Assembly: GCA_902791035.1 (NCBI GenBank)
Contig: CADAUA010000011.1
Location: 1-64,000, forward strand
Direction: 5' to 3'
DNA length: 64,000 nt
DNA from: an uncultured Coriobacteriaceae bacterium
GTDB lineage: Bacteria > Actinomycetota > Coriobacteriia > Coriobacteriales > Atopobiaceae
A program made the translations under genes and the position numbers. How positions within the stretch are numbered: the stretch's first letter is position 1; each line of letters starts with the position of its first letter. This document shows positions 1 to 64,000 of this stretch, piece by piece. The notes beneath the pieces are model-generated. The model saw only the letters and a list, made by a program, of their open reading frames with translations, ran no database searches and had not been told where the DNA came from.

Positions 1-93
1 GACACCTGAACCTCGCAATCCGTGCCCCGCATGGGCACATAGTCGCGGGATTCGGATTGCTAGTCAAGCCGTGTCCCAATCAGGCCAGCCACA

Positions 94-159
94 TCAGGCC
101 TCCTTGAACTCAAGGTTCTGTGACTCCGCAAGTACATAGTTCTCATCACGAAAAGACAT
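94..159 (-). pseudogene. AlbA_2/Schlafen-type protein, N-terminal remnant
   Basis: A 21-codon reading frame begins at ATG 159 behind a GGGGGTG ribosome site and ends at TGA 94-96. Its last residues, ESQNLEFKEA, match the opening strand of AlbA_2 (divergent AAA-4) putative DNA-binding domains, which usually start with an E-S-x-x-L-E-F-K signature. Family members are hundreds of residues long, so this is only the first exon-like scrap of such a gene. The in-frame stop directly after the signature shows it is broken. No continuation is visible in the 90 bases left to the window edge. The call rests on one short motif. Confidence 0.4.
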
Positions 160-537
160 GGCACCCCCTAGCTACATTTGGTGGCTATGGTACCGCGCGC
201 GGAGCTCCTACGGAAACATGGTTTACGCCTCATCTGAGGTTCACCGAAGAGGTCGGGCGGTCCGATGACTAGTTTACGGCCGTATACACCACGTTGCGAA
301 AAAACGTCGCGGTACCAGCCGTGTCGTCGCCCACAAACTGGACGACCTCAACCGTGTGATCCCCTGCGACCAGGGCATTGCCAATCAGGCTCACTACACC
401 CCCCGCTCGCGCCACCGTTCGTCCCACCGCGCGCAAACCGCCCAACCCCGTAACCACGAGCTGCTATCGTCTAGTCGTCTCCGCATTCGTCTCCGCAACA
501 TCAGCCATTGCTCGCTCAGTCCCCTCGGCAGGCTCAC
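160..537. other. Intergenic stretch without a supported gene
   Basis: No frame here combines a ribosome site, plausible length and recognisable protein. A short minus-strand frame (269-457) reads rather protein-like near its end but has no start signal, and I do not call it. The stretch separates two broken genes and is probably decayed accessory DNA. Confidence 0.5.
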
Positions 538-1164
538 ATGACAACCACAGCCACATCCAACGTGCAGCGCGGCGAGTCGCGCTGGCGCTTCCCAGACAAC
601 CGCCACGGCGAGATTCGCGGCTTCAACGACGTGGGCGTAAGGACCTTCGACGCAAACACGATAAGCTCGGTCGTGCGCGAGAGCATCCAGAACAGCCTGG
701 ACGCCGCCCTCGACCGCACCGGCACGGCTCCCGTCCGCGTGGAGTTCGAGCTCTTCTCCATGGACGGCGCGGACGTGCCGGACTCCGAGCGGCTCTACGT
801 GAGCCTCTTGGCCTGTCAGGACTTCTGCAGCTCAGACAGGCAGGCAGACAAGTTCTTCTCGCATGCGGCGGACCACATCGAAGGTAGGATCCCGGTACTG
901 CGCATCTCCGACCACGGCACGACCGGCCTCCGCGGCGCGGCCAGCGGCGAGACCTCCACCGACTGGAGCCGCCTGGTCAAGGAGAGCGGCTCCTCCAGCA
1001 AGGACGACTTCTTGAGCGATAGCACTGAGAAGCCCGACATTAGCGTAGTCGACAGTACCGACGGTACAGCACTCCCCCTAAGCCCATGTCACCGCTCAGC
1101 TCAGCACCTCAATGACACTACACTGCATTTCCACCGGACAGCCAATCTCTCAGCTGGGATATGA
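538..1164 (+). pseudogene. GHKL-type ATPase, truncated after the first ATP-binding motifs
   Basis: The protein from ATG 538 carries an N-box (RESIQNSLDA, about residues 42-51) and a G1-box-like LRISDHGTTGLRG (about 121-133), the Bergerat-fold signature of GHKL ATPases. About residue 160 (near base 1010), after GSSSKDD, the family resemblance stops. Intact relatives continue with a glycine-rich lid (the G2 box), and here unrelated sequence runs to a stop at 1164. The protein therefore lacks half of its nucleotide pocket and all downstream domains. The frame overlaps the start of the helicase gene by four bases. It was probably once the partner of that helicase in a defence-type locus. The start has only a weak AGG upstream. 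Confidence 0.6.
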
Positions 1165-3980
1165 TGCAAAACATGATAGATACGAGCGTACATATAACCA
1201 AGTTGGCTGGATCCCCAGAGCCTTCCTCTGCACCCCGAGAGGACGGCCTGGATCCATCCCTTCCTCCGCACGTACGGCGCGACCTCGCCCTCTTCCGCGA
1301 GAAGGTCTATGCCGAGATGTACGCCCTCAAAGATAGGGGCGGCCGCAAGCATCGCATCACCAACGGCGAGCGCATCAAGGCCATGGGTGGCGGCACCATC
1401 TACACCTTCGACCTCGAATCGGAGCTCTTCCTTGCCGAGGACTCGCCTGTGTCCCTCACCGTAGGCGAGAAGGCTGTCAAGGGTAGTGTGTTCGCCTGCG
1501 AGGAGTTCAAGATCACGCTCCTGTTGGCACGCGACATGGGCGAGCGCATAACCTCGGCCTTCATCAGCGCAGAACCATGGCAGCTACTGGAGAGCCTTGG
1601 CGAGCACCTCTCGCTAATGAATCCCACTGATCACCAGCTTGCCGTCAAACTCATGGACGAAGGCCCGCGCCTGGCCACGCAAAGAAGGATCGGCGAGGTC
1701 GCCCGAGGCCAGACCGTCGCGAAGCAACACGTACGCGAGAACCCAATCACGGTCATATGGGGACCGCCCGGCACAGGTAAGACCCATACCATGGCTGAGG
1801 TTGCCATCGAGTGCATCACCCAGGGCAAGACGGTACTCGTGGTCTCCCACAGCAACATTTCCGTCGACGGTGTCGCGGCCAAGGTTGCCGAGATCATGCG
1901 CAAAGAGGGAATGGAGACTCTGCTTGAGAGAGGGCAGGTCATACGCTTCGGTCGCGTGAGGGATCAAGGCCTCACACAGGATGAGGACGTGGTCTCCTAC
2001 CTCCAGGCCCTCAATGCATCGCCAGACCTCAAGAAGGAAATGGATGACCTCTACACAGAGCGCCGGCGTTTGGACCGCTCTGGGTCGCGGGATTCCGACT
2101 CAGACCCCAAAATGACGGAACGGCAACGCCGCGAAAGGCTCGTGGAGATCCAGCAGAGGCTCAAGGCAATTCGGTCCCTCGTTGCAGCTAACGAGACCTA
2201 TGTGGTCAAGCACGCCCGACTTCTGGCCACCACCGTTTCCAAGCTCTACGCTAACAGCATGTTTGACATCCGCAAGTTTGACGTGGTGATGTTCGACGAG
2301 ATAAGCATGGCCCTGATACCCCAGGTCCTGTGCGCCGCCATGTATGCACGCAACAAGCTCGTGCTCGTGGGCGATTTCCGCCAGTTGGCACCCATTGTGC
2401 AGAGTGAGGCCGCTAGACCGACCCTCTCGCGCGACCTCTTCTCGTACCTCAAAATCGTTGACAGCCGGCAGCAAGCCTACTATCACCCTTGGCTCGTCAT
2501 GCTCAATGAGCAGCGACGCATGCACCCAGCAATCGCAGCGTTTCCAAACAAGGAGTACTACGGCAGCCTCCTAGCCAACCACGAGTCCGTTGTCCATGGC
2601 AGGGACCGCATAGCCAATGCCGCGCCTTGTCCAGCCAGCCCAGTGGTCCTTGTCAATCTCCGCGGTGCCTATTGCCCTTCGGCAAGCAACGCCGATCACT
2701 CCAGGTTCAACATACTCAGTGGCATCACCTCGTTTGGGTTGGCCGTCACAGCCTTTAGGGACGGCACCAACTCGATAGGCATCATCACGCCCTATGTAGC
2801 CCAAGCACAGCTGGTGCGTGCCCTCTTGCGCGATTACGTCGACAAGCTCGGCAAGAAAGACTACGAGCATGCGCAGGCAATCGCCTGCTCCACTGTTCAC
2901 CAGTTCCAGGGCTCGGAACGTGATGCCATCATCCTCGACACGGTGGAGAGCTATCCTGCCGCAAAGCCGGGGATTCTTACCTCGAAGAACGTGAACGGCC
3001 AAGTAGACCGTCTCATCAACGTGGCAGTCACTCGTGCCCGTGGCAAGCTCATAACCGTGGCAAACAAGGACTTCTGGGAGTCGGCAGCCCCAGAGGGCAA
3101 CGCCTTCGCAGAGCTGCTGAAGCATGAGAGGGTAAATGACAAGTACATCGGGCCGGTACACGGGCAGAGCGCCGAATTCCTGAAGTCGCTTGACCTGGGC
3201 CCTAACCTAGAGCTCATGGATGAGAACAGCGCCACGGACATGCTCATCAAGGACATCAACAGGACCTCGCAGCGGGTTGTCCTCTCCATCCCAGATGGCA
3301 AGCTCCTGGAGCCGTATGCCTCGCGCATCTGCGATGCCATACGCCGCGCCCGTAGCCGCGGGCTAACGGTTCTTATCAAGTGTTACAACAGCAAGGCTTT
3401 ACCCGATGACTGGAAGGGTCTGGCCTGGAAGTCGGAGGACGCCATCTTCCCTCTCGTGGTTCTCGATGGGACCATCTGCTGGTATGGCATGCCTCCCTCT
3501 CGCCTGAGGCCCACCACCAACGCGAGCTATGCGCCGGCCACCACAGTCAGGACGCCTATTAGAATCACCGGACGCCATACGGTAGACATGATCTGGTCTC
3601 TGACCGGACTTGAGTCACGCAAGTCGGATGGCAACGCACAACTGCTGCGCGAGCGTCGGGGCAGCACGGCAGACGACGAGAGCGGCTCGAAGGCCTACGG
3701 CTTGGCAAGGTACATCAAGGAGCACAAGAAGTGCCCCAAGTGCGGTGCGGAGATGCGGCTCACGAAGAGCTACACCAAGGGCTCCTACTACCTGCGCTGC
3801 ACAAAGGACAAGACCCACATCGACTATCTGCGAGCCGATGATGTCAATCACTACTTCGTCGTATCCCAGGCAAGGTGTCCTCAGTGCGGCGCCACGATGC
3901 AGGCGCGGCTGGGTAGGTATGGCGTCTATATCACATGCGACGGGCCTGCGCAGCACAACGTGAAACCGAATGAGGTGTAG
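1161..3980 (+). CDS. Upf1/Dna2-like SF1 helicase with PLD-like tail and zinc ribbons
   Basis: This 939-residue superfamily 1 helicase shows Walker A WGPPGTGKT near residue 200, Walker B MFDEIS near 378, motif III LVGDFRQLAP, motif V HQFQGSERD near 578 and motif VI VAVTRARG near 622. These are COG1112-type features of RNA/DNA helicases. Residues about 690-800 resemble a phospholipase-D-like nuclease fold, but I see no intact HxK(x4)D motif, so catalysis is doubtful. Two C-terminal CxxC zinc ribbons (from about 857 and 911) resemble topoisomerase-I fingers. Helicase plus PLD in one chain is the architecture described for type II Mokosh anti-phage proteins. That link is inferred from family knowledge. 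The base composition is less GC-rich than the later genes, which suggests transfer. The start is uncertain because no good ribosome site precedes ATG 1161 or 1173. Confidence 0.8.
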   Translation: MMQNMIDTSVHITKLAGSPEPSSAPREDGLDPSLPPHVRRDLALFREKVYAEMYALKDRGGRKHRITNGERIKAMGGGTIYTFDLESELFLAEDSPVSLTVGEKAVKGSVFACEEFKITLLLARDMGERITSAFISAEPWQLLESLGEHLSLMNPTDHQLAVKLMDEGPRLATQRRIGEVARGQTVAKQHVRENPITVIWGPPGTGKTHTMAEVAIECITQGKTVLVVSHSNISVDGVAAKVAEIMRKEGMETLLERGQVIRFGRVRDQGLTQDEDVVSYLQALNASPDLKKEMDDLYTERRRLDRSGSRDSDSDPKMTERQRRERLVEIQQRLKAIRSLVAANETYVVKHARLLATTVSKLYANSMFDIRKFDVVMFDEISMALIPQVLCAAMYARNKLVLVGDFRQLAPIVQSEAARPTLSRDLFSYLKIVDSRQQAYYHPWLVMLNEQRRMHPAIAAFPNKEYYGSLLANHESVVHGRDRIANAAPCPASPVVLVNLRGAYCPSASNADHSRFNILSGITSFGLAVTAFRDGTNSIGIITPYVAQAQLVRALLRDYVDKLGKKDYEHAQAIACSTVHQFQGSERDAIILDTVESYPAAKPGILTSKNVNGQVDRLINVAVTRARGKLITVANKDFWESAAPEGNAFAELLKHERVNDKYIGPVHGQSAEFLKSLDLGPNLELMDENSATDMLIKDINRTSQRVVLSIPDGKLLEPYASRICDAIRRARSRGLTVLIKCYNSKALPDDWKGLAWKSEDAIFPLVVLDGTICWYGMPPSRLRPTTNASYAPATTVRTPIRITGRHTVDMIWSLTGLESRKSDGNAQLLRERRGSTADDESGSKAYGLARYIKEHKKCPKCGAEMRLTKSYTKGSYYLRCTKDKTHIDYLRADDVNHYFVVSQARCPQCGATMQARLGRYGVYITCDGPAQHNVKPNEV

Positions 3981-4093
3981 GGCTCCTGGCGCAGCTGGGG
4001 GCCTCAGGTAGATAAGGTCAAGCACAATCTAGTTGCGCGGGGGTGCTATAACCACAGCAGCAAACTTCTCCCCACCCCACCTGCGAGGCACCC

Positions 4094-4429
4094 ATGGACT
4101 TCCCCACCGCACAGACCAAGGCCCTCTCCTTCCGCCACGAGCGCGACTGGGAGCAGTTCCACAACCCCAAGGACCTGGCCATATCCATCAGCCTGGAGGC
4201 CGCCGAGCTCCTCGAGTGCTTCCAGTGGTCCGGCACGGCCACGGACGTCCCCGCCCGTCACCAGGAGATGTGCGACGAGCTGGCCGACGTCCTTATCTAC
4301 TGCATCTACCTGGCCGACGAGCTGGGCGTGAGCATCCCGGAGGCCATCTCCGCAAAGATCGACCAAGACGCGCTAAAGTACCCCGTAAGCAAGGCCCGCG
4401 GCAACTCAAGGAAGTACACGGAGCTGTGA
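4094..4429 (+). CDS. MazG-like nucleotide pyrophosphohydrolase
   Basis: This 111-residue protein belongs to the all-alpha NTP-pyrophosphatase superfamily (short MazG / RS21-C6 type). It should cleave nucleoside triphosphates to monophosphates and pyrophosphate. The metal-binding pattern is present as EAAELLECFQW (about residues 35-45) followed by EMCDELADVLIY (about 57-69), giving the ExxE...ExxD arrangement. The ATG at 4094 sits six bases behind GAGG, and a TATAAC box lies at 4047-4052. Its stop codon overlaps the GTG start of the next gene (GTGA), so the two are translationally coupled. MazG-like proteins often occur in phages and defence islands, and the partner here supports such a role. 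Confidence 0.85.
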   Translation: MDFPTAQTKALSFRHERDWEQFHNPKDLAISISLEAAELLECFQWSGTATDVPARHQEMCDELADVLIYCIYLADELGVSIPEAISAKIDQDALKYPVSKARGNSRKYTEL

Positions 4430-6114
4430 AGGTCATCCCCACACAGTCGGCACCCACGCCACCGCACGGCAGCCAGTTCGTCGTGGACAGCTGTCCCTTC
4501 CATCCTGGCGCCGACGGCTCCATCGATCCCTCGCTCCTCCACATCAAGGAGTCCCGCCTCTACGACTGGCCCATGGTCTATATCCTGGCCAACTCCTCCG
4601 AGGCATACGTGGGCCAGACCACCAGCATCGTGCGCCGCATGCACCAGCATGGCGACAACCCCGAGAAGCGGGCCTTCACCCGGGCGAACGTCATCTACAA
4701 CGCCGAGGCAAACATGTCCGTGATCACGGACTACGAGTCCCGCCTCATCCAGCTCATGCACGCCGACGGCAAATTCACCCTCACGAACAAGAACGAGGGC
4801 ATTTCCGACTCCAACTACTTCTCCAAGCACCAATACGACGACATGTTCGAGGAGCTCTGGACGGAGTTGCGCGCGATGGACCTCGCCAAGTCCACCATCG
4901 CCGAGCTGGAGGAGACCGAGGTCTTCAAGTACTCGCCCTACAAGGGTCTCAACGAGGACCAGAAGGACGCCTTCTGGAAGATCCAGACCGCTATCCGCGA
5001 CGCGCGCGAGGAGCCCATCGTGGTGGAGGGCATGCCCGGCACGGGAAAGACGGTACTCGCCGTCTACCTGCTCAAGGCCCTGCGTGACGACGAGCGCTTC
5101 AGGGATAAGAACATCCGTATCGTGGAGCCCATGCCCGCGCTGCGCAAGACCCTGCAAAACTCCCTCAAGGGCGTAAAGAACCTGAGCAAAGACGACGTCA
5201 TCGGCCCCGGCGACGTGGCAAAGGCACGCTACACGGGCGGTAAGGCACACAAACCCTTTGATATCCTGCTGGTAGACGAGGCGCACCGCCTCAAGCAGTA
5301 CAAGACCATCGTAAATCGCGACAGCTTCATCAAGACCACCAACGCGCTGGGCATGAGTGTGGAGGACGGCGTTACCCAGCTGGACTGGATCCTCAAACAA
5401 GCCAAGGTACCGGTGCTCTTCTACGACCCCATGCAGGTAGTAGGCCCCTCCGGCATCAGCCCGAGCATCATGCGCGACCGCCTGTGCGATGCCTTCGAAC
5501 ACCCCATCCGCCTGGAGAGCCAGATGCGCGTGAAGGGCGGCAAGCGCTACCTGGACTACGTGGCCGATGTGCTCTGGGGACGGGCCAGCAAACGCCAAGA
5601 CTTCGGCGGCTACGAGTTTAGGCTGCACGACGACTTTCACGAGTTCTGTCGTAGCTTCGACGAGCACCTGGCTGACCACGACCTCACCCGCATGGTGGCC
5701 GGCTTCGCATGGCCTTGGGCCTCCAAGAAAGACAAGTCTATCTACGACATTGCCATCGACGGCATACCCATCCGCTGGAACACCACCACGACCAACTGGG
5801 TGGGCAGGGGCCTGAGTGACCCGACCGTGGCGCACGAGATGGGCGTCATCCACACCATCCAGGGCTACGACCTCAGCTACGCTTACGTGGTCATCGGTCC
5901 CGACCTGCGCTACGACAAGGCCCACCGGCGCGTGGTCGTGGACCGCGGCAGCTACTACGACAGGAACGGCAAGCAGGGCGCTTCGGATCGGGAGCTGGAC
6001 GAGTACGTCAAGCACGTGTACTACGTGCTTCTGACCCGTGGCATCCAGGGTACGCACGTCTACGCGTGCGACGCGGCCATGCGCGAGTACTTGTCGCGAT
6101 TTATGGGGCGATAG
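4426..6114 (+). CDS. GIY-YIG nuclease fused to DUF2075 (Schlafen-3-like) helicase
   Basis: The 562-residue protein starts at GTG 4426, inside the stop codon of the MazG gene. The reading frame is open further upstream, but only as a shadow of mazG. Residues about 50-125 look like a GIY-YIG nuclease domain (VYILANSS...AYVGQT...RRMHQH). A DUF2075 P-loop domain follows, with Walker A EGMPGTGKTV (about 201-210), Walker B LLVDEAHRL (about 281-289) and a late IHTIQGYD helicase-like motif. DUF2075 proteins are predicted nucleic-acid helicases. Fusion with a nuclease fits cleavage of foreign or damaged nucleic acid. A second DUF2075 protein with a different nuclease domain lies at 11766-13655. Confidence 0.85.
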   Translation: MKVIPTQSAPTPPHGSQFVVDSCPFHPGADGSIDPSLLHIKESRLYDWPMVYILANSSEAYVGQTTSIVRRMHQHGDNPEKRAFTRANVIYNAEANMSVITDYESRLIQLMHADGKFTLTNKNEGISDSNYFSKHQYDDMFEELWTELRAMDLAKSTIAELEETEVFKYSPYKGLNEDQKDAFWKIQTAIRDAREEPIVVEGMPGTGKTVLAVYLLKALRDDERFRDKNIRIVEPMPALRKTLQNSLKGVKNLSKDDVIGPGDVAKARYTGGKAHKPFDILLVDEAHRLKQYKTIVNRDSFIKTTNALGMSVEDGVTQLDWILKQAKVPVLFYDPMQVVGPSGISPSIMRDRLCDAFEHPIRLESQMRVKGGKRYLDYVADVLWGRASKRQDFGGYEFRLHDDFHEFCRSFDEHLADHDLTRMVAGFAWPWASKKDKSIYDIAIDGIPIRWNTTTTNWVGRGLSDPTVAHEMGVIHTIQGYDLSYAYVVIGPDLRYDKAHRRVVVDRGSYYDRNGKQGASDRELDEYVKHVYYVLLTRGIQGTHVYACDAAMREYLSRFMGR

Positions 6115-6316
6115 AAGCCGTCGACCCCCGGCAAATAATTCGCGAGCCGGGCGATCCCGATGAGCTCGTCGGCACCAACGCTCACGCATTAGGACCGTCA
6201 CTGGGGGTCCAGCTGGACAAGCCGCCCGTGGCATCGCCCGCACCACGGACGGCATCATTTCGGAATAACGCTGGCATCCCCGCGGAATAATGGGTGGCAT
6301 CATTGCGAGCAAATAC
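6115..6316. repeat. Intergenic stretch with a 22-23 bp iterated motif
   Basis: At 6251-6309 a motif beginning GGCATC and continuing with CGGAATAA occurs at 6251 and 6273, with a third, shorter copy at 6296. The spacing is about 22-23 bp, close to two helical turns, as in iteron or operator arrays. The rest of the stretch shows nothing I can name. Confidence 0.35.
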
Positions 6317-6559
6317 TCACCGGTTCCTTGTCGTACCCATGGCAATGATCTTCCCATCGGCAACCAGCGGCAAGATGTGGCGTCCTACGGTCTTCTCGGT
6401 GACATCGGCGAAGAGTGCTACTCCGGGAACCGCCGCGTACCCGTAGTCGGCCAGCATCTGGAATATGACTTCGTCAACGTCGAACGATGCGCCAAGCGCG
6501 GATGCCGTGCCCTTGAGGATTGGGACCGCCACTTCAAAGACGTCCCTCTCGCTGAGCAC
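6317..6559 (-). pseudogene. Short winged-helix-like fragment
   Basis: An 80-codon frame from GTG 6559 ends with ADVTEKTVGRHILPLVADGK, which reads like the recognition helix and wing of a winged helix (T-x-x-T-V-x-R-H-x-x-x-L). Such segments close many AlbA_2 or Fic-type regulators. An in-frame TAG lies just upstream of the GTG and there is no ribosome site, so this looks like the 3' relic of a larger gene. It could be a chance frame. Confidence 0.3.
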
Positions 6560-6625
6560 CGGCCGAGCGCCACCGCGCCTCGGCCGTACGGCCTATCATG
6601 CTTGCTACTCATATCTGCGCGGTAG

Positions 6626-6655
6626 CACCTGCAAGTGACATGTCACTTGCAGGTG
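6626..6655. repeat. 30-bp perfect palindrome, family A copy 1
   Basis: The half-site CACCTGCAAGTGACA is followed by its exact reverse complement. About 10 bp downstream lies TTGATTGCAAGTTGTATAAC and then TGCAGGTAG, a segment that recurs after other copies. It sits in the 3' region of the DUF4143 ATPase gene, in the AT-richer gap. Confidence 0.9.
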
Positions 6656-6761
6656 GGTGGCAGTTGATTGCAAGTTGTATAACTGCAGGTAGTTGTGACA
6701 GCGACTCGCCCTTGTCAACGGAAAAAGCCACCAGCAGCTGCTCCCCACCCGCGGCCACCCG

Positions 6762-8069
6762 TCACGCCCAGTTGCACGTGCTCCCCACGGCCCAGAGCGG
6801 CACGTTGCGCATCCAGCCCTGGTCCCTAAAGCCGGAGAGGCTGAGGCGCCGGGCCTTCATCCCCTCGTAGCGGTCGCAGAAGGCGCGCAGGCTCTTCGCC
6901 CGCAGGTTCTCCTCCGCCTTGACCTCTATGGGATAGACCTTCCCCTCGCGCTGCACGATAAAGTCCACCTCGCCAGACGAGTTCTCTGCCGACCAGTAGA
7001 AGGGCTCGGCACCGCATGCGCCCACAAGCTCCTGGCACACGTACTGCTCCGTGAGGGCGCCCTTGAACTCCGTGAACACGCCATTGCCCTCAAGCACCAC
7101 ACGCGGATCCAGGCCGCTCATGGCGCCGAGGAGCCCCACATCTACGAGAAAGACCTTGAACGACTTGCCGTCATCGTATGCCGAGAGGGGCATGCCGGGC
7201 TTGGCTACGCGATGTACGCGACGGACGAGTCCCGCACCCTCGAGCCAGGCCAGGCACTCGTCGAAGTCGCTCGCCCGTGCGCCAGCGCGCACCTGGCCAA
7301 ACACGAACTTCTTGTTCTCGCGCGAGAGGTGGCCTGGGATGGACTCCCATACGAGCATGGTACGAGGCAGGAGACGGGCTGGGATATGCTTGGCGAAGTC
7401 CCGCGCATAGCCGCCCAGGATCTCCTCTTGGACCTGCCTTGCCGCGAGAAAGTCGCCCCCCTCCGCCGCCGCAAAGGCCTTCACCGCTTCTGGCATCCCT
7501 CCGACCACATAGTACTGCTTGAGAAGGTCCGCCAGCTTCTGGCCAAAGGGCCCCATGAGGGACTCATCGCCAGAAGAAACGAGGTCTGCGAAGCGCCCGT
7601 TTCCCGTGGCACGCAGGAACTCCTGGAAGGTGAGGGGGTACAGGTCCAGCATGTTGACCTTGCCCACCGGAAAGCCCGACCCCCCGCTCGCAGATATTCC
7701 CAGCAGCGACCCCGCCGCCGCAACCGCATACTGGGGCGCGTCCTCGCAGAAGTACTTGAGGGAGGTGATGGCACGCGGGCAGGTCTGTATCTCATCGAGG
7801 ATTATGAGCGTGGAATCGGGACTGACGTCCACATCCAGCAGGAGTCCGAGCGAGGCGGCTATTCGCTTGAGGTCGAAGTCCGGCTCAAAGAGGCTTCGAG
7901 CCGTGGCATTGTTGTCGAGGGAGACATAGGCCACGTTGGCGAAGCACCGCCTGCCAAACTCCTTGAGAAGCCACGTCTTGCCCACCTGGCGGGCACCGTT
8001 GAGAATCAGCGGCTTGCGCCGGGGGCTGTCCTTCCACTCGAACAAGCGCGCCATGAGGTCTCGTTCCAT
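6762..8069 (-). CDS. AAA_14 / DUF4143 family ATPase (first copy)
   Basis: The 435-residue protein is a COG1373-type ATPase. Walker A NGARQVGKTWL lies near residues 20-30 and Walker B LIILDEIQTC near 88-97. The C-terminal DUF4143 part carries EVDFIVQREG...IEVKAEE, a PD-(D/E)XK-like nuclease core. The length is normal for the family. The ATG at 8069 has a strong GGAGG six bases upstream. Members are common in gut bacteria and are suspected to be selfish or defence-related, but their biochemical role is unsettled. An AT-rich leader with the palindrome ACGTAATTACGT (8123-8134) precedes the gene and may hold its promoter or operator. Confidence 0.9.
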   Translation of the reverse strand: MERDLMARLFEWKDSPRRKPLILNGARQVGKTWLLKEFGRRCFANVAYVSLDNNATARSLFEPDFDLKRIAASLGLLLDVDVSPDSTLIILDEIQTCPRAITSLKYFCEDAPQYAVAAAGSLLGISASGGSGFPVGKVNMLDLYPLTFQEFLRATGNGRFADLVSSGDESLMGPFGQKLADLLKQYYVVGGMPEAVKAFAAAEGGDFLAARQVQEEILGGYARDFAKHIPARLLPRTMLVWESIPGHLSRENKKFVFGQVRAGARASDFDECLAWLEGAGLVRRVHRVAKPGMPLSAYDDGKSFKVFLVDVGLLGAMSGLDPRVVLEGNGVFTEFKGALTEQYVCQELVGACGAEPFYWSAENSSGEVDFIVQREGKVYPIEVKAEENLRAKSLRAFCDRYEGMKARRLSLSGFRDQGWMRNVPLWAVGSTCNWA

Positions 8070-8122
8070 GGGTTGCCTCCTTTTTTACGTACTTATTTTT
8101 GTTGTATTCTACATTTTTATGG

Positions 8123-8134
8123 ACGTAATTACGT
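8123..8134. promoter_or_regulatory. Palindrome ACGTAATTACGT upstream of the DUF4143 gene
   Basis: This 12-bp perfect palindrome lies in the AT-rich leader about 55 bases before the ATG at 8069. The position suits an operator. No regulator is known, and no -35/-10 pair with standard spacing is convincing. Confidence 0.35.
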
Positions 8135-8198
8135 GTTCAATCGCATTTAATCGGTGGGTACGCACAGTCATCAGGCACTCTCGGGCTCTGCGCGGTGG

Positions 8199-8331
8199 CA
8201 CCTGCAAATGACATGTCATTTGCAGGTGGGCTGCAATTGGTTGCAAATCACATAATCTCAGGTAGACGCGCTGCCAGCAAGTCCTTGTCTCCCTCCGTAG
8301 GCACCTGCAACTGACATGTCATTTGCAGGTG
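8199..8331. repeat. Paired palindromes, family A copies 2 and 3
   Basis: Copy 2 (8199-8228) is a perfect 30-bp palindrome with half-site CACCTGCAAATGACA. Copy 3 (8302-8331) is the same apart from one base. Compared with copy 1, G:C in the stem is replaced by A:T on both arms, a compensatory change. Between the two lies the core TTGGTTGCAAATCACATAAT followed by CTCAGGTAG. The unit fills the gap between two DUF4143 genes. Confidence 0.85.
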
Positions 8332-8384
8332 CCCGTCGACCGCAGGTACCCGACACCTCGATCCAAGAGGGCTCGCCCCCTTGG

Positions 8385-9653
8385 TCACGGTGCCAGGCAT
8401 GCAAGCGGCACGACCAACACCCCGTCATCCCGCTCATAGGCAGCCTGGGTGCCCGTGAGCACCATGAGGAAGGATGGCGCACCCATCTTTGCCTGGTCGA
8501 TGCGGTTGGCCAAGGTCCTCAGGTCGTCCGCCGCATCATCGACCTTAGAGCCTCCAAGCTTTACCTCTATGGGCGCCCACCTGCCATCGGGCAGCACCAC
8601 CACGGCATCGGCCTCCAGGCCCGTCTTGTCGCGATAGTGATAGACGCGCCCGCCTAGAGGCGCCGCGTACACGCGCAGGTCACGAACGCACATGGACTCG
8701 AACATGAGGCCAAAGGTCTCGAAGTCAAACAGGAGCTTCTCCGGCGTTGCGCCGAGCACGGCCGCCGCTATGGATGGATCCGTGAAGTGCCTGGTCGGCG
8801 ACGTCCGCACCGCCGTCTTGGAGCGCAGACTCGGGTTCCATGCCTCCAGGTCTTCTACCACATACGTGCGCGCAAGCGCATCGACGTAGTCCGCGACGGT
8901 CGGCATGGATGGCGGCTCCCCCTCCATGTCGGCCGCGATGGTGGTGAGCGGGGCCTCCGTGGACACGTTTCGCGCATAGGAACGCATGATGAGGCGCAGC
9001 CAAGTGGCATTGCGGCGCTTGTCGCCCAGCTGGTCTATGTCGGAGTCCAGGAGTTCGCGAACGTAGTTCTGCGCCTGCGCAAGGGAGACATCGGCATCGG
9101 AGGCGGCGACGGCCTCGGGCCAGCCACCCCGACAGAGCAGCCGCGCATAGTCCTCGACGTCCTTTGTTGCTATGGCCCCAATGTCGCGCTGGCCGTCAAA
9201 GAGCGCGGCGAGCGAGACCTCCCCCGAGGAATCACCGGATTCGTAGAGCGACATGGTGTGCATCTCCAGGCGGGCGATGCGCCCCACGCCCGAATGCGAT
9301 GGGGCCGCACCTGGGGTCGACGAGCCCGTAAGGATGAACCGCCCCCTACCGGTTCCCCGGTCCACGGCAAACCTCACCGCATCCCAGAGTTGGGGTGCCA
9401 TCTGCCACTCGTCGATGAGCCGTGGCTCAGCTCCCGCGAGAAGAACGGAGGGCTTGGTGTCGGCAAGTCCCAGGAGCGTCTGGCGCTTGTCGGGATCCTG
9501 CATGTAGATTGCGCTTGCAGCCCGATGCTCCGCCGTTGCCGTCTTTCCGCACCATTTGGGGCCCTTGATGAGAATCGCGCCCGAGGTCCTCAGCAGCTGA
9601 GCGAGCTGACGGTCCGCAACTCGCGGCAGGTAATCCTTCTCGTCGAGCTTCAT
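8385..9653 (-). CDS. AAA_14 / DUF4143 family ATPase (second copy)
   Basis: This is a 422-residue paralogue-type ATPase with Walker A KGPKWCGKTAT, Walker B RLIDEWQ and a C-terminal EADAVVVLPDG...IEVKLGG nuclease-like core. I place the start at ATG 9653, six bases behind GGAGG, and not at the GTG ten codons earlier, which has no ribosome site. It lies in the same direction as the first DUF4143 gene, but the two are not close in sequence, so they probably arrived separately. A TACAAT box lies about 80 bases upstream on the minus strand. The cellular role is unknown. Confidence 0.88.
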   Translation of the reverse strand: MKLDEKDYLPRVADRQLAQLLRTSGAILIKGPKWCGKTATAEHRAASAIYMQDPDKRQTLLGLADTKPSVLLAGAEPRLIDEWQMAPQLWDAVRFAVDRGTGRGRFILTGSSTPGAAPSHSGVGRIARLEMHTMSLYESGDSSGEVSLAALFDGQRDIGAIATKDVEDYARLLCRGGWPEAVAASDADVSLAQAQNYVRELLDSDIDQLGDKRRNATWLRLIMRSYARNVSTEAPLTTIAADMEGEPPSMPTVADYVDALARTYVVEDLEAWNPSLRSKTAVRTSPTRHFTDPSIAAAVLGATPEKLLFDFETFGLMFESMCVRDLRVYAAPLGGRVYHYRDKTGLEADAVVVLPDGRWAPIEVKLGGSKVDDAADDLRTLANRIDQAKMGAPSFLMVLTGTQAAYERDDGVLVVPLACLAP

Positions 9654-9891
9654 GCGCGCCTCCAGGCCGATTGGCGCGGGCACCGCGAAGGTTCCGTTCG
9701 ACGCGATGTCCTCCCTGAAACCATAGTGTTATTGTACCTGATAGGCTGTGGTGCTTTGTGAGTTGGACCAATTATGTTTTACGAGTTGGCTGATTTGTGT
9801 TTATGGTTTTGGACTGTTCTTGTTTTGCGTGTTGGCTGGGGCATCTCGCATCGCTCCTCGCCCGATCACCTGCCACACACCGCTCCCCACG

Positions 9892-10069
9892 GCCCAGAGC
9901 GGCACGTTGCGCATCCAGCCCTGGTCCCGGAAGCCGGAGAGGCTGAAGCGCCGGGCCTCCATCCCCTCGTAGCGGCCGCAGAACGCGCGCAGGCTCTTCG
10001 CCCGCAGGTTCGCAGGTTCAGGCCGCTCATGGCGCCAAGGAGCCTCACGTCCGCGAGAAAGGCCTTGAG
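9892..10069 (-). pseudogene. Relic of a third DUF4143 ATPase gene
   Basis: Bases 9892-10012 repeat almost exactly the 3' end of the ATPase gene at 6780-6908. Bases 10014-10069 then match 7111-7166 of that gene. The roughly 200 bp between are missing. The fragment therefore encodes two separated pieces of the DUF4143 C-terminus and no ATPase domain. It is a decayed duplicate of the first ATPase gene or of a close relative. Confidence 0.85.
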
Positions 10070-10133
10070 TAACCCCCGTTCGCTGAAGTGATCAAGTGGG
10101 TAGACTCTTCCCAAACAAAGGAAGGATGTCCTC

Positions 10134-10399
10134 ATGCCCGTCCTCAGCAAGTTCTACGGAATCATCGTCCGCATGTATCGCGAACTCTACGAAAGCACAA
10201 TCCGCCGCATATCCACGCAGAATACTCTGGCCAGGAAGTCGTCGTGGCACTAGACGGCACCGTACTCGAAGGGGAGATCCCGCGAAACAAGATGAAGCTC
10301 CTGTTGGCATGGATGGAAATCCATCATGACGAACTTGGGGCAAATTGGAAACTCCTCAGCGACGGCGACCAGTTCTTCCGTATCGCACCGCTTCAGTAG
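10134..10399 (+). pseudogene. DUF4160 protein, frameshifted
   Basis: ATG 10134 opens MPVLSKFYGIIVRMYRELYE, the typical N-terminus of DUF4160 proteins. The conserved continuation KHNPPHIHAEYSGQE is in another frame, entered near base 10190 at GAAAGC, where one A appears to be missing. The whole region is 266 bases, one short of 89 codons, which agrees with a single-base deletion. DUF4160 genes are often followed by DUF2442 genes and the pair is discussed as toxin-antitoxin-like. Either the gene is inactive, or a slip on the A run restores it, or the base was lost in sequencing. Confidence 0.75.
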
Positions 10400-10409
10400 G
10401 GAGTACCTC

Positions 10410-10670
10410 ATGTTGCAGCCAAGCATCGTATCCGTTACTCCCCTTGCCAATACGCGCCTTCTGCTCGAATACGCAGATGGCCAGAAGAAGATATTCGACG
10501 TTAGCCCCTACACTGGGGGTCCTTGGTATGGCGAGCTCAAGAACGTGAGCTACTTCAATTCCGTACGCCTACTTGAAGGGGGCAGCGGAATCGAGTGGCC
10601 CCATGGCCAGGACATATCTCCCCACGAGCTCTACGAACAAGGAGAGCCAGTTGATGCCGCGGCTGGTTAA
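10410..10670 (+). CDS. DUF2442 protein (partner of DUF4160)
   Basis: This 86-residue protein has the DUF2442 pattern: V-x-P-L-x-x-x-x-L-x-x-x-Y-x-D-G followed by F-D-V-S-P and a late IEWPHGQDISPHELYE. The start lies 10 bases after the stop of the frameshifted DUF4160 gene, and GGGAG lies just upstream. As the likely antitoxin-like partner it remains intact while its neighbour is broken. The function is inferred only from the pairing. Confidence 0.8.
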   Translation: MLQPSIVSVTPLANTRLLLEYADGQKKIFDVSPYTGGPWYGELKNVSYFNSVRLLEGGSGIEWPHGQDISPHELYEQGEPVDAAAG

Positions 10671-10703
10671 GCGCCAACCACGGCAGCACTTGCAAGTGGC
10701 AGG

Positions 10704-10733
10704 CACCCGCAAGTGACATGTCACCTGCGGGTG
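10704..10733. repeat. 30-bp palindrome, family A copy 4
   Basis: The arms start CACCCGCAAGTGACA and end with CCTGCGGGTG. The change of CCTGC to CCCGC in one arm is matched by GCGGG in the other, so pairing is kept. A short CACTTGCAAGTG palindrome lies just upstream at 10687. Confidence 0.85.
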
Positions 10734-10841
10734 CCTCGCCTGCTCGCGCGCACGTCGCAACTTGCTCCCAATGCGCCTCCCATGTGACACGGGACCCGAA
10801 CCCATCACGGGGCTAGGCACGCCAGCAGCACGACCAGTCCC

Positions 10842-11246
10842 CTACCACTCGAAGGTCCAGCCAGGCTTCCCGGCGAGCGAGGCAAACGTGGCCTTGCCAT
10901 GCTCCAGGTAGAGCACGGCGGTGTTGTCGTCGTTCTCGTCGTACATCCTGCGAAGGCCCGGGTTGGCGTCGAGCATGGCCTTCTTTGCGGCCACGGAGTC
11001 GTCGTTCACCAGGGTGCCTGCCACGCGCAGCCAGTCCGCACCCACACAGGCCTCCAGCTCCACCTTGGGGTTGGCCATGACCTGCTTGAAGACGTCCTTG
11101 CTCTTGCCGGTCTGGATGTAGAGCTTGCCGTCAATCATCTCGGCCGTGCCGAAGGGGCGAACACGGGGCTGGTCGCCGTCCATCGTGGCAAGGTGGTAGG
11201 TCTTGGCCTGGTGAAGGAAGTCGCGTACGTCCTGAAGGGTTGCCAT
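10842..11246 (-). CDS. Pyridoxamine 5'-phosphate oxidase-like FMN-binding protein
   Basis: This 134-residue protein has the split-barrel flavin-binding fold. Features are YHLATMDGDQPRVRPFG near the N-terminus, then TGKSKDVFKQVMANPKVEL and a closing FASLAGKPGWTFEW. These are typical of the small PPOX-like group that includes putative nitroreductase or nitroimidazole-resistance-like proteins. It probably binds FMN or F420 and reduces small substrates in the cytoplasm. True PLP synthesis is unlikely because PdxH is longer. The ATG has GAGGA a few bases upstream. It is a single-gene unit. Confidence 0.85.
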   Translation of the reverse strand: MATLQDVRDFLHQAKTYHLATMDGDQPRVRPFGTAEMIDGKLYIQTGKSKDVFKQVMANPKVELEACVGADWLRVAGTLVNDDSVAAKKAMLDANPGLRRMYDENDDNTAVLYLEHGKATFASLAGKPGWTFEW

Positions 11247-11431
11247 GGGTCCTCGCTCTCTTGGGGTCTGTCCTATCTGGCCTATGCCCCATGGGAAGGG
11301 CGTCTATTCAGAGACGGCGGCGGACGGCGGGACCTTCTTTGCGAATCGCACCTGGCGTCCCGCGATGACTCCTCGGGCGCGGCCAAGGGCCAGGCCTGAC
11401 ACCTGGATTGGCTTCGTGGTCACCTAGTCCC

Positions 11432-11530
11432 ATGCTGAACGGCCTTGACGTGCTGATCGGGTCCAGCCTTCGCCGCCAGGGCATCGAGTACAAGGAGAAG
11501 CTCAACGAGTACCGCGCCCGCAAGCAGTAG
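11432..11530 (+). other. Possible 32-codon open frame or 3' gene relic
   Basis: ATG 11432 opens a 32-residue frame ending IEYKEKLNEYRARKQ, which looks like the charged helix at the end of a real protein. No ribosome site precedes it. It is best read as the tail of a lost gene. Confidence 0.25.
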
Positions 11531-11600
11531 GCACCAGGCACCAGGCGCCGCCAGAGGACGCACAGCAGTTGCCGGGCGCTCTCGAGCCCTGTGCGGCAGG

Positions 11601-11748
11601 CACCTGCAAGTGACATGTCACTTGCAGGTGGGTGGCCATCGGGTGGCCGTTGATTCAATGTCATATAGCCGCAGCTAGATTGCGTGGTGCCTCGTCCTTA
11701 TTCCCGACCACGGGCACCTGCAAGTGACATGTCACTTGCAGGTGCCCG
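11601..11748. repeat. Paired palindromes, family A copies 5 and 6
   Basis: Copy 5 (11601-11630) equals copy 1. Copy 6 is extended to a 38-bp perfect palindrome (11711-11748) by CGGG/CCCG flanks. Between them lies TTGATTCAATGTCATATAGC followed by CGCAGCTAG, the same core as in the 8199-8331 pair. The unit lies just past the 3' end of the DUF2075 gene. Confidence 0.85.
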
Positions 11749-11765
11749 CGAAGGCCCACCGTCCC

Positions 11766-13655
11766 CTACTCCCCGTACGCCGCATCGAAGTCGCGCGCCC
11801 GCTCGCGCAGGTAGGCGGCCAGCGGCGCATCCGTGCAGTAGACGTAGCAGCCCTTCATGCCGCGGGTCATGAGCGTGCGGTAGGTGTTGCGGATTATCTG
11901 GTCGGCGACCTTGTCGGCCTGGGCCGGGTCCTTCTTGCGGAGGGTCTTGTAGCCCGCGAGGGACTTGTCGGTCTTGGCGCGCTTGGTTGGATCGGTGATG
12001 ACGCAGCCACCCTCGAGGCGCAGGTCGTCGCCCACGATCACGCCCACGTAGTCGAACTCCAGGCCCTGGACCGTGTGGATGCAACCGGCCTCCTCGATCG
12101 AGTCGTCGTCGATGGCAAAGAGCGTGCTGTTGTACCTGAGGTTCCAGCTGATGCCCCAGTCGCCAATCTGGATGTCGTGCGCCAGGGAGTCGTTGTTGGT
12201 CTCTTCCGGCCAGTCCCAGCAGTAGCCTGCGACCAGACGGGCCTTGTTGCGGTCGTTGCGCGCGCGGATGGCAGCCTGCAGCGCGGCCGGGTCGTCGAAG
12301 ACGCGGAAGTCGTAGCCCGAGCCCTCGAGGCTCCAGTTTGCCGTCTCGCGGATGCCCAGCGTGTTGTCCAGCCAGGCCAAGTAGCCGTCCGAACCGTTGC
12401 AGCGGAACTGGGAGGTCAGCTCGTCCTCATAGACCTTGGCACCCAGGCGCTTGGCATAATGTTTGATGCTCTCCACCGTGCCGGCGTCCTTGAAGGTCAC
12501 CCGCTGGCTCTCGTCGATGAAGAAGACCGAGCACCGCGCGGCGTTGATGATCGTCGCAATCTGGACCACGTCACCCTTCTGTGTGAAGTCCCTCTGGACC
12601 AAGCGGTGCGCCTCGTCCACGAGGAGCGTGTCGTACTCGTTCCTAGCCACCCCGTCAAATACCGCGGAACTCCGGAAGAGAAGGTCGACTTCCCTCTTCT
12701 TGCGTCCCTCCCCCTTGAGCTCCGTGCGGTAGACGTCTCTGGGCGCGCTATTCTTGGTCACATAGGCCGTGGTCTGGGCCTCGCCGGTAAGGTTGGCCAG
12801 CAGGTTCATCGCCACCACGGACTTGCCGGTACCCGGACCGCCCTTGACGATGTAGACGACCTTCCTGTCGTGCTGCTTGGCCTGGCGTGCCAGGTAGAGC
12901 GCCCGCTCGTAGACGACCTTCTGGTCGTCGATGAGCACGAACTCGGGATTTCCGGCAAGTAGGGACGGCAACTCGTCCTGCAGGCTCTTGGAGGGGCGGA
13001 TCTTGCCGCAGTCTATGTCGTCGAGCACCGCGCCCTTGTCGCCGCGTTTGATGTGCTGCCCAATGAAGTCTGCAACCTTCCTCACCTCGTGCTTGCCGTA
13101 GAGGGGCGCGAGTTGCAGGTACTCCTCGTATTCGGGAGCCTCGAGCGCGCAGGTGCCGTCGATCTCGTAGTTGTGGGCGTAGGCGCAGGGGTGCAGGCCC
13201 ACCTGGCGGTCCTGCACGGTGGCGTTGAAGTTGCTGATGCAGGCGGCGTAGGACCAGGCCTGGTAGGAGGGGTGGGTCACGGTACGGTAGGCACCGCCGG
13301 TGTAGGTCCGCACCAGACCGCTCGTGCCGGGGACAGCCTGGGCCTTGGACCACTGCTTGAGCTCGACCACGTCCGCGTGGGGCGCGCCCTGGATATCGTA
13401 GCCAGACACGATGAAGTCCACCCGCTTGCTCGTGAGCGGAATGTTGTACTCGATGGCGATGCCGCAGTCGTCGGGTACGCCCGAGAGCTCCAGGGCGTCC
13501 TTCATGTAGGGCATGGAGTTCTCCCAGGAGCGGTACTCGGACTCCTGCGTGGTGCGGTGCATCTTCTGCGCGATGACGGCCTTGACCTTGTCGGCCAGGC
13601 GCTGCTCGAGGACGTCCTGCACGAACTGGCCCTTGGTGCCCCTGTATACGAGCAT
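11766..13655 (-). CDS. PD-(D/E)XK nuclease fused to DUF2075 helicase
   Basis: I take the start at ATG 13655 behind AGGAGGG, giving 629 residues. Longer frames upstream are not supported. Residues about 60-100 hold KRVDFIVSG...VVELKQW, the D...(E)xK core of a restriction-like nuclease. The DUF2075 domain follows, with Walker A KGGPGTGKSV (about 271-280), Walker B LLVDEAHRL (about 344-352) and IHTVQGLEFD near the C-terminus. DUF2075 is a Schlafen-group-3-like helicase family. It resembles the GIY-YIG/DUF2075 protein at 4426-6114 in the helicase half but uses another nuclease fold. The role is inferred to be nucleic-acid processing or defence. Confidence 0.88.
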   Translation of the reverse strand: MLVYRGTKGQFVQDVLEQRLADKVKAVIAQKMHRTTQESEYRSWENSMPYMKDALELSGVPDDCGIAIEYNIPLTSKRVDFIVSGYDIQGAPHADVVELKQWSKAQAVPGTSGLVRTYTGGAYRTVTHPSYQAWSYAACISNFNATVQDRQVGLHPCAYAHNYEIDGTCALEAPEYEEYLQLAPLYGKHEVRKVADFIGQHIKRGDKGAVLDDIDCGKIRPSKSLQDELPSLLAGNPEFVLIDDQKVVYERALYLARQAKQHDRKVVYIVKGGPGTGKSVVAMNLLANLTGEAQTTAYVTKNSAPRDVYRTELKGEGRKKREVDLLFRSSAVFDGVARNEYDTLLVDEAHRLVQRDFTQKGDVVQIATIINAARCSVFFIDESQRVTFKDAGTVESIKHYAKRLGAKVYEDELTSQFRCNGSDGYLAWLDNTLGIRETANWSLEGSGYDFRVFDDPAALQAAIRARNDRNKARLVAGYCWDWPEETNNDSLAHDIQIGDWGISWNLRYNSTLFAIDDDSIEEAGCIHTVQGLEFDYVGVIVGDDLRLEGGCVITDPTKRAKTDKSLAGYKTLRKKDPAQADKVADQIIRNTYRTLMTRGMKGCYVYCTDAPLAAYLRERARDFDAAYGE

Positions 13656-14101
13656 GGCGGTCGCCCTCCTGGTGGGTTGGTGGGTGTTGGTGGCTATTGT
13701 AGGCCCGGCGGGCGGAAGGAGGCACTCCTCGGGGATGCCCCCGGCGGGCGGAAGGGGCGCTTCCCCCAGTGCCCGGCAGGCGCGAGGGCTGGTCGAAGCA
13801 GAAGAAGTGGCAGAAATGACGTCAAATCCGAACTTTTCGGTGTCCATGAGTCCATCTACGGAGGCCGGCCTGCAGCATAACCCGGGTTGTGGGGCGGTTT
13901 CCTTGCCTGTAGTCTGAGCTCGAGGTGGCATTGGCCGGAGGCGACACCGAAAAGTTCGAATTTGACGTCGTTTCGAGCCGATCCTCTACTTCAAGCCCCT
14001 CTAGCCACGGCGCTGGGCCTGCCGGAACCTCGTCCAGTCCATCCCCTACGCAAGGCAAAGGTGCATAATCGCACCGTCTACCCAAGCGAGAGGAGCGCGC
14101 C
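13656..14101. repeat. 446-bp gap with a direct repeat and a TIR element
   Basis: Bases 13704-13719 and 13740-13755 share CCCGGCGGGCGGAAGG. The inverted-repeat element described at 13791-13996 fills most of the rest. A promoter for the methyltransferase gene must lie after 13996, but no clear boxes stand out. Confidence 0.6.
13791..13996. mobile_element. 206-bp element with 54-nt imperfect inverted repeats, family B copy 1
   Basis: The left arm (13791-13844) and right arm (13943-13996) are inverted copies. Their inner ends are nearly perfect: GACGTCAAATCCGAACTT on the left and GACACCGAAAAGTTCGAATT on the right. About 98 bases lie between the arms and include CTGCAG, and no gene is present. 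A second copy lies at 19298-19492. Size, arms and lack of coding sequence fit a MITE-like element or a very long hairpin. Confidence 0.75.
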
Positions 14102-14875
14102 ATGCCCATCTGGGATTCCGACCAGTACCTGCGCTTTTCGCGGGAACGCACTCAGCCATCACGCGACCTCGTGGCGCGCATCCCGCTTGCGGCGCCCTCG
14201 CGTCTGCTCGACATGGGATGCGGACCCGGCAACAGCACGGCCGTACTAGCCCAGCGTTTCGGGACCGCGGGAATCACCGGTGTGGACAACTCTCCCCAGA
14301 TGCTTGCCGCGGCACGCGAGACCCGCCCCGACCTGCGGTTCGACTTCTTCGACATGACCGCAGACGACTGGTCGCCCTTGGGCAACGGCTACGACGTGGT
14401 CTTCTCCAACGCCTGCATCCAGTGGCTGCCCGACCACAACAGACTGCTCCCCCGCATGCTGGGACTCCTTGCGCCTGGCGGCTGCCTGGCAGTGCAGCTC
14501 CCCCTCGTGCAGCATCAGGAAATGCGACATATCTTTGATCGTCTGAGCGCCATGCCGCGCTGGGCGGCCGCACTCTCCGGGATCCGGACGCCCCATGCGC
14601 TGGAGCCCGAGGACTACTTCGACATCCTGGCGCCACTCGCCTCCGACCTGCAGCTATGGCAGACCACCTACTACCATCGCATGGCCTCTGCCGACCAGAT
14701 CCTGGAGTGGTACCGAGGTTCCAGTCTGCGGCCTTATCTGCAGCGGCTGGATGCGCAGGAGGGCGATGCCTTCGTGGGCGAGGTGCGGCACGCGACCGAG
14801 CAGGCCTTTCGGCCCCAGACAACCGGAGACTACCTGCTGCCCTTCCCGCGGCTCTTCATCCTCACGCGGAGATAG
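14102..14875 (+). CDS. tam: Trans-aconitate 2-methyltransferase-like SAM methyltransferase
   Basis: The 257-residue protein opens with WDSDQYLRFSRERTQP, as Tam proteins do, and has the SAM-binding motif LLDMGCGPGNST (about residues 37-48) followed by GVDNSPQML. The middle segment FSNACIQWLPDH also matches Tam. The family transfers a methyl group from S-adenosylmethionine to trans-aconitate, preventing its inhibition of aconitase. The substrate here is inferred, not shown. The start is ATG 14102 behind GAGAGGAG. It is a single gene, and its downstream neighbour is convergent. Confidence 0.8.
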   Translation: MPIWDSDQYLRFSRERTQPSRDLVARIPLAAPSRLLDMGCGPGNSTAVLAQRFGTAGITGVDNSPQMLAAARETRPDLRFDFFDMTADDWSPLGNGYDVVFSNACIQWLPDHNRLLPRMLGLLAPGGCLAVQLPLVQHQEMRHIFDRLSAMPRWAAALSGIRTPHALEPEDYFDILAPLASDLQLWQTTYYHRMASADQILEWYRGSSLRPYLQRLDAQEGDAFVGEVRHATEQAFRPQTTGDYLLPFPRLFILTRR

Positions 14876-14890
14876 CCGCCAACCGGTTGC

Positions 14891-15337
14891 CTACTCGTCA
14901 CGTGCGCGCAGCATGCGGACGATACCCACCGCGAGGACGGCTAGGACGGCAGCGAGCGCCAGGTAAAGCCCGGCCACGGGCAGGTCGATCACGCCCATGA
15001 GGCCGGCATAGAGCATGAGGAAGACCACGAGTGGTGTGAGTGCCATCATCGTGCGCTCGCCGATGGCGTAGAGGACGGCCCGGTTTCGGGGCGTCACCCG
15101 AACCGGGAAGTTCCAAGCGCCCGGCACCCGGCGTACGACCACGAGGAGGACCCACATGGCCAGCGCGATGACCGGCTCGAGGAGAAGGACGGACTTGTTA
15201 CCATAGATGTCCGGCGCGCCCACGACGTTGAAGTGGCTGGGAACCACGTCGGGAATGGTGTCCCACGTCGCCGCGAGGTAGGCGACGTACGCGGCGATCA
15301 TCGCCAGGCTCAGGATGTCGGCCGCCCTTCTCGCCAT
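14891..15337 (-). CDS. DUF1648 family membrane protein
   Basis: The 148-residue protein has four hydrophobic segments. After the first comes the DUF1648 signature DTIPDVVPSHFNVVGAPD, a loop found in SdpI-like and related membrane proteins. The charged tail ends in RMLRARDE. It is probably an inner-membrane protein of unknown activity. The DUF1648 part of SdpI gives immunity to a killing peptide, but I see no toxin gene here. It converges with the methyltransferase gene, leaving 15 bases between stops. Confidence 0.82.
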   Translation of the reverse strand: MARRAADILSLAMIAAYVAYLAATWDTIPDVVPSHFNVVGAPDIYGNKSVLLLEPVIALAMWVLLVVVRRVPGAWNFPVRVTPRNRAVLYAIGERTMMALTPLVVFLMLYAGLMGVIDLPVAGLYLALAAVLAVLAVGIVRMLRARDE

Positions 15338-15542
15338 GCGTCTGCCTCCCCGAATTGTGGACCGCTACGCGCAAGTATAACGCCGCTAGCATGGCCGCAC
15401 CTGTAAGGGCGATGGGATACACATGGCCTGCCCGCGTAGCCCCACGGATGCGGGGCCAGGGCATCCGCGCTACACTTGGCTGGTTCGCACGCCCCCGCCG
15501 CGCATGTCGGCGAGCACGCCACCAACCACCCAAGGAGGAGCC

Positions 15543-15968
15543 ATGGGCCGAGGCCTAAGTGCCAGCTGCCAGCTGGAGGACGAGGACAGCCGCACGGCCA
15601 TCTACTCCTACGTTGGCGACGACGCTACCCTACCCGAAGGCCGTCGCGCGGAGCTCAGGGGCCAGCCCGGGCTTCTCGCCATCCAGAAGCGGTCGCTCGA
15701 GCGCGCCAGCAAGCGCGTGAAGAAGGTCCGCGCCGAGGGCGGCCGTACGCGCACCGTCTCCGAGCCCGTCTACCACACGCCGGACGTGATCGGCCACTAT
15801 GAAGACGGCGACATCGCCGTGGACCTCTGCGGCGCAGACAAGGACCTGCTTGCCGGACGTGATGCCGGCCAGCCCCTCCCCCGCATAGCCTGGAACGTGC
15901 TCCTGCTCATCTACCAGCACTACATGCGGCACGGCAAACTGCCCGAGCACGTGGAGTTCGAACAGTAG
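15543..15968 (+). CDS. Conserved-looking hypothetical protein
   Basis: This 141-residue protein starts at ATG 15543 with an ideal AAGGAGG seven bases upstream. The sequence is polar, with a basic stretch (ERASKRVKKVRAEGGRTR, about residues 50-68), an acidic middle (YEDGDIAVDLCGADKD) and a hydrophobic helix near the end (AWNVLLLIYQHYM). There is no signal peptide or membrane segment. I do not recognise the family. Good codon use and ribosome site argue that it is real. Confidence 0.7.
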   Translation: MGRGLSASCQLEDEDSRTAIYSYVGDDATLPEGRRAELRGQPGLLAIQKRSLERASKRVKKVRAEGGRTRTVSEPVYHTPDVIGHYEDGDIAVDLCGADKDLLAGRDAGQPLPRIAWNVLLLIYQHYMRHGKLPEHVEFEQ

Positions 15969-16018
15969 GGTCGGCGAACGGCTCGCTGCGGTCGTCATGG
16001 GCCACGCGCCACGCGGCA

Positions 16019-16168
16019 CTATGCCAGCGCCGCGTCCAAAGCCGCGCGCATGAAATCGCTCCGGCTCTCGCCCAGCTCCGCAGCTCGTGCGTCCGCGGCG
16101 GCTCGTTTCGAGCGCGGTCGGAAAGCCGTCCCCAGGGCCTTCCGACCGCCGCTTGCCAGGATTCGCCT
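16019..16168 (-). pseudogene. Ribbon-helix-helix-like antitoxin fragment
   Basis: Directly after the lipoprotein stop, and in the same frame, 49 sense codons run to TAG at 16019-16021. The end, RAAELGESRSDFMRAALDA, reads like the helical part of a CopG/Arc-type ribbon-helix-helix protein. No ATG, GTG or TTG precedes this part, so it is either a 3' relic or starts at CTG. The call depends on pattern only. Confidence 0.3.
16115..16148. terminator. Stable hairpin after the lipoprotein gene
   Basis: The arms CGGTCGGAA and TTCCGACCG, extended by AGCC/GGCC, enclose a short loop 20-50 bases past the lipoprotein stop. There is no T-run, so termination would be weak or factor-dependent. Confidence 0.45.
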
Positions 16169-17005
16169 CTACGCTGCGGGAATGTCCAGCGTGACGTCGT
16201 CGAACTGGGTTATGAAGTCATCGCTGAAGATGTCGGGGACCACCACCTGGAAGGCCTCCGGATCCATGGGCGGGAAGACCAGGATCCCGCTGGTGGAGGC
16301 CCCGGCCGTAAGGTCGTAGCTCAGCTCGGGATAGTTGCCCGCGTAGACCGAGCCGGTGCTGGAGTCCTGATCGACCTGCTGGCCGTTGGCGATGATCCGG
16401 ATGGAATAGGGCGCGTAGGTTATGGTGTTGGCACTCGCATTGGACACCGTGAGGTACACGCGCGTCTCGATGTCGGCGTACTCGACCTTGTCGCACGTGA
16501 AGGTTACGTCGTTCTCCGTAACGGAGACGGCCGGCTCGACCGTAGCCGTGGCGGGCGCCACGACCGTCATGTAGTCCGACTTGATGATGGTCGCGTCCTT
16601 GATGAGCGGCACGGTGACCTCACCGCCAAAGGCATTGGTGCCCGTGTAGGAGCCGTCAACCCTGCCGTCCACGAGGATGTAGTCATCGGACGAGAAGGTC
16701 TCGTCAGTCTGGGAGTAGACGATGTAGCTGCGGTCGTAGGTGATCGTGTCGTAGAAGGCCTGCAGGGCCGTGGTGTCCCCGTCCTTCTCTGAGCTGTCAA
16801 GCACCTTGCCCGGGAGCTTGACCCACTTGCCCTTGCAGTCGTCCGGATTGGTAAAGAGCGCATCCATCTGCGAATCGTCGAGGTACTCGCGCTCCTCGGG
16901 TGCAACGTCAGCGCCGCCAGAATCGTCGCACCCCGCCAGCACCACCGCGGACGCGGCGAACAGGGCGCCTTCCAGGAACTGCCTGCGATTGAGTGTGATG
17001 GCCAT
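16169..17005 (-). CDS. Tat-type lipoprotein of unknown function
   Basis: The 278-residue protein begins with NRRQFLEGALFAASAV followed by VLAGC. This is a twin-arginine motif in front of a lipobox, so it is probably exported by the Tat system and lipid-anchored at Cys25. The mature part is acidic and beta-rich. Residues about 40-140 (YDTITYDRSYIVYSQTDE and following) may form an OB-like or DUF-type domain. Residues about 170-270 resemble an Ig-like/DUF5067-style fold (YLTVSNASANTITYAPYS). There are no catalytic residues I can name. The ATG at 17005 has GAGAGGA upstream. Confidence 0.75.
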   Translation of the reverse strand: MAITLNRRQFLEGALFAASAVVLAGCDDSGGADVAPEEREYLDDSQMDALFTNPDDCKGKWVKLPGKVLDSSEKDGDTTALQAFYDTITYDRSYIVYSQTDETFSSDDYILVDGRVDGSYTGTNAFGGEVTVPLIKDATIIKSDYMTVVAPATATVEPAVSVTENDVTFTCDKVEYADIETRVYLTVSNASANTITYAPYSIRIIANGQQVDQDSSTGSVYAGNYPELSYDLTAGASTSGILVFPPMDPEAFQVVVPDIFSDDFITQFDDVTLDIPAA

Positions 17006-17025
17006 GGTCCTCTCCCCTCACGTGG

Positions 17026-17679
17026 GTGCGCGAGGCGCTCTCGCTCGCCATCAACCGTCAGGAGCTCATCGACACCGTGCTCTCGGGCGCGGCCACGCCC
17101 GCCGGGCAGTTCTGCGCGCCCGGCGAGGAGGGCCACGACGACAGCATGGAGGTCCTGCCCTACGACCCCGAGCGCGCCAAGGAGCTCCTGGCCGAGGCCG
17201 GGGCGACGGGCCTGACGCTTACGTGCGAGGTCACCCAGCCGCAGGAGAACGTTGCCGTGGTCCTGCAGTCCTACTGGCACGAGATCGGCGTGGAGTGCGA
17301 GGTCCAGACCATCGACAACGGCGTCTACACCTCCGAGCGTGCCAACGGCGAGCTGCAGATCACCGTGGCCCGCTGGACCACCCTGTGCTACGTGGGCGCC
17401 GAGCACATGCGGACCTACTTCCACAGCGGCAGCTCCGACAAGAAGAGCTCCTTCTACGCGAACCCAGACTTCGACGCGCTGATCGAGGGAGCCGAGGCCG
17501 ACCTGAACAAGGACTCCCGCATCGACAAGACCATCGAGGCCGACAAGCTCCTCACTCAGGAGGACTACGCCTGTATCCCGGTGGAATACCCTTGGGCGCC
17601 GTACGTCTGCGCCGACGGCCTCACTGGCATCTACCGCATCTACACCTTCGTATTCACGAACAAGATCGAGATGGCGTAG
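17026..17679 (+). pseudogene. Oligopeptide-binding protein (SBP family 5), C-terminal fragment
   Basis: The 217 residues REALSLAINRQELIDTVLSG to the end correspond to the C-terminal third of an OppA/DppA-type solute-binding protein. There is no signal peptide, no lipobox and no N-terminal lobe. The frame begins only 20 bases from the divergent lipoprotein start, so a rearrangement has removed the 5' two thirds. No Opp permease genes adjoin it. The product, if made, cannot be exported or bind peptides. Confidence 0.85.
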
Positions 17680-17736
17680 GCTGATCGCGGGGCGCGTGCC
17701 CACGTGAGTGCACGCTCGCGACGGAAGGGGATCAGC

Positions 17737-18477
17737 ATGACGGGACACGGTCCGCTCATCGGCGTGGCACCACAGCGCGGCGACGCGTCGGCCGGCAGCT
17801 ACGGACACGAGTACGTGGCCGACATCTTCCTCGAGGCGATCGTAGCCGCGGGCGGCGTGCCGGTCATGCTGCCCGGCAGCGCGGACGAGTCGCTCATCGC
17901 AACATATGTGGACCTCTGCGACGGCATCGCCATCCCCGGCGGGCACCGGCCCCATCCCAGCATGTGGGGAGAGGAGCCCATCGCGGCAGCGACCGAGTAC
18001 TCTCCCGAGCGCGATGCCCTGGAGGTGCCACTCGTGCGCATGGCCCTCGCGGCAAACAAGCCCCTGCTCGGGGTGTGCCGCGGGTCGCAGATGATCAACA
18101 TCGCCCTTGGCGGGGGCCTTGTGCAGGACCTGGACACGCTGCCACCCGTGGGCGAGCAGGCACACTGGAACCACTGGAACATCCATCGTCACGCCGCTCA
18201 CGAGGTGCTGGTGGACGAGGGGTCGCTCCTCTGTCGCGTGCTGGGCGGACGCGTGCGCGTGCAGGCTAACTCCAGCCATCGCCAGTGCATGGGGACGCTG
18301 GGCCAGGGCGTGGTCGTGTGTGCGCACGCCACCGACGGTGTCCCCGAGGCGGTGGAGGTGCCGGGCAGACGATTCGCCCTGGGCGTCCAGTGGCACCCGG
18401 AGTTCCTGTGGAAGACGCTGGACTCGGACGCGACCATCTGGCGGGCGTTCGTGGCCGCGGCGGGCGCGGGCGAGTAG
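17737..18477 (+). CDS. Class I amidotransferase, gamma-glutamyl-GABA hydrolase family (peptidase C26)
   Basis: The 246-residue protein shows the nucleophile elbow GVCRGSQM (Cys about 110) and the His-Glu pair in VQWHPE (about 217-222), the full triad of class I glutamine amidotransferases. The opening PLIGVAPQRG matches the PuuD-like group, which hydrolyses gamma-glutamyl amides such as gamma-glutamyl-GABA in putrescine breakdown. No puu genes are nearby, so the substrate is open. ATG 17737 lies behind AAGGGG. The last 30 bases of the gene are partly repeated just downstream (18480-18530), a small tandem duplication. Confidence 0.85.
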   Translation: MTGHGPLIGVAPQRGDASAGSYGHEYVADIFLEAIVAAGGVPVMLPGSADESLIATYVDLCDGIAIPGGHRPHPSMWGEEPIAAATEYSPERDALEVPLVRMALAANKPLLGVCRGSQMINIALGGGLVQDLDTLPPVGEQAHWNHWNIHRHAAHEVLVDEGSLLCRVLGGRVRVQANSSHRQCMGTLGQGVVVCAHATDGVPEAVEVPGRRFALGVQWHPEFLWKTLDSDATIWRAFVAAAGAGE

Positions 18478-18588
18478 CTCGGACGCGGGCGTTCGTGGCT
18501 GCGGCGAGCGCGGGCGTCGGTGGCCGCAGCCGCCTCGAGGCATGACGGGAGAACCGTCCCCCCGGCACGCATGGCACGCCGACACACC

Positions 18589-19230
18589 CTACAAGCCCAG
18601 GACCTCCGCAGCCGGTCCTGCCGCAACGAGTCCCTGGTTGAGCGCGCGATAGAGGTAACGCACCGGGATGCTCGCGTTCGGATGCCAGAGGTCGCAAACG
18701 AGCGCCTGCGCCGCAGGGTCCGTGATGGGTACGCCGTAGAGCCAGAGGAAGGCTTGGCGAACGGCACCGTCCTCGAGCGGGAGCACGTCGGGACGCCCAA
18801 GGTGGAAGATCAGGAACATGTCGGCCGTCCAGCGACCGATGCCCTTTGTCCGGTATAGGGCGGCGCGAACCTCGTCGTCCGAGAGTTGTGCGAGAGCCTG
18901 CAGGGAGTCCTCGGTCCAAGCGCCGGCAAGCGAAAGAATCGTCTCGGCCTTTCGGCGCGCCATACCACAGGAGCGGATCTGGTCGAGGCTGAGCGCGCGC
19001 ACGCCCTCGGGTGTGACGCGCCCGTCGCAGAGGTCGGTAAGGCGCGCGTTTATCGTGTTGCCAGCCTTCATGGAGAGCATCTGCTCAATGACGGAGTGCG
19101 TGAGCTGGGCAAACGCTGAGTCCGACTCGCCGTAACGGAGGTCGCCGATGCGCGCCATGAGCTGTGCGAGGCGCCAGTCACGCTCGGCGAGCCGGCGCAC
19201 CTCGGGAGAGGCTAGTTCGATGCAACCCAT
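18589..19230 (-). CDS. AlkA-like DNA-3-methyladenine glycosylase (HhH-GPD)
   Basis: The 213-residue protein has the helix-hairpin-helix-GPD fold. A QLTHSVIEQMLSMKAG helix comes first, then LYRTKGIGRWTADMFLIFHL (the hairpin and following helix), then VLPLEDGAVRQAF, which holds the catalytic aspartate at about residue 160. It should remove alkylated bases such as 3-methyladenine from DNA in base-excision repair. I chose ATG 19230, four bases behind GGAGG. The longer upstream frame runs into the family B inverted-repeat element. The N-terminal AlkA domain is absent, as in the shorter family members. Confidence 0.85.
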   Translation of the reverse strand: MGCIELASPEVRRLAERDWRLAQLMARIGDLRYGESDSAFAQLTHSVIEQMLSMKAGNTINARLTDLCDGRVTPEGVRALSLDQIRSCGMARRKAETILSLAGAWTEDSLQALAQLSDDEVRAALYRTKGIGRWTADMFLIFHLGRPDVLPLEDGAVRQAFLWLYGVPITDPAAQALVCDLWHPNASIPVRYLYRALNQGLVAAGPAAEVLGL

Positions 19231-19297
19231 GGGGCCTCCGATGCATGCGTGGGTTTGGCTACGGCCGATTGTAGGCGCAAGATGCTCGGCGAAATCC

Positions 19298-19492
19298 GGC
19301 CGAAGTAGAGCAATCCGGGAATACGACGTCAAACCCGAACTTGTCGGTGTCATCCGACGCGGGCTGGAGGCTTGTGCTCCACTTTACCGCCTCAAAAGTC
19401 CCTCATGCCTGCAGGGTTCGTTCCAGTCGGGCTCAAGTGACACCGACAAGTTCGGATTTGACGTCATTTGAGGGAATTCTTCTACTTCGACC
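19298..19492. mobile_element. 195-bp element with 54-nt inverted repeats, family B copy 2
   Basis: The arms 19298-19351 and 19439-19492 are inverted copies, nearly perfect over GACGTCAAAYCCGAACTTGT and CGGTGTC. The interior differs from the 13791 copy but again contains CTGCAG and no frame. Outer parts of the arms (GGYCGAAGTAGA) also agree with copy 1. Confidence 0.75.
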
Positions 19493-19557
19493 GTATCGAC
19501 GGGGCTTGCAGGGCAGCAGGCAAGGCCACTGGCAGATGGCGCTCGCGCACTGGTAGA

Positions 19558-19621
19558 TGGGGTCGGACCCTTTGTCACGTTTCGTCGGCGTGACATGGGG
19601 TCGGACCCTTTGTCACGTTTC
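19558..19621. repeat. Direct repeat GGGGTCGGACCCTTTGTCAC, family F
   Basis: Two 25-bp copies begin near 19558 and 19594, separated by TCGTCGGCGTGACA. Related versions occur at 30432-30474, at 40680 and, as a four-fold tandem, inside the gene at 38745-40610. Confidence 0.8.
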
Positions 19622-19711
19622 CACCTATGCACGGATACGCGACGGCAGCTCACGCCTCGGATAGGCAGGGCTACCATGGCGGGCAGCCAAATCCCGTCGC
19701 GAGGAGCACCC

Positions 19712-20890
19712 ATGCCCACGCTCAGCCACCGCACCGAGAGGTTCACCGACTCCGTCATCCGCCGCATGACCCGCGTCTCGCTCAAGTACGGCGCCATCAA
19801 CCTCTCGCAGGGCTTCCCCGACTTCGACCCGCCCGCGGTTATCACGGACCGCCTGGCCCAGGTAGCCCACGACGGCCCCCACCAGTATGCCCTCACCTGG
19901 GGCGCGCAGAACTTCCGCGAGGCCTTGGCCGCCAAGCAGCGGCCGCGGATGGGCATAGACATCAATCCCGATACGAACATAGTGGTCACCTGCGGCTCCA
20001 CGGAGGCCATGATGTGCGCCGTCATGTCGGTGGTGGACCCTGGCGAGCGCGTGGTCGTCTTCTCCCCCTTCTACGAGAACTACGGGGCGGACGCCATCCT
20101 CTGCGGGGCCACGCCAACCTACGTGACCCTGCACGCGCCGGAGTTCTCGTTCGACGAGGCAGAGCTCGAGGCCGCCTGCGCCCTGCCCGGCACCAAGGCC
20201 CTCATCCTCTGTAACCCATCAAACCCCACGGGGCACGTCTTTGCCCTAGCCGAGCTGCAGGCGATCGCCCGCATGGCCGAGAAGTACGACCTCTTCGTGA
20301 TCACCGACGAGGTCTACGAGCACATCGTCTACGCCCCGCACCGCCACGTCTACTTCGCATCGCTGCCGGAGATGGCAGAGCGCACGCTCTCCTGCAGCTC
20401 CCTCTCCAAGACATACTCGATGACAGGTTGGCGCCTCGGCTACGTGATTGCGCCGGCCGAGGTGATCGACCGCGCAAAGAAGGTCCACGACTTCCTGACC
20501 GTTGGTGCCGCCGCGCCCCTCATGGAGGCCGCGGTGGCGGGACTCACCCTGCCGGCCAGCTATTACGAAGACCTGACCGCTCTCTACACGCACAAGCGCG
20601 AGCTCTTCTGCACGGGCCTGCGCGACCTGGGCTTCCGGATCGTGGAGCCGCAGGGCGCCTATTATGTGATGGCCGACGTGAGCGCGGCCGAGGCCGAGCT
20701 GGGCTATACCGACGACGAGACCTTCGCCGTGGACCTCTGCCGCAAGGTGGGCGTGGCCACGGTGCCTGGCAACTGCTTCTTTGCGGGCGACGAGTACCAC
20801 TTCGTGCGCTTCCACTTTGCCAAGAGCGACGAGCTGCTGGGCCAGGCGCTCGACGCACTCGACGGCTGGCAGGAGAAGATGCAGGCGTAA
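19712..20890 (+). CDS. PLP-dependent class I/II aminotransferase
   Basis: The 392-residue fold-type I enzyme shows NLSQGFPDFDPP near the N-terminus, CNPSNPTG (about 168-175), the aspartate-tyrosine pair in TDEVYEH, the PLP lysine in SSLSKTYSMTGWRLGY (about 230) and a final arginine in HFVRFHFAK. This fits the kynurenine-oxoglutarate/methionine-type (KAT/YbdL-like) aminotransferases, which move amino groups from aromatic or sulphur amino acids to 2-oxo acids. The exact substrate cannot be read. I chose ATG 19712 behind GAGGAG. It is monocistronic and ends before a strong terminator. Confidence 0.88.
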   Translation: MPTLSHRTERFTDSVIRRMTRVSLKYGAINLSQGFPDFDPPAVITDRLAQVAHDGPHQYALTWGAQNFREALAAKQRPRMGIDINPDTNIVVTCGSTEAMMCAVMSVVDPGERVVVFSPFYENYGADAILCGATPTYVTLHAPEFSFDEAELEAACALPGTKALILCNPSNPTGHVFALAELQAIARMAEKYDLFVITDEVYEHIVYAPHRHVYFASLPEMAERTLSCSSLSKTYSMTGWRLGYVIAPAEVIDRAKKVHDFLTVGAAAPLMEAAVAGLTLPASYYEDLTALYTHKRELFCTGLRDLGFRIVEPQGAYYVMADVSAAEAELGYTDDETFAVDLCRKVGVATVPGNCFFAGDEYHFVRFHFAKSDELLGQALDALDGWQEKMQA

Positions 20891-20949
20891 GGGAATCGGC
20901 TGGCCCCTTCTCCTGTGCGGCTCTCCCACCAAACAGCTCGGCTCCTAAG

Positions 20950-20981
20950 AAAAACGGATGTTCGCGCGAACATCCGTTTTT
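20950..20981. terminator. Bidirectional intrinsic terminator after the aminotransferase gene
   Basis: The arms AAAAACGGATGTTCG and CGAACATCCGTTTTT form a 15-bp perfect stem with a two-base loop and a T-run. This is one of the few textbook terminators in the window. Confidence 0.92.
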
Positions 20982-21221
20982 ATATATGCTAGAATGGGTT
21001 TGCTGCAAGGGGAAGGGCCACCAGATCGAAGGGGTGCAAAGAAGGCCGCCGGAACCGGGTCCCGACACTTTGGCGCGAGAGCCCTCCGTAGCAAGACATC
21101 CATCTGGATCGTTTTGTGAGAGGAGGGCTCATGGAGCTCACATCGCACTTTCCGTAGAAGCACCCAAGCTAGAAACACCCAAGCCACTGCACTCAGCACC
21201 TTCCACGCCAAAGGAGAAACA
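20982..21221. other. Leader before the Rpn-family gene
   Basis: These 240 bases hold no gene I can support. AAAGGAG at 21210 serves the following ATG. No promoter boxes with good spacing are visible. Confidence 0.4.
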
Positions 21222-22157
21222 ATGCGCACAAACAAGACCAACCAGATTGAATGGACCTACGACAGCAACAGGGAGCAGGCAGAGGCCCTCTGGCCCAGCT
21301 TGGGCTTCTCCAACGACTACATCTTCGGAGCAGTTCTCAAGTCCAATCCCGACCTCTGCCGGCGACTCCTCGAGTGCGTCCTGGACATCCCTATCCGAAA
21401 GGTGGTTATCGTCACGCCGCAGCGCGAGTCGAGCCCATCGCTGCAGGCAAAGTCGGTACGACTTGATGCCTACGTTGGTGACGACAGCGGCAGGGTGTTC
21501 GATGTGGAGATGCAACGCTACGAAGCCCGCCATCTCGTCAAGCGCGCACGCTACTACCAAGCCGTGATGGACACCGAACAGCTCGACAAGGGCACGGACT
21601 ACCAGGACCTCCCGGACGCCTTCGTAATCTTCTTCTGCACCTTCGACCCCTTCGGGCGAGGACTGAAGCGCTATACATACCGCCAGGCATGCAAGGAGGA
21701 CGGGTCCTTCGCTCCTTGGGACGGGAGCGAGCGGGTGTATCTAAACACCACCGGCACCAGGGGGGACATAAGCGATGACCTGCAGAGCGTCCTCGACTAC
21801 ATCGCAGGGCATAATAATACCGAGAACGCGCTTGTGTCCGACATCGAGCACGCCGTGACCGACGTGCTCTCCTCGGAGGAGAGGAGGAGAGAGTTCGTGG
21901 ACATGCAGCTGAGGATGCAGGACGAGCATCGCCTCGGACACGAGGAGGGCTTTGCCATAGGACACGCAGAGGGGCTTGAGCAGGGGCTTGAGCAGGGGCT
22001 TGAGCAGGGGCTTGAGCAGGGACGCGCTGATACCTTAGCTCTTCTGAGCAGGCTCTCCCAGGCGCTGGCGGAAGCAAACCGTAGCGACGAGCTGCCCAAG
22101 GCGCTGGCCGATTCCGACTATCTTGACGCTCTATGCAAGGAGTTCGGCATCAAGTAG
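21222..22157 (+). CDS. Rpn-family recombination-promoting nuclease / PD-(D/E)XK transposase-like protein
   Basis: The 311-residue protein belongs to the Rpn/PDDEXK_2 (PF12784-type) family. It has FSNDYIFGAVLKSNPDLCRRLL, then RLDAYVGDDSGRVFDVEMQR, the D...ExQ nuclease core, and the helix RARYYQAVMD. E. coli relatives cut DNA and raise RecA-independent recombination. Near the C-terminus a 12-bp unit is repeated four times (21973-22020), giving tandem Gly-Leu-Glu-Gln. The copy number at this spot is often variable in the family, which suggests phase-variable or slippage-prone length. The start has AAAGGAG seven bases upstream. Confidence 0.88.
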   Translation: MRTNKTNQIEWTYDSNREQAEALWPSLGFSNDYIFGAVLKSNPDLCRRLLECVLDIPIRKVVIVTPQRESSPSLQAKSVRLDAYVGDDSGRVFDVEMQRYEARHLVKRARYYQAVMDTEQLDKGTDYQDLPDAFVIFFCTFDPFGRGLKRYTYRQACKEDGSFAPWDGSERVYLNTTGTRGDISDDLQSVLDYIAGHNNTENALVSDIEHAVTDVLSSEERRREFVDMQLRMQDEHRLGHEEGFAIGHAEGLEQGLEQGLEQGLEQGRADTLALLSRLSQALAEANRSDELPKALADSDYLDALCKEFGIK

Positions 22158-22180
22158 TACCCGATCCCAGCCATAGAGAA

Positions 22181-22210
22181 GGGGCGGCAGGCCCTGTGTC
22201 CTGCCGCCCC
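22181..22210. terminator. Terminator between convergent Rpn and GH3 genes
   Basis: The stem GGGGCGGCAGG / CCTGCCGCCCC has an 8-base loop, 24 bases past one stop and 26 before the other. It can serve both genes. Confidence 0.85.
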
Positions 22211-22235
22211 CGTTCAAAGCTGTTCTCTCTCTAGC

Positions 22236-25010
22236 CTACTTGGCGTCGTGCTCCGCGTGCCAGGTGCGCCACTTCTTGAGGTTCTTGTGGCGACGCACGT
22301 AGTACAGGACGAAGAGCGCCACGAGCACCACCTGGATCACGCGCAGGCCGATGACCCAACCGTAGGGCATGGGATAGCAGGTCTGGAGCGCGTTGCTGTT
22401 TGCCACCATGTAGAGGATGTTGTGTGAGGCGGCGCGCAGCGCGTGGTGACCAGCCACGGTGTCCCTCGTGGCAGTGCCTGCCTGCATGTTGCCCAGGAAG
22501 GTGAGGATCAGGTCGTTGCCGGCACGGAGGGACCGGTCGATGTTCTGCGTGGTGGCGGCCATCACGCAGTCGGTGATCACGCAGCCGTGGAAGCCCCACT
22601 CGCCGCGCAGGACGTTCTGGAGCAGCTCGGGGCTCTCGGCCGTGGGCACCACGCCCAGGCGGTTGAAGGAGGTCATGACGGCAGTGGTGTCGCCGTCCTG
22701 AACCACGATCTGGAAGGGGCGCATATAGATCTCGCGCAGGGCCTGCTCGTTGAGCCAGGTCACGAGGCCGCCGTTGTCGCGGTTGGTCTCCTGGTCGTTG
22801 GCCACGAAGTGCTTGAAGTAGCTGTAGACGCCCTTGCTGTTGATGCCCTTGGACTCGGCCGCGGTGATCATGCCGGAGATGAAGGGGTCCTCGCTGGGGT
22901 ACTCGAAGTTGCGGCCAGAGAAGGGAGAGCGATGGATGTTGCACGCGGGGCCGTAGAGACCGGCCACGTGGTAGGCCGCGGCCTCGGCGCCCATGGCCTC
23001 GCCCACGCGCTGGGCAAGCTCGACGTTCCAGGTAGCAGCCAGGACGGAAGCACCGGTAAACTGGTTGCCCTTGACAGCGCCGATCATGTTGTTCACGCCG
23101 GCGGGGCCGTCGCAGTCGATGAGAGCGGGCTTGCTGATGCTGCTGATGGCATGGGTGCCCCAGCCGCCGTTGCCCACCAGGTCCACCATGTCGTTCACAG
23201 AGAGCTGCTCGAGGAGCTGGTCCCACTTGGGGTCGTCGTAGTCAAGGCCCGCCATGTCGGAGAGCTTGAGGCCGTGGTTGGCAAAGGTGATGTCCTCGCC
23301 CTCGCCGGCCTCGAGGCCGTCGCCGGACAGGTAGGAGTTGAGGGTCTGGTTGAACTCGTCGGTGGCCTCGACCTCGGCGGGAGTCATCTCGGTCGGGAAG
23401 GTGCCCGCCCAGTCGGCGCGGCTCAGCATGGTGAAGTCGCAGCCCTCGGTCATGTCGTCGAACTGGTTGGTGGCGGCCACGAGCTCGCTCGAGCGAGCGC
23501 CGTCGTTGGCGTCGTTGTAGATCCTGTCGGCAGGCACGTTCACGACGGCGGAGTCGATCACGTCGTGGGAGTTGGACTGCAGGCGCACCTCGTAGTCGCC
23601 AGCCTCGAGCACGTAGGCGCCACCCTGGGCCTTGATGCCGGAGTAGTCGTAGGAGGCCTGGTCCTCCATGTTGAAGGTCAGCTCCAGCGTCTGGGACTCG
23701 CCGGGCTCCAGCAGCTTGGTCTTGTCGAAGGCGGCAAGCTGGACCTCGGGCTTCTCGATCCCGCCCAAAGTGTAGGGGGCGTGCACGTAGAGCTGGACGA
23801 CGTCCTTGCCGGCCACGGAGCCGGTGTTGGTCACGGTCACGTGTGCGGTCACCGTACCCGCGGACTCGCTCACGGAGTCCAGGGTCTGGTCAAAGGTGGT
23901 GTAGCTCAGGCCGTAGCCAAAGGGATACTGCACCGTGGAGGCGTAGTCGATGAAGCCGTCGGCCGCGGCGGTCTCGTAGTAGCGGTAGCCTACGTAGATG
24001 CCCTCGTTGTAGTTGACGAAGTGATAGATGCCCGCGGACTCGGCGTCGCCGGTGCCGCCAAAGAGGGTGCCGTCGGCATAGGCGGTGTTGGTGTAGTCGT
24101 GGCTGCCCATGGTGTAGTAGCTGGGCGCGGACGTCACGTCGTAGGCAAAGGTGTCGGTCGTGCGGCCGGAGGGGTTCACCTTACCAGCCAGGATGTCGGC
24201 CACGGCGTTCATGCCGCGGGAGCCGGGCGTACCGATCCAGAGGGCGGCGTCGATGGCGTCGGAGTCCACGAAGCCCAGCTCCATGGCGTTGGGGCTGTTG
24301 AGCACGAGGACGACGTTCTCGTAGGAGCCCTCGACCTCGGCCAGGAGGGCCTCCTCGTTGGGCGTGAGCTCCAGGTAGGAGCGGCCGGCCTCGGAGCCGG
24401 TGTAGTCCGCCATGTCGAGCGGCAGATCCCAACCCTCGCCGCCCTTGCGGGTGATCACCACGATGGCGGTGTCGGAGTAGTCGCGCGCGCCAGCGAGAAG
24501 GTCCGCCGGGTAGTCGCTCATGGGAAGCTCGTAGAGGTTCCAGTCGGTACCCACGAGGCCCATGTTCTGCGCGGACTGGGCGTTCTGCTCGTAGAAGGAC
24601 TTGAGGTCGGGGTTGACCTCGAAGCCCGCCTGCTCGAAGGCCTGGTAGAGGTTAACGTTGGCGGAGCTGTCGCCCGAGCCGGAGCCGGTGCCGCCGTAGC
24701 TGAGGTCGTCCACGGTGGAGCCGAAGACGTTGACCTTGCCGGCACCCGTCATGGGCAGGACGCCGTCGTTCTTGAGGAGGATCGCGCCCTCGGACTCGAC
24801 CTCCTGCGTAATCTGTGCGGAGGCCTCCTGCGCGGCGACCGCCGCCTCGTCGCTCGCCTTGCCGCCTAGGACCATCTGGGCCGAGCCAAAGAACGGCTCA
24901 GCGATGAAGGTAAGCGCGCCCACCGCCACCAGGATCACCGCCAGAAGCGTCATGAGCACCATCGCGATGCGGCTTGGCCTCCTCGGCCCTTCCTTCTTCT
25001 TCCTTGCCAT
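22236..25010 (-). CDS. Membrane-anchored glycoside hydrolase family 3 with swapped domain order
   Basis: The 924-residue protein starts at ATG 25010. A hydrophobic segment (about residues 14-38) anchors the N-terminus, and a second (about 885-905), followed by YYVRRHKNLKKWR, closes the protein. Between them the usual GH3 order is reversed. The C-terminal alpha/beta domain comes first (EGAILLKNDGVLPM...), then a fibronectin-III-like part with YPFGYGLSYTTF, and last the (beta/alpha)8 domain with SFNRLGVVPTAE and the nucleophile Asp in CVITDCVM (about residue 813). GH3 members are beta-glucosidases, xylosidases or related enzymes. Reversed-order GH3 enzymes are known. The double anchor suggests work at the outer face of the membrane. 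Confidence 0.88.
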   Translation of the reverse strand: MARKKKEGPRRPSRIAMVLMTLLAVILVAVGALTFIAEPFFGSAQMVLGGKASDEAAVAAQEASAQITQEVESEGAILLKNDGVLPMTGAGKVNVFGSTVDDLSYGGTGSGSGDSSANVNLYQAFEQAGFEVNPDLKSFYEQNAQSAQNMGLVGTDWNLYELPMSDYPADLLAGARDYSDTAIVVITRKGGEGWDLPLDMADYTGSEAGRSYLELTPNEEALLAEVEGSYENVVLVLNSPNAMELGFVDSDAIDAALWIGTPGSRGMNAVADILAGKVNPSGRTTDTFAYDVTSAPSYYTMGSHDYTNTAYADGTLFGGTGDAESAGIYHFVNYNEGIYVGYRYYETAAADGFIDYASTVQYPFGYGLSYTTFDQTLDSVSESAGTVTAHVTVTNTGSVAGKDVVQLYVHAPYTLGGIEKPEVQLAAFDKTKLLEPGESQTLELTFNMEDQASYDYSGIKAQGGAYVLEAGDYEVRLQSNSHDVIDSAVVNVPADRIYNDANDGARSSELVAATNQFDDMTEGCDFTMLSRADWAGTFPTEMTPAEVEATDEFNQTLNSYLSGDGLEAGEGEDITFANHGLKLSDMAGLDYDDPKWDQLLEQLSVNDMVDLVGNGGWGTHAISSISKPALIDCDGPAGVNNMIGAVKGNQFTGASVLAATWNVELAQRVGEAMGAEAAAYHVAGLYGPACNIHRSPFSGRNFEYPSEDPFISGMITAAESKGINSKGVYSYFKHFVANDQETNRDNGGLVTWLNEQALREIYMRPFQIVVQDGDTTAVMTSFNRLGVVPTAESPELLQNVLRGEWGFHGCVITDCVMAATTQNIDRSLRAGNDLILTFLGNMQAGTATRDTVAGHHALRAASHNILYMVANSNALQTCYPMPYGWVIGLRVIQVVLVALFVLYYVRRHKNLKKWRTWHAEHDAK

Positions 25011-25145
25011 TTCCCCATCCCTTCTTGCCGGTTCGCCGGATGCGAACCCATTTAAGACAAGGCCAAGGTATTCTGGATGGACGGCTTGCGGGAGCCAGAT
25101 GCCGAATCCGGAATGCACGGTGCCGAATTCGGGAGCCGAGAGCCT

Positions 25146-25217
25146 GTCACAAAAGTGTCTGACACTTCTGTGACATTGCAGGTCTTATGTCACAAAAGTG
25201 TCTGACACTTCTGTGAC
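25146..25217. promoter_or_regulatory. Two identical 29-bp palindromes, family D copy 0
   Basis: Palindromes at 25146-25174 and 25189-25217 share the half GTCACAAAAGTGTC. They are 43 bp apart start to start, about four helical turns. They lie between the divergent GH3 and response-regulator genes, the second ending 18 bases before the regulator ATG. In this position they could be operators. The same palindrome occurs at gene ends elsewhere (35884, 38620). Confidence 0.7.
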
Positions 25218-25235
25218 ACGGGAGAAGGACGGGCG

Positions 25236-25946
25236 ATGTATCGGATTCACATGGTGGAAGACGAGGACGAGGCGGCGGGCAACCTTCGCGGACTTCTGGA
25301 CCGCTACGCCTCCGAGCGCGGCCTGGACTTCTCCATCTCGCGCGACTCCTCCGCCTTGCCCTTCATGGAGCGCAAGGCCAGCTACGACCTCGTGTTTCTG
25401 GACATCCAGATGCCCGGCATCAACGGCATGGAGGCAGCCGAGGCCCTCCGCCAGCACGACCAGACCACGCCCATCGTCTTCGTGACCAACCTGGCCCAGT
25501 ACGCCGTAAAGGGCTACGAGGTCAACGCCCTGGACTTCGTGGTCAAGCCCGTGACCTACGGGTCGCTAGCCATGTGCATGGACCGGGCCCTGCGCATGGC
25601 AGACCGCAACCGCACCGCCAACATCGTGATCCAGAGCCGCGAGGGGGCCCACATCCTCCCGCTCGACGAGCTCGTGTGCGTGGAGGTGCGCGACCACGAC
25701 CTGGTGTATCGCATGATGGACGGCACCGAGGTACACACCCGTGGGTCCCTCTCCAAGGTGGCCAAGGAGCTCACCGGCCGGCCGCTGGTAAAGATCTCCC
25801 AGTCCTGCATCGCGAACATGGCCCTCATCCGACTTGTGCGGCAGGACGGGCTGGTCATGGCCGACGGATCCACCCTCTGGTTCAGCCGCGCTGGCAAGAA
25901 GCCCGCCATGGAGCGGATAACCGACTACCTCTCCGGGAGCATCTGA
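25236..25946 (+). CDS. LytTR-type response regulator (AgrA-like)
   Basis: The 236-residue regulator has a receiver domain with acidic pocket EDED, phospho-acceptor Asp56 in VFLDIQMPG, Thr in FVTNLAQYAV and Lys in VKPVTYG. A LytTR DNA-binding domain follows (about 130-230: LDELVCVEVRDHDLVYRM...). LytTR regulators bind promoter repeats and control virulence, competence or bacteriocin genes. The stop overlaps the start of the kinase gene (TGATG), so the two are co-translated. No AgrB/AgrD-type peptide genes are near, so the signal is not evident. Confidence 0.92.
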   Translation: MYRIHMVEDEDEAAGNLRGLLDRYASERGLDFSISRDSSALPFMERKASYDLVFLDIQMPGINGMEAAEALRQHDQTTPIVFVTNLAQYAVKGYEVNALDFVVKPVTYGSLAMCMDRALRMADRNRTANIVIQSREGAHILPLDELVCVEVRDHDLVYRMMDGTEVHTRGSLSKVAKELTGRPLVKISQSCIANMALIRLVRQDGLVMADGSTLWFSRAGKKPAMERITDYLSGSI

Positions 25947-27346
25947 TGGGTGGGGGCACAGTCGCGGCGGCGCAGGCGATTTCGTCTACGCCCGCGGGGA
26001 CCGAGAGTATGACCTTCCTGCTCTCCCTCGCTCAGATCATGGCAGGAATCGGGCTCTTCGCGGCTGGCCAGAAGCGCCGCACGCACTTCTGGTGGCGCCT
26101 GGTGGGGGTCGTGGCGACCTTCTGCCTCCTGTACGCGGGCATCGCCGGCCTCCTCCTGCGGGACGCCTCGCGCGCGACCAGGCTCTCGCAGAGCCCGGTC
26201 TTCCTCGTAGTGCTCTTTGCCACGATTCTGGCCTACGCCGTGTTGGCGCTTCCGCTCCTCTACGACATGCCCCTCTGGACCTCCCTCTTCTGTTGCACGG
26301 CAGGTTACACGGTCCAGAACCTGGCCAGTGGGACCGACGGGCTCGTGCGCCTGGTCGCCCAGGCTCAGGGCATGCCCGTGGCCGACACCCCGGGCGTCCT
26401 TCTCAGCATGGTGGGCGCGACGGCCGCGGTCTACCCCCTCTGCTGGTGGCTCTACGCGCGACCGGCACGACGGATGGGCCTCGTTTCCACCCAAAATCGC
26501 GAGATCGCCTTCTCCTTCATGTTCGTAGTGATGGCCGTGATCGCCTTCGACGTGGCAAACAAGCAGCTTCCGCTCCACGGTGTGCCGCTCGCGACCACCG
26601 TGACCCTGCGCGTGGTGCACGGGGCGGTCTGTCTCTTCTCGCTGGGCACCGAGGTGGAGATCCTGCTGAATACGCGCCTGCAGGTAGAGGCGGCCACGAG
26701 CGCCCGCATGGCCGCCGAGCGCGAGCGACAGTGGGAGCAGAGTCAGAAGAACGTGGAGGCCATCAACCTCAAGTGCCACGACATACGGCATCAGATCCGC
26801 AACCTCCAGACAGGCGGTGCCGCGGTCGACAAGGCAGTGCTCGACGACATCGCTCGCGAGGTCAACGTCTACGACTCCAAGGTGCGCACTGGCAACGCCG
26901 CCCTGGACACGATCCTTAGCGAGAAGGGCCTGGTGTGCGAGCGGGCGGGGATCGCCTTCACCTGCATCGCAGATGGGGCGGCGCTGGGCTTCATGACGCC
27001 GGCCGACCTCTACTCGCTCTTTGGCAACGCGACGGAGAACGCCATCGAGGCGACTAGCCGCGTGCCCGACGCAGACCGGCGCAGCATCGGTATCGACGTG
27101 CGCATGGTGGCAGGCATGGCGCGGATTCACGTGGAGAACAGCTTCGTGGGCGGACTGGAGATGGGATCGGACGGCCTGCCGCGTACGAGCAAGGGCGACA
27201 CGCTGAACCACGGCTTTGGCATGCGGTCCATGCGTGCCGTTGCCGAGCGCTATGGCGGGACGCTGACCACGCGCGTGGTGGGGGACGTGTTCCACCTGAA
27301 CGTGCTGCTGCCCGTGCCGGAGGGCGCGGAGGCCCCGGACGCGTAG
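25946..27346 (+). CDS. GHKL sensor histidine kinase (AgrC-like)
   Basis: The 466-residue protein begins within the regulator stop codon. About six hydrophobic segments fill residues 20-230. A coiled-coil-like stretch (RMAAERERQWEQSQKNVEAI) leads to the H-box INLKCHDIRHQIRNLQ (His about 276). The ATPase part shows the N-box NATENAIEA (about 361) and the G-box GFGMRSMRAVAERYGG (about 424), the HATPase_c_5 arrangement of AgrC-type kinases. It should phosphorylate the upstream LytTR regulator. The ligand is unknown. The many-segment sensor suggests a membrane-sensed peptide or lipid signal. Confidence 0.9.
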   Translation: MGGGTVAAAQAISSTPAGTESMTFLLSLAQIMAGIGLFAAGQKRRTHFWWRLVGVVATFCLLYAGIAGLLLRDASRATRLSQSPVFLVVLFATILAYAVLALPLLYDMPLWTSLFCCTAGYTVQNLASGTDGLVRLVAQAQGMPVADTPGVLLSMVGATAAVYPLCWWLYARPARRMGLVSTQNREIAFSFMFVVMAVIAFDVANKQLPLHGVPLATTVTLRVVHGAVCLFSLGTEVEILLNTRLQVEAATSARMAAERERQWEQSQKNVEAINLKCHDIRHQIRNLQTGGAAVDKAVLDDIAREVNVYDSKVRTGNAALDTILSEKGLVCERAGIAFTCIADGAALGFMTPADLYSLFGNATENAIEATSRVPDADRRSIGIDVRMVAGMARIHVENSFVGGLEMGSDGLPRTSKGDTLNHGFGMRSMRAVAERYGGTLTTRVVGDVFHLNVLLPVPEGAEAPDA

Positions 27347-27446
27347 TGCGGTGCGGTCGCGCAGGCGGGCGGCGGCGCGAACGGCGCGGCCTGCGGGGCG
27401 GGTACGCTCGCGCGGGGCGGGGCCTGCGGGGGCGGGCGCGCCAAAT

Positions 27447-27529
27447 TAACGGACAGATGTTGGTTCCAACAATTATAATCGCAGGTTCTTGCATCAACCT
27501 TTGCATCAACGCGCGACATCTGTCCGTTA
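27447..27529. repeat. 83-bp inverted-repeat element, family C copy 1
   Basis: The arms TAACGGACAGATGT and ACATCTGTCCGTTA enclose a core starting GGTTCCAACAATTATAATCG and then CAGGTTC. The core, read in this direction, resembles that of copy 2 at 54711-54814 and that of the family A pairs. Bases 27347-27446 and 27530-27738 hold no gene. A small direct repeat GGCGGTGACCATA occurs at 27591 and 27608. Confidence 0.75.
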
Positions 27530-27738
27530 TTCTCCGGCAGACTTTGGACAGGGCCGCGGATGCGGGACGTCACACCCTACCGGGATCGCAGGCGGTGACC
27601 ATACGTAGGCGGTGACCATAGATGGAGAAGGACGCCCCGGGTCGAGTCCGCCCGAGGCGCCCACCATTCCACCATGCATGGCGATGTGATACCTATCTCG
27701 TTGCCGGTGCGCATGCGCGCCAAGCAGAGCCGACGCTG

Positions 27739-28092
27739 CTAGGGCATCATGCCGCAGGAGCCCATGGCAAGAAACACGCCGAGGATCACGAGGATGGGAG
27801 CAAGGCAGCCCATGCAGCCACCGCGGCCGCCGGCGCCACCCCAGCCCCAGCCACTGCCCCAGCCACCCCACCAACCGCCGGGAGTGCCCCAGCCCCAGGA
27901 GCGACGAGACGGACGCGGCTCGGGACCACGCGGGCCGGCGGGACCGGGACCGCCACCCGGGCCACCGGGACCCCCGAAGCCGCCATCGGGGCCACCTCCG
28001 CGCCCACCTCGCCCGCCGGGGCCGCCCTCACGACCGCCCGGCCCACCAGGACCGCCGCCAGGACCACCAAAGTCGCGCATGTTCGCAGGCAT
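27739..28092 (-). CDS. Small glycine/proline-rich membrane protein
   Basis: The 117-residue product begins MPANMRDF, then has a long Gly/Pro/Arg-rich low-complexity part (repeats of GGPGG, about residues 9-75), a Trp-Gly segment, and a C-terminal hydrophobic helix CLAPILVILGVFLAMGSCG. AAGGAGG lies six bases before ATG 28092, and another ATG one codon earlier is possible. Low-complexity arm plus one membrane helix suggests a surface or envelope role. No function is recognised. Confidence 0.6.
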   Translation of the reverse strand: MPANMRDFGGPGGGPGGPGGREGGPGGRGGRGGGPDGGFGGPGGPGGGPGPAGPRGPEPRPSRRSWGWGTPGGWWGGWGSGWGWGGAGGRGGCMGCLAPILVILGVFLAMGSCGMMP

Positions 28093-28183
28093 CATGAGCC
28101 TCCTTCGCTCGTCGAAGGGCTTATTCCCACCGGGCGCCGCTGCCTCCGAGACTGCCGCGCGGCACCGCAATGTCCGCGCAAGG

Positions 28184-28261
28184 TTTGAGCCGAGCTGAAA
28201 GCCCGCACGTTTGAGCCGAGCTGAAAGCCCGCACGTTTGAGCCGAGCTGAAAGCCCGCACG
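28184..28261. repeat. Three 26-bp tandem repeats
   Basis: The unit TTTGAGCCGAGCTGAAAGCC plus CGCACG repeats exactly at 28184, 28210 and 28236 between two minus-strand genes. The CGCACGTTTGA junction is shared with the tandem array at 61658-61741. Confidence 0.92.
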
Positions 28262-28294
28262 TTTGTTGCTACGCCATCGGGCCCGGACCCGGCC

Positions 28295-28834
28295 CTACGC
28301 CTCGGAGGAATGCCCCAGCACGTCAAAGCGGTCGATGTGCATGAGGACCTGCTCGAGGTCGATGGAACCATCGATGTGCGCCGCGCGACCGCCGTCGACG
28401 TAGATGTCCAAGTTGCGATAGCCGCTTGCCCTGCGGAATCCAGACCAGTCCATACGCTCTATCTCGGCATAAAATATCGTATGGCTGCGCCCAACGTATG
28501 GCGTGACTATCATGCGGTCGTCGTAGCAGGCCACCTTGTGCCTCTGGATGAGAGCCCACGACAGGAAGAGCACCAGCACGGCAGCCTCGAAGAACCCGAG
28601 CACGACCTCCGGCTTGGCCGGAAAGACGCCCATGAAGCAGAGTCCGCCCAAGACGCCACCCAGCACGCCCATGACGATCATGCCCACGACGAGCGCCCGC
28701 GTGAGCACCGACGAGATCGCGAAGGTGTCGTGATGGCGGTGGTGGCGCTCGGAGAGCCCGGCGTCGGCGACGTACTCCACAACGAGCGCACAGAGCGGCA
28801 GCACCATGGCGACGACCGAGAAGAGCGCGACCAT
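28295..28834 (-). CDS. Two-helix membrane protein with PH-like cytoplasmic part
   Basis: I place the start at ATG 28834 behind GGAGGGAGG, giving 179 residues. Segments about 1-22, 45-68 and 76-92 are hydrophobic. The rest (HKVACYDDRMIVTPYVGRSH...DIYVDGG) looks like a bPH-type beta domain of the kind found in DUF-class membrane proteins. A His-rich loop (RHHRHHDTF) lies between the helices. The function is unknown. The preceding gene in this direction is peptidase T, with 300 bases between, so it has its own promoter. Confidence 0.65.
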   Translation of the reverse strand: MVALFSVVAMVLPLCALVVEYVADAGLSERHHRHHDTFAISSVLTRALVVGMIVMGVLGGVLGGLCFMGVFPAKPEVVLGFFEAAVLVLFLSWALIQRHKVACYDDRMIVTPYVGRSHTIFYAEIERMDWSGFRRASGYRNLDIYVDGGRAAHIDGSIDLEQVLMHIDRFDVLGHSSEA

Positions 28835-28900
28835 GGTGTGCCTCCCTCCTTCTTCGACGGCCTGGCGGTGGCATGCCGCCCGGATCGCACAAACGCAATT

Positions 28901-28932
28901 GCAGGTACCTAACGATACTTCAAGGTACCTGC
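28901..28932. repeat. Inverted repeat GCAGGTACCT
   Basis: The arms GCAGGTACCT and AGGTACCTGC are separated by 12 bases, about 65 bases upstream of the membrane-protein ATG. This could be an operator for the gene at 28295-28834 or a relic of the family A palindromes, whose arms also contain CACCTGC. The remaining bases to 29138 hold no gene. Confidence 0.6.
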
Positions 28933-29138
28933 AAGTCGAGATGCGGCTTGTGCGAAGGGGCCGCGGGAGCCTGCGGACGGCAGCGCGAAACACACCAGAC
29001 ACGCGCGGCGCGTTCGACCTTGTTCACACTTGTTTGCACAACATCATAACAGTAGAACGCCCGCACGGAAGGCGCGAGGTGCGTCTCCCGTGCCGGTGTC
29101 TCCCGGCGCGGGCGTCTCCCGTGCCGGGTCGCGACGGC

Positions 29139-30374
29139 CTAGGCGAACTTGGCAACCAGGCGCTCCAGCATGTCGACGGTCTTCTCCATGCTCGCCACGG
29201 GGATGAACTCGCGCACCGAGTGGGCGTTGTACCCACCGGTGGCCAGGTTGGGGCAGGGCAGGCCGCGGAAGGTGAGCTGGGCGCCGTCGGTGCCGCCACG
29301 CACGGCCACGGTGCGCGGGTCGAGCCCCACCTCGCGGTTGGCATCGAGCGCGCGCTGCACGATGTACTCCTTGCCCGCAAACATCTCGGCCATGTTTCGG
29401 TACTGCTCGTGGATGGTCACGGTGACGGTGTCCTCGCCGTAGCGGCCGTTGAGGAAGTCGCCGATGCGGCGCAGCTCGTCCTCGCGCGCGGCAAAGCCCT
29501 TGGCGTCGAAGTCGCGGATGATGTAGCCCAGGCGGACCTGGCTGGCAGTGCCCTCGATGCCCGTGGGGTGGAAGTAGCCCTCCAGCCCCTCGGTGTGCTC
29601 AGGGCGCTCGGCCTGGGGCACGAGCTGCTGGAACTCGCTGGCCACGGTGATGGCGTTGACCATCACGTCCTTGGCGCTGCCGGGGTGCACCATCACGCCG
29701 CGGACCACGACCTCGGCCGCGCTGGCCGAGAAGCACTCGTAGTTGACCTCGCCCAGGGACTCGCCGTCCACGGTGTAGCCGCACGCGGCGCCGAGGGCGT
29801 CGACGTCGAGAAGGGCGGCGCCGTGGCCGATCTCCTCGTCTGGCACGAAGGCGATGCGGAGCGTGGGGTGCGGGAGGGACGGGTCGGCCACGAGGCGGGC
29901 GAGAAGGGCGCAGATCTCGGCCACGCCGGCCTTGTCGTCGGCGCCGAGGAGGGTCGTGCCGTCGGAGCACACGATGTCCTGGCCGGCGAAGCCCGCGAGG
30001 TCGGGGACCTGGTCCGTCGTGGTCTGGACGGGCTGGCCATCCACGACTCCTGCCACGAGCGGACCGCCCTCGTAGTGGACCACGTGGGGGTGGACGTGGT
30101 CGCCGGGGGCGTCGGGGGCGGTGTCCAGATGGCTGCAGAGAAGGAGTGCCGGCTTGTCCTCGGCACCGGCGGACGCGGGCAGGGTGCCCGTGACGTAGGC
30201 GTGCTCGTCGACCGCGACGTCCGCGAGGCCCAGGGCGCGAAGCTCCTCGCCCAGGACGCGGGCCATCTCGTGCTGCGCGGGGGTGGAGGGGGTGCGGCCC
30301 TCGGTCTCCTCCGACTCCCAGGACTGGGACCCAACCTGCACGTAGCGCATGAAGCGCTCGAGGACGTCTGACAT
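29139..30374 (-). CDS. pepT: Peptidase T (tripeptide aminopeptidase, M20B)
   Basis: The 411-residue metallopeptidase carries the first metal histidine in LCSHLDTAPD (about 81), the bridging aspartate in GADDKAGVAEI (about 145) and the catalytic/metal pair in PDEEIGHGA (about 180). A late metal histidine is in AHSVREFIP. The length is normal. It removes N-terminal residues from tripeptides in the cytoplasm, the last step of peptide use. ATG 30374 has TTGGAGG upstream. It is a single gene. A GCGTCTCCCGTGCCGG direct repeat follows its stop. Confidence 0.95.
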   Translation of the reverse strand: MSDVLERFMRYVQVGSQSWESEETEGRTPSTPAQHEMARVLGEELRALGLADVAVDEHAYVTGTLPASAGAEDKPALLLCSHLDTAPDAPGDHVHPHVVHYEGGPLVAGVVDGQPVQTTTDQVPDLAGFAGQDIVCSDGTTLLGADDKAGVAEICALLARLVADPSLPHPTLRIAFVPDEEIGHGAALLDVDALGAACGYTVDGESLGEVNYECFSASAAEVVVRGVMVHPGSAKDVMVNAITVASEFQQLVPQAERPEHTEGLEGYFHPTGIEGTASQVRLGYIIRDFDAKGFAAREDELRRIGDFLNGRYGEDTVTVTIHEQYRNMAEMFAGKEYIVQRALDANREVGLDPRTVAVRGGTDGAQLTFRGLPCPNLATGGYNAHSVREFIPVASMEKTVDMLERLVAKFA

Positions 30375-30431
30375 GTGTGCCTCCAAGGGACGACGCGAGA
30401 GTTTGCTGGCCTCGACTGTACCACGGACATG

Positions 30432-30474
30432 GCGTGACAGCAGCTCCGACCCCGCGTGACACGAGCTCCGACCC
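30432..30474. repeat. Direct repeat GAGCTCCGACCCC/GTGACA, family F
   Basis: GCGTGACA plus a five-base link plus CTCCGACCCC occurs twice in tandem, and read on the minus strand it is GGGGTCGGAG...TGTCAC. This is a variant of the 19558 repeat. Confidence 0.7.
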
Positions 30475-30649
30475 CATGGCACGGCGGCTGCCGCTCGGGG
30501 CTAAGGTTCGTGTCCGACGCGTTAACGATTTCCTACGGCCGTGCTTCGATTTGCGTCCCGGCCGATAATTGCGCCACCGCCAGCCTCGGCGGCACCAATC
30601 GGACGCGCGCGCTGCGTCACGGATCCACGAAGAAAGGAGAGAGGCTGTC

Positions 30650-31729
30650 ATGTCCAGGGTTTACAACTTCAGTGCTGGCCCTGCCGTGCTCCCCGAGGAA
30701 GTCCTCGAAGAGTGCGCCACCGAGATGCTCGATTACAAGGGCTCAGGCATGTCCGTCATGGAGATGAGCCATCGATCTTCGTGGTTCCAGGACATCATCG
30801 ACGCGGCGGAGGCCGACCTCCGCTCCCTCATGGGCATCCCCGAGAACTACAGGGTCCTCTTCCTGCAGGGCGGCGACTCCCTGCTCTTCTCGTCCGTGTT
30901 CATGAACCTCGCAACCAACGGCAAGGCCGACTACATCATCACGGGCAACTGGGCCAAGAAGGCCTACCAGGAGGCCAAGATCCTGGGCGACCCGGCCGTC
31001 GTCGCCTCCAGCGAGGACGCGACCTACACCTACATCCCCGACTGCTCCGACCTGCCCATCCGCGAGGACGCGAGCTACGTCTACATCTGCCAGAACAACA
31101 CGATCTACGGCACCCGCTACCACGAGCTGCCCAACACCAAGGGCCACATCCTGGTGGCCGACCAGTCCTCGATGTTCCTCTCCGAGCCCTGCGACGTGAC
31201 CAAGTTCGGCCTCATCCACGCGGGCGTGCAGAAGAACGTGGGCCCCGCGGGCGTGCAGGTCGTGATCGTGCGCGAGGACCTTATCCCGCAGGACCTCCCC
31301 GGCGTGCCCACCATGCTGCGCTTCAAGACCCAAGCCGACAAGGGCTCCCTCTACAACACCCCCAACTGCTGGGGCATCTACGTGTGCGGCCTCGTGTTCA
31401 AGTGGATCGCGCGCAACGGCGGCCTTGCCGGCATGAAGGCCCAGAACGAGGAGAAGGCCGCTCTCCTGTACGACTACCTGGACGAGTCCGAGCTCTTCCA
31501 TGGCACCGTGCGCGCCTGCGACCGGTCCACCAGCAACGCGCCCTTCGTCACCGGCAACAAGGACCTCGACGCCGAGTTCGTGAAGGCCGCCACCGCGGCC
31601 GGCCTCGTGAACCTCAAGGGCCACCGCACCGTGGGCGGCATGCGCGCCAGCATGTACAACGCCATGCCCAAGGCGGGCGTCGAGAAGCTCGTCGACTTCA
31701 TGAAGGACTTCGAGGTCTCCCACAAGTAA
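30650..31729 (+). CDS. serC: Phosphoserine aminotransferase
   Basis: The 359-residue protein begins SRVYNFSAGPAVLPEEVLEE, the SerC hallmark, and has the substrate loop MEMSHRS, LFLQGG near 75, and the PLP lysine in GVQKNVGPAG (about 195). It converts 3-phosphohydroxypyruvate and glutamate to phosphoserine in serine synthesis (and the parallel step of pyridoxal phosphate synthesis). AAAGGAGAGAGG lies before ATG 30650. serA follows 224 bases later on the same strand, so the two steps are probably co-expressed. No serB is in the window. Confidence 0.96.
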   Translation: MSRVYNFSAGPAVLPEEVLEECATEMLDYKGSGMSVMEMSHRSSWFQDIIDAAEADLRSLMGIPENYRVLFLQGGDSLLFSSVFMNLATNGKADYIITGNWAKKAYQEAKILGDPAVVASSEDATYTYIPDCSDLPIREDASYVYICQNNTIYGTRYHELPNTKGHILVADQSSMFLSEPCDVTKFGLIHAGVQKNVGPAGVQVVIVREDLIPQDLPGVPTMLRFKTQADKGSLYNTPNCWGIYVCGLVFKWIARNGGLAGMKAQNEEKAALLYDYLDESELFHGTVRACDRSTSNAPFVTGNKDLDAEFVKAATAAGLVNLKGHRTVGGMRASMYNAMPKAGVEKLVDFMKDFEVSHK

Positions 31730-31953
31730 CCACCCAGCGGGCGTCGCGCGTGCGGCGCCCGCCTTGCAAGCGGCCCACTGAGGCCAACGGCGCGTCCGGC
31801 CCCGCCGGCCGCCGGGCCAGCCGGACAGGCGAGCGCCCGCCGGCCCCACTGGACCTACCGGCCCACCCGTTGCCGGCGCATCAGACACGAACGGGACCTG
31901 CAGCCGCGCGACCTTCTTGCCGTGCGGCACTTCCCGTAGGAAAGGAACTTCCC

Positions 31954-33141
31954 ATGGCCAAGCACACCGTCGCAACGCTCAACAACATCGCCCAGGCCGG
32001 CCTCGCCGAGCTGGGCCCCGACTACGCCGTGGTGGACGGCACCGCGGAGGGAGCCCTGGCCGAGGGCGTGGACGCCATCCTCGTGCGCTCCGCAAAGATG
32101 CACGACATGGCCCTGCCCGACTCCGTGCGCGCCATCGGCCGCGCCGGCGCCGGGACGAACAACATCCCCGTGGACGAGCTGGCCGAGAAGGGCGTCGTGG
32201 TCTTCAACACGCCGGGCGCCAACGCCAACGGCGTGAAGGAGCTCGTGCTCTGCGGCATGCTGATCGCCTCGCGCGACGTGATCGGCGGCGTGGAGTGGAC
32301 GCAGAGCAACTCCGACTCCCCCACCCTGGCCAAGGACGTGGAGAAGTCCAAGAAGAAGTTCGCCGGAAACGAGATCGCGGGCCACAGCCTGGGCGTGATC
32401 GGACTCGGCAACATCGGCTCCGAGGTGGCAAACGCCGCGCTCGACCTGGGCATGAAGGTCTACGGCTACGACCCCTTCCTCTCGCTCAAGACGGCCTGGA
32501 CCATCTCCCGTCGCGTGGTGCACGTGGAGAACATCGACGACATCTTCGAGAAGTGCGACTACATAACCATCCACGTGCCACTGACCGACGACACCAAGGG
32601 CATGATCGGCGCCGACCAGATTGCCAGGATGCGCGACGGCGTGGTGGTTCTCAACTTCGCGCGCGGCGGGCTCGTGGACGACGACGCCATGGCGCAGGCC
32701 CTGCTTGCCAGCAAGGTGCGCCGCTACGTGACGGACTTCCCCAACGAGAAGACCGCAAAGATGAAGGGCTGCATCGCCATCCCGCACCTGGGCGCCTCCA
32801 CCGAGGAGTCCGAGGAGAACTGCGCCGTGATGGCGGCCCAGGAGCTCGTGGACTACCTGGAGAACGGCAACATCAAGAACTCCGTGAACTACCCGGCCTG
32901 CCAGATGGGCGAGCCCAAGGCGGCCCAGCGCGTGTGTGTGCTGCACCGCAACGTGCCGAACATGATCGCCTCCATGACAAGCGTCTTTGGCGCTGCGGGC
33001 ATCAACATCGAGGACATGACCCACAAGGCCCGTGGCAACACCGCCTATGCCATCTACGACATCTCGCGTCCGCTCACCGAGGCCGAGGCGGCCGAGGTCC
33101 GCGCCATCCCGGGCGTCTTCAGGGTGGTCCTTTTGGGCTAG
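31954..33141 (+). CDS. serA: D-3-phosphoglycerate dehydrogenase
   Basis: The 395-residue enzyme has the NAD-binding motif GVIGLGNIGSEV (about 147-158), the catalytic arginine in NFARGGLVDD (about 233), the glutamate soon after, and the histidine in AIPHLGAS (about 275). A C-terminal ACT domain (about 325-395: VLHRNVPNMIASMTSVF...) should sense serine. It oxidises 3-phosphoglycerate, the first committed step of serine synthesis. It is the short ACT-only form. The GAAAGGAA box is seven bases from ATG. Confidence 0.95.
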   Translation: MAKHTVATLNNIAQAGLAELGPDYAVVDGTAEGALAEGVDAILVRSAKMHDMALPDSVRAIGRAGAGTNNIPVDELAEKGVVVFNTPGANANGVKELVLCGMLIASRDVIGGVEWTQSNSDSPTLAKDVEKSKKKFAGNEIAGHSLGVIGLGNIGSEVANAALDLGMKVYGYDPFLSLKTAWTISRRVVHVENIDDIFEKCDYITIHVPLTDDTKGMIGADQIARMRDGVVVLNFARGGLVDDDAMAQALLASKVRRYVTDFPNEKTAKMKGCIAIPHLGASTEESEENCAVMAAQELVDYLENGNIKNSVNYPACQMGEPKAAQRVCVLHRNVPNMIASMTSVFGAAGINIEDMTHKARGNTAYAIYDISRPLTEAEAAEVRAIPGVFRVVLLG

Positions 33142-33154
33142 CCGCTGCGGGGCG

Positions 33155-33254
33155 AACACGGGGGGTACTCCCCTGTGTTTCACGGGGGAACACGGGGGGA
33201 ACACGGGGGGTACTCCCCTGTGTTTGGGAACACGGGGGAGTACCCCCTGTGTTT
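33155..33254. repeat. Three palindromes around GGGGTACTCCCC, family G
   Basis: Near-palindromes at 33155-33180, 33200-33225 and 33226-33254 share arms AACACGGGG and CCCCTGTGTT around TACT or AGTA, in both orientations. They fill the gap between serA and the amino-acid ABC genes. A related unit with other outer arms lies at 49988-50078. Confidence 0.85.
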
Positions 33255-33345
33255 GCTGTGTTTGGGTGCGCGGCAACGTTACGTTTTCACTTCCCATGCA
33301 GGTTCTCGCACACGCGGGGGCCTGCATGCTTTATAGTCGGTAGCA

Positions 33346-33361
33346 CTTTAGCGTACTAAAG
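33346..33361. promoter_or_regulatory. 16-bp palindrome and TATAGT box before the amino-acid ABC genes
   Basis: CTTTAGCGTACTAAAG is a near-perfect palindrome lying about 10 bases downstream of TATAGT (33332-33337), a good -10 candidate. A repressor bound here would cover the transcription start of the ABC operon. It also resembles the TTTACTA half-sites of the sugar genes. Confidence 0.5.
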
Positions 33362-33404
33362 CGGCGCGGGCGGAAGGCTTGCGCCCCATGGGAAGGGGAA
33401 CCAC

Positions 33405-34286
33405 ATGAAGAAGCGTCACCTCCTGCAGCTCCTGACCGGCGCCATGGCGGCGCTCTTTGCCGTCGTGCTTCTTGCCGGCTGCGGCGGGTCGAGCGCCGGC
33501 TCGAGCGCCGGCGACTCGGCGGCCTCCGGCTCCGACTCCACCAGCTCCGCCGCCGCGGACGACGGCTCCGCCACCGCCACCGGCAAGCTCATCGTGGGCT
33601 TCGACTCCGCCTACCCGCCCTACGGCTACGTGGGCGACGACGGCCAGTACACCGGCTTCGACCTGGAGCTCGCCCAGGAGGTGGCCAAGCGCAACGGCTG
33701 GGAGGTCCAGCTCGAGCCCATCGACTGGGACGCCAAGGACACCCTGCTCAACTCCGGCGCCATCAACTGCATCTGGAACGGCTTTACCGTGGAGGGCCGC
33801 GAGAGCGACTACACCTTCTCCAGCCCCTACATGCTCAACGGCCAGGTGGTGGTCGTTAAGGCCGGCTCCGACATCAAGGACCTGGACGACCTGGCGGGCA
33901 AGGCCGTGATCACCCAGGTGGACTCCGCGGCGCTCGAGGTCCTGGAGGGCGACAAGGCCGACCTGGCCGCGACCTTTGGCAGCCTGGAGACCATCGGCGA
34001 CTACAACACGGCCTTCATGCAGCTCGAGTCCGGCGCCGTGGATGCCGTGGCCTGCGACCTCTCCATCGCTGCCTACCAGCTCTCCGCCAAGCCCGACGCC
34101 TACGTCCAGCTCGACGAGGCCCTCTCCACCGAGCACTACGCCGTGGGCCTCAAGAAGGGCGACGACGCCACGGCCAAGACCATCGACGAGACCCTCAAGG
34201 CCATGGACCAGGACGGCTTTATCAAGGACCTGTGCGACAAGTACGCCGACCAGGGCATCTCCTACGACAACTGGTGCCTGGAGTAG
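33405..34286 (+). CDS. Amino-acid ABC transporter substrate-binding lipoprotein
   Basis: The 293-residue protein has a lipoprotein signal (hydrophobic run ending LLAGCGGSS, Cys about 23), a Ser/Gly/Ala linker to about 60, then a family 3 solute-binding domain (VGFDSAYPPYGYVGDDGQYTGFDLELAQEVAKR...). It should bind a polar amino acid outside the membrane and pass it to the permease encoded downstream. The Arg in WNGFTVEGRE is the typical carboxylate-binding residue. The ligand cannot be told from sequence. ATG 33405 follows GGAAGGGG. Confidence 0.92.
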   Translation: MKKRHLLQLLTGAMAALFAVVLLAGCGGSSAGSSAGDSAASGSDSTSSAAADDGSATATGKLIVGFDSAYPPYGYVGDDGQYTGFDLELAQEVAKRNGWEVQLEPIDWDAKDTLLNSGAINCIWNGFTVEGRESDYTFSSPYMLNGQVVVVKAGSDIKDLDDLAGKAVITQVDSAALEVLEGDKADLAATFGSLETIGDYNTAFMQLESGAVDAVACDLSIAAYQLSAKPDAYVQLDEALSTEHYAVGLKKGDDATAKTIDETLKAMDQDGFIKDLCDKYADQGISYDNWCLE

Positions 34287-34319
34287 GCCTGGCGACTCGG
34301 GCCGACGGCCGGCACTGCT

Positions 34320-34350
34320 GAGGGGGCCTTCGCGCCGCGGAGGCCCCCTC
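34320..34350. terminator. Hairpin between binding-protein and permease genes
   Basis: The stem GAGGGGGCCT / AGGCCCCCTC lies in the 83-base gap. Partial termination here would give more binding protein than permease, a common arrangement. Confidence 0.75.
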
Positions 34351-34369
34351 GCCACGAAAGGGGACGTGC

Positions 34370-35023
34370 GTGGACTTCCTTACAATGTGCGGGATGCTGG
34401 GCAGCGGTTTTCTCGTGAGCCTGCAGATCTTTTCCCTGACCCTCCTGGGGGCGCTGCCGCTGGGTCTGCCCGTGGCCCTGGCGCGCATGAGCAAGGTCCG
34501 GCCGCTGGCCGCCATCGCGCGCTTCTACATATCAATTATGCGCGGCACCCCACTCATGCTGCAGATGTTCGCCATCTACTTCGTGCCCTACTACGTGTTT
34601 GGCGTGAGTCTCACGACCGACAGCAAGTGGCAGGCCACCATCGTCGCCTTCATCATCAACTATGCGGCCTACTTCGCCGAGATCTACCGGTCGGGCATCC
34701 AATCCATCCCGCGCGGCCAGTACGAGGCGGCCGAGGTGCTGGGCTACTCGGGCGGACAGACCTTCTTTCGCATCGTGCTGCCCCAGGTGGTCAAGCGCAT
34801 CCTGCCCAGCATCACGAACGAGGTGATCACCCTGGTCAAGGACACGTCGCTGGCCTTCTCGATCGGCGTGATCGAGATGTTCACCGTGGCCAAGCAGCTG
34901 GTGGCCTCGCAGGTGAGCATGCTGCCCTTCGCCATAGCCGCGGCCTTCTACTGGGTCTTCAACCTGCTGATCGACGCCCTGGCCACCCGCGTGGAAAGAA
35001 AGCTGGACTACTACCATGACTGA
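34370..35023 (+). CDS. Polar amino-acid ABC transporter permease (HisM/GlnP family)
   Basis: The 217-residue protein starts at GTG 34370 behind AAAGGGG. It has five hydrophobic segments, [14 protein letters not shown] in the early part and the EAA loop [21 protein letters not shown] (about 123-143), which docks to the ATPase. The length is normal for the family. Its last eight bases overlap the ATPase gene, so translation is coupled. It works in the membrane as a homodimer or with a paralogue that is not seen here. Confidence 0.92.
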
Positions 35024-35870
35024 TGCTAGCGAGAAGGACGTCGAGCAGGCGGGCGCGGCGAGGACCACCCAGGCGGCGCAGGCGGGCGCGGCGGACGGCA
35101 CGCGGGCGGCGGCACCCACCAAGTCCCCCATCGTGTCCGTGCGGCACGCCCGCAAGGCCTTCGGCTCCGTGCCCGTGCTGCGCGACATCACGCTCGAGGT
35201 GGAGCCCGGCGAGGTCGTGGCCATCATAGGCCCCTCGGGCGGCGGCAAGTCCACCCTGCTGCGCTGCATGACGCTGCTGGAGCGCCTGGACGGCGGCGAC
35301 CTTGCCTACGGGGACCTGGCCGTGGCCGCGGACGGCGTCTATGGCAACAAGGACGTGCTGGCCCGGGCGCGATCGCGCTTTGGCCTCGTCTTCCAGAACT
35401 ACAACCTCTTCCCGCACTTCTCGGTGCTCCGCAACGTGATGGACGCGCCGGTGGTGGTGCAGAGGCGCGACCGCGCGGAGGTGGAGGCCCAGGCCCGCGC
35501 GCTCATAGCCAAGATGGGGCTCGAGGGCAACGAGGACAAGGTCCCCTGCCAGCTCTCCGGCGGCCAGCAGCAGCGCGCGAGCATCGCCCGGGCGCTCGCC
35601 ATGAATCCCGAGGTCATGTACTTCGACGAGCCCACGAGCGCCCTCGACCCCGAGCTCACGGCCGAGGTCCTGCGCGTGATGCGGGGCCTGGCCGCCGAGC
35701 ACATGACCATGGTGGTGGTCACGCACGAGATGTCCTTCGCGCGCGACGTGGCCGACCGCGTGGTCTTCATGGACGGGGGCGTGATCGTAGAGCAGGGACC
35801 GGCCGACCAGGTGATCAACCACCCCCGGCAGGAGCGCACCCGCGCCTTCCTGGCCCAGCGCGAGGCCTAG
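35016..35870 (+). CDS. Polar amino-acid ABC transporter ATPase (GlnQ/HisP family)
   Basis: The 284-residue ATPase has Walker [10 protein letters not shown] (about 73-81), Q-loop FQNYNLFPH, signature LSGGQQQR (about 181), Walker [13 protein letters not shown] and H-loop VTHEM. A 40-residue Ala/Gln/Thr-rich N-terminal extension precedes the usual start ([12 protein letters not shown]). An alternative start further in is possible but lacks a ribosome site. It energises uptake with the permease and binding protein encoded before it. Confidence 0.93.
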
Positions 35871-35883
35871 CGTCACAGAGGTT

Positions 35884-36008
35884 GTCACAGAAGTGTCAGT
35901 CACTTTTGTGACATTTCACAATTGATGAAAGACCCGGAAGCCGTGCGGCCCCGGGTCCTTGTTGTATCAATTTTCGAATGTCACAGAAGTGACTGACACT
36001 TTTGTGAC
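35884..36008. repeat. Nested-palindrome element, family D copy 1
   Basis: Two 29-bp near-palindromes (35884-35912 and 35980-36008; half GTCACAGAAGTGTCAG) flank an inner hairpin whose arms are TTGATG..GACCCGG and CCGGGTC...ATCAA. The right palindrome ends one base before the phosphoketolase stop codon. The ABC operon converges from the other side, so the unit may act as a two-way terminator. The near-identical copy 2 lies at 38620-38743. Confidence 0.85.
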
Positions 36009-36009
36009 A

Positions 36010-38514
36010 CTACTCGTTGTCGCCGCCGGTGGCCTTGGTGGCGCTCACGGCAGAGCCGCGGTCCTTGGCGCCGTGCCAGACCCAGTCGGTATAGGCCGGG
36101 TGGTCGAAGCCCCTCTCCACCGCGAAGTCGAAGGCCTCCTGGCGGAACCGCTCCCACTCGGCGATCTGGCCGGCCCAGCGGTCGGCGTCGACCATGCGTA
36201 GGACGTCCGCGGCCAAGGCCCAGCGGTCCATGTGGTTGAGGCGCAGCATGTCGTACGGGGTGGTCGTGGAGCCCTGCTCCTCGTAGCCGTGCACGTGCCA
36301 GTTGTCGTGGCCGGGACGGTCCCACACCAGCCGGCGGATCGTGCCGGGATAGGCGTGGAAGGCAAAGAGGACGGGCTTGTCTGCAGAGAAGAGCTCGACG
36401 AACCTCTCGTCGCTCATGGCGCGGTCGTTCTCGCTCGCGTTCTGGATGGAGAGAAGCTCCACCACGTTGACCACGCGGACGTGCACGCCCAGGCCGTCCA
36501 GCAGCTCGACGGCGGCCATGGTCTCCTGCGTGGGAACGTCGCCGCAGCAGGCAAGCACGATCTGGCAGTCGTCGTCGCTCGTGGCGGTGCTCGCCCACTC
36601 CCACTCCGCGGCGCCCACCGCCAGCTCCTCGCGGGCCTCGTCCAGCGTGACCCAGGTGGGGGCGGGCTGCTTGCCGGCAAAGATGCCGTTGATGCAGTTG
36701 GTGGAGGCGTAGGCGCGCTCGGCCACGGCCAGCAGGAGGTTGGCGTCGGCCGGGTAGTAGACGTTGACCACGTGGTCGTTGTTGAAGCACTTGTTTAGAA
36801 GGACGTCCACGAAGCCCGGGTCCTGGTGGGAGAAGCCGTTGTGGTCCTGGCGCCACACGTGGCTGGAGAGGAGCATGTTGAGGCCGCTGATGGGGCGGCG
36901 CCAGCCGATGTGGCGCACCGTGGCCTCGAGCCACTTGGCGTGCTGGTTGACCATGGAGTCCACGATATGCACGAAGGACTCGTAGCTCGACCACAGGCCG
37001 TGGCGGCCGGTGAGCAGGTAGCCCTCAAGCAGGCCCTCGCACTGGTGCTCGGAGAGCTGCTCGATCACATTGCCCACGGGCGCCAGGTGCTCGTCGTTGG
37101 CGGGATCGTCGTTGAGCTGGCCGTTGAACCACTGCTTGTCGGTCACCTGGTAGCTGGGCTGCAGGCGGTTGGAGGCCGTCTCGTCGGGGCCGAAGATGCG
37201 GAACCTGTCGCGGTTGCGGTTGACGAGCTCGGCCGTGTACTCGCCCAGCACGCGGGTGGCCTCGGTGGCGCCGGATCCGTGGCCGTCGCGCTCGACGTCG
37301 ATGGCGTAGCTCTCGGCACTGGGGAGCTCGAGCTCGGTGCGCAGCAGGCCGCCGTTGGCGTTGGGGTTGGCGCCCAGACGGAGCTCCCCCTGGGGCATGA
37401 ACTCGGTGACCTCGGGGCGGATGGCGCCCTTGTCGTCGAAGAGCTCGGCCGGCTCGTAGGACTCCAGCCAGCCCTTGAGGACCTGAAAGTGGGCCTCGGT
37501 GTCGCGCGCGGAGGCCAGCGGTACCTGGTGGGCGCGCCAGGAGCCCTCGGTCTTCTTGCCGTCGATCTCCTTGGGGCAGGTCCAGCCCTTGGGGGTGCGG
37601 AAGACGATCATGGGATAGAAGGGCCGCGACGCCTCGCCGGCCGCCGCGCGGGACTTGATGTCGCAGATCTCGTCGAAGACGGCCTCGAGCAGCGCGGCGA
37701 AGCGGCGGTGGATGGAGAGGTGGTCCTCGTCATCAAAGCCGGCCACGAAGTTGTAGGGGTGGTAGCCCATGCCGCGGAAGAACTCGTCGCGCTCGGCGTC
37801 GGAGATGCGGGCCAGGATCGTGGGGTTGGCGATCTTGTAGCCGTTGAGGTGCAGGATGGGCAGGACGATGCCGTCGGTGAGAGGGTCCATGAACTTGTTG
37901 GTCTGCCAGGAGGTGGCAAGCGGGCCCGTCTCGGCCTCGCCGTCGCCCACCACGGCCACGGCCAGCATCGAGGGGTTGTCGAGCACGGAGCCGTAGGCGT
38001 GGGAGAGCACGTAGCCCAGCTCGCCGCCCTCGTGGATGGAGCCCGGGGTCTCGGGGGCGTAGTGGCTGGGGATGCCGCCGGGATAGGAGAATTGGCGGAA
38101 GAAGTGCTGGAGGCCGGCCTCGTCGTCGGTGATGTCGGGACGGACCTCGCGATAGGTGCCGTCGAGCAGGGACTGCGCGGTGCCGGCGGGGCCGCCGTGG
38201 CCGGGACCCATGAGGAAGATGGCGTTCTGCTGGTGGTCGCGAATCAGGCGGTTGACGTGCCCAAAGAGGAAGTTCACGCCGGGCGTGGTGCCCCAGTGGC
38301 CCACCAGGCGGTGCTTGACGTCCTCGCGCGTGAAGCCGTCGGGGCCCTCGGCGTTGTGGAAGTCCGGGCGCATGAGGGGATTGGAGCGCAGGTAGATCTG
38401 GCCCACGGAGAGGTAGTTCGCGCAGCGCCAGTACCTGTCGACCCAGGCGACCTCCTCCTCGCTCACGGAACGGTTGAGCTTATGCCACGGGGTGCCGATG
38501 ACTGGCTGCGACAT
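36010..38514 (-). CDS. xfp: Xylulose-5-phosphate/fructose-6-phosphate phosphoketolase
   Basis: The 834-residue thiamine-diphosphate enzyme starts [20 protein letters not shown] at ATG 38514 behind AAAGGAG. Family marks are [19 protein letters not shown], the TPP motif [21 protein letters not shown] (about 183-203), and [13 protein letters not shown]. It cleaves xylulose 5-phosphate or fructose 6-phosphate with phosphate to acetyl phosphate plus glyceraldehyde 3-phosphate or erythrose 4-phosphate, yielding ATP in fermentation. The gene is flanked on both sides by a family D palindrome element. Two TTTACTA half-sites precede it. Confidence 0.95.
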
Positions 38515-38578
38515 GCCTTCTCCTTTGGATGATGCGTGCTCTTGGATTCCTGCTGCCAATAGTCTATGTGGCGCGGCG

Positions 38579-38610
38579 TTTACTATTCGAGTGATTTGAA
38601 TTTACTAAAT
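38579..38610. promoter_or_regulatory. TTTACTA half-sites upstream of phosphoketolase gene
   Basis: TTTACTATTC (38579) and TTTACTAAAT (38601) lie 65-95 bases before the ATG at 38514. They match the arms of the palindromes before the PTS gene and between lacI and the isomerase gene, so a shared LacI-type regulator is plausible. Confidence 0.5.
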
Positions 38611-38619
38611 GCGATAGTT

Positions 38620-38743
38620 GTCACAAAAGTGTCAGTCACTTCTGTGACATTCAACACTTGATGCAAAAGGACCCGGTTGCCAAGCGGCTCCCGGGTCTTC
38701 ATCAATTACGCAATGTCACAAAAGTGACTGACACTTTTGTGAC
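38620..38743. repeat. Nested-palindrome element, family D copy 2
   Basis: Palindromes at 38620-38648 and 38715-38743 flank an inner hairpin (TTGATGC..GGACCCGG / CCCGGGTC..ATCAA). It begins a few bases upstream of the phosphoketolase operator region and ends one base before the stop of the JetD-like gene. Differences from copy 1 are concentrated in the hairpin loop, while the arms are kept. Confidence 0.85.
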
Positions 38744-38744
38744 A

Positions 38745-40610
38745 CTAGAGGTCGCGACGGGTCAGAATCTCCTGCGGGACCAGCCGGCAGCCCTCCACCA
38801 CCGCACGCGCGTAGGCGGCCGCCTCCTCGGTGAGCCCCTCCGTCAGCATGGACATGTCAGGCATGCCGATGTTCACCTGGCCCGTCTGCTCGTTGTCGGC
38901 CGGCTCGGGGTAGCGCTCCTGCGCGCGCTCCACCATGAGCTGGTAGGCCGGGAAGAAGGGCTTGAAGGGGTACTGCTCGCCCAGGACGTCGCGCAGCCGC
39001 ATCATGATATCGATGCCCGCGCGGTCGATGTCGCCCCAGTAGAGGACCTCGAGGGAGTCCGCGCCCAGCGTGTCCAGCAGGAGTGCCAGGCGGTTGTGCT
39101 CGAGCACGGGCGTGCCGCCGCCCAGGACCACCGCATGGATGCGCTCGCCCAGTATGGTCGTGCGGCCCTCCTCGTACATGAGGTCGTGGACGTCGAGCCA
39201 GGGGTCAAGGTTCTCGGTCACGAGCACGCGCATGTGCTTGCGGCGGCGCGGCGCGTGGTAGAGAAGGTCGGGCTTGGGCATGGGGCGATGGCGGATGATG
39301 TCCTCCATGCCCATGGCGCGCAGGAGCTTGTGGCCGTCGGAGCCATACTCGAAGAACTTCTCGTCGCCGCCCATTTGGTAGGCAAGCTGGCGGCGCGTGA
39401 TGTCGCCGGGCAGGGCGCCGTTTACGAGCGCGTCGTTTATGCCGATGAGCTCGCGCTCGTAGAGGGTGTAGGCGCCGGGGTGGGAGAGCAGCCAGCCGTT
39501 GAGCCAGAAGCGCTGGTCGAGCTCCAGGATGCGCGAGCGGACCTCGGTCTCGCTGGGGCCGCCGCGGCGCACGTAGGGCACGTCGGCCAGCTGGGTGGGC
39601 TTGCCGGAGTTGGAGGCGTCGCCAGCGCCGCTGCGGCGGGGCTTGCCCCGCAGGCGCCGCCCGCGGGTGCGGCGCGGCTCCGGCGTGCCGGTGGCGTCGG
39701 GGGTCGTGTCGCGCTCGGGCGCGGCATCTGGGTCGCTGTCACCGAGGTCTGACCTTCTGTCACCGGGGTCAGACCTTCTGTCACCGGGGTCTGACCTTCT
39801 GTCACCGGGGTCTGACCTTCTGTCATCAAGATCCGGGCCTGCGGAGAAGGGCTCCGCGGTCGCGGGCGGCATCTCGTCGACGTCCTTCTCGATGGGAGTG
39901 CCATCGCCGGCAACGGCCTTGGCAGCGTTTGCGTCCGCGACGGGCTCGTCGGAGGCAGACACGTCGTCCTTGACCGGCTGAGCGGTCGGCGCTGCGGACG
40001 AGCGCGTGTGGGTGCGCCTGCGGCGGCGCGAGGGCTTGTTGGCAGGTGCCGGGGCAGATGCGTCCGAAGGCTCGGGCACGGGCTCGGGCTCGGCTGCGTG
40101 CTCGACCTCGGCTGCAGCCGAGCCTTGGCCCTCCGGCCCGGCCTCGACCGCCTGAGGCAGAGCGTCACCGTCGGACTCCCCCGCCGCGACGTCGCCCTTG
40201 TCCTCACCCGCGCCTTCTAGGCCAGTCGAGTCCTCGTCTGCCCCGGAGGCCTCCTCAGCGGCGATCTCCGGCTCGGCGGAGACCTCGGCGCCCGCCTCGT
40301 CCGCCTCAGGCGCGCCAGGCTCCGCGGCGTCAGCCGCCACGTCGAGCCGAAGCGTGTAGACCCCCTCGCAGCCCTCCACGGGTGCCAGTACCGTCGAGCG
40401 CATGGCCGACTCGAGCGCGTCGCGATACTTGCCGTGGCGCTTGAGCAGCTGCGCGATGTCCTCGTCGGTGATCACGTCGCCCTGCACGCGCACGAGCGAG
40501 CTCGCCACGGAGGCCGCCTTGTTGCGCAGCGAGGGCTCGAGCACGCGGCTCATGGCCTCGCGCAGGGTCTCGAGGTTGGCGCGCTCCTGGTCGGTTAGCT
40601 TTCTGGCCAT
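38745..40610 (-). CDS. JetD-like Toprim (DUF2220) protein with long disordered linker
   Basis: The 621-residue protein has an N-terminal helical domain (about 1-110), then about 240 residues of Ala/Glu/Pro-rich, Arg/Ser-rich low complexity, then a C-terminal domain from about 350. The latter shows LVTENLDPWLD (about 464) and VLYWGDIDRAG (about 522-532), the glutamate and D-x-D of a Toprim nuclease as in JetD of the Wadjet system. No JetA, JetB or JetC gene adjoins it. Four 21-bp repeats (39738-39821) encode tandem RRSDPGD in the linker. It may be a stand-alone plasmid- or topology-sensing nuclease, but this is inferred. ATG 40610 has AAAGGA upstream. Confidence 0.75.
   Translation of the reverse strand: MARKLTDQERANLETLREAMSRVLEPSLRNKAASVASSLVRVQGDVITDEDIAQLLKRHGKYRDALESAMRSTVLAPVEGCEGVYTLRLDVAADAAEPGAPEADEAGAEVSAEPEIAAEEASGADEDSTGLEGAGEDKGDVAAGESDGDALPQAVEAGPEGQGSAAAEVEHAAEPEPVPEPSDASAPAPANKPSRRRRRTHTRSSAAPTAQPVKDDVSASDEPVADANAAKAVAGDGTPIEKDVDEMPPATAEPFSAGPDLDDRRSDPGDRRSDPGDRRSDPGDRRSDLGDSDPDAAPERDTTPDATGTPEPRRTRGRRLRGKPRRSGAGDASNSGKPTQLADVPYVRRGGPSETEVRSRILELDQRFWLNGWLLSHPGAYTLYERELIGINDALVNGALPGDITRRQLAYQMGGDEKFFEYGSDGHKLLRAMGMEDIIRHRPMPKPDLLYHAPRRRKHMRVLVTENLDPWLDVHDLMYEEGRTTILGERIHAVVLGGGTPVLEHNRLALLLDTLGADSLEVLYWGDIDRAGIDIMMRLRDVLGEQYPFKPFFPAYQLMVERAQERYPEPADNEQTGQVNIGMPDMSMLTEGLTEEAAAYARAVVEGCRLVPQEILTRRDL
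39738..39821. repeat. Four 21-bp tandem repeats inside the JetD-like gene
   Basis: GTCACCGGGGTCTGACCTTC plus T repeats at 39738, 39759, 39780 and 39801 with two base changes. The length keeps the frame (seven codons). The unit matches the intergenic family F motif GGGGTCGGACCC..TGTCAC. Confidence 0.92.
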
Positions 40611-40765
40611 GGGTTCCTTTCGGTGGTTGCTTCATCTAATGAAGCATACGCCAAAGCGGCTCGCCTGACCGTGACGGCCAGGGTCTGTCCCCCTGTCACG
40701 CGGGGACCACCCGCCGACCCGCCCCACGCGCAATGTCAACAGTCGCAACTAAACACAGCTAAAGC

Positions 40766-40788
40766 ATTTAGTAGCTCCTCTAGTAAAT
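40766..40788. promoter_or_regulatory. Operator-like palindrome before the PTS gene
   Basis: ATTTAGTAG-CTCCT-CTAGTAAAT is a 23-bp palindrome with one mismatch, about 95 bases before the ATG. The AT-rich stretch 40740-40830 around it is a likely promoter area. The arm matches the site at 53417-53437. Confidence 0.55.
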
Positions 40789-40882
40789 AACTAAAACCCT
40801 TACACACCACTTCCACACATCGTATAAATCTTCCCGTAGGCACCACCCAGGGGGAACCGTAACAAGGGGGAAAGGTAGCAAC

Positions 40883-42310
40883 ATGGCACAAGATTACGCA
40901 AAGATCGCCCACGAGGTGCTGGAGGCGGTGGGAGGCAAGGAGAACGTGAACTCCGCCACCAACTGCATGACCCGCCTGCGCCTCACCGTCGCCGACCAGT
41001 CCAAGGTGGACATGGACGCCATCAAGAAGATCAACGGCGTCCTGGGTGCCCAGTGGTCCGGCGCCCAGCTCCAGGTCATCATCGGCCAGTCCGTGCCCAA
41101 GGTCCTGGCCGAGTTCTGCAAGGAGTCCGGCGTGGCCGCCGGCACCCCCGTGGACGAGAACCTCGACGCCCCCAAGGAGAAGCTCACCGCCAAGGGCGTG
41201 CTCAACAAGATCATGGACTTCATGTCCGGCTCCATGACCCCGTTGATTCCGCTGCTCATGGGCTCCGGCCTCTTCCGCACCATCGCCGTCATCATCGGCC
41301 CTCTCATGCTAGGTCTGGTGACCGAGGAGGATCCCGCCTACATCTTCTTCTACACCACCCTCTTTGAGGCCGGCATGTACTTCATGCCCATCTACCTGGG
41401 CTACACCTCGGCCAAGAAGATGGGCGCGAGCCCCGTCCTGGGCATGCTCCTGGGCGGCGTCCTCATCGCGCCGAGCATCATCAGCGCGGCCGGTGCCGAC
41501 GGCAGCGGCATCATCTCCGTCTACGGCATCCAGATCCAGGCCCGCAACTACTCCCAGACGGTCCTGCCCATCATGCTGACCACGCCCGTCCTCTATGTGG
41601 TAGAGAAGTGGTTCAAGAAGGTCATTCCCGACACCCTGTCCACCATCTTCACGCCCTTCTTCACCCTCGCCGTCGTCATCCCCATCGAGCTCATCGCCCT
41701 CGCCCCTCTGGGCAACTTCCTGGGCCAGGGCATCGCTGCCGGCCTCTTCTTCCTGGCCAACCTCGGCGGCCTGGGCTCCATGATCTTCCGCGGCATCATC
41801 GGTGCCTTCTGGCAGCTCTTCGTGATCTTTGGCATGCACATGCCCATCATCCTGCTGGCCCAGGTGGAGATCATCCAGACCGGCTACGACCCCATCGTCT
41901 TCGTGTCCACCAACTGCGCGATGTTCGCCGTGTGGGGCTGCGCCATCGGTGCCTTCCTGCGCTGCAAGGGTGACCAGAAGAGCCTCTGCGGCGGCTACCT
42001 CATCGCCGCCCTGGCCGGTGGCGTGACCGAGCCCACCCTCTTCGGCCTCCTCATGAAGTACCGTCGCACCATGCTGGGCATGTTCATCGGCGGCGCCGCG
42101 GGTGCCATCGTCTCCGGCCTCTTCAGCGTCACCTACTACATCTCCGGCGGCGGCACCAACTTCACCGTCTTCCTGAACTACCTCCAGGGCGGCACGGGCA
42201 ACCTGGTGGGCGCTGTGGTCGGCTGCGTGGTCTCCGTCGTGGTGGCTGCCATCGTGGTCTTCCTCACCGGCTTCAGCAAGGACGAGCTGGAGGCCATGAA
42301 GGAGGAGTAG
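40883..42310 (+). CDS. PTS sugar-specific EIIBC permease, glucose/beta-glucoside superfamily
   Basis: The 475-residue protein has an N-terminal EIIB domain with the phospho-cysteine in NCMTRLR (about Cys28). An EIIC domain with about ten membrane segments follows from about 105, including the GVTEPTLFG loop (about 380) of the Glc superfamily. There is no EIIA domain, so phosphate must come from a EIIA encoded elsewhere. It imports and phosphorylates a sugar of the beta-glucoside/sucrose type. The exact sugar is unknown. GGGGGAAAGG lies before ATG 40883. The DUF1593 gene follows on the same strand, which hints at a shared substrate. Confidence 0.92.
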   Translation: MAQDYAKIAHEVLEAVGGKENVNSATNCMTRLRLTVADQSKVDMDAIKKINGVLGAQWSGAQLQVIIGQSVPKVLAEFCKESGVAAGTPVDENLDAPKEKLTAKGVLNKIMDFMSGSMTPLIPLLMGSGLFRTIAVIIGPLMLGLVTEEDPAYIFFYTTLFEAGMYFMPIYLGYTSAKKMGASPVLGMLLGGVLIAPSIISAAGADGSGIISVYGIQIQARNYSQTVLPIMLTTPVLYVVEKWFKKVIPDTLSTIFTPFFTLAVVIPIELIALAPLGNFLGQGIAAGLFFLANLGGLGSMIFRGIIGAFWQLFVIFGMHMPIILLAQVEIIQTGYDPIVFVSTNCAMFAVWGCAIGAFLRCKGDQKSLCGGYLIAALAGGVTEPTLFGLLMKYRRTMLGMFIGGAAGAIVSGLFSVTYYISGGGTNFTVFLNYLQGGTGNLVGAVVGCVVSVVVAAIVVFLTGFSKDELEAMKEE

Positions 42311-42498
42311 CCTCCTCTCCGGCCAACGGCGCGAACCGTACCGCAAACGGCATCGTCCATGGGCGAGGTCCTGCATGGGGCCTCGCCCTTCTCGTAAGGT
42401 GAGAGGTGGGGCATGCCCCGACCCTAGCCCAAGTCCCAAACCCAGAGGAGGCTGACAAGCCCGCGGACTTGTCGCCCGACAAACACGAAGGAGCACGC

Positions 42499-44010
42499 AT
42501 GGCAACCGCAGCCCCCGTGGCACCGCAGGACCGCCCGCGCATCGTCGTTACCACCGACCTCGAGGTCGACGACATGAACTCGCTGGTGCACCTGGCGCTC
42601 TACCTCAACGACCTTGACCTGGCGGCCATAACCACCACCGCCTCCCAGTACCACTTTCAGGGCGACGGCACCCACACCCTGGGCGAGGTCAACCCCCACT
42701 GGCGCACCAGCGGACGGCTGGCCTACCAGATGGGCCGCAAGGGCCACGGGCCCGACCCCGACGCCGGCACCCTGGCGGAGTACCGCCCCTTCCCCCAGAC
42801 CTGGCTCGAGGACCTCTGGGCCGGCCCCTACGCCCAGGCCTGGCCGAGCCTCGAGGCCAACGCGCCCGGCTACCCCACGCCGGAGGAGCTGCTTGCCCGC
42901 ACCTACCACGGCAACGAGGCCTTCGAGGGCGACGTGCGCGAGGACACCCCGGGCTCCGACGCCGTCAAGGCCGCCATCATGGACGACGACCCCCGCACCC
43001 TGTGGCTTCTCTCCTGGGGCGGCATGAACACGATCGTGCGCGCCCTCATGTCCATAGCCGCCGACTGGCAGGGCACACCGAGGTGGGACCAGGTGCGCGA
43101 GAAGGTCTACCGCAAGGTGCGCGTGCTGGGCGTATACAACGGCGTGGGGCAGGACAACTCCTGGGCAGACCACGGCCGCGAGCTCTTCCCCGAGCTCGCG
43201 CTCCTGCGGCCGAGCGCCATGTTCCAGAGCTACTTCTCCGCCGTCCGCGACCAGGCGGACTGCCTGCCCATGTTCCAAGCGCCCTGGCCCCAGCAGAACC
43301 TGATCGAGGGCAATGGTGACCTCATGGGGCTCTACCGGCTCTACGCCGACGGTCACCACCTGGAGGGCGAGCCTGAGCGCTACCAGTACTGCGAGCACGG
43401 CGTGCTGGACTTCGGCTTTGGCGAGGGCGTGCGGCACCGGTTCAACGCCGGCGACCTCCTGGGCGAGGGCGACTCCATGACCTTCGTGCCGCTGGTTCCC
43501 ATGGGCCTGCGCGGCGCAGGCGAGAAGGGCTTCGAGACGCCGCTGGGCGTGCTCTACGAGGACGGCGCAGAGCCGCCTGCCTTCGTCGGCAATCCCTTTG
43601 CCGGCGACCTGGGGGCCTTCAACCCCTGCCTCAAGCCCCTCTGGGAGGAGTTTGCCGCCCGCGCCGCCTGGTGCTCCCACGAGCCTGCCCAGTGCATCCA
43701 CCCGCCCGTGGTGGAGCTGACGTGCGCCGGCGACGTGATGGCCGCCCCGGGAGAGTCCGTGGCGCTTGCGGCCACCGCCGCCGATCCCGACGGGCGCGAG
43801 CTGCTCACCCTCTGGGAGTACGACCAGCTGGTGAGCAGCTACGCCGGCACTCGGCCCGTGCGCCCCTGGGACCCTGTGGGCGCGACGACCGCAGTGACCA
43901 TCCCCGCAGACGCCAAGCCGGGCGACCGGCTGGTCTTCACCTTTGTCGCCCGCAACGTTGCCGACCACCCCATCAGCCGCTACGCCCAGGTGGCCGTGAC
44001 CGTGCGGTAG
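42499..44010 (+). CDS. DUF1593 nucleoside-hydrolase-like protein (first copy)
   Basis: The 503-residue protein opens RPRIVVTTDLEVDDMNSLVH. The D-x-x-x-D-D cluster resembles the calcium site of nucleoside hydrolases, to which DUF1593 is related. WLLSWGGMNTIVRAL lies near 175. A beta-sandwich tail (about 410-503, HPPVVELTCAGDVMAAPGES...) resembles an Ig-like carbohydrate-binding module. There is no signal peptide, so it acts inside the cell. It probably cleaves a glycosidic or N-glycosidic bond of an imported compound. The AAGGAG box is seven bases from ATG 42499. A paralogue lies head-on at 44349. Confidence 0.85.
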   Translation: MATAAPVAPQDRPRIVVTTDLEVDDMNSLVHLALYLNDLDLAAITTTASQYHFQGDGTHTLGEVNPHWRTSGRLAYQMGRKGHGPDPDAGTLAEYRPFPQTWLEDLWAGPYAQAWPSLEANAPGYPTPEELLARTYHGNEAFEGDVREDTPGSDAVKAAIMDDDPRTLWLLSWGGMNTIVRALMSIAADWQGTPRWDQVREKVYRKVRVLGVYNGVGQDNSWADHGRELFPELALLRPSAMFQSYFSAVRDQADCLPMFQAPWPQQNLIEGNGDLMGLYRLYADGHHLEGEPERYQYCEHGVLDFGFGEGVRHRFNAGDLLGEGDSMTFVPLVPMGLRGAGEKGFETPLGVLYEDGAEPPAFVGNPFAGDLGAFNPCLKPLWEEFAARAAWCSHEPAQCIHPPVVELTCAGDVMAAPGESVALAATAADPDGRELLTLWEYDQLVSSYAGTRPVRPWDPVGATTAVTIPADAKPGDRLVFTFVARNVADHPISRYAQVAVTVR

Positions 44011-44066
44011 GCCCGCGGCGGGCACCGCAACAGCAAGGACGCGCAGCTAGGGCGTCCGTGCAGCCA

Positions 44067-44099
44067 GAGGGGGCGTCCGCATTGTGCGGGCGCCCCCTC
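44067..44099. terminator. Terminator hairpin after the first DUF1593 gene
   Basis: The stem GAGGGGGCG..CCGCA / TGCGG..CGCCCCCTC has a three-base loop, 57 bases past the stop. Only a short T content follows. Confidence 0.8.
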
Positions 44100-44162
44100 G
44101 GCTTTGGCAAGCTATTGACGGCTGCAGGCGTCTCCGTTGGACCGAGGCTGACGTGGCTCTGC

Positions 44163-44312
44163 GTACTGACTCCACGCTGGGGCCGGCATCGACCGCCGCA
44201 ACGCGCAGCCTCAGTACGGCCCCGGCGGCGTTTGCCCAGATGGCGGCCCCGGGTGGCATACTGACTCCGCGCCCGGGACAGCAACGACCTCCGCAACCCC
44301 CAACCTCAGTAC
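44163..44312. repeat. Two 55-bp copies bounded by GTACTGA/TCAGTAC, family E
   Basis: The segments 44163-44217 and 44258-44312 each begin (G)TACTGACTCC and end CTCAGTAC, with partly conserved GAC(C/T)(G/T)CCGCAAC inside. They are direct repeats whose ends pair, lying between the two convergent DUF1593 genes. Confidence 0.75.
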
Positions 44313-44348
44313 GCCGTCGCCAGGGCAAGGGATGGGACGGTCGCGCCC

Positions 44349-45767
44349 CTAGGCCACCGTGAGGACCACGCGGCGATAGGCCACCATCTGGCCGTCGCTC
44401 ACGCGCACGATCACGTGGATGGTGTCGCCCGCAGCGGCGTCCGCCGGCACGCGCACCCGGCACGCGGCGCCATCAGCGACAAGCTCGACCTCCCCGGCGT
44501 ACGTGTCGGCCTCGTCGTAGCGCATCCAGCCAAAGACAAGCGCGTCACCGTCGGGGTCGCTCGCCTCGGCGTGGAGCGTCACGCACTCCCCCGCCGCCAC
44601 GGCCAGATCCAGCCCCTCCGCAATCTCGACCTCGGGAGCGTGGTTGGCGTCCTCGTACCGCTCCGCCACGCACCAGGAGGCGCGGCCGGCAAAGTCGTTC
44701 ATCCAGTCGCCGATCCAGCGCGTGAGCTGGTATGCCTTGCCCTGCGTGGGGCCGCAGTCGTCGTCCACGGCGCTTGCCCAGTAGTCGGCCGCAGGGTTGA
44801 ACTCGTTGTCCTCCACGCGCACGAAGCGGCCGCCCCAGCCGCCCCAAGAGGGGTCCTCGGTACCGCGCAGGCCCTTGTCGATGAGGTAGAGGAAGCTCGG
44901 GGAGTCACCCTCGCTGATCATGTCGTACGTCTCGTGCGGCTCCTTTCCCCACCAGTTGCCGCCGCGCATGGACTCGTTGCTGCCAAACTGGGAGCGGTCC
45001 TGCTCGCCGGGGTACACGTGGCCATCAAACCAGGTGTGGTAGCGGGCGCAGAGCGGGCCCTTGCTCAGGATGTGGGGCTTGAGCCAGCTACCCTTGAAGA
45101 CCTCCAGCGTGTCGGGCGGGCAGACCGTCTCGTTGTAGATGAAGGCGATGCCGAAAATGCTGGTGCAGTGGAGCATGCGCAGGTCGGGCCACGCGCCGGC
45201 GATGTAGTCCTTGTACGTATCGTCCTGCGTCACGATCATGTAGATGATGGCCTTCTCGCACACCCGGTGGTACACGGCCTCCCACTCGGGCGTGCCCTTG
45301 TACTCGTCCTCGATGTGCTTGAGCGCGCGGGCGATCGTGTTGGTGCCACCACCTGCCAGCAGGTAGAGCGGCCGCGGGTCGTCCTTGAAGATGGCCTTGC
45401 GGATGAGCTCGGAGCCATCCGTGTCCTCGTCCATGCAGCCCGTGGTCTTGACGTTGCCGATGCAGGTCACGCTGCGCAGGTAGTCGGGCGTGGGGTAGGC
45501 GGGGTCGTGCACCACGAGGTTGGGGTAGGCGACGGCGTAGTCGTCCAAGTAGTCCCACATCCACTGGCCGCCGGCCCAGCGCTTGGGCTCGATGCCCTGC
45601 GCCGGGTCGCCCTCGTAGTGGAAGATGGAGCTCGAGAGCACCAGGCCCTCGATGTCGATGTCGTTGGCGTAGAGCAGCAGGTGCAGGAAGGAGTTCATGT
45701 CGTCGCACTCGGCGTCGTTGGTGAAGATGGCGCGCTGCTTGAGCTTGGGGGTCTTGGTCGTGGTCAT
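44349..45767 (-). CDS. DUF1593 nucleoside-hydrolase-like protein (second copy)
   Basis: The 472-residue paralogue opens RAIFTNDAECDDMNSFLH, with the same metal-binding aspartates as the first copy, and has LYLLAGGGTNTIARAL near 135. The Ig-like tail is present (about 385-472). The two proteins are clearly diverged, so they may act on different parts of one substrate. It is the last gene of the isomerase operon, following the esterase gene after 80 bases. GAGGAG lies before ATG 45767. No signal peptide is visible. Confidence 0.85.
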   Translation of the reverse strand: MTTTKTPKLKQRAIFTNDAECDDMNSFLHLLLYANDIDIEGLVLSSSIFHYEGDPAQGIEPKRWAGGQWMWDYLDDYAVAYPNLVVHDPAYPTPDYLRSVTCIGNVKTTGCMDEDTDGSELIRKAIFKDDPRPLYLLAGGGTNTIARALKHIEDEYKGTPEWEAVYHRVCEKAIIYMIVTQDDTYKDYIAGAWPDLRMLHCTSIFGIAFIYNETVCPPDTLEVFKGSWLKPHILSKGPLCARYHTWFDGHVYPGEQDRSQFGSNESMRGGNWWGKEPHETYDMISEGDSPSFLYLIDKGLRGTEDPSWGGWGGRFVRVEDNEFNPAADYWASAVDDDCGPTQGKAYQLTRWIGDWMNDFAGRASWCVAERYEDANHAPEVEIAEGLDLAVAAGECVTLHAEASDPDGDALVFGWMRYDEADTYAGEVELVADGAACRVRVPADAAAGDTIHVIVRVSDGQMVAYRRVVLTVA

Positions 45768-45847
45768 GCTGGTCTCCTCGTGGCAAGAAGTTCCCTATGG
45801 CAAGAAGTCCCTGGCCGGAGCCAGGGACAAGAACGCGACGCTGGTCG

Positions 45848-47185
45848 CTATGCCTGGGCGCGGCAGGTGCCCGCCCACTCCCACACACTCACGGGACGAC
45901 CATCCACCAGCACGGCGGTGCCGTCCAGGTCCTGCGCGGGGAAGTCGTGGTAAACGTGGATCCACACGCCGTGGTTGAAGGTGCGCAGGGCAGAGCCGTC
46001 GGGTGCGTGGTAGGCGCCCGTCAGGTCCTCCACGTGGTCGTAGAGGGTGAAGTGGACCTCGTCGCCTGCGGCCGCGAGCTCGTGGTAGAGCGGGAGCGCC
46101 GTCTCCTCGAGCGTGACCAGCTCGTCGCCCTTGGAGTGCACGAACCAGATGGGCGTCTTGGCCATGGCGGCAAGCTCCTCGGGCTTCTCGCTGGCCACGT
46201 ACCAGGGGGCGCAGCAGGCCACGCCGCAGGCGAAGAGGCCCGGGTTGTCCGCGATGAGCCGGCAGGTCATGAAGCCGCCGTTGGAGAGGCCGCCCACGAT
46301 CACGCGCGCGGGGTCCACCCGAGGGTGCTCCGCCACGAAGGTCCGCACGAGCTCGCCCAGGGCCACCGAATAGATGCTCTGGTTGGACCGTCCAAGCTGC
46401 TCCACACCGTTGTCCATCCAGAAGGTGGGGCACTGGGGGCACACGACGTAGGCCGCCCCGCCCAGGCGCCGCTGGATGAACTTGTCGGAGAGGCCGGTCA
46501 CGCGGTTGCCCAGCCAGGCTCGCTCGGGCTCGCCGGGGGCCTGCCCCACGCCCTCGCCCGCCCCATGCAGCCAGAGCACCAGGGGCACCTGCTGGCCCGG
46601 GGCGAGCTCGCCGGGAAGCTCGTTGCCGAACATCTTGCGCGGGGCCTCAAGCGCCGCGAAGTCAGGCTCGAAGACGCCGTAGTCCAGCTCGATGCCATCG
46701 AAGGTGCCGTGCTGGGTGGTCCAGCCAACAAGTGCCGGGCAGTCCAGGCCCGCGCACTCGTCGAACACGAGGCCCGCGAGCGGCGCGGCATTGCCACCGG
46801 GCGTGGTCAGCGGCACCAGCTGCGTCACGCGATAGGCCAGCGTCAGGAGCTTGGAGCCCATGACGCCGCCCTCCACCAGCTTGTTGAGCCGCTCCTCGGA
46901 GAGCTCCAGGGCCACGTAGGACCCGCGGCTCGAGCGAGCGCCGGACGCGTCGCAGGGATATGCCGCCTTTGCGCCCACGTACCCGCGCGACGGCAGCGGC
47001 TTGGGCTGCCATGCCTCCTTGCGGAGAAGGACCTGACCCGTGGCGCGCACGCGCCGCTCGCAGAAGACGTTGAAGTCCGCGGGCGTCACGTCCTCCTCGC
47101 TAACCTCCCCCGGAAGCTCAAGCACCAGCTTGCTGACCCAGGGGCCGAAGTCCCCCGCCGTCACGACCTGCCTGTATGTCGTCAT
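45848..47185 (-). CDS. Alpha/beta-hydrolase esterase with N-terminal Ig-like domain
   Basis: The 445-residue protein has a beta-rich N-terminal domain (about 1-150), then a PHB-depolymerase/acetyl-xylan-esterase-like hydrolase. Marks are LVLWLHGAGEG (oxyanion region, about 200), the nucleophile elbow GGLSNGG (Ser about 293), FVHSKGDELV (acid) and a late histidine in FNHGVWIHVYHDF. No signal peptide is seen, so it works in the cytoplasm. In this cluster it probably removes acyl groups from an imported glycoside. AGGAGAAGG precedes the ATG. Confidence 0.85.
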   Translation of the reverse strand: MTTYRQVVTAGDFGPWVSKLVLELPGEVSEEDVTPADFNVFCERRVRATGQVLLRKEAWQPKPLPSRGYVGAKAAYPCDASGARSSRGSYVALELSEERLNKLVEGGVMGSKLLTLAYRVTQLVPLTTPGGNAAPLAGLVFDECAGLDCPALVGWTTQHGTFDGIELDYGVFEPDFAALEAPRKMFGNELPGELAPGQQVPLVLWLHGAGEGVGQAPGEPERAWLGNRVTGLSDKFIQRRLGGAAYVVCPQCPTFWMDNGVEQLGRSNQSIYSVALGELVRTFVAEHPRVDPARVIVGGLSNGGFMTCRLIADNPGLFACGVACCAPWYVASEKPEELAAMAKTPIWFVHSKGDELVTLEETALPLYHELAAAGDEVHFTLYDHVEDLTGAYHAPDGSALRTFNHGVWIHVYHDFPAQDLDGTAVLVDGRPVSVWEWAGTCRAQA

Positions 47186-47278
47186 GCCCTTCTCCTCACC
47201 TTTCGTCTGCCCGGCCGAGCCCCGGGCACCGCTTTCGATCCATACCGCCAGGGCAGTGCCCGACCGGCGGTCCCTTGC

Positions 47279-48331
47279 CTACTTGCCCCAGTTGCTCTTC
47301 TCGCACCCCCAGATGCGGTTGAGGTAGTAGCACACGTGGACGCCGTCGTGCACCAGCTCACGGTCAAAGGCGCCGTCCTCGTTCAGCTTGCGGATGAAGC
47401 AGAAGTGCGCGCGTCCGTCGTTGAGGGCGAGGTCCTCCTGCATGCCCTTCTCGACCATGATCTGGCGGATGGTCTTGCCACCCACGGCAAAGAGGGGGCT
47501 CTCCCAGTCCGGCGTGCGGCGGGCGGCCACGCGGACCCCGTCCTTCTCCGCGACGCTGGGCACGCGGTCCGTCACGGAGTGGGGGCGGTAGTGCTGCACG
47601 CCCTCGCCTGCGTGCCCCTCCAGGATGTAGCGCAGGGCGCGCTCGTAGCGGTCCACGTACTCGGCGCCGCAGACGCCGTTGCCGGCAGCCAGGGTGTCGT
47701 AGGCGCCGCGCAGGGACTGCCAGCGGCAGACGTTGCGGTAGGACCACTCCACGGAGACGGAGCTGTCGAAGAAGTTGGCGTTGAGCTCGTCGCCGCAGAA
47801 GAGGATGCGGGTCTTGCGGTCCAGGAGCTGGATGGAACCCACGTTGTGCTCCCACACGTGGAGGACCTCGAGCGGCCTGCCCGCCAGGTCGATCACGTCG
47901 CCGTCGCGCAAGAAGACCACGGGATAGTCGGCAGGCACGCCGAAGAGCTCGTAGGCGTCCAGCGGCAGGGTGTCGTAGGACTCCCGGCTCATGTACACGG
48001 CGTCGAAGAGGTAGTTGTTCACCAGGTGGTCCAGGTGGCTGTGGGTGAGCACCATGCGCCAGAGGGGCTTCTCGGGCACCAGGCTCTGACAGAAGGCGCG
48101 GATGTTGCCCACGCCCTGGCCGGAGTCGATGAGCAGGAGCTCGTCGTCGCCCTCCAGGAGGTAGGAGTAGTCGCCGTCGGAGAGGACCTGCCAGGTGCCG
48201 GGGGCGATCAGCTTGGCCTTGAAGTAGGGCGTGCTGCGCGGGCGGATGTCACCCTCCTCGTCCTCCAGCATCACCCCCTCGTAGAGCTTCGAGAAGTCTA
48301 CGGGCTGCATGCCCTTCTTCCAGTGGACCAT
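47279..48331 (-). CDS. Metallo-beta-lactamase-fold hydrolase
   Basis: The 350-residue protein shows LLIDSGQGVGNIR, the metal motif LTHSHLDHLVNN (about 92-103), a histidine in LHVWEHNVGSIQL and CGDELNANFF. That is the full MBL ligand set of glyoxalase-II/lactonase-like members. I take ATG 48331 (MVHWKKG) behind GGGAGA rather than the longer frame. A C-terminal extension of about 100 residues is unusual. In a sugar cluster, lactone or thioester hydrolysis is a reasonable guess, but the substrate is unknown. Confidence 0.85.
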   Translation of the reverse strand: MVHWKKGMQPVDFSKLYEGVMLEDEEGDIRPRSTPYFKAKLIAPGTWQVLSDGDYSYLLEGDDELLLIDSGQGVGNIRAFCQSLVPEKPLWRMVLTHSHLDHLVNNYLFDAVYMSRESYDTLPLDAYELFGVPADYPVVFLRDGDVIDLAGRPLEVLHVWEHNVGSIQLLDRKTRILFCGDELNANFFDSSVSVEWSYRNVCRWQSLRGAYDTLAAGNGVCGAEYVDRYERALRYILEGHAGEGVQHYRPHSVTDRVPSVAEKDGVRVAARRTPDWESPLFAVGGKTIRQIMVEKGMQEDLALNDGRAHFCFIRKLNEDGAFDRELVHDGVHVCYYLNRIWGCEKSNWGK

Positions 48332-48457
48332 GAGGTCTCCCTTCTTTGAGCCGCCCGATCGCCATCGGGTGCTCATCCATTGAGAAGGGCCCCGCGCAGA
48401 GTGCCGACGCGAGGCCCTTTGGACGGAACAGGTCGGGTCCGAGGACCTTGGCGTCCG

Positions 48458-49951
48458 CTAGCCGTGCGCCTTGACCTGCCGCACGGCCGCATGCCAGCCG
48501 TCGACTTTGACCGTGCGGGTGGCGTCGTCCATCTGGGGCTCGTAGTAGCTGCGGGTCACGCGGTTGTAGATCTCGTTTGCCTCCCACACGCCCGCAGAGC
48601 GCCCCGCCACGAAGGCGGCGCCTGCGGCCGAGAGCTCGGCCAGGCTGGAGACCACGACCGTGGCGTCGGCGACGTCGGCCTGCATCTGCATTAGGTACGC
48701 GTTGCGGGTGGGGCCGCCGTCCACGCGGAGCTCCCCCACCTCGATGCCGGAGTCGGCCCGCAGGGCGGCCACCACGTCGGCCACCTGGTACGGGATGCAC
48801 TCGGCGCAGGCCTTGACCGTCTCGGCCCGGCCTGTGGTGCGGGTGACGCCCGTGAGCATGCCCGTGGCCTCGGGGTCCCACCAGGGGGCGCCCAGACCGG
48901 TGAAGGCGGGCACGAAGTAGGCGCGGTCCGCCGGGTTGGCGCGGGCGATCACGTCCTCGACCTCGCCGGGGTCTGAGATGAGGCCCATCTGGTCCTTGAG
49001 CCAGGTGATGACGGCGCCCGTGTAGTTGAGGTTGCCCTCCAGCACGTAGGAGCGCTGGCCGCCGAAATCCCAGGCTATGGACGACACGAGGCCATTGCTC
49101 GACTCCACGACCTCGGGACCGGTCTGCATCATCACGGAGCTGCCGGTGCCGTAGGTGGCCTTGGTATCGCCCATCTCGAGGCAGTTCTGGGCGGCAAGCG
49201 CGGCCTGGGAGTCACCCAGCACGCCGCAGATGGGCACGGCCTCCGGGAAGAGGCCACCCAGCGTGGTGTGGCCAAAGACGGAGTCCGACGGCACGACCGT
49301 GGCCAGCGCGCCGCGGGGCACGCCAAAGTATTCACACAGCTCGTCCGACCACTGGCCGGTGTGCAGGTCCAGCAGCTGGGTGCGGCAGGCGTTGGAGGGC
49401 TCGGTGAGAAACGCGTGCTCCTCGGAGAGCTTGAACACGAGCCAGGAGTCGATGGTGCCCAGGCAGAGGGTGCCGCGCTCGGCCGCCTCGCGAACAGCGG
49501 GCTCGTTGCGAAGCAGCCAGGCCAATTTGGAGGCGGAGAAGTACGGCGAGAGGTCCAAGCCGGAGAGCTCCTTCACGCGCCGGGCCATGCCCTCGCGCGA
49601 CGCTGCCAGCTCCTCGCACACGCCCTTGGCGCGGCCGCACTGCCAGACCACGGCGGGGGCCAGGGGCTCGCGGGTCTCGCGGTCCCAGGCCAGGCAGGTC
49701 TCGCGCTGGTTGGAGATGCCAAAGGCCCTGACCTCCCCCGCGCGCACGCCCGCGCGCTTCACGACATCGCGGCAGACGGCCAGCACGTTGGTCATGATCT
49801 GCTCGGGGTCGTGGCTCACCCAGCCCAGGTCGTTCACGATCTGGTCGTGCGGGCGGGCGGTCTTGGCCACCACGGAGCCGTCCTTGGCAAACAGGACTGC
49901 CTTGGTGCCCTGGGTGGACTGGTCGACAGAGAGAACGAACTCGCGGGACAC
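48458..49951 (-). CDS. FGGY-family carbohydrate kinase, glycerol-kinase-like
   Basis: The 497-residue kinase starts at GTG 49951, six bases behind GGAGG. It has LSVDQSTQGTKAVLF (phosphate loop), SNQRETCLAWDRE, LSPYFSASKLAWLL, CGVLGDSQAAL, FVPAFTGLGAPWWD and VDGGPTRNAYLMQ. The residues that hold glycerol in GlpK (Arg-Glu, Tyr, Asp) are kept, but the first loop differs from the GlpK DQGTTSSR. With an isomerase and a split transketolase in the same operon, a ketose is a more likely substrate than glycerol. It would make the sugar phosphate for the transketolase. Confidence 0.88.
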   Translation of the reverse strand: MSREFVLSVDQSTQGTKAVLFAKDGSVVAKTARPHDQIVNDLGWVSHDPEQIMTNVLAVCRDVVKRAGVRAGEVRAFGISNQRETCLAWDRETREPLAPAVVWQCGRAKGVCEELAASREGMARRVKELSGLDLSPYFSASKLAWLLRNEPAVREAAERGTLCLGTIDSWLVFKLSEEHAFLTEPSNACRTQLLDLHTGQWSDELCEYFGVPRGALATVVPSDSVFGHTTLGGLFPEAVPICGVLGDSQAALAAQNCLEMGDTKATYGTGSSVMMQTGPEVVESSNGLVSSIAWDFGGQRSYVLEGNLNYTGAVITWLKDQMGLISDPGEVEDVIARANPADRAYFVPAFTGLGAPWWDPEATGMLTGVTRTTGRAETVKACAECIPYQVADVVAALRADSGIEVGELRVDGGPTRNAYLMQMQADVADATVVVSSLAELSAAGAAFVAGRSAGVWEANEIYNRVTRSYYEPQMDDATRTVKVDGWHAAVRQVKAHG

Positions 49952-49987
49952 GGTAGGCCTCCGTATACGTTGAGGGCTGGTGGGCAG

Positions 49988-50078
49988 ACATGGGCACAAA
50001 GGGGTACTCCCTTAGTGCCCGCGGGCACTAAGGGAGTACCCCTTTGTGCCCAGGGAGTACCCCTTTGTGCCCATGTCT
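49988..50078. repeat. Large palindrome with GGGGTACTCCC, family G
   Basis: GGGCACAAAGGGGTACTCCC and its reverse complement form an outer palindrome around TTAGTGCCCGCGGGCACTAA. A third half-copy follows. It lies between the kinase and transketolase genes and could form a long hairpin in the operon RNA, acting as a processing or attenuation site. Confidence 0.85.
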
Positions 50079-50087
50079 GCCCGTGAA

Positions 50088-51041
50088 CTAGGCGCGGGCG
50101 AGGAGCTCCTCGGCGGACTTGGCGATGCCGGCGGCGTCGAGGCCGTAGTAGGCGAAGACCTCCGGGGAGGTGCCGGTGATCACGGGCGCGTCGGGCAGGG
50201 CCAGGTTCTTGAGCAGGCGGGGGCACCTCTCGCCCACCACCTGCGCCACCTGGGAGCCCAGGCCTCCCTGAGGGGCGGCCTCCTCGGCCGTGAGCACGAC
50301 CTTGGCGTGGCTGGCGGCGGCGACCACGGCCTCCGCGTCCAGCGGCTTGATGCAGTACATGTCGAGCACGGAGGCCCTGATGCCCTTCTCGGCCAGGGCG
50401 TCGGCCGCGTCGACGGCACCGCGCACGAGCTCGCCGCAGGCGATGATGGCAATGTCGACGTCCTTCTCGGCCCCGCCACGCACCCAGGTGGCGCGATTGA
50501 GCTCGAAGGGGCAGTCGTCCTCGGTGTAGACGTCCTCCACGGGGTTGCGGCCCACGCGCAGGTAGGCGCACTTGTCGTCCTTGAGCAGGGCGCGGATGAG
50601 CTCCGCCGTCTGGAAGCGGTCGCTGGGCACGTAGACGCGCATGTTTGGGATGGCGCTCATGGCGGCCAGGTCCTGCGCGGAGTGGTGGCTCATGCCCAGG
50701 GCGCCGTACGACACGCCGCCCGAGATGCCGATGAGGGTGACGTTGGTATCGGAGTAGGCGCAGTCCACCTTGGCCTGCTCGTAGGAGCGGGTGGAGACGA
50801 AGGAGGCGGGGCTTGCGGCGAAGGCCTTCTTGCCACAGGCGGCCAGGCCGGCGGCGATGCCCACCAGGTCCTGCTCGGCGATGCCCACCTCCACGGACTG
50901 CTCGGGATAGGCGTCGAAGAAGGGCGCGAGCGAGGCGGAGCCGCGGGAGTCGGAGCAGAGCACCACGACGTCGCGGTCGGTCTTGGCGGCGTCCATGAGG
51001 ACGTCGCAGATGGCCTTGCGGTTTGCGATCTTGTTAGGCAC
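50088..51041 (-). CDS. Transketolase, C-terminal subunit
   Basis: The 317-residue subunit starts at GTG 51041 behind AGGAGGGG, overlapping the end of the partner gene by eight bases. It has the pyrimidine-binding domain (VEVGIAEQDLVGIAAGLA, with the catalytic glutamate; ASFVSTRSYEQAKVD) and the C-terminal domain (VLDMYCIKPLD). Together with the N-terminal subunit it forms a complete thiamine-diphosphate transketolase that moves two-carbon units between sugar phosphates. Split transketolases in sugar operons often have special substrates, for example apulose 4-phosphate. Confidence 0.93.
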   Translation of the reverse strand: MPNKIANRKAICDVLMDAAKTDRDVVVLCSDSRGSASLAPFFDAYPEQSVEVGIAEQDLVGIAAGLAACGKKAFAASPASFVSTRSYEQAKVDCAYSDTNVTLIGISGGVSYGALGMSHHSAQDLAAMSAIPNMRVYVPSDRFQTAELIRALLKDDKCAYLRVGRNPVEDVYTEDDCPFELNRATWVRGGAEKDVDIAIIACGELVRGAVDAADALAEKGIRASVLDMYCIKPLDAEAVVAAASHAKVVLTAEEAAPQGGLGSQVAQVVGERCPRLLKNLALPDAPVITGTSPEVFAYYGLDAAGIAKSAEELLARA

Positions 51042-51870
51042 GGAAGGTCCCCTCCTTGTGGGCGGCAAAGTCCGCGACGATCTGCTGGTATTCGTCCTGG
51101 TTGGGCAGGTGGTGGTGCCAAGGGGCCTTGTTCTCCATCAGGGGGCTGCCGTAGCCCTTGGTGGTGTTCGCGATTATCACCGTGGGCTTGCCCTTGGTGT
51201 GGGCCGCCAGGTCGAAGGCGTCGTCGAGGGCGGCGATGTCGTTTCCGGGCACGGAGAGCACGTTCCAGCCAAAGGCCGCCCAGCGCTCCTCCTGGGAGTC
51301 CTGCCTCATGACGTCCTCGGTGGAGCCGGAGATCTGCAGGCGGTTGCGGTCGACCACGGCGCAGAGGTTGTCGAGCGCGTAGTTGCCGCCGCTCATGGCG
51401 CCCTCCCACACGGAGCCCTCGGCCAGCTCGCCGTCGCCCATGAAGACGTAGGTGCGGTAGGCGCGGCCGTCCATGCGGGCGGCGAGCGCCATGCCCACGG
51501 CCACGGGCAGGCCGTGGCCCAGCGAGCCGGAGTTCATCTCGATGCCGGGGAGCTTGTTGTTGGGGTGGCCGATGTAGGGGCTGCCGAACTTGGAGAAGCG
51601 CGCCTTCACGTCGGCAAGGTCGAGGAAGCCCTGCTGGCAGAGGACGGCGTAGTAGGCCTCCATGGCGTGGCCCTTGGAGAGGATGAAGCGGTCGCGGTCG
51701 GGGTCGTCCACCGTGGCGGGCGAGACGTTCAGGTGGTTGGCGTACAGGACGAGAAGGGCGTCGATCACGGACATGTCGCCGCCGATGTGGCCGCCGCCTC
51801 CCGCCATGATGATGTCGACGCAGTCGCGCCGAAGGTCCCAGCGAAGCTGCTCAAGCTCGGTGTGTGTCAT
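51034..51870 (-). CDS. Transketolase, N-terminal subunit
   Basis: The 278-residue subunit carries the thiamine-diphosphate site: GGGGHIGGDMSVID (early), DRFILSKGHAMEAYYAVL, GSLGHGLPVAVGMALA and the metal motif GDGELAEGSVWEGAMSGGNY (about 146-165). The length is typical for the split form. It overlaps the C-terminal subunit gene by eight bases, so equal amounts are made. It follows the isomerase gene after 15 bases. Confidence 0.94.
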   Translation of the reverse strand: MTHTELEQLRWDLRRDCVDIIMAGGGGHIGGDMSVIDALLVLYANHLNVSPATVDDPDRDRFILSKGHAMEAYYAVLCQQGFLDLADVKARFSKFGSPYIGHPNNKLPGIEMNSGSLGHGLPVAVGMALAARMDGRAYRTYVFMGDGELAEGSVWEGAMSGGNYALDNLCAVVDRNRLQISGSTEDVMRQDSQEERWAAFGWNVLSVPGNDIAALDDAFDLAAHTKGKPTVIIANTTKGYGSPLMENKAPWHHHLPNQDEYQQIVADFAAHKEGTFRA

Positions 51871-51885
51871 CTGTCTGACTCCTCG

Positions 51886-53301
51886 CTACTCGCCGCGGAT
51901 GTATGCCTTGACCTCATCCTCGATGGGGTCGTAGAGGTCGGCCTTGATGCCCAGGTACTTGCAGGCCTCGTAGAGCACGGGCACCACGTCGGCGTGGATG
52001 CCGGCGCAGTGGTGGATGTAGGGGCCCTCCACGATCTTTGCCTCGAGGCGCTTGACGTTGGCCACCTGGACCCAGAGGTAGGTGCCCATGGAGTGGGGGC
52101 CGGCCGGCTCGTCGATGCCCAGGGCGTTGCCCAGCAGCATGGAGTACTCGCCGTTGTCGCCGTCGAAGCGCGCCAGCGTGACGGCGCCGGCCTTGGCCTC
52201 GGCCGTGACGGTGCCGGGGAAGTCGAAGGCCACGGAGCGCGGGGCCAGGACCGGCCGCTCGCGCGCGACGGAGCAGGCCCAGGGGCCGCAGTGCTGCAGG
52301 AGCTCGATGTTGGGCACGTCGGGGTGGCGCACGGTCCAGTCGGCGAAGAACTGGCGGTGGCGGCCCATGTCGGCGGCCTCGACCAGCAGCGAGGAGATGG
52401 CGCCGTGGATGTCGGTCTCGCACACGATGGGCACGCCCTGCTCGTTGAAGTACGACATGGCGGCGCAGGGCATGATGCCCAGCTCGTCCTGCATGGCGTT
52501 CCAGCACTGGATGGCGCCGGCGTTGCAGTGGTACTTGTCGAGAAGGCCCTCGATGGCCACGGCCATGGCGCAGACCTTGTCGAAGGACTCGGTCGCGATC
52601 CTCACGTCGAAGCGGTCGCGGAACCAGGCGCGCTTCTCGTCGAGCGCGGGGCCGCCGGCGGCAAGGGCGCGGCGGGTCTCGATGACGAGCTCGGAGAGGG
52701 GCACGGGCGCGAGCTCGATGTTGAAGCGCTCGAGGAGCTCGGCCTCGTTGCACATGGTGGAGGTGAAGTCGTAGGGACGGGTGCCCATCTGCAGGATGCG
52801 GGTGTGACGGAAGGTCTTGACCACGTTGCACACGCCCTCGAAGAGCCGGATGCCGCGCTCGAACTCCGGGTCGGTCAGGCGGCAGCCCGCCAGGTAGGTG
52901 AAGGGCACCTCGTAGTGGCGCAGGACCTTGCCGGTGGCAAAGAGGCCGCACTGGGAGTCGCGCAGGCGGCTGCCGTCGGGCTCGATGCCCTCGTCGAGCG
53001 GGCCCCACAGCAGCACGGGAACGCCCAGCTCGCGGGCCAGGCGGGCGCAGATGTACTCGGTGCCAAAGTTGCAGTGGGCCAGGAAGAGGCCGTCGACCTT
53101 CTTGGCTCGGAACTTCTCCACGACCTTGAGGCGGTCCTCCTCGTTGTAGAGCAGGCCCTCGTCGTTGATGTCGTCGATGTCCACGAACTCGACGCCCAGC
53201 TCGCGCAGGCGGTCGGCCGTGAGGTTGCGGTACTTGATGGCGTCGGGTGCCGAGAAGATGCTGCGGCGCGTGGGTGCGTAGCCGATCCTGATGTGGTCCA
53301 T
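51886..53301 (-). CDS. L-fucose/L-arabinose isomerase-like protein
   Basis: The 471-residue protein starts IRIGYAPTRRSIFSAPDAI and has FLAHCNFGTEY, WGPLDEGI, the metal glutamate region in AIQCWNAMQDELGIMPCAAM and CETDIHGAISSLLVEA with Glu and Asp ligands, and a late histidine pair in YIHHCAGIHADV. This is the fold of L-fucose and L-arabinose isomerases (FucIase superfamily), which turn aldoses into ketoses with Mn2+. Low similarity to either true enzyme leaves the sugar open. It is the first gene of the operon and faces the LacI regulator. Confidence 0.85.
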   Translation of the reverse strand: MDHIRIGYAPTRRSIFSAPDAIKYRNLTADRLRELGVEFVDIDDINDEGLLYNEEDRLKVVEKFRAKKVDGLFLAHCNFGTEYICARLARELGVPVLLWGPLDEGIEPDGSRLRDSQCGLFATGKVLRHYEVPFTYLAGCRLTDPEFERGIRLFEGVCNVVKTFRHTRILQMGTRPYDFTSTMCNEAELLERFNIELAPVPLSELVIETRRALAAGGPALDEKRAWFRDRFDVRIATESFDKVCAMAVAIEGLLDKYHCNAGAIQCWNAMQDELGIMPCAAMSYFNEQGVPIVCETDIHGAISSLLVEAADMGRHRQFFADWTVRHPDVPNIELLQHCGPWACSVARERPVLAPRSVAFDFPGTVTAEAKAGAVTLARFDGDNGEYSMLLGNALGIDEPAGPHSMGTYLWVQVANVKRLEAKIVEGPYIHHCAGIHADVVPVLYEACKYLGIKADLYDPIEDEVKAYIRGE

Positions 53302-53416
53302 GTCCCCTCCGGTTCGTGTGGATGGGGTGGCCTGCCCGCGGCGCGCCCCGGATCCCTGAGTACAGCTCCGAGTACATACTGAGCGACCGAGCGAGGCGAG
53401 ACGGGCTGGCTTGATG

Positions 53417-53437
53417 TTTACTAAATTCTTGAGTAAA
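53417..53437. promoter_or_regulatory. LacI-type operator between isomerase operon and regulator gene
   Basis: TTTACT-N9-AGTAAA is a 21-bp inverted repeat lying 36 bases before the lacI-type ATG and 116 bases before the isomerase ATG. It is the expected autoregulatory site. Confidence 0.65.
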
Positions 53438-53472
53438 GTGGGGGAGGTTTAGTTCCGTTCGGGGGAGGTCGC

Positions 53473-54567
53473 ATGACGGTCACCGCACGAGACGTCGCAA
53501 GGGCCGCAGGGGTCTCCCCCGCCACCGTGTCGCTGGTGTTTCGCGACAAGCCCGGCGTGGGCGAGAAGACCCGCGAGCACGTGCGCCAGGTAGCGCGCGA
53601 GATGGGCTTCGAGTACTCGGGCAGCGGGACGGTGGGCAAGACCCGCACCCTGCAGCTCGTCATGTACAAGGGCCACGGCGAGGTGGTGAGCCAGACGCCC
53701 TTCTTCGAGGACCTCACACAGGGCATCTCGGAGGAGACCTACCGCCAGGGCTACCACCGGCTGGCCATCTCGTACTTCTACTCCGCCGAGCACGCCTCCG
53801 AGCAGCTGGCGGGGCTGCGGTCGACCAAGTGCGCCGGGATCATCCTCCTGGCCACCGAGATGATGGCGCGCGACGTGGCGCAGTTCGAGCGGCTGGGCGT
53901 GCCGATCGTGATCCTGGACTCCTGGTTCGTGAACAAGCACATGGACTCCGTGGTCATCGACAACCAGCGCGGCGCCTGGGAGGCCACCCGCTACCTGGCC
54001 AAGCTGGGCCACACCGATATTGGCCACGTGATGGGCTCCGCCCACATACGGAACTTCTCGGAGCGGCAGGACGGCTACCGCCAGGCCATGTGGCAGACCG
54101 TAGGGCGCGACTTCGACGACGTGTGCGGCGTGCTCGAGGTGGGCACGACCACGCCCAAGGCGCGCGAAGACGCCCTGGCCTGGATCGAGGGGCTGGAGCA
54201 GGGGCGGGTGCCCATGACCTCCTTTGGCCGCGAGGGCCTGGACCACATACCCACGGCCCTCTTCTGCGACAACGACCTCATGGCCGCCGGCGTGATGCGG
54301 GCCCTGCAGGAGAGGGGCTACCGGATCCCCGAGGACGTCTCCATCGTGGGCTTCGACGACATGCCGGTGTGCCTCGACATGAATCCCGAGCTCACCACCA
54401 TGGCGGTGCCGGCGCGCCGCATGGGGGCGATCTCCGTGCAGCGGCTGGTGCGGCTCATAAACGAGGAGACCTCGGAGGTGGTGCGCGTGAGCGTGCTGCC
54501 CGACCTCGTGAAGCGCGGCACGGTGGCGCGGCCGCGCACCTGGCAGGTCAAGCCAAACGTGAGGTAG
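53473..54567 (+). CDS. LacI-family transcriptional regulator
   Basis: The 364-residue regulator has the HTH TARDVARAAGVSPATVSLVFRD (about 4-25) and a periplasmic-binding-like sensor domain: LRSTKCAGIILLATE, SVVIDNQRGAWEATRYLAKLGHTDIGHV, DHIPTALFCDNDLMAAGVMRAL and VSIVGFDDMP. It probably represses the divergent isomerase operon until a sugar or sugar phosphate binds. The ATG has GGGGGAGG upstream. The hinge carries GSGTVGKTRT instead of a clear YxPN, a mild deviation. Confidence 0.92.
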   Translation: MTVTARDVARAAGVSPATVSLVFRDKPGVGEKTREHVRQVAREMGFEYSGSGTVGKTRTLQLVMYKGHGEVVSQTPFFEDLTQGISEETYRQGYHRLAISYFYSAEHASEQLAGLRSTKCAGIILLATEMMARDVAQFERLGVPIVILDSWFVNKHMDSVVIDNQRGAWEATRYLAKLGHTDIGHVMGSAHIRNFSERQDGYRQAMWQTVGRDFDDVCGVLEVGTTTPKAREDALAWIEGLEQGRVPMTSFGREGLDHIPTALFCDNDLMAAGVMRALQERGYRIPEDVSIVGFDDMPVCLDMNPELTTMAVPARRMGAISVQRLVRLINEETSEVVRVSVLPDLVKRGTVARPRTWQVKPNVR

Positions 54568-54710
54568 GCGCGCGGCGACGGGCGCGGGCGGCCACGGCGG
54601 GCGGGGACGCGGGGCGGCCAGTGCGCCTCAGAAGTTGGGGTGGACCTTGCGGCCCGTGCGAGTCTGTCCGAAGCCTGGGGAGGCCTGCCGGGAGAGAAGG
54701 GCACTGCTGT
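54568..54710. other. Gap downstream of lacI-type gene
   Basis: These bases are very GC-rich, with no gene and no clear terminator. The family C element begins at 54711, and 54815-54957 likewise hold no gene, only a CGCAGCTGGCACCGCACG duplication near 54915. Confidence 0.4.
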
Positions 54711-54814
54711 GTGCGGGAAATAACGGACACAAGTTGGCACCTGACGGCGTTATGCGCCAATCCATCCTGCGGCTATATGATGTTGAACCAACTTCTGTCC
54801 GTTGTTTCCCGCAC
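54711..54814. repeat. 104-bp element with 27-nt inverted repeats, family C copy 2
   Basis: The arms 54711-54737 and 54788-54814 (inner part AACGGACA..AGTTGG / CCAACTTCTGTCCGTT, outer part GTGCGGGAAA / TTTCCCGCAC) pair with few mismatches. On the minus strand the core reads GGTTCAACATCATATAGCCG then CAGGATGG. That is close to the cores at 27447-27529 and 11630-11710. Confidence 0.8.
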
Positions 54815-54957
54815 GCCTGGCAGGTCAGGCCCAGCCTGGAGTGGAAGGGGCGCTGGCGCTGCGGCTGGCCCGGGCTGGGGCCCGCCCCCGGAGGGACGGG
54901 CCCTGACGCCGCACGCAGCTGGCACCGCACGCAGCTGGCACCGCACGCGACGATCCC

Positions 54958-57900
54958 CTACTTGACGCCGGCCTTCTCCTTGGCGGCCTCGATGGCGGCC
55001 AGCTGCTCACCGGAGAGGTGAATCCTGCCCTCGCCGCGGCCGTAGGTCTTGCCGCCGTCGCCCTGGCCGTCGGCGGCGGTGGGCACGGCGCCGTACGCCG
55101 CGTAGGCCGCGCCGGGGTCGGCCCCCTCGTTCACCAGCGAGTCCTCGAGCTCGCCCTCGTGGCGGCGCGCCGTCACGCCAGCCGGCGCCACCCACTCGCG
55201 CTCGGTCGGATCCTCGGTGTTGGCCACCTTGAACTCCCCGCCGTTCTTGAAGTTCTCCTTGGCCACGCTGATCATGAGCTTGATGCGGTTGAGCTGGTTG
55301 ACCTCGGAGGCGCCGGGGTCGTAGTCCACGGCCACAATGTTGCTCTGGGGGTACATCTGGCGCAGGCGCTTGATCACCGACTTGCCGACCACATGGTTGG
55401 GCAGGCAGGCGAAGGGCGAGCAGCAGATGATGTTGGGCGTGCCGGAGGTGATGAGCTCGCACATCTCGGCTGTGAGGAGCCAGCCCTCGCCCATGGTGTT
55501 GCAGAGGGAAAGCACCTGCTCGGCCTGACGGGCCAGGTCCTCGATGGGCGGGTAGGGCTCGAAGCGCTCGGACTTCTCGAGCATCTCGTTGATGGGGTTG
55601 CGGATGCCCTGCACGAGGTCGATGCCCCAGCGGTGCGTCATGCGGCTGGTAGCCTTCGTCCCCAGCTCGTGGTCCATGTTGATGGCGTTGGACATGCCAA
55701 AGAGGAAGAAGTCCACGAGCCCCGGCACGTTGGCCTCGCAGCCCTCGTTCTCGATCACGCGCACGACCTGGTTGTTTGCCGTGGGGTGGAACTTGACCAG
55801 GATCTCGCCCACCACGCCCACGCGCGGCTTGGACCGGTCGTTCTCGACGGGCAGCTTGTCGAAGGCGTCAATCGTGGACTGGCAGAGCGCATAGAAGCCC
55901 TTGATGCTGGCCCCGGGCTTGGACAGGAAGACCTTGGCGCGGTCCATGAACTGGTCGTAGAGGGCGTCGGCAGACCCCTTGCGCGCCTCGTAGGGACGCA
56001 CGCGGTAGAGGCACTGCATGATGAGGTCGCCGTACTGCAGGGCGTAGAGGGCCTTGGTGAGGAGCTGGGGGTCGATGATGTTCCAGCCGGGGTTGGACTC
56101 GTCGAGGCCGCCCGCCACCGAGAGCGAGATCACGGGGATGTCGCCGTGGCCGGAGTCGTGCAGGGCCTTGCGGATAAGGGCGATGTAGTTGGTGGCACGG
56201 CAGCCGCCGCCCGTCTGGGAGATGAGGACGGCCGTACGCGAGAGGTCGTACTTGCCGGAGAGGACGGCCTCCATGAGTTGGCCCGTCGTGAGGATGGACG
56301 GGTAGCAGATGTCGTTGTTCACGTACTTGAGGCCCGTGTCCACAGCCTTGTGGTCCACGGAGGGCAGGAGCACCACGTTGTACCCGTAGGCGCGAAGCAG
56401 GGCCTCCACCAGCTCGAAGTGCACGGGGCTCATCTGCGGGGCCAGGATGGTGTAGCCCTCAGCCTGCATGTCCTTGGTGTAGCGGACCTTCTTGAACGCG
56501 GCGGACTCGGCCTTGCGGTAGACGGGCGGACGGCGGCTGAGGTCGGTGGCGCGGGCGTGCTCGAGCGAGCCGTCGGCACAGCGCACCTCCTGGGGCGCGA
56601 CCTCGGCCACCGTGCCCTCGGCCACCTGGCGCTCCAGCTGTGCGCGCTCCTCCTTGAGGGCGGCCATGAGGGAGCGCACGCGGATGCGGGCGGCACCGAG
56701 GTTGGACACCTCGTCGATCTTGAGCACGGTGTAGATCTTGCCCGAGCGCTCCAGGATCTCCTGGACCTCGTCGGTGGTCAGGGCATCAAGGCCGCAACCA
56801 AAGCTCTGGAGCTGGATGAGGTCGAGGTCGTTGCGTTCGGCCACGAAGCGCGCCGCACGGTAGAGGCGGCTGTGGTACATCCACTGGTCAACCACGCGGA
56901 TGGGCCGCTCCACGGGCACCTTGTGGGCCACGGAGTCCTCGGTAAGCACGGCAAAGCCAAAGCCGTGGAGCATCTCGGGGATGGCGTGGTTGATCTCGCC
57001 GTCGTTGTGGTAGGGACGGCCGGCCAGCACGATGCCGTGGGCGTCGTTGTCCTCGATCCAGCGCAGGCACTCGTCGCCCGCGCGGTGCATGGCGTCCTTG
57101 AACTCCAGGTCGGCCTGCCAGGCGGCGTTGACGGCCTCGTCGACCTCGCGACGCGTGATGTCGGGCCCGCGGAAGCGGCCCTTGCCCGCGGCGGCGTCGG
57201 CCTTGCGCTGCCCCTGGATGAGCTCGTAGAGGCGCCGCTTGAGCTCGGACTTCTTGTCGTAGGGGATGAAGGGGTCCAGGTACTCGACGCCCGGCGCCGC
57301 CAGCTCGTCGACGTTGAGGCCCAGGGCCTGCGGGTAGCTCATGACGATGGGGCAGTTGTAGTGGTTGGTGGCGGAGTCGTCCTCCTGGCGCTCCCAGCGG
57401 ATGCAGGGCATCCAGATGAAGTCCGGGTCCTTGGCCAGCAGGTTCATGATGTGGCCGTGGGAGAGCTTGGCCGGGTAGCACACGGACTCCGACGGCATGG
57501 ACTCGGTGCCCGCCTCGTAGGTCTTGCGGGTGGTGGGGTCGGAGAGCACCACCGAGAAGCCCAGCTTGGTGAAGAAGGCGTGCCAGAAGGGGTAGTTCTC
57601 GTACATGTTGAGGGCGCGGGGGATGCCCACGGTGCCGCGCGGGGCGCGCTCGGGGTCGAGCACCGGCCGGTCGAAGAGGAGCTTGTTCTTGTACTCGAAG
57701 AGGTTGGGGGCCTGGGAGCGCTCCGCCGCCGGCTTGCCCGAGCCCTTCTCGCAGCGGTTGCCCGTGATGAAGCGGCGGCCCTTGCCGAAGGTGTTTATGG
57801 TGAGCAGGCAGTTGTTTGAGCAGCGGCCGCAGTGGGCGTTGGTGTGCTTGACCTGGAGGGAGTCGATGGTCTCGCGCGGAAGTATCGTGGAGATGCCGTC

Positions 57901-59754
57901 GGCGCCGGCGCGGTCGCGGGCCAGGAGGGCGGCGCCGTAAGCACCCATGGTGCCCGCGATGTCGGGCCGGATGACCTGGCGGCCGGTGAGGAGCTCGAAG
58001 GCACGCAGGGTGGCGTCGCTCATGAAGGTGCCGCCCTGGACCACCACGTACTTGCCGATCTGGTCGTAGTCGCGCAGCTTGATGACCTTGAAGAGGGCGT
58101 TCTTGATGACGGAGTAGGAGAGGCCGGCCGCCACGTCGCCGATGGTGGCGCCCTCCTTCTGGGCCTGCTTAACGCGGGAGTTCATGAAGACGGTGCAGCG
58201 GCTTCCCAGGTCCACCGGGTGCTCGCCGCCCACTGCCGCGTGCGCGAACTCCTGCACGGTCATGCCCATGGAGTCCGCGAAGTTGGCCACGAAGGAGCCG
58301 CAGCCCGAGGAGCAGGCCTCGTTCAGGGCTATGTGCTCGATCACGCCGTTGCGGACCTGGAGGCACTTCATGTCCTGGCCGCCGATGTCCAGGATGAAGG
58401 ACACGTCCGGCACGAAGGCCTTGGCGCCGCGCAGGTGGGCCACGGTCTCGATCTCGCCGGAGTCAGCCTGGAGGGCGGCGATGAGGATGCCCTCGCCGTA
58501 GCCCGTGGTGGTCACGTGACCGATGGTGCAGTCGGCGGGCAGGTGGTCGTAGATGTCGTCCATGATCTTGCGGGCGGTGCCCAGGACGTCGCCGTTGTTG
58601 TTGTCGTACCAGGTGTAGAGAAGCTCGCCGTCCTCGCCCACGACTGCCGCCTTCATGGTGGTGGAGCCAGCGTCTATGCCGATGAAGACGCGGCCGTGGT
58701 AGGTGGCTAGGTCGCCCTTGGGGACCACCTGGGCGTCATGGCGGGCCTTGAACTCCCGGTAGTCCTCAGGGGTGGCAAAGAGCGGGTCAAGGCGCGCGAC
58801 CTCGGAGCCCTGGACGTCCTTGAGGCCGTCCAGCTGGTCGATGACGTCCTGGAAGGTCACGATCTTGTCGCTCTCCCCCGCAAGCGCGGCGCCCGTGGCC
58901 ACGAAGAGGTGGGCGTTGGTGGGAACCACGCGGTGCTCCTCGTCGAGGTTGAGGGTCACGTAGAAGCGGTGGCGCAGCTCGGAGAGGTACTGGAGCGGGC
59001 CGCCCAGGAAGGCCACGTAGCCGCGGATGGGGTGGCCGCAGGCCAGGCCGGAGACCGTCTGGTTGGCCACGGCCTGGAAGATGGAGGCCGCCACGTCCTC
59101 GCGCTTGGCGCCCTCGTTGAGCAGGGGCTGGACGTCGGACTTGGCAAAGACGCCGCAGCGGGAGGCTATGGGGTAGATGTGCTGGGCCCCCTTGGCGAGC
59201 TCGTTCAGGCCCTGGGCGTCCGTCTCCATGAGGGAGGCCATCTGGTCGATGAAGGCGCCCGTGCCGCCGGCGCAGGTGCCGTTCATGCGCTGCTCGATGC
59301 CGTTGTCGAAGTAGATGATCTTGGCGTCCTCGCCGCCCAGCTCGATGGCCACGTCGGTCTGGGGGATCAGGGCCTCCACGGCGCGCTTGGAGGCGATGAC
59401 CTCCTGGACGAACTCCACGCCCAGCCAGTTGGCCAGGAGCATGCCGCCCGAGCCCGTGATGGACACGCGCATGTGGGCGTCGCCCAGGACGCGCTGGGCC
59501 TTGCGGAAGACCTCCTTGGCCGTGGCCTTGACGTCGGTGTGGTGGCGCTCGTAGTTGGCGTAGACCAGGTGGTCGTTCACGTCGATGACGGCCAGCTTGA
59601 CCGTGGTGGAGCCCACGTCGATGCCCAGGCGCAGGCGGGCACGCGAGAAGTCCACGGGGTCCTTGGGCCTGAGCTCCGCCCCCTCCTGCACGAGCTCGAG
59701 CGGCGCCTTGGCGTTCTTCTCGGCGTAGATGGAGTCCTTGCTCTTGTCGGTCAT
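54958..59754 (-). CDS. Giant acyl-CoA dehydratase activase / HgdB-like fusion
   Basis: The 1598-residue protein joins two BadF/BadG-type ATPase modules (LGIDVGSTTVKLAVID near 44 and IGIDAGSTTMKAAVV near 363), each with a cluster-binding cysteine region (GTCAGGTGAF; NEACSSGCGSF). A CxxC...C zinc/iron segment (HCGRCSNNC) follows, then a DUF2229 domain (about 710-1000) and an HgdB/HgdC-like reductase part (about 1100-1500, with NNDICYPSILTTGQ and CCSPFACLPNHV). Such fusions are found in anaerobes and are related to the activators of 2-hydroxyglutaryl-CoA dehydratase and benzoyl-CoA reductase. ATP hydrolysis drives low-potential electron transfer. The substrate is unknown. Its ATG overlaps the TetR stop (ATGA). 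Confidence 0.9.
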   Translation of the reverse strand: MTDKSKDSIYAEKNAKAPLELVQEGAELRPKDPVDFSRARLRLGIDVGSTTVKLAVIDVNDHLVYANYERHHTDVKATAKEVFRKAQRVLGDAHMRVSITGSGGMLLANWLGVEFVQEVIASKRAVEALIPQTDVAIELGGEDAKIIYFDNGIEQRMNGTCAGGTGAFIDQMASLMETDAQGLNELAKGAQHIYPIASRCGVFAKSDVQPLLNEGAKREDVAASIFQAVANQTVSGLACGHPIRGYVAFLGGPLQYLSELRHRFYVTLNLDEEHRVVPTNAHLFVATGAALAGESDKIVTFQDVIDQLDGLKDVQGSEVARLDPLFATPEDYREFKARHDAQVVPKGDLATYHGRVFIGIDAGSTTMKAAVVGEDGELLYTWYDNNNGDVLGTARKIMDDIYDHLPADCTIGHVTTTGYGEGILIAALQADSGEIETVAHLRGAKAFVPDVSFILDIGGQDMKCLQVRNGVIEHIALNEACSSGCGSFVANFADSMGMTVQEFAHAAVGGEHPVDLGSRCTVFMNSRVKQAQKEGATIGDVAAGLSYSVIKNALFKVIKLRDYDQIGKYVVVQGGTFMSDATLRAFELLTGRQVIRPDIAGTMGAYGAALLARDRAGADGISTILPRETIDSLQVKHTNAHCGRCSNNCLLTINTFGKGRRFITGNRCEKGSGKPAAERSQAPNLFEYKNKLLFDRPVLDPERAPRGTVGIPRALNMYENYPFWHAFFTKLGFSVVLSDPTTRKTYEAGTESMPSESVCYPAKLSHGHIMNLLAKDPDFIWMPCIRWERQEDDSATNHYNCPIVMSYPQALGLNVDELAAPGVEYLDPFIPYDKKSELKRRLYELIQGQRKADAAAGKGRFRGPDITRREVDEAVNAAWQADLEFKDAMHRAGDECLRWIEDNDAHGIVLAGRPYHNDGEINHAIPEMLHGFGFAVLTEDSVAHKVPVERPIRVVDQWMYHSRLYRAARFVAERNDLDLIQLQSFGCGLDALTTDEVQEILERSGKIYTVLKIDEVSNLGAARIRVRSLMAALKEERAQLERQVAEGTVAEVAPQEVRCADGSLEHARATDLSRRPPVYRKAESAAFKKVRYTKDMQAEGYTILAPQMSPVHFELVEALLRAYGYNVVLLPSVDHKAVDTGLKYVNNDICYPSILTTGQLMEAVLSGKYDLSRTAVLISQTGGGCRATNYIALIRKALHDSGHGDIPVISLSVAGGLDESNPGWNIIDPQLLTKALYALQYGDLIMQCLYRVRPYEARKGSADALYDQFMDRAKVFLSKPGASIKGFYALCQSTIDAFDKLPVENDRSKPRVGVVGEILVKFHPTANNQVVRVIENEGCEANVPGLVDFFLFGMSNAINMDHELGTKATSRMTHRWGIDLVQGIRNPINEMLEKSERFEPYPPIEDLARQAEQVLSLCNTMGEGWLLTAEMCELITSGTPNIICCSPFACLPNHVVGKSVIKRLRQMYPQSNIVAVDYDPGASEVNQLNRIKLMISVAKENFKNGGEFKVANTEDPTEREWVAPAGVTARRHEGELEDSLVNEGADPGAAYAAYGAVPTAADGQGDGGKTYGRGEGRIHLSGEQLAAIEAAKEKAGVK

Positions 59755-60593
59755 CGCTTGTCCTCCTTGGGACGGTTTGCGGCAGGGGTGGTGAGGGACG
59801 CGCCTGCGGGCGAGTCCTGGGGGCTGCTGGCGTCATTATCTCCGCTTGCGGCCAGCATCATGCAGGCGAACTGCGTGATGTCGAAGTCGATCGGGCGGTC
59901 GTAGAGGTCGCCGGGGCGGACGAACATGAGACCCGTCATGATGCGGGCCATGACGTCCACGGACTGGCGCATGCCGCTGGTGAGCCAGCGGAGAAGGACG
60001 CCCACCTCGGCGGATATGGCATAGGTCAGGTAGTAGTCGAAGAGCGGGCCCAGGACGTGCAGGTCTATGCCGTCGAGGGCGCGGTCGGCCACGACCTCGC
60101 GCGCCATGGACTGGATGCGGGTGGCAAAGGCCGGGTCTCCCCCATCGCCCAGGAGGGGCGCCAGGTAGCTCCCGCGGTCGCGGAAGTAGGTCAGGATCGG
60201 CGTGGCGCCGGGGCAGGGGCCGAGGTCGGTCAGTGCGGCCTGGAGCTCGTCGAGGGTCACGCGCGTGAGGTCGGCAAGAAGGACGCGCAGGTCGGCGATG
60301 GTCTCGCCCTCGACCTGGTTGACAAGGTCGGGGATGTCCTTGAAGTGGGAGTAGAAGGTCCTGCGGGTGACGCCCGCGCGCTCTGTGACGGAGGTGACGG
60401 TCACGCGGGTGAGGTCGCCCGTGGCGCGAATCTCGTCGGCCAGGGCGTCGCGCAGGGCCAGGCGGGTGCGCACGGTGCGCCGGTCGAGACCGGCGGGGGC
60501 CTGGGGGTCGAGGGCCTTCTCGGCGGGGCCTTCCGCCGTGGGGCTTTCCGCTGCGGGTCTTTCCGCTGCTTGTCTGTCCGCTGCTTGTGGCAT
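59751..60593 (-). CDS. TetR-family regulator coupled to the activase gene
   Basis: The 280-residue regulator has a 40-residue low-complexity N-terminus, then a TetR HTH: RLALRDALADEI...VTSVTERAGVTRRTFYSHFKD (about 55-100). The C-terminal ligand domain is of the TetR_C_33/DUF-type (GPLFDYYLTYAISAEVGVLLRWL). I chose ATG 60593 behind GAGGAG. The stop overlaps the activase start, so both proteins are made from one RNA. A strong inverted repeat 67 bases upstream is its likely operator. It may sense an acyl-CoA or redox signal, but that is not visible. Confidence 0.88.
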   Translation of the reverse strand: MPQAADRQAAERPAAESPTAEGPAEKALDPQAPAGLDRRTVRTRLALRDALADEIRATGDLTRVTVTSVTERAGVTRRTFYSHFKDIPDLVNQVEGETIADLRVLLADLTRVTLDELQAALTDLGPCPGATPILTYFRDRGSYLAPLLGDGGDPAFATRIQSMAREVVADRALDGIDLHVLGPLFDYYLTYAISAEVGVLLRWLTSGMRQSVDVMARIMTGLMFVRPGDLYDRPIDFDITQFACMMLAASGDNDASSPQDSPAGASLTTPAANRPKEDKR

Positions 60594-60659
60594 GCACGCT
60601 CCTCTCCGTGTGGTCGAACCGGGCGCGCGTGGCGGGCGCGGTGCAACGGGTTCGTTTTT

Positions 60660-60687
60660 CACACTGTGAGCAGTATTGCACAGTGTG
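60660..60687. promoter_or_regulatory. TetR operator CACACTGTG-N10-CACAGTGTG
   Basis: Two perfect 9-bp arms with a 10-bp spacer extend outward with TT/..GAA. The position, 67 bases before the TetR start, fits autorepression of the tetR-activase unit. Confidence 0.8.
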
Positions 60688-60779
60688 TGAAGAAGGACGT
60701 GAAGCCCCGGCCGCGCACAATGTCTCCACCGAGGTGCTGCCGGGTCTCCCCCACAAGAGGGGTGCAGGCGTTCGGGGTC

Positions 60780-61330
60780 GGCGGCCCCTCTGACCGCAGC
60801 TGGGGCCGATCGTCTGCGGACGGGCGCAGGCGTTCGGGGCCGGCGGCCCCTCTGGCCGGGACGGCGCTCGATCGTCTGCGGGCACTTTGGGCGAATCAAG
60901 CCGTCTACCTGCGCTTTTACTGGGTCGATCATGCAGACGTTCGGGGCCGGCGGCCCCTCTGGCCGGGACGGCAGTCGATCGTCTGCGGACGGGCGCAGGC
61001 GTTCGAGGCCGGCGGCCCCTCTGGCCGGGACGGCGGTCGATCGTCTGCGGGCACTTTGGGCGAAACAAGCCGTCTACCTGCGATTTTACTGGGGCGCCCC
61101 TGCAGGCAATCGATGCCGGCGGCCCCTCTGACCGCAGCTGGGGCCGATCGTCTGCGGACGGGCGCAGGCGTTCGGGGCCGGCGGCCCCTCTGGCCGGGAC
61201 GGCGGCCGATTGTCTGCGGGCACTTTGGGCGAAACAGGCCGTCTACCTGCAGTTTTAGTGGGGCGCCCCTGCAGACAATCGAGGCCGGCGGCCCCTCTGA
61301 CCGCAGATGGGGCCGACCGTCTGCGAAGAG
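60780..61330. repeat. Tandem array of 169-bp units
   Basis: GGCGGCCCCTCT recurs at 60780, 60842, 60949, 61011, 61118, 61180 and 61287, with spacings of exactly 62, 107, 62, 107, 62 and 107. This gives three 169-bp units, each of a short and a long subunit, plus the start of a fourth. The long subunit contains GCACTTTGGGCGAA and GCCGTCTACCTGC. Each copy holds a small GGGGCC/GGCCCC hairpin. No protein reads through in a constant frame, since 169 is not a multiple of three. Confidence 0.92.
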
Positions 61331-61369
61331 AAGCCGCCAGAGGAGCGACTTCGCTCGTTTGCCCGCGGG

Positions 61370-61402
61370 TCCGCACGTTTGATGGGAGTCAAACGTGCGG
61401 AT
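61370..61402. repeat. Hairpin GTCCGCACGTTTGA / TCAAACGTGCGGAT
   Basis: A 12-bp stem around TGGGAG uses the same CGCACGTTTGA word as the tandem repeats at 61658 and 28184. Confidence 0.75.
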
Positions 61403-61409
61403 ATGCCCG

Positions 61410-61610
61410 GGCTGCCTAGGTCTGTGCAACTGGTAACGCTTAGGGCGGCCTAAGCGTTACCGGAGACTCGGGCCAGAGCATGCAGTCACGCTTACGTCGG
61501 CCTAAGCGTGACTGGATGCTCGGGTCGGTGCAAGGGATCACGTTTACCGTGAGCTAAACGGAGCCGGATGCTCAAGTTGGTGCAAGCGGTCACGCTTAAG
61601 GGTTGGATAG
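61410..61610. repeat. Array of hairpins with 52-bp period
   Basis: Units begin at 61410, 61462, 61514 and 61566 (52 bp apart). Each starts with a conserved GG(A/C)TGCTCGGGTCGGTGCAA-like lead and then a palindrome. Stems are GGTAACGCTTAGG/CCTAAGCGTTACC in the first, AGTCACGCTTA/TAAGCGTGACT in the second, and a weaker ATCACGTTTA/TAAACGG.. in the third. The last unit keeps only one arm. Confidence 0.85.
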
Positions 61611-61657
61611 GAGGGCAGTGGGCTCCCGACCGGGACGGATGGGACGGTTATGGCCGA

Positions 61658-61773
61658 GTCCGCACGTTTGACCCGCGGGTCCGCACGTTTGACCCGCGAG
61701 TCCGCACGTTTGACCCGCGGGTCCGCACGTTTGACCCGCGAGTCTGCACGTTTGCCGGGGGTCAAACGTGCAG
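61658..61773. repeat. Four 21-bp tandem repeats ending in a hairpin
   Basis: GTCCGCACGTTTGACCCGCG plus G or A alternates strictly at 61658, 61679, 61700 and 61721. A fifth, altered unit at 61742 (GTCTGCACGTTTG) is followed by its inverse GTCAAACGTGCAG at 61761-61773. Confidence 0.93.
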
Positions 61774-61785
61774 AAGTGACCCGCG

Positions 61786-61845
61786 CCGACCGCACCCGCG
61801 CCGACCGCACCCGCGCCGACCGCACCCGCGCCGACCGCACCCGCG
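61786..61845. repeat. Four 15-bp tandem repeats
   Basis: CCGACCGCACCCGCG repeats exactly at 61786, 61801, 61816 and 61831, ending 15 bases before the stop codon of the next minus-strand gene. Confidence 0.93.
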
Positions 61846-61860
61846 CTGGCCCCTGGGCCC

Positions 61861-62538
61861 CTAGGACTTCTTGCCAATCCGTACTCCGGGACGGCTCGCG
61901 GAGCCACTCGCAGAGCCGCCCGCGGACTCGCCGTCGTCGTCCCCACCCAAGACCATGCGCGTGGCGATCTCCCGCCACTTGGCGAAGTTCTTGTTGTCGT
62001 GCCCGTTCTGGTACTGGATGGCGATCAGGTAGGAGAGCTGGGCCTTGCGCGCGTGGTCGGCGCCGTCGTACTCGGCCAGCATGTCGTCCAGGTAGGCGGT
62101 GCTCTTCTTGGCGTAGATGTCGTAGGTCACCTGGGCATCCTTGGCCACATCGGCCGGGAAGGTCTCCTGAATCTCGTCGAGCATGGTCTTGGCATCGCCG
62201 TAGCGGTCGTTCTGCAGGTAGAACTGGTAGGCGTTGATCACCACGCTCTGGCGGGCCTTCTTGCCGAGCTTCATGCGGAGGAGCTGGTCGATGTCGGCGG
62301 AGGCCTGGGCCTCTTCGCCCTTGGCAATGTGGGTGTTCATGCGCAGGAAGACGCGGTTGAAGGGCTGGAAGAGGAACTGCGCGGTACGCTTGTCGAGCGC
62401 GGCAAGAAGGTCGTCGTAGCGGCCCTCGGCAAACATCCGCTCGAAGTCCTTGTACATGTGGCGGCGCCAGAGGGCCTCGCCCACGAGGACCGCGGCAACG
62501 ATTGCGAACGTGATGTACATGAGGGTCTTGCTGTCCAT
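61861..62538 (-). CDS. Membrane-anchored helical-repeat (TPR-like) protein
   Basis: The 225-residue protein has an N-terminal membrane helix (LMYITFAIVAAVLVGEALW, about 5-23) followed by helical repeats of TPR style (FERMFAEGRYDDLLAALDKR; AYQFYLQNDRYGDAKTMLDEI). A Gly/Ser-rich tail ends in RIGKKS. Such proteins often serve as assembly scaffolds at the membrane. No specific family is recognised. The ATG at 62538 has AAGGGACG upstream. The GH2 gene lies 97 bases upstream on the same strand. Confidence 0.65.
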   Translation of the reverse strand: MDSKTLMYITFAIVAAVLVGEALWRRHMYKDFERMFAEGRYDDLLAALDKRTAQFLFQPFNRVFLRMNTHIAKGEEAQASADIDQLLRMKLGKKARQSVVINAYQFYLQNDRYGDAKTMLDEIQETFPADVAKDAQVTYDIYAKKSTAYLDDMLAEYDGADHARKAQLSYLIAIQYQNGHDNKNFAKWREIATRMVLGGDDDGESAGGSASGSASRPGVRIGKKS

Positions 62539-62634
62539 GGGTGCGTCCCTTCGCCAGGGCGCGGACCGAGGGTCGCGCCCGATCGTGCTCTCCTTGCCGC
62601 CCGCTACTTCCCGCCCGCCGTGACCACGGACCCG
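62539..62634. repeat. Partial duplication of the GH2 gene 3' end
   Basis: The words ACTTCCCGTCCGCCGCGACC (62636 onward) and ACTTCCCGCCCGCCGTGACC (62604 onward) are near-identical neighbours. The last codons and stop of the GH2 gene have been duplicated into the gap. Confidence 0.7.
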
Positions 62635-64000
62635 TTACTTCCCGTCCGCCGCGACCACGGGCAGGGTCACCTCCGCGACCTGGCCGGAGTCGGTCTCGGC
62701 CCGGAGCGTGAGGCGGCCCGGCGCCCCGGCGCGAACCACCGCGAGCGCACGTCCATAATACGTTGTGCAGTGCCCGGAGAGGAAGGACTCCGTGCTGCGG
62801 GGCCGGGCGCTTCCCAGCCCCAGGAGCTCGCCGCCCTCCACCACGACGCTCACGGGCACGTCGGCGCAGCTCTCCACCACGCCGTCCACGTCGGCCATGG
62901 CCAGGTCCACGTAGGCCACGCCGCCCGCTGCCACCTGGTCGCACTCGGGCAGGAGCGTGGGCCAGGGGTCGCCCGCGGACGCGAGCTCGCAGGTGCTGAT
63001 GGGCTGGCCGAGCTCGTCCATGACCACGGCACGCAGGCGACCCGGCTCCCAGCGCGCGTGGAAGCGGGCCACGCAGCCCACCACGTGGCGGCGGCCCAGA
63101 GACCGGCCGTTGAGGAAGAGCTCGCAGAGGCTGCCTCGCTCGGCGTAGACCTCCACCTCGGCCATCCGGCCCTCGCAGCCCCGCCAGGCCCAGGAGGGGA
63201 TGGAGTCCGTGCAGCGCCAGGCCGAGGTCGTGACGCGCTCCCCCGCATGCGTCACGGGACGGACGCAGATCTGCGGGTGGGGCAGCTGGTGGCGAGCCGC
63301 CCGGGCCAGGAAGGCCTCTCCCCCGGGATTGCCGCAGAGGTCGAGCAGGCCCACCCCGGCGAGCAGCCAGGGATAGGGCTTCTCGTAGCCCGCGCCGTCC
63401 GGCGTGTAGGCCCAGGCACCCACGCCCACCTCGCCGATGTAGTCCCAGGCGGCCCACACGAAGTCCCCCACCACGAGGGGGAGGCGCTCGACGGCCCGCC
63501 AGTTGGCCACGAGGTCCTTGGGGAAGGTCTCCGAGCCATAGATCACGCGGTGCGGGTGCAGGCGGGCGTCCTTGTAATAGCGGGAGGAGCCGTAGTTGTA
63601 GCCGCAGATGTCGAGAAGGTCGAAGGCCGGCGAGGTGCTGCGGTCGGCCAGGGCCGTCGCGGCCGAGCCCTCCATGAAGCCGCCCGTGGCGTTGGCCAGC
63701 ATGTTGTATGTGGTGGAGTCCATGCCCGACATGACGCGGCGCAGGGCCCCGCCGGAGCCGGCATCGAGCCCGCCCTTATCGCCGTAGACCGAGGCGGTCG
63801 TGCCCGAGAGCGCCAGGATCGAGAGGTTGATGCCGGCCGTGACCGGGCGGGTGCGGTCCGCGGCGTGCAGGTGGTCCACCAGCTCGGCGAGGGCGGCGAG
63901 GCCGCGGGCGTCATGCGGCTCGGAGAGCTCGTTGCCCACGGAGTAGGCGATCACGCTGGGGTGGCCGAAGTCGCGCGCCACCATGGCATCAAGGTCGGCG
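62635..64000 (-). CDS. Glycoside hydrolase family 2 (beta-galactosidase-like), 3' part
   Basis: The frame is open to the right window edge, so the N-terminal sandwich and start are outside. Visible are 455 residues. MVARDFGHPSVIAYSVGNELSEP holds the acid/base glutamate after Asn, the classic GH2 signature. ICGYNYGSSRY and VIYGSETFP carry the nucleophile glutamate (SE). From about 63250 downward come beta domains of the DUF4982 and Ig-like kind (EVYAERGSLCELFLNGRSLG; VTLPVVAADGK). There is no C-terminal anchor. It should hydrolyse a beta-galactoside or beta-glucuronide. Confidence 0.9.
   Translation of the reverse strand, partial: ADLDAMVARDFGHPSVIAYSVGNELSEPHDARGLAALAELVDHLHAADRTRPVTAGINLSILALSGTTASVYGDKGGLDAGSGGALRRVMSGMDSTTYNMLANATGGFMEGSAATALADRSTSPAFDLLDICGYNYGSSRYYKDARLHPHRVIYGSETFPKDLVANWRAVERLPLVVGDFVWAAWDYIGEVGVGAWAYTPDGAGYEKPYPWLLAGVGLLDLCGNPGGEAFLARAARHQLPHPQICVRPVTHAGERVTTSAWRCTDSIPSWAWRGCEGRMAEVEVYAERGSLCELFLNGRSLGRRHVVGCVARFHARWEPGRLRAVVMDELGQPISTCELASAGDPWPTLLPECDQVAAGGVAYVDLAMADVDGVVESCADVPVSVVVEGGELLGLGSARPRSTESFLSGHCTTYYGRALAVVRAGAPGRLTLRAETDSGQVAEVTLPVVAADGK

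Follow-up and report, generated by a model that had tools for sequence, protein, structure and literature searches.

Defence by nucleotide depletion is known from dCTP deaminases and dGTPases, in which a dNTP-acting enzyme is the effector, as is considered here for MazG. AbiO and Nhi are single-gene systems that are not known to include GIY-YIG or MazG. DefensePredictor places MazG among predicted, unvalidated defence domains (PMC13092281), and the helicase family PF09848 (DUF2075, now named 'SLFN-g3_helicase') is counted among Abi protein families (PMC10121019). DCTPP1 prefers dCTP and 5-modified dCTP; the human enzyme has a Km of 85 µM for 5-methyl-dCTP against 152 µM for dCTP, and mouse RS21-C6 has a Km of 48.5 µM for 5-methyl-dCTP (PMC4491611). 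Here, a locus joining a MazG gene to a nuclease–helicase gene was analysed within a window of 64,000 nucleotides, the whole stretch of DNA examined, from an uncultured Coriobacteriaceae bacterium. Given adjacency across phyla, intact active-site residues in both proteins, and defence-rich neighbourhoods, all read from sequence, these neighbouring genes, which stay paired in distantly related microbes, likely form a two-gene defence against phages and plasmids.

The first gene (4094..4429, forward strand) encodes a 111-aa, all-alpha, MazG-like NTP pyrophosphohydrolase of the dCTPP1 type, identified through PF12643, phmmer, and AlphaFold/Foldseek. The second (4426..6114, forward strand), which begins with GTG, encodes a 562-aa protein that combines a GIY-YIG nuclease with an SLFN-g3 (DUF2075) SF1 helicase, as identified by profiles and AlphaFold/Foldseek. 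The sequence-only reading had proposed this arrangement, MazG followed by a GIY-YIG/DUF2075 helicase with overlapping stop and start codons, and profiles, conserved residues, and structure models bear out both identities; the GTGA overlap is present in the sequence as 4 nt at 4426..4429 on the forward strand. A 4-nt overlap is by itself ordinary in bacterial operons.

In the helicase, PF09848 matches residues 198–549 with E=2.5e-57 and 195 bits against a cut-off of 24. Within the SLFN-g3 core (4918..6111, forward strand), Walker A (GMPGTGKT; K208, T209), Walker B (DE, 284–285), and motif VI (R538) are present and invariant. The GIY-YIG catalytic domain (residues ~48–159; 4567..4902, forward strand) scored 21.4 bits in the window protein, just below the PF01541 cut-off of 22.6, and PF01541 was recognised in 47 of 50 relatives; its residues Y52, Y61, G63, R71, H75, E104, and N121 are invariant in all 50 sequences. 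Across the same 50 helicases, every catalytic position checked is invariant, save for the motif V Gln, which is substituted twice. The AlphaFold model is confident (pLDDT 92.6), and its first Foldseek match is human SLFN11 (7zel, E=8.7e-11), with UPF1 and RecD close behind. Because these two score nearly like SLFN11, the SLFN link rests on Pfam and fold together. A profile search found no match to the Schlafen core (SLFN-box) RNase in the window helicase, whose N-terminus is GIY-YIG, so that the protein is not a Schlafen proper.

To evaluate the pairing, the genome collection was scanned, which yielded at least 512 helicase relatives, and the best 80 were taken as loci. GIY-YIG is present in all 80, and in 69 of them MazG directly neighbours the helicase in the same orientation, upstream in 35 and downstream in 34; in the remainder, MazG is on the opposite strand in two and absent nearby in nine. 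This adjacency frequency far exceeds chance. The 80 loci span Actinomycetota, Bacillota, candidate-phyla bacteria, and others, so the conserved neighbourhood that the sequence-only reading suggested looking for extends well beyond this genome. An upstream MazG dominates in Actinomycetota and candidate-phyla bacteria, and a MazG lying a few nucleotides downstream dominates in Lachnospiraceae. Within L028–L042, 12 actinobacterial loci have a complete MazG upstream; nine of these share the exact 4-nt overlap, and one overlaps by 7 nt. A chance overlap or an annotation artefact was considered and rejected on the basis of the adjacency conserved in 69/80 loci. That the two proteins are made together, as had also been claimed, holds for the overlap seen here and fails as a general rule, given that the order is swapped in half of the loci, the genes stand tail to tail in relatives L150–L153, and 9/80 helicases have no MazG beside them. 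Because of these order swaps and tail-to-tail pairs, what holds generally is co-localisation rather than translational coupling.

The association also holds when MazG is taken as the starting point. Across 140 genomes of the host family, 28 MazGs of the window type were found, and a DUF2075 helicase adjoins 22 of them, some tail to tail; in a second family (that of G430), the corresponding figure is 24 of 33 MazG loci. Occurrence is patchy (20/140 host-family genomes), plasmid copies occur in Bacillota and in the archaeon Halalkalicoccus, and MazG lies nearby in all four phage-collection records that carry the helicase. Distances among the MazGs correlate with those among the helicases (r=0.695, 0/2000 permutations), a value that still includes species relatedness. 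MazG subfamilies are also swapped (L045, L069), and no MazG–helicase gene fusion was present in any locus examined. Two decayed versions were observed: L006 retains only a MazG remnant ahead of an intact helicase, and L019 retains the start of MazG and the end of the helicase after an apparent internal deletion.

The nuclease domain is less constant than the partnership. MazG is also retained where the DUF2075 helicase carries a PD-(D/E)XK-like region in place of GIY-YIG (L018, L112, L114, L115, L119–L121, L123, L207, L218, and others), a domain assigned from its E...D...ELKQW pattern and a match to PADLOC PDC-S41 rather than from a Pfam nuclease match. Because these versions also pair with MazG, the nuclease can be exchanged without breaking the helicase–MazG partnership. 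The window itself encodes a second SLFN-g3/DUF2075 protein (11766..13931, reverse strand; PF09848 E=1e-95) whose N-terminal region is PD-(D/E)XK-like instead of GIY-YIG; it matches PDC-S41 (E=1.8e-16) and carries RVDFIVSGYD...VVELKQW in its translation. No second MazG was found elsewhere in the window, including beside this gene. A 37-nt palindromic repeat (GCACCTGCAAGTGACATGTCACTTGCAGGTG...) occurs six times in the interval that separates the two DUF2075 genes (6625–11750), at spacings of 0.1–2.4 kb. Two AAA_14/DUF4143 ATPase genes lie next to each other at 6762–8069 and 8385–9683, and a 130-nt piece of the former is repeated at 9882–10011 (95% identical), which points to a decayed third copy. 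Additionally, seven candidate-phyla GIY-YIG–SLFN helicases (L093, L095, L096, L099, L103, L105, and L107), each with MazG directly upstream, carry a C-terminal, LexA/UmuD-like Peptidase_S24 domain in which the Cys-Gly site, the GDSM serine, and the VTIK lysine, and hence the Ser/Lys dyad, are conserved. By analogy with LexA and UmuD, this fusion suggests that such helicases may be gated by DNA damage through RecA/ssDNA.

The surroundings of the pair are rich in defence genes. With PADLOC at 1e-20, 110 randomly sampled neighbour proteins matched 83 families, including type IV restriction, AbiEi/AbiEii, type I methylase, RmrA, and PDC candidates, with at least eight different defence proteins among the matches listed (25 families). 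The 110 control proteins matched four families, all with housekeeping homologues. Fisher's test gives p ~0.007 for 8 versus 0, with control regions drawn from the same two families and two others, so that taxonomic matching is partial. Since defence islands gather unrelated genes, this enrichment is circumstantial. In the window, an SF1 helicase gene resembling Mokosh MkoA/MkoC (1161..3980, forward strand) belongs to the island context and lies outside the pair; it has C-terminal zinc ribbons, AAA_11/AAA_12/Zn_ribbon_Top1 domains, and PADLOC matches to MkoA (E=1.4e-52) and MkoC (1.6e-25, reaching residue 740). A fragment matching PDC-M33A (508–1164) also lies in the neighbourhood. Beside the pair in Lachnospiraceae (L049, L057, L064, L072, and others) stands a recurrent cluster of HNH_4, PLD-helicase-DUF3427 (type IV restriction-like), NUDIX (PDC-S07), and small methyltransferase genes, which is possibly a separate defence system. 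HNH_4 occurs near the pair in 20/80 loci and was considered as a third core gene. This was rejected, because only 7 of the 30 HNH_4 loci fetched contain MazG and the helicase; HNH_4 therefore belongs to the neighbouring type IV helicase/NUDIX/methylase system.

Our preferred reading, whose chances we judge to be about even, is a mobile two-gene defence module in which attack by the nuclease–helicase is combined with MazG acting on dCTP-type nucleotides. The SLFN-type helicase would load onto abnormal or replicating nucleic acid (phage or plasmid DNA, ssDNA, or stalled forks), which its fused nuclease, of the GIY-YIG kind here and PD-(D/E)XK-like in sister systems, would then cut. In the same infected cell, MazG would convert dCTP-type nucleotides to NMP and PPi, which could, through nucleotide depletion, limit both DNA synthesis and the mending of DNA under attack, remove 5-modified dCTP, or both. 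The abortive-infection role that the sequence-only reading proposed for the pair is hypothetical. MazG would act as an enzymatic partner rather than as an obligatory antitoxin, and the LexA/UmuD-like domain on the helicase of some candidate-phyla versions would add gating by DNA damage.

The window MazG matches PF12643 (E=4.5e-22) in a profile search and PF03819 only below threshold; phmmer retrieves mouse dCTPP1 (E=2e-20), and the closest solved relatives are the mouse and human dCTP pyrophosphatases. Its confident AlphaFold model (pLDDT 90.2) best matches mouse dCTPase with dCMP or 5-Me-dCMP (6sqy/6sqw; TM ~0.75, rmsd ~2 Å). The protein has the all-alpha NTP-PPase fold, and its four metal-binding acids (E35, E38, E62, and D65) are conserved across 76–78 sequences with no more than one exception. 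Seven of the eight DCTPP1 pocket residues listed in PMC4491611 have a counterpart, the exception being His38; W19, W45, and Y69 are present in the base pocket, and A10 occupies the H38-equivalent position. W45 and Y69 vary in some helicase-partner MazGs, and position 92 is D in the window protein versus N in 74 of 77 relatives. The window MazG is specifically dCTP-pyrophosphatase-like, a nucleotide specificity inferred by homology, and removal of modified dCTP therefore has to be weighed seriously against depletion of nucleotides in general. In such a modified-base defence, to which we assign a small but appreciable probability, the nuclease–helicase would prefer modified or unusual DNA, and MazG would destroy 5-modified dCTP, thereby keeping it out of host DNA and starving phages that make it. 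That the closest solved relatives are dCTPP1 enzymes, the human one having a lower Km for 5-methyl-dCTP than for dCTP (PMC4491611), is consistent with this, as are a SauUSI-like PLD-helicase-DUF3427 gene (PADLOC mREase_IV) within ~6 kb in 17/80 loci, a NUDIX gene in 12/80, and an MrcB_N reader gene that adjoins MazG on a Priestia plasmid. However, the type IV restriction-like neighbours occur mostly within a single bacterial group and the window has none, the GIY-YIG–DUF2075 protein has no known modified-base reader domain, the base pocket is altered in some partner MazGs, and helicases persist without MazG. Decidedly unlikely is a more elaborate version, in which MazG would be a nucleotide-pool immunity factor that destroys modified dCTP and so prevents the base licensing the nuclease–helicase from entering host DNA; it would be a metabolite-level counterpart of a restriction–modification methylase, with RecA/S24 gating in candidate-phyla versions.

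A chromosomal module for repair of DNA damage or replication stress, in which a helicase and a UvrC-like GIY-YIG nuclease would be joined by nucleotide sanitation, would account for the S24 fusions in seven candidate-phyla loci, for the likeness of the helicase to SLFN11, and for MazG as a pool-cleaning enzyme with a classical anti-mutator function. We consider it unlikely, as patchy distribution, copies on plasmids and phage contigs, defence-gene neighbours, and decayed loci (L006 and L019, for example) all argue against a non-defensive role. Very improbable is a toxin–antitoxin-like pair with a toxic nuclease–helicase and MazG as its obligatory antidote, even though tight two-gene linkage in any orientation recalls addiction modules. 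Four helicase-bearing genomes lack any MazG that fits this profile, and three such helicases (L036, L037, and L040) are full-length with intact GIY-YIG motifs; this speaks against MazG as an obligatory antitoxin, and the strict model was rejected. Together with the 9/80 helicases that lack an adjacent MazG, these genomes indicate that MazG is dispensable at least sometimes. That the linkage reflects mere defence-island drift with no joint function is scarcely credible: defence genes do cluster non-randomly in islands, but in two families roughly three in four MazGs stand beside a DUF2075 helicase, the pairing crosses phyla and tolerates a swapped order, and the remaining neighbours recur, if at all, within a single bacterial group.

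If the defence reading is correct, the pair would represent a widespread, unnamed two-gene immune system in which a bacterial counterpart of the Schlafen helicase is joined by a nucleotide-pool enzyme. Such a system would offer a tractable model for human SLFN11-type helicases at the interface of virus infection and replication stress, and would make the predicted role of MazG in defence directly testable. The sequence-only reading knew of no named system of this composition, and the searches concur: neither PADLOC nor NCBIfam holds a model covering the pair, and no paper describing MazG with DUF2075/GIY-YIG was found in the searchable literature. The text of the DefensePredictor paper (PMC13092281), which includes MazG, names neither DUF2075 nor GIY-YIG, nor the composition of that system. 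PADLOC profiles for AbiO and Nhi match the window helicase weakly (E ~1e-7 to 1e-8) and not over their full length, since only residues 158–299 (~120–140 residues, the ATPase core) align. The dCTP deaminase and dGTPase defences differ from MazG in enzyme fold and reaction and are not known to have a nuclease–helicase partner. For DCTPP1 (RS21-C6) of mouse and human, residues E63, E66, E95, and D98, together with W47, W73, and Y102, all have equivalents in the window MazG; in contrast to DCTPP1, the window protein lacks an H38 equivalent (A10), and its gene shares an operon with a helicase. With SLFN11 and the group III Schlafens, the window helicase has the SLFN-g3 Pfam family in common, and both are nuclease–helicase fusions, with an overall TM of only ~0.36 to SLFN11 and similar likeness to other SF1 helicases (UPF1, RecD). 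The two part at the nuclease, which is a Schlafen core RNase in SLFN11 and a GIY-YIG domain here, and in the MazG partner encoded beside the bacterial protein.
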